Assembly: GCA_963920635.1 (NCBI GenBank)
Contig: OY987306.1
Coordinates: forward strand, 11,674,001-11,738,000
DNA from: Pseudeuparius sepicola
Lineage: Eukaryota; Arthropoda; Insecta; Coleoptera; Anthribidae
DNA length: 64,000 bases
Reading direction: 5' to 3'
Below are positions 1 through 64,000 of the stretch, piece by piece. Within the stretch, counting starts at the first letter, position 1, and each line of letters begins with the position of its first letter. The notes under the pieces were generated by a model that made no database searches, was not told the DNA's origin, and worked only from the letters and a program-made list of their open reading frames with translations. The translations under genes and the position numbers were made by a program.

Positions 1-52370
<52,370 letters not shown>

Positions 52371-52539
52371 CTAAAAAAATGTAAATATTTTCATTGCAAA
52401 TATTGCAGTGCCTGATGGAAACTGATATATTCTAACAATATATATAACAAAGAGATGGCTCTCTAAGAAGACCTAATACCAAAGTATCATATATGGGCTT
52501 TTTTGTACAAAGATTCACTCAAGGACAGGGCTGCTCTTG

Positions 52540-52960
52540 AATAATGAGTTGACAAAATGGCCAACAAGGTCTTTCAAGTAATAAAATTATTAAAAACAAA
52601 AAAATATATAGGTCGTGATGAGATCCAGGTGTCTATTTTGAAGCTTACAGCACAATATAATTCAATCCAATTGGCACACATTATAAATCTTTCTTTTTGT
52701 ATTGCTATTTATGCAGAAAACTGAAGATAGCATATTAAAGCATTATTTAAAAAGGGAAACTTAAATGAATTCCAAAATTATATACCAGTGTCATTGTTGT
52801 CTAACATCAACAAAATAATCAAGAGCGTTATGTACAGACATTTATTAAGGCTTTTAATTTTAAACAACTTCCAATAGGGATTTAGAAAGGGGAGGGGAAC
52901 AGTGCATGCAGTGTATTAGGTCAACTCTGGACAAGACAAGGCCAGATAACTCTCGCGGGT
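52540..52960 (+). pseudogene. Jockey-like LINE fragment, RT 5' part
   Basis: Reads KKYIGRDEIQVSILKLTAQY, LFKKGNLNEFQNYIPVSLLS and a GFRKGRGTVHAV end, matching 'K..G.D.I....LK', 'PLFKKG....NYRPISLL' and 'GFRKGRST..A' of non-LTR reverse transcriptases. It has in-frame stops. The next RT block is 1.5-2 kb downstream because of inserted elements. Confidence 0.85.
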
Positions 52961-52964
52961 GAGT

Positions 52965-54420
52965 CATCGTAATACGACCAACGTTTACGTGACGTTTAAC
53001 CGCGTCCCTTCGAATTTTTGGAGATATTTTCGTGTATTAGTGTATTTTGGTGCGTTTTAAAGCTATTTTGCAATTAATTGAACGCCGGGCTTTTTTACTA
53101 GAGCACTAGGACCGCGACATTACGAGTTAGAAAGGATAAAATGAATTAGTTTTGAAAGTAGGTATGTGAAACAGTGAAACATGTTTTTAGGCGTGCGAAC
53201 AACATTTTCTCACTGAGGGTGAGGATATTGATGAAAGAAGTACCTTAGCATTACGTACTTTGTGGAATCGACCAGGCAAACTTAATCTGCTAAGTTGCGA
53301 AGCACCCTCGCTTGGTCAAAATAATGTTTTTATTTGATAGTTCTTATTTGTAAGTAAATGGATTATATGTTTTTAGATGCAGTACCATGTACGGTATTCT
53401 ACCAGCAGATTGACCCATTTATTTGGACTGGCCCAGAATAACTAGGAGAGAAGAACTATCAAATAAAAATATAACATTGACCAAGCGAGGGGCTTCCACA
53501 ACTTAACCGATTAATGTTTGGTCGATTCCACAAAGTACATAATCCTAAGGTACTTTCTTTCATCAATATCCTCAGCCTCAGTGGGAAAATGTTGTTCGCA
53601 TGCCTAAAAACATTTTTCACTATTTCACATACCTACTTTCAAAACTAAATTAATTTTGGCTAGAGATGGGAAAGTTTCCTCACTTTACTAGTCTAATGAA
53701 AAATTGCAATAAAATCGCCATCTTAATTTAAAACAAATCGGTTATTTGGCAATAACTTTTTTGTTTGAAATTAAACTGTTTTTTCTTGGCGGCATTCAAT
53801 TCCTTGGAAAAACTACACAAATTTAGTTTTTGAACCACCAATGTATTTTAAAAATTACCGAGATAATTGCTCGTAACATCTTAATTGCGACACCCTGTAC
53901 AAAAGTAAAAAATAAAATATAAGGATAAAAGATAATTCTCTGTAATAATCTACTGATTGTTGAGAATTTAAATAAATAAATAGATAAAATAAATATGAAA
54001 GAATAATAAATTCACATATTGTTCATATTATCATTATCAGTTCATGATTCTTCTTTGTTCTTTTTTGTATTTTTTAGGTTATGTCATGAATCTTAGCCAT
54101 GCATTTATGACGGCAAATTTAAAATTTCTACATAAATTCCCGGAAACTTTCCGTGAAAGTTTCCTGGGAATGTTTCGGAAACTTTCAGGGAAAGTTTCCT
54201 ATACCTTCAAAGTTTCTTCCCGGAAACTTTCCTGACTTGGAAAGTTTCTTGGAAAGGACCGTTGTGGTCCTAGTGCTCTAGTAAAAAAGCCTGTCGTTCA
54301 ATCAATTGCAAAATAGCTTTAAAACACACCAAACACAAATACAGGAAAATATCGCTGAAAATTTAGAGGGACGCAGGTAAACGTCACGTAAACGTCGGCC
54401 GGATTACAATGTCTCATCTG
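52965..54420. mobile_element. Foldback element interrupting the LINE
   Basis: Left arm 52965-53345 pairs with the right arm 53445-53660 plus 54260-54420 (GTTTACGTGACGTTTAACC outer end; TAGAGCACTAGGACC middle; TTGATGAAAGAAGTACCTTA inner). The right arm is split by another element at 53661-54256. Confidence 0.85.
53661..54256. mobile_element. hAT-like GGAAAGTTTCC element nested in the foldback arm
   Basis: Begins TAGAGATGGGAAAGTTTCCT and ends in CTTGGAAAGTTTCTTGGAAA; same family as 28540-29557. A few bases of the foldback arm are missing at the right junction, so no clean target duplication was seen. Confidence 0.65.
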
Positions 54421-54516
54421 CGTATGGTTAGGCAAGTTGTTTGGCCTTCTAGGTGGCGTTCATTAGGCTGTGCCAAACATAATAAATTGAATAGACGAGG
54501 GTGAAAGAATGGCTAT

Positions 54517-54960
54517 CAGGGAATCCAAACCCGGGATCCCAGGATCTCGTATTATTTTGCGATACTTTACATCCCGAGGATCCCGGGATTTACATCAAAT
54601 ATCCCAGGATTATTTTATGATATTACAGATTGCTTTTTCTCTAGTTTTGTTATTTCATGAGCCATGGCTTCGATCGGAAATTTTCACACTTTGAAAACAT
54701 AAAATGCCATATTTAATTTAATTCCCTGTTGATGTTCTTTTTTGCATCAGTATCCTCTGTTTTTTGAAGTTTATGAGAATTAACTATACGCTATATGTTT
54801 TATTTTTCTACACTTTAGATGCAAGAACTACCCATTTAGTAGTTACTTGTGCTAAAAAATAAAATAATTTTATTAAGGAAATTAATCTCGAGGCCCCGGG
54901 ATTTAACATCAATCATCCCAAAATCCTGGAATTAAATATTTATCAGGATTGGATTCCCTC
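54517..54960. mobile_element. hAT MITE in the LINE, near-perfect 8-bp TSD
   Basis: CAGGGAATCCAAACCCGGG at the left, GGATTGGATTCCCTC at the right, flanked by ATGGCTAT and GTGGCTAT. Removing it restores the LINE frame as GERMAMVCLDLSKAFDSVDH. Confidence 0.85.
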
Positions 54961-55503
54961 GTGGCTATGGTTTGCCTCGATCTGTCGAAGGCATTCGACT
55001 CTGTCGATCACATAATCCTACATAGGAAAATAGAATGTTATTGCATCGGAAATATTAGCTTACAGCTTCTTAAATCATATTGCATAACCGCAGGCAGAGG
55101 CTTGTGGAGTATGACCGTGAGGGAAATCGAATTCTTACCAATTAGAGGGGTACCACGGGGATAAATTCTGGGGCCCTTATTTTACTTACTTTATGATGAA
55201 TTTCGGGACACGCTTCCACGGCCTATAGTTCTATACCTATGCAGATGATAGTTCAATAATATTCAACGGGATAACCAATGAGTTATTAGAGAAAAACATC
55301 ACCCGATCGCTAAGTAATTTGAAGACTGGTTCTTAAAAAATAATTTTAACCTTTTAAACTGTCAATTATAAAGGAGGTGTACTGGTACCGGCATCACAGG
55401 TGCCATTTCTGGGTGTGGAACTGGATAGATGTCTGGACTGGAGTGCATATATGTACATATATAATCATTAGCAAAGAATGTATCCAAATATAGTTATGCA
55501 TGG
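54961..55503 (+). pseudogene. Jockey-like LINE fragment, RT catalytic region
   Basis: Encodes MVCLDLSKAFDSVDHIIL (first catalytic Asp block), RGVPRG and an ILGPLFYLLY continuation, then a disrupted YADDSSIIF block (frame broken) and PFLGVELDRCLDWSAHI. Stops and shifts make it a pseudogene. Continuous with 52540-52960 apart from nested insertions. Confidence 0.88.
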
Positions 55504-57099
55504 CAGTGGCGTGCAAGCCACACCCGCAAACCCCGCGGTGTGGGGGGCCCAAGTTGCCAGGGGCCCCAGGGCCCACAGCAAAAAATCATCGGGAAATCTC
55601 AGGCACCACTCCACCTATCAGTAGTACACTCGTTGTCTCGCTGCTCATTATTCTCTCTTTTACCATTGTTGGTTGCTGTGTGTGTAACCAACCTTCTGAC
55701 CAGGGCCACAACCACAAATCATAGATACGTTAGGTTTTAGGTTAGAGCTAGGGCAGAGATATACAGGGAGTAGGTAACTTAAGTATGGTAAAAGATTTCA
55801 GGAAGATGGTCCTCAGCCAATTCTAAGAAAAAAAGTTCATATAAACTTGTGTCCAAAAATTCTTCGAATTTGATATAAGGGGTGTTAAAATTCTCTAAAA
55901 AAATCGTCTTTTTCCCATAACTTCTTGATTTGTAGAGCTTTTTTAACCAAATTTGGTGCACCAAGACCCTTTTAAATGTGTTATTTTCAACCTCTAGATT
56001 GAACTAGTGGCGGAGATATGGGTAAATCGGATTACAAATTCAAGAAGAAGTTAATACGGCCCTGTACGAAATTAAAGTAGGTAGCAGTGTTGGATGGAGC
56101 ATTTGTTTCTGAACAAAAAGTGTTTCTTGACTTATTTTTGTATCTATCGCCGTTTCGTGACAAATTAGATTTTTTAAATTTATTTAATCGTACTTGCAAA
56201 AAATGTCAGGTAGGTATTTAAAAAGTGTAGGGAAAAGATCAGGATCTTGTTTTCAATTAAAAACAAAATTTTGGAGGTTTCAAGGCAACACAACTAATTT
56301 TAACTCGAAATAAGAATAAAAAAGTTTTGAGAAAAGACTTTTTTTTAGCAAATCTTAACACTCCGTATATCGAAAACGAAGAATTTTTGTACACATGTTT
56401 ATATGAACTTTTGTTGTTAAAATTGGCTGAGGATCACGACCCTGAAATATTTTAACGTACTTAAGTTACACCCTGTTTATCTCTGAGCTAGGGCCACTGT
56501 ATAAATCCGCAGTCGCCAGTCGCAGTTGCAGTTGTGGTACTGGTATAATCGGACTATTATATTATTATTTATACGTGTTTAGTGCTTAATAAAATATTGA
56601 GGAAATAGTTACAAAAATTTAACATCGATAAGAATTTTTGCAGTTTATTTTATTAAAAATAAAACAATTTTTTGGACAGTATTTTACTGGATTTGTGCGC
56701 TGCCCTTCGCCTTCTCTTAAGTTTACCATCATTGAGTTTTCCTTTTTCATACACAACCGTAGAAAGGTCTTTTTAAAAATTAAAACTTCTAAAGCCATTT
56801 TTGCGATCGAAAATGGCTAATGAAAGACTAACTTCCCTCCCTTATCAGTAAGAGAATGAAAGGGCTAGCAGCTTGGATTTGGACAACATTACCAAACAGT
56901 TTTTCAGTTTGAAACGGCGTTTATAGTTATTTATTGTTAGGGTATAATATTATTGTATTTTACGTTCATATGGAATAAAGTTTAATTTGTTTCCGTATTT
57001 TTTGTGATTCGTGTTTTATTCATTCATCTTAACAAAAGAGGGGCCCCGCGTCTAGTTTTGTGGGGGGGGGGGGGGGCAGAATATCTCTACACGCTACTG
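55504..57099. mobile_element. hAT element in the LINE, perfect 8-bp TSD
   Basis: CAGTGGCGTGCA at the left; the complement of the right end is CAGTAGCGTGTA. Flanked by identical ATGCATGG (55496-55503, 57100-57107). GC-rich near the ends, with a G-run at 57062-57076. No transposase; carries a nested MITE (55757-56475). Confidence 0.9.
55757..56475. mobile_element. MITE with ~180-bp arms nested in the hAT element
   Basis: 55757-55940 pairs with 56300-56475 (CTGAGGACCATCTTCCTGAAATC-like left, GGCTGAGGATCACGACCCTG right); outer ends GAGATATACAGGG / CCCTGTTTATCTC. Confidence 0.78.
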
Positions 57100-57120
57100 A
57101 TGCATGGGGAGTATTATATA

Positions 57121-58326
57121 CAGGGTGTAACTGAACTGATGGTCAAAAATGAAACCACGTATTCTTGGAGTCAAAATAAGGGCACTTCTTCATATATTTT
57201 TTTCTTCTACGGGCCATAGTTTTTTTTATACAGAGCGTAGAAGTTTGGAGAAAAATATACATATTTCTTAGTATCTCTAGAAGTATACGAGATATTTTCT
57301 TCAAACTTGGCGTGTCACATGAGCAGATGAGCCGTCAAACTTAAGGTCGATATGAAGCTTCTGAGGCTCCCAGTTGCGGAGATACAGGGTGTTATTAAAA
57401 TTAATTTCTTCAGTAAAATATGAATACCCTGTATAATCGCATTTTTTAAATTTGTTTTGAATGGAAACATCAATGGTTAACAAAAAGTATCTCTTAGTAT
57501 TTTTTCATATTCTCAGCCGTTCCTTAATTATTTTCAAAGAACTGCAACGCTGCAATGAACAATAGTCACTTTAAGAATAAATCTAGCAATCTGTGGATGT
57601 CAATTATACTTTATTTAACAAAATACAAATGCAAAATCGATAATAAAAGAAATTTAATGCTACTAGAAAATTAAATTATTAAATGTTCATGACAACTATG
57701 CCATACCGCATGTTTGTTATTGCCATTGGCAAGTCCATAGCAAAAGTGCATATCAGTCAATTCTTCGAATGAAAATATCATTTTTCAAAATATTGATACT
57801 AGTGCAAAGTTGGCAGCCAAATGATTCAAATAATGCCAAGTTTAATTATCGACTTCCACAGATTGTTAGATTTATTCTTAAAATGACTTGTTTATTGCAG
57901 CATTGCAGTTCTTTGAAAATAATAAGGAACGGCTGAGAATATGAAAAAATACTAAGAGATACTTTTTGTTAACCATTGAATTTACCATTCAAAACAAACT
58001 TAAAAAATGTGATTATACAGGGTATTCATATTTTTCTGAACTAATTAATTTTAATAACACCCTGTATCTCCGCAACTGGGGACCTCAGAAACTTCATATT
58101 AAGCTTAAATTTTACAACTCATCCGCTCGTGTGACACGCTAAGTTTGAAGAAAATATCTCGTATACTTCTAGAGATATTAAGATTAAGTGTATTTTTCTC
58201 TAAATTTCTGCGCTCTGTATAAAAAAACTATGGCCCGTAGGAGAAAAAAATATATGAAGAAGTGCCTTTATTTTGACTCCAAGAATACGTGGCTTCATTT
58301 TTGACCATCAGTTCAGTTACACCCTG
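57121..58326. mobile_element. Palindromic Tc1-type MITE, ~490-bp arms, TA TSD
   Basis: CAGGGTGTAACTGAACTGAT at 57121 and its complement ending at 58326, each next to TA. Arms 57121-57605 and 57840-58326 are about 95% identical by eye; short unique loop. A transcript would form a very long hairpin. Inserted in the LINE. Confidence 0.88.
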
Positions 58327-58328
58327 TA

Positions 58329-58580
58329 GAAACCTGGGGTCCAATATAGCTTTGATGAGCTATGATGCCCATGTGCACTGTGTTCTGAGGAATGCATGTA
58401 AACCGTATATTAATAAAGCAAGAAAATATATTTGTAGAATTTTTATCTAGGGAATGTCATAATATATTTGTTAAGCACCAAATATTTACCGTGATGAATG
58501 TATATATTCTGGAGGTTGTAATGTTTGTTAAGAAAAATCCAATTATTTCAAGAATGTATTCTAAGACACCAATATACTAG
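58329..58580 (+). pseudogene. LINE C-terminal fragment
   Basis: Frame contains FVEFLSRECHNIFVKHQIFT then VMNVYILEVVMFVKKN, resembling the C-terminus of Jockey-type RT ('SCRD.F....ILT.PSLYI.E...YVKKN'). Likely the 3' end of the LINE begun at 52540. Confidence 0.7.
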
Positions 58581-58855
58581 GGGTAAGAACAATTTGAAGA
58601 GCTGTTTCGCAAGGGGCCAGGGTGACGATGTTCGAAACATTGCCAACTAGACTGCATGTTTTTCCGCCTCCGATCAACCTTTATTCCAATCTAGGTCAAG
58701 GCAGACTGTGCATGCACGTCTTTATAGAAAAACTCCGCTGATGGCCAAAAGCGCTGGACAAAAATGTGGATCATAGAAAGATTTTTAGTGTCTGTAACTA
58801 TACATAATAAACAATGTTTAGTGGCATATCAGGTAAAGAATATGAATTGAAAGAA

Positions 58856-58930
58856 ATGCACTCCAGCCGGGACTCGAACCCGGGACTCCTATTGTGGCCG
58901 TAGGCACTAAACCAACTAAGCTACGGGACA
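58856..58930 (-). repeat. tRNA-derived SINE-like head (minus)
   Basis: On the minus strand: A-box-like TAGCTTAGTTGG and B-box GGTTCGAGTCC in tRNA spacing, ending CCCGGCTGGAGTGCA. The acceptor stem does not pair, so it is not a canonical tRNA. Partner copy at 59883. Confidence 0.7.
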
Positions 58931-59039
58931 TACGGGTTCCATCGGCTAGGTGTTATTTATTCCAATTGATATTAGTTAGTAGCAGTGAGATGCAGGAGAC
59001 TTTGGTGTCTTCTACAGCTATAGTAAAATTATTTTAAGA

Positions 59040-59230
59040 AGTCCTTACTGGGACTGTCAATTGGTAATTTCGCCATCCTAAGTTGGCATCAATGCAACAA
59101 AAAAAGCAACTGGGTCATAAGTGCAGGTCAGTAACGAGCCCATTTGCACAATGAATTACTACTAATAACACGAACAAGAACAACACAGATAACGGTAAAA
59201 CACAAAACGTACAAAGCCCGCGAATATTTT
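59040..59230 (-). repeat. Dispersed repeat, inverted copy of 26095-26310
   Basis: Complement of GTTTTACCGTTATCTGTGTT, GTGCAAATGGGCTCGTTAC and CCAACTTAGGATGTCGAAA-type blocks. Lies between the two tRNA-like heads. Confidence 0.78.
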
Positions 59231-59882
59231 CACTGCCCAAATTTTGAACCCTTTTGAGCGATCCAGAAAACCTTCACTGCCACTTTCACAACACCGAAAT
59301 AAAATTTGCCTGAGTACGCACCATAGACGCTGTCGCATGTAGCTAATTATACCAAAATACCAAAATGAAAGTGTTTCCATGACGTTTGAAATTATTATTA
59401 AAATGAGTTGTAGTCATAGTTATTTTTATTTGTAGCGGTATAAGGGTGATTCCAATAGGGTTTTTATTTTATTACGTTCTTTTTTCCCTATCACTTGGGT
59501 ATCTTTTCACATCATAAATCAATGAGTGACATCATTAACTAGTTGAGACACATATACCAATGTTATACCAATGGTTAACAGAAAATTCCTAGGGATTTTG
59601 TGGAGAATGTCATCTGACAAAATCAGGACTTCTTACAGTAATCGGGGTATACTAGGAGGGATTAGAGAGGGTAGGGTAACCATTCATGATTATTGGTTAT
59701 GTGAACTTCCTATTTGTTCATCAACTCACAAAATTCGACATAGCGACTTAATGCAAGTATCGAACATGGAAATTCTAACCTACAATGTCAAGCCAAGAAA
59801 ATGAAACAGAAAGATTTTTAAGACCTATAATTATAAATAATAAAGGATGTTTAGTGGCATATCAGGTAAACAATATAAATTT

Positions 59883-59955
59883 GTATCTCCGGTAGTTTAG
59901 TTGGTTAAGCCTACGGCCACAGGAGTTCCGCGTTCGAGTCCCGGCTGGAGTGCAT
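59883..59955 (+). repeat. tRNA-derived SINE-like head (plus)
   Basis: TAGTTTAGTTGGTTAAGCCT (A-box region) and CGTTCGAGTCCCGGCTGGAG (B-box region). Preceded by GTTTAGTGGCATATCAGGTA, which also precedes the minus-strand copy at 58814 in the same orientation. Confidence 0.72.
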
Positions 59956-61037
59956 TTTTTCAACGTCAGGTCTCTAAAACCTAAAACTGATTGCTTAGAT
60001 TTGAAAGTGGCTCTCAACAGTTTGTTTTTCATGTTTTCAGCTGTTGTTATAGGCAGTAAGAGAAATCGGACTCAGTTTGGGTATACCCACTTTTGTATAC
60101 ATTAGTGATATCAATCGTCATTTGTAATATACTTACTTAACTGTATACATGCTGGGCAAAAAAACGGAGATAGAAACATGTCAATATAGGGTGCAAAAAT
60201 TTCTTCTAATAACTTCCAACTTATAATATTTACTTGCACTTTATAATTTTCGATTGTTTTTCGGAAAATAAAATATATAAAACTGAACGTTTATTTAACA
60301 TTTAGGTGACTGTGATTAAAATATCCTCAAAAATATCTCTTACTCAATGCTGTGTAGTTAATATTATGAATAAATACTAAAATAATTTGATTTATCTGTC
60401 TGGCTATAAATTAAAGAGTTTAAAATTTTTAATTGATTAATTTCACAATATCGATATTTTTATGTAGGTACTTAAGTTTCAAATTTTCATTTTGGAATAA
60501 AATCAGATTATAAATTGTATTATCTTACAATTCTTAGGAGTTTAAACTAAGTTGAGGTTTAGGTATTTTAATTTAATTATCAGTTCTTATATAAAATGTG
60601 CAAAGTATTTAAGGTACCTCGCGGAAATTTCAACAATGGCTCTGACAATCTAGGTGTAGCTTTGTCTATTGTTATAGCTAAAAATCTTCTAGCAGAACCT
60701 CTAGTTATTTTCTGCAATAATATTTAAGGTGAGTTGGGGTAAGTGCACACCCACATTATTTTAGTTCAAATATAGGTACGTTTAATAAGTATTAGTTTTA
60801 AATTGTCCTACACAATAGAAGAATCTACACACATGTTTGTATAGCGCATGTCACATGTCTTTAGCAAATGTAAAAGGCAACATTGGGTGCAAAACAAACG
60901 AGTTGATTTAAATTATTTTTTATTTTTTGTCACATTTGCAATCTTACCCCACTGTCTGGGTAAGAAAGTGGGCTCTTCAAAAAAAGTCTGTTTGTGAATT
61001 TCCAGTAATTGACAAAACAAGTTATGGTAATGATGAA
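59956..61037. other. No feature recognised
   Basis: AT-rich non-coding sequence. The only structure seen is an AGAAGAATCTAC string at 60818 similar to the 16396/44712 hairpin arm. Confidence 0.5.
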
Positions 61038-61148
61038 GATGTTATTAAATTTTAAAAGAAATGGCTTGTGGCATATGGGACAAAATGCTTCGGTAATTGG
61101 CAACACCAAACTAGTTTCCAATATCTAATGGAAATTGTGTATGGGTCC

Positions 61149-61230
61149 TTCGGAGGTGTGCAGACCACGACAGGTACCTGTTTCGGGCTTGTTGGCCCTC
61201 ATCAGGCAGACGTAGCGCACCTCAGCCGAA
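61149..61230 (-). ncRNA. Hammerhead ribozyme, type I (minus)
   Basis: Reverse complement of the motif at 61617-61698, with complete core CTGATGAG ... CGAAAC ... GTC. Predicted cleavage after the C at 61169 on the minus strand; the 3' product runs leftward, out of the element. Confidence 0.88.
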
Positions 61231-61616
61231 AAGACCCAAACACGTTGGCTTAGTGGAAAAGGAACTAGTATAATGCGGTGAGCATTTACCATCCAACGCC
61301 ATCTAGCTGGTACTGCCAAAACCAAAGCAATGTGAGTGTGTATATATCGACCGGTCGATCGACATATAAAAAGAACTCGGCAAAGCGGCGCGGCGCGGTG
61401 GAAAAAAACCAGAAGAAGCATACATACGGGGGCCAAGAAACTCGTTTGATTCATCACCGAGTATCTTCTAATATATAGAAATCAACAAGGATCGAATCGT
61501 GAGTTTCAATCCTCGTGTGCTTACGTCTATAGCCAAACGATGATTAAACAGAATGAATATTTAGTGTCCCCATTATAATTTTAAAAGAAATGGCATATAT
61601 GCCACAAGCCATTTCT

Positions 61617-61698
61617 TTCGGCTGAGGTGCGCTACGTCTGCCTGATGAGGGCCAACAAGCCCGAAACAGGTACCTGTCGTGGTCTGCACACCTCCGAA
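61617..61698 (+). ncRNA. Hammerhead ribozyme, type I (plus)
   Basis: Core CTGATGAG (61642-61649), stem II GGGC/GCCC with loop CAACAA, CGAAAC, a minimal stem III ACAGG-TA-CCTGT, then the cleavage triplet GTC with the cut after 61678. Stem I has a proximal 4-bp helix (two G-U pairs), an internal loop, and outer helices AGGTG/CACCT and TTCGG/CCGAA; such an internal loop facing loop II is how natural type-I hammerheads gain activity. The tiny stem III matches Penelope-type hammerheads, which act best as dimers. Found by eye; activity untested. Confidence 0.9.
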
Positions 61699-61842
61699 GG
61701 ACCCATACACAATTTCCATTAGATATTGGAAACTAGTTTGGTGTTGCCAATTACCGAAGCATTTTGTCCCATATGCCACAAGCCATTTCTTTTAAAATTA
61801 TAATGGGGACACTAAATATTCATTCTGTTTGATGTTATTAAA

Positions 61843-62149
61843 GTTTTACCTAAACTTGAAATAGGAAGGAGGGGAATATGCTTTAATGCCAACTTTAAAG
61901 ATATGAATCTTTCATTTAAAAGCGGTGTGTTTTTAGTTCAATACGCTTACACCATTATGAAGTTAGGTTAAATATTCAGCAATTAAGGCCAGGTGGCCAC
62001 TTATTTGGCCAGTATTTTTTGTCTATTTCTAAAATTTACCCAACGTAATATTTTAAGATTTTCTTCTCAGGGAAAGAGAAAGGTGGTCTCTTATAGTTGG
62101 TCTGTGTATATTTAATAAGATGCTTGCTCGTTTCATCGAAAATTGACCA
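61843..62149. other. No feature recognised
   Basis: Non-coding stretch between the ribozyme insertion and a LINE fragment. Confidence 0.5.
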
Positions 62150-62455
62150 GCCATCAGACTCTAAAGCATTTTCAAAATTTTGGGGGGGATGTGTTTGACT
62201 CGGTTGATGTAAATGAGGCTTACGAGAATTTTGCACAGAAGATCACCAATCTTATAAACATAATATGCCCCAATAAAAAACTGAACACAAAAAATAAATT
62301 GTCCACAAGCTGGATAATCATGACCTGCGGGTGTCTTGTAAAATCAAGAGAGATCTATATCAACAGGTGTTAAGGGGGAATATAACAGAGGAATACTATA
62401 AAACGTTTAAAAATAAATTAAAACATGACATAAATGAAGCGAAGAGTATTTTTGA
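62150..62455 (+). pseudogene. Jockey-like LINE fragment (between endonuclease and RT)
   Basis: Reads DVNEAYENFAQKITNLINII, CPNKKLNTKNK, then in a shifted frame RGNITEEYYKTFKNKLKHDI and NEAKSI. This is the linker typical of Jockey ORF2 ('F...Y....CP.K......K...W.T.GI..S...K..LY'). It is cut off at about 62455, where gag-like sequence begins. Confidence 0.68.
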
Positions 62456-62472
62456 GTTTTGAATATTTTTTG

Positions 62473-63930
62473 ATGAGCGAGAGCGATATTTCTATTGATA
62501 TAGAGAGTCTTTCAAGTTTATTCACAAATAATTTAAGCTTTGAGGAACAAAGTAACGTAACCGAGGTTACCCAAGTTATTAATAAGGAAAGTGATCAAAT
62601 AACAATCGCAATGGCGAACGAAAAACTTAACCTGCCAATGCTTAAGATGTATGTTGAAACGATCTCTGAATTCGATGGCAATGTGACTTCTTTGCCCAAA
62701 TTTATTTCTTCTTGCGATTATCTTTTCGAAACATATAGCGAAATTAATGTCGAATTTTTGCAAAACTATTTAATTAGAGCAGTCCAGATGAAATTGACTG
62801 GACGTGCCGAATTATTGATAGGCTGTCGTAACGAATTGGACACTTGGCAAAAGATAAAAGACGCGTTAACACAATGCTTTGGCAATCGTAGGAATCTAGA
62901 GTGCCTAGAGCAAGACGTATTTACAGCTAGACCCTTTAAAAACGAATCACCTTTAGATTTTGCAAAACGTTTACAAGTCATGCGTAGTAACTTAAGACAA
63001 AAGGTAAATTCTGATATTTACTTAAACCAAGCTGCTAAAGATATTTATGGTAGGCAGTATGATGAATTATGTCTACGAACATTTGTTAGAGGTTTATCAG
63101 GTGCCTTACAGACGATAATTCGTTTGAAGGAACCCGCATCCCTAGAAGATGCTATGAATTTAATTATACAGGAAGAAAATTTCAATTACACTCAGAATAT
63201 TTTTAGGAATGGTCCACAAAGTAATTTTTCTAACTCACCACAAAATAATCCACGGACGAACAGACAGAACTCGTACCAAAATAATTACCAAAACAACTTT
63301 TCTCGCCCTAATTTCCAAAATAATTTCCCTCGTCCTAACTTTCAAAATAATTCCCCGCATAACAATTTCCAAAATAACTTCCCAAGGAATAATTATCAAG
63401 GATACAACCATCAACCTAGGAACAATTTCCAAAACCAAAATTATTCTCCTAGACCAGTTTTCCCAAGTCAACCTATTAATGTACAACCAAATTATAATAA
63501 CCAACAAAGACGTTTCCCTACCAACAGACAAGTTTTTGGTCCACCTCGTAATGTTTTCAGACCTACTGGACAAAACATACAAAGGCAATACGAGCCTATG
63601 CAAACTAATTCCCAAACCAGTAGAAATAATTATGCTTTTAATCCTAGAAATCACGAAGCTATGTCTACAAATTCTAGAGTACCCTCTAATGTTCATAGGA
63701 GTTTCTCTGCTAGACAAAATAATTTCCCGAGAAATAATTTTCAGCCACAAAATACTATAATCGAAGAGTTGTATCAGATTAATAACGAAAATGCTAATAA
63801 TGGAAGCCAGTCAATGCGTAATGCGTATGACTTGGTCCCCTCTCAGAATGAAGTTCAAATTCAAAACAAAAATGATAGAAGTCCCGGAAATTTTCAGCAA
63901 GTCAGGTTGTCCCCGAAACGGAAGAAATAG
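62473..63930 (+). CDS. Ty3/Gypsy-type retrotransposon Gag
   Basis: About 485 residues. Residues ~50-240 form a retrotransposon Gag capsid-like domain (ISEFDGNVTSLPKFISSCDY, WQKIKDALTQCFGNRRN, PLDFAKRLQVMRSNLRQK, CLRTFVRGLSGALQTIIRLK). It would assemble the particle that packages element RNA. The C-terminal half is extremely Asn/Gln/Pro/Arg-rich with repeats such as NNFQNNFPRPNF and has no CCHC zinc knuckle. The frame is open from 62434, but the first codons lie in LINE-derived sequence; MSESDISI at 62473 is the more likely start. No 5' LTR or primer-binding site is visible upstream, so the copy may be 5'-truncated. It is intact to its stop at 63928-63930. Confidence 0.88.
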   Translation: MSESDISIDIESLSSLFTNNLSFEEQSNVTEVTQVINKESDQITIAMANEKLNLPMLKMYVETISEFDGNVTSLPKFISSCDYLFETYSEINVEFLQNYLIRAVQMKLTGRAELLIGCRNELDTWQKIKDALTQCFGNRRNLECLEQDVFTARPFKNESPLDFAKRLQVMRSNLRQKVNSDIYLNQAAKDIYGRQYDELCLRTFVRGLSGALQTIIRLKEPASLEDAMNLIIQEENFNYTQNIFRNGPQSNFSNSPQNNPRTNRQNSYQNNYQNNFSRPNFQNNFPRPNFQNNSPHNNFQNNFPRNNYQGYNHQPRNNFQNQNYSPRPVFPSQPINVQPNYNNQQRRFPTNRQVFGPPRNVFRPTGQNIQRQYEPMQTNSQTSRNNYAFNPRNHEAMSTNSRVPSNVHRSFSARQNNFPRNNFQPQNTIIEELYQINNENANNGSQSMRNAYDLVPSQNEVQIQNKNDRSPGNFQQVRLSPKRKK

Positions 63931-64000
63931 AACCCGAAATTATTGAAATCCACACTGAAATCTGCAATAGTTTACCCTATATTATTGTAGAAAATCCCCC
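63888..64000 (+). CDS. Start of pol, reached by probable -1 frameshift (runs off window)
   Basis: The heptamer AAATTTT at 63888-63894 lies in the gag frame as A AAT TTT, a valid -1 slippery site, 34 bases before the gag stop. The -1 frame then stays open to the window end (VVPETEEIEPEIIEIHTEIC...). -1 frameshifting between gag and pol is usual for Gypsy elements; the protease motif lies outside the window, so this is inferred. Confidence 0.55.

Follow-up and report, generated by a model that had tools for sequence, protein, structure and literature searches.

A head-to-head hammerhead element in the beetle Pseudeuparius sepicola joins retrozyme content with Penelope-like architecture

Penelope-like elements (PLEs) are reported to carry an inverted pLTR, with a 31-bp tail optionally present at one inverted pLTR and target-site duplications (TSDs) of 8–10 bp (PMC3846280). 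Palindromes lie at the inverted junction of these elements, a TATA sequence can be read both ways, and the inverted pLTRs were attributed to self-priming (PMC3846280). The insertion mode of PLEs and their frequent inverted terminal repeats are still described as unresolved (in the available text of PMC3846280, and in PMC11167929). With purified PLE protein, both strands are cut and extended, and reverse transcription begins at internal sites bounding the tail; the inverted arms were not derived there from extension on both strands (PMC11167929). The word ‘hammerhead’ does not occur in the main text of PMC3846280. Small hammerhead repeats known as retrozymes form the second related group, and PLEs have been named as their mobilisers, as a strong candidate only, from shared features and co-existence (PMC7229834).

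We analysed a 64,000-nucleotide stretch of Pseudeuparius sepicola DNA (the window), in which an earlier note had described a discrete insertion built from identical inverted copies of about 180 bp, each with an outward-facing hammerhead ribozyme, and lacking a protein gene. All of this description stands. Within the window, the 12-bp direct repeat GATGTTATTAAA is confined to the borders of the element (61038–61049 and 61831–61842), the inverted arms (61048–61231 and 61616–61799) are identical at 184 of 184 positions, and six-frame translation of the 317-nt body gave no long conserved frame, nor any PLE coding remnant by eye.

The left TSD copy (61038–61049), whose final 2 nt are ambiguous with the element end, is followed by the left arm (61048–61231, minus strand), a pLTR with its hammerhead, sense leftwards, that ends without a tail (the N end), as placed by its identity to the right arm and its end position. 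Next to it lies the non-coding body (61229–61545, minus strand), which recurs in tandem arrays at other loci, and then 49 nt of the next upstream tandem unit (61546–61594, minus strand), comprising a reverse-complement copy of the tail (61546–61576) and the last 18 pLTR nucleotides (61577–61594), all identical to 61782–61830; we infer that the left cDNA stops within this unit. At the head-to-head junction, a palindromic hairpin (61595–61618, plus strand), the right cDNA terminates with 22 nt copied from the 3′ part of the pLTR (61597–61618), a direct repeat of 61771–61792. The right arm is a complete 181-nt pLTR (61619–61799, plus strand). It carries a 31-nt extension that the left arm lacks, the tail (61800–61830, plus strand; the T end), and is bordered by the right TSD copy (61831–61842). 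The tail matches the optional PLE extension, lies between the two inferred reverse-transcription start sites, and reads ATG GGG ACA CTA.. before a stop.

Along the minus strand, an inverted pLTR with its tail comes first, followed by the end of a direct pLTR with tail, the 317-nt body, and a direct pLTR that lacks the tail; a pLTR with an inverted copy and an optional tail is the structure described for PLEs in the available text of PMC3846280. By arithmetic from the window, the unit consists of a 181-nt ribozyme pLTR, a 31-nt tail and a 317-nt body, 529 nt in all. The body has a GC content of 0.44 and a CpG observed/expected ratio of 1.37 (61232–61545), with TATA-like sequences on both strands (61229–61545). 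An open reading frame with reverse transcriptase (RT) and GIY-YIG domains is absent from the unit, the body being too short for one. Since the unit has no frame for RT and endonuclease, we classed it as retrozyme-like rather than as a PLE and, like the earlier note, take it to be probably non-autonomous.

Elsewhere in the window, exons matching Fry_C, MOR2-PAG1_C, MOR2-PAG1_mid and MOR2-PAG1_N lie at 317–50890 (minus strand), in what is probably a Furry (Fry/MOR2-PAG1) gene; the element may be located within this Furry-like gene or 5′ of it. A Tc1/mariner-like transposase frame of 339 aa with a DDE_3 domain is present at 31201–32220 (plus strand), its ten best database relatives being 45–48% identical. 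At 62434–63930 (plus strand) a 498-aa frame with an Asn-rich second half resembles Ty3/Gypsy capsid, the Ty3_capsid match falling below cut-off. The window holds further long inverted-repeat elements, for example at 57119–58328, with arms at 57119–57607 and 57845–58328 that are 91% identical. Two candidate features of the element itself were discarded. An 88-aa open frame across the joined flanks (the empty site) was matched at 22.6% of 2,000 random window points. The A and B boxes of tRNA-like promoters keep a usual distance, at which no A box accompanies a tRNA-like B box here.

The two hammerheads lie at 61146–61224 (minus strand) and 61623–61701 (plus strand). Their core pattern, CTGATGAG..CGAAAC, occurs at 61180–61205 (minus strand) and 61642–61667 (plus strand) and was reached by 0 of 100 shuffles; the predicted cleavage sites, at 61169 (minus strand) and after 61678 (plus strand), are those the earlier note had given. 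At the gathering threshold, Rfam returned no match in the whole window. Hammerhead_HH9 (RF02275) does match both copies at 29.1 bits (E 5.6e-5; 1,051 bases searched), its gathering score being 52. The core comprises a 4-bp stem II, a 4-bp stem III, GUC, and a stem I with one U–U mismatch, giving the three helices, cleavage triplet and open stem I of a type I hammerhead. Because helices II and III are 4 bp, the triplet is GUC and stem I has an internal loop, the putative ribozyme is of the canonical, not the minimal, type. Across the 39 loci examined, 118 of the 121 pieces spanning the core keep its 14 positions.

Minimum-energy prediction speaks against the active fold and self-cleavage. The active fold lies above the minimum free energy by 7.2 and 9.4 kcal/mol at two lengths (0.1 kcal/mol for the HH9 consensus, the sole control), and the predicted pair probability of stems I and III is 0.0 in 8/8 contexts. 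Helix III, the 12-nt palindrome ACAGGUACCUGU, could pair between two molecules. In the transcript of the whole element, the arms are predicted to pair into one long hairpin (z −32 relative to 20 shuffles), and both ribozymes would be masked by it.

The element is not a one-off. A search for genome copies, as the earlier note had advised, returned at least 335 matches in the 769-Mb P. sepicola genome, and we examined 39 loci, namely the window and 38 clusters fetched from among the matches listed, a sample that favours close copies. Exact 529-nt tandem arrays are common, genome matches being spaced 529 bp apart; as the unit length had been derived from the window before the arrays were seen, we count this as support. 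Like metazoan retrozymes, the unit is thus a non-coding tandem repeat with a canonical hammerhead, with up to 11 full units in one arm (locus L010). Outward-facing head-to-head arms are present at 32 of the 39 loci, 31 of them simple; the other, L030, consists of two neighbouring copies with an identical junction, tail-to-tail to one another, whose outer ends are one T and one N. Seven loci have a single orientation (four ending at T, three at N), and no tail-to-tail insertion was found among the 39.

A TSD of at least 9 nt spans the whole pair at 25 of the 31 simple head-to-head loci, compared with 2 of 300 mismatched end pairings, which favours a single insertion, as the earlier note had proposed, over two separate ones. 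Among the 25 loci with a TSD of at least 9 nt and one N and one T end, 15 have a TSD of 12 nt and 5 one of 13 nt, exceeding the 4 bp beyond which metazoan retrozyme TSDs extend.

We sorted the outer ends by unit position into N (169–186) and T (206–218), with cut-offs set after the ends had been seen. The 31 simple loci comprise 26 N/T pairs, a single N/N pair (L024) and four with one end outside both groups (L018, L021, L035 and L045). Were the ends independent and 50:50, at least 26 N/T pairs in 27 would have a probability of 2e-7. Arms in the 26 N/T loci range from 67 to 6,204 nt, with no bias in length between N and T ends (Wilcoxon p 0.58). The 33 junctions are almost all different (32 distinct), 19 showing an overlap of 1–18 nt, and 8 of the 33 join unit positions within 25 nt of one another where 3.2 were expected (p 0.011). 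In loci with a TSD of at least 9 nt and one N and one T end, the target motif (A/T)(A/T)T|G is found on 10 of 25 N sides and 1 of 25 T sides (T|G alone, 11 against 1; p 0.007). We regard this motif at the N side as only suggestive, since setting the TSD border by the longest match biases it towards bases unlike those of the AT-rich element.

The mean difference between full units is 0.74% when they come from different loci, 0.33% when they share a locus and 0.26% when they lie in its opposite arms, and at two subfamily marker sites the arms agree in 53 of 55 pure locus-sites, one more locus-site being mixed. Given this low difference between arms and the marker agreement, we conclude that one RNA, or RNAs that are closely related, gave rise to both arms of a copy. 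Higher-order periods are seen in L010 (three units) and L017 (two units); the L010 array (2279–8482) contains thirteen plus-strand pieces, 11 of them full units, with variants A-B-C recurring at every third unit as a 1,587-bp higher-order repeat. Such periods fit multimeric circular templates, and unequal exchange after insertion could give the same. The case for a single-unit circle is weak, because private variants are mostly confined to one piece (103/120) and are shared by every covering piece in only 5/120. Folded as a circle, the unit is predicted to be 62% paired and beats 60/60 shuffles (z −6.4).

A GIY-YIG search of the P. sepicola genome gave at least 132 matches. In one family of resident PLEs, family A, the tandem unit measures 3,136 bp and includes an open frame of 819 aa, a 614-aa part of which contains RVT_1 and GIY-YIG domains. 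Eleven of the first 12 GIY-YIG loci fetched contain a hammerhead-like core; that of family A has no Rfam match and is minimal-looking, judged from its letters and the published description (PMC7761336).

Head-to-head PLEs were seen at eight places, and at six of these both outer ends could be classified. Four of the six are clean N/T pairs with TSDs of 12–13 nt: in family A, C3 (L054 and L055; ends at unit positions 331/298, TSD 13), L057 (329/301, TSD 13) and L050 (330/297, TSD 12), and, in family B, a pair on C1 with a 13-bp TSD, whose head-to-head order is taken from the GIY-YIG strands, its centre being outside the fetched stretches. At C7, also family B, both ends are tailed and a TSD is absent. 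C9 (G000 C9:15678003–15684630; L058, L070 and L071) has N/T outer ends and a TSD of 11–17 nt, and is a PLE array of three arms. Its inner arm, also T-ended, continues into an inverted, identical copy of 134 nt from the right flank; this complex locus looks like the outcome of fold-back copying of the right arm and its flank. Of the two remaining places, L048 has one side that ends away from either start site, and L056 runs beyond the fetched stretch.

BLAST found no similarity between the 529-nt unit and the 12 GIY-YIG loci first fetched. The start zones of the unit and of family A do align over ~70 nt, with the start sites roughly in register (ATTTTGTCCCAT..CCATT..GGACACnAAAnTATT), and this is the best place in the whole family A unit. 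An equally good alignment was reached by 5 of 5000 dinucleotide shuffles and by 6 of 2,212 background windows. The family B pairing with the unit at the start zone is weak, with a score of 18, where shuffles of the family A zone average 17.8. As BLAST similarity is lacking and six background windows score equally, the sequence evidence would link the unit to one PLE family with moderate strength. At T ends of family A, ATA follows TTTCT, as in the RNA, in 8 of 13 copies (7/7 and 1/6, two of the seven sharing a flank). The copies compared were L063, L066–L071, L048, L049, L050, L054, L056 and L057, with L064 and L065 left out. The ATA hints at pairing between primer and template. At the family A T end of L072, the sequence continues into the unit.

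With a probability of about 0.73, we read the element as a non-coding, non-autonomous 529-nt retrozyme-like unit that is moved by a resident PLE enzyme and inserted as two separately primed cDNAs on a staggered cut. The unit would be transcribed as tandem or circular RNA, and the hammerhead, conserved in its core and putative in its activity, probably trims multimeric RNA into units. A PLE protein would cut AT-rich DNA with the ~12-nt stagger that the observed TSDs record, and both 3′ ends would serve as primers for separate cDNAs on the RNA, with one start where the pLTR ends (N) and the other ~31–35 nt further on (T). The two cDNAs would converge after copying anything between part of a unit and many units, and be joined head-to-head at an arbitrary place, often with the few shared bases seen at the junctions. 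In the window copy, the left cDNA (N end) would comprise the pLTR, the body and the last part of the following unit, whereas the right cDNA (T end) would consist of one pLTR. The arms and TSDs, the existence of both N and T ends and the variety of junctions are all explained by priming on both strands. The earlier note had suggested template switching on an RNA dimer, which is not the best reading, since the ends of the two arms differ and point to separately primed cDNAs. What makes the ends differ is a matter of speculation: two primers may use two sites of one RNA, or the enzyme may act as an asymmetric dimer. Against strand-specific starts counts the finding that the start site of the Anolis PLE in vitro is no different between strands (PMC11167929).

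More tentatively, with the odds slightly against it, we propose that PLE retrotransposition, autonomous and parasitic alike, normally primes both strands, N on one and T on the other, and that hammerhead retrozymes, equipped with their own variant of the PLE start zone, are copied from RNA circles that are sometimes dimeric or trimeric.

Head-to-head arms would also arise by fold-back self-priming, in which one cDNA folds and copies its own strand, as proposed for PLEs on an antisense template in the available text of PMC3846280. The palindrome at the centre of the window copy, the excess of junctions joining nearby unit positions and the inverted T arm and flank at C9 all favour it. A second arm made in this way would copy the start of the first and share its end type, whereas the ends differ at 26 of 27 loci (template versions taken together) and the four clean PLE pairs likewise combine two end types; moreover, at 25 of the 33 junctions the unit positions brought together are separated by more than 25 nt. 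The near-strict one-tail rule argues against fold-back as the general route, which we consider decidedly unlikely, while C9 and the eight near-equal junctions suggest that it happens at times. An unlikely alternative, though slightly less so, keeps the mechanism and changes the pedigree, the unit being an internally deleted derivative of a yet-unfound autonomous PLE and not a retrozyme with a history of its own. The PLE-like order of pLTR, tail, body and pLTR, the ATG-bearing tail that runs into a stop, and the start zone common to the unit and family A would all suit such a derivative. It is disfavoured by the lack of a BLAST match to the 12 GIY-YIG loci first fetched (of at least 132 matches), by a body in which no PLE coding remnant was seen by eye in six frames, and by a hammerhead whose helix III has 4 bp and whose stem I has an internal loop, where those of the two PLE families are short and minimal-looking.

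The perfect 184-bp inverted repeats with a TSD, and the further inverted-repeat elements in the window, would suit a foldback element or miniature DNA transposon with ribozymes present by chance in its terminal inverted repeats. Cut-and-paste elements have a fixed interior and fixed ends. Here the termini at the TSD are not symmetric, one side bearing the 31-nt tail and 26 of 27 loci being asymmetric, the centre junctions are nearly all distinct, and the arms hold unequal numbers of tandem units; the structure refutes this reading, which we consider extremely improbable. Separately, five exact-match scans, three of a viral and two of a prokaryote collection, each gave 0 matches, and a viroid-like or HDV-like origin was rejected by judgement, the ribozymes being inverted identical copies.

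The earlier note was right to relate the element to both PLEs and retrozymes, as it joins retrozyme content with PLE architecture. Its view that the arrangement had gone undescribed does not hold, as inverted PLE pLTRs with one optional tail were published in 2013 (PMC3846280). In the open-licence literature, we found no description of head-to-head hammerhead retrozymes, nor of the inverted-arm arrangement in a non-coding unit with a canonical hammerhead and a near-strict one-tail rule. The Penelope elements of Adineta vaga, such as Pen2a, contain an RT-endonuclease frame or captured sequence (available text of PMC3846280), whereas the present unit is 529 nt, non-coding and equipped with a canonical hammerhead. 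Metazoan non-LTR retrozymes resemble the element in being small non-coding tandem repeats that bear type I hammerheads with a helix III, in TSDs longer than 4 bp, in a GC content below 50% and in the absence of LTR features (available text of PMC7229834 and PMC7761336). Their units are ~170–400 nt according to the abstract of PMC7229834, and the present unit is longer; head-to-head arrays are unmentioned in the available text of that source, where ‘inverted’ has 0 occurrences. The Poseidon/PAc PLE of Anolis shares with the element two internal RT start sites bounding a tail and an AT-rich target, and shows both-strand cutting and extension with a hammerhead upstream of the start sites (PMC11167929). 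Its starts in vitro do not differ between strands, whereas here nearly every insertion has one site per end. The proposed use of a PLE start zone by retrozymes may be likened to SINEs carrying LINE tails. A near-strict rule under which each head-to-head insertion combines a tailed with an untailed end distinguishes copying by two primers from self-priming, in a way that is testable with purified PLE protein. It also lends support from sequence to the mobilisation of hammerhead retrozymes by PLEs, a suggestion based on shared features and co-existence (available text of PMC7229834).
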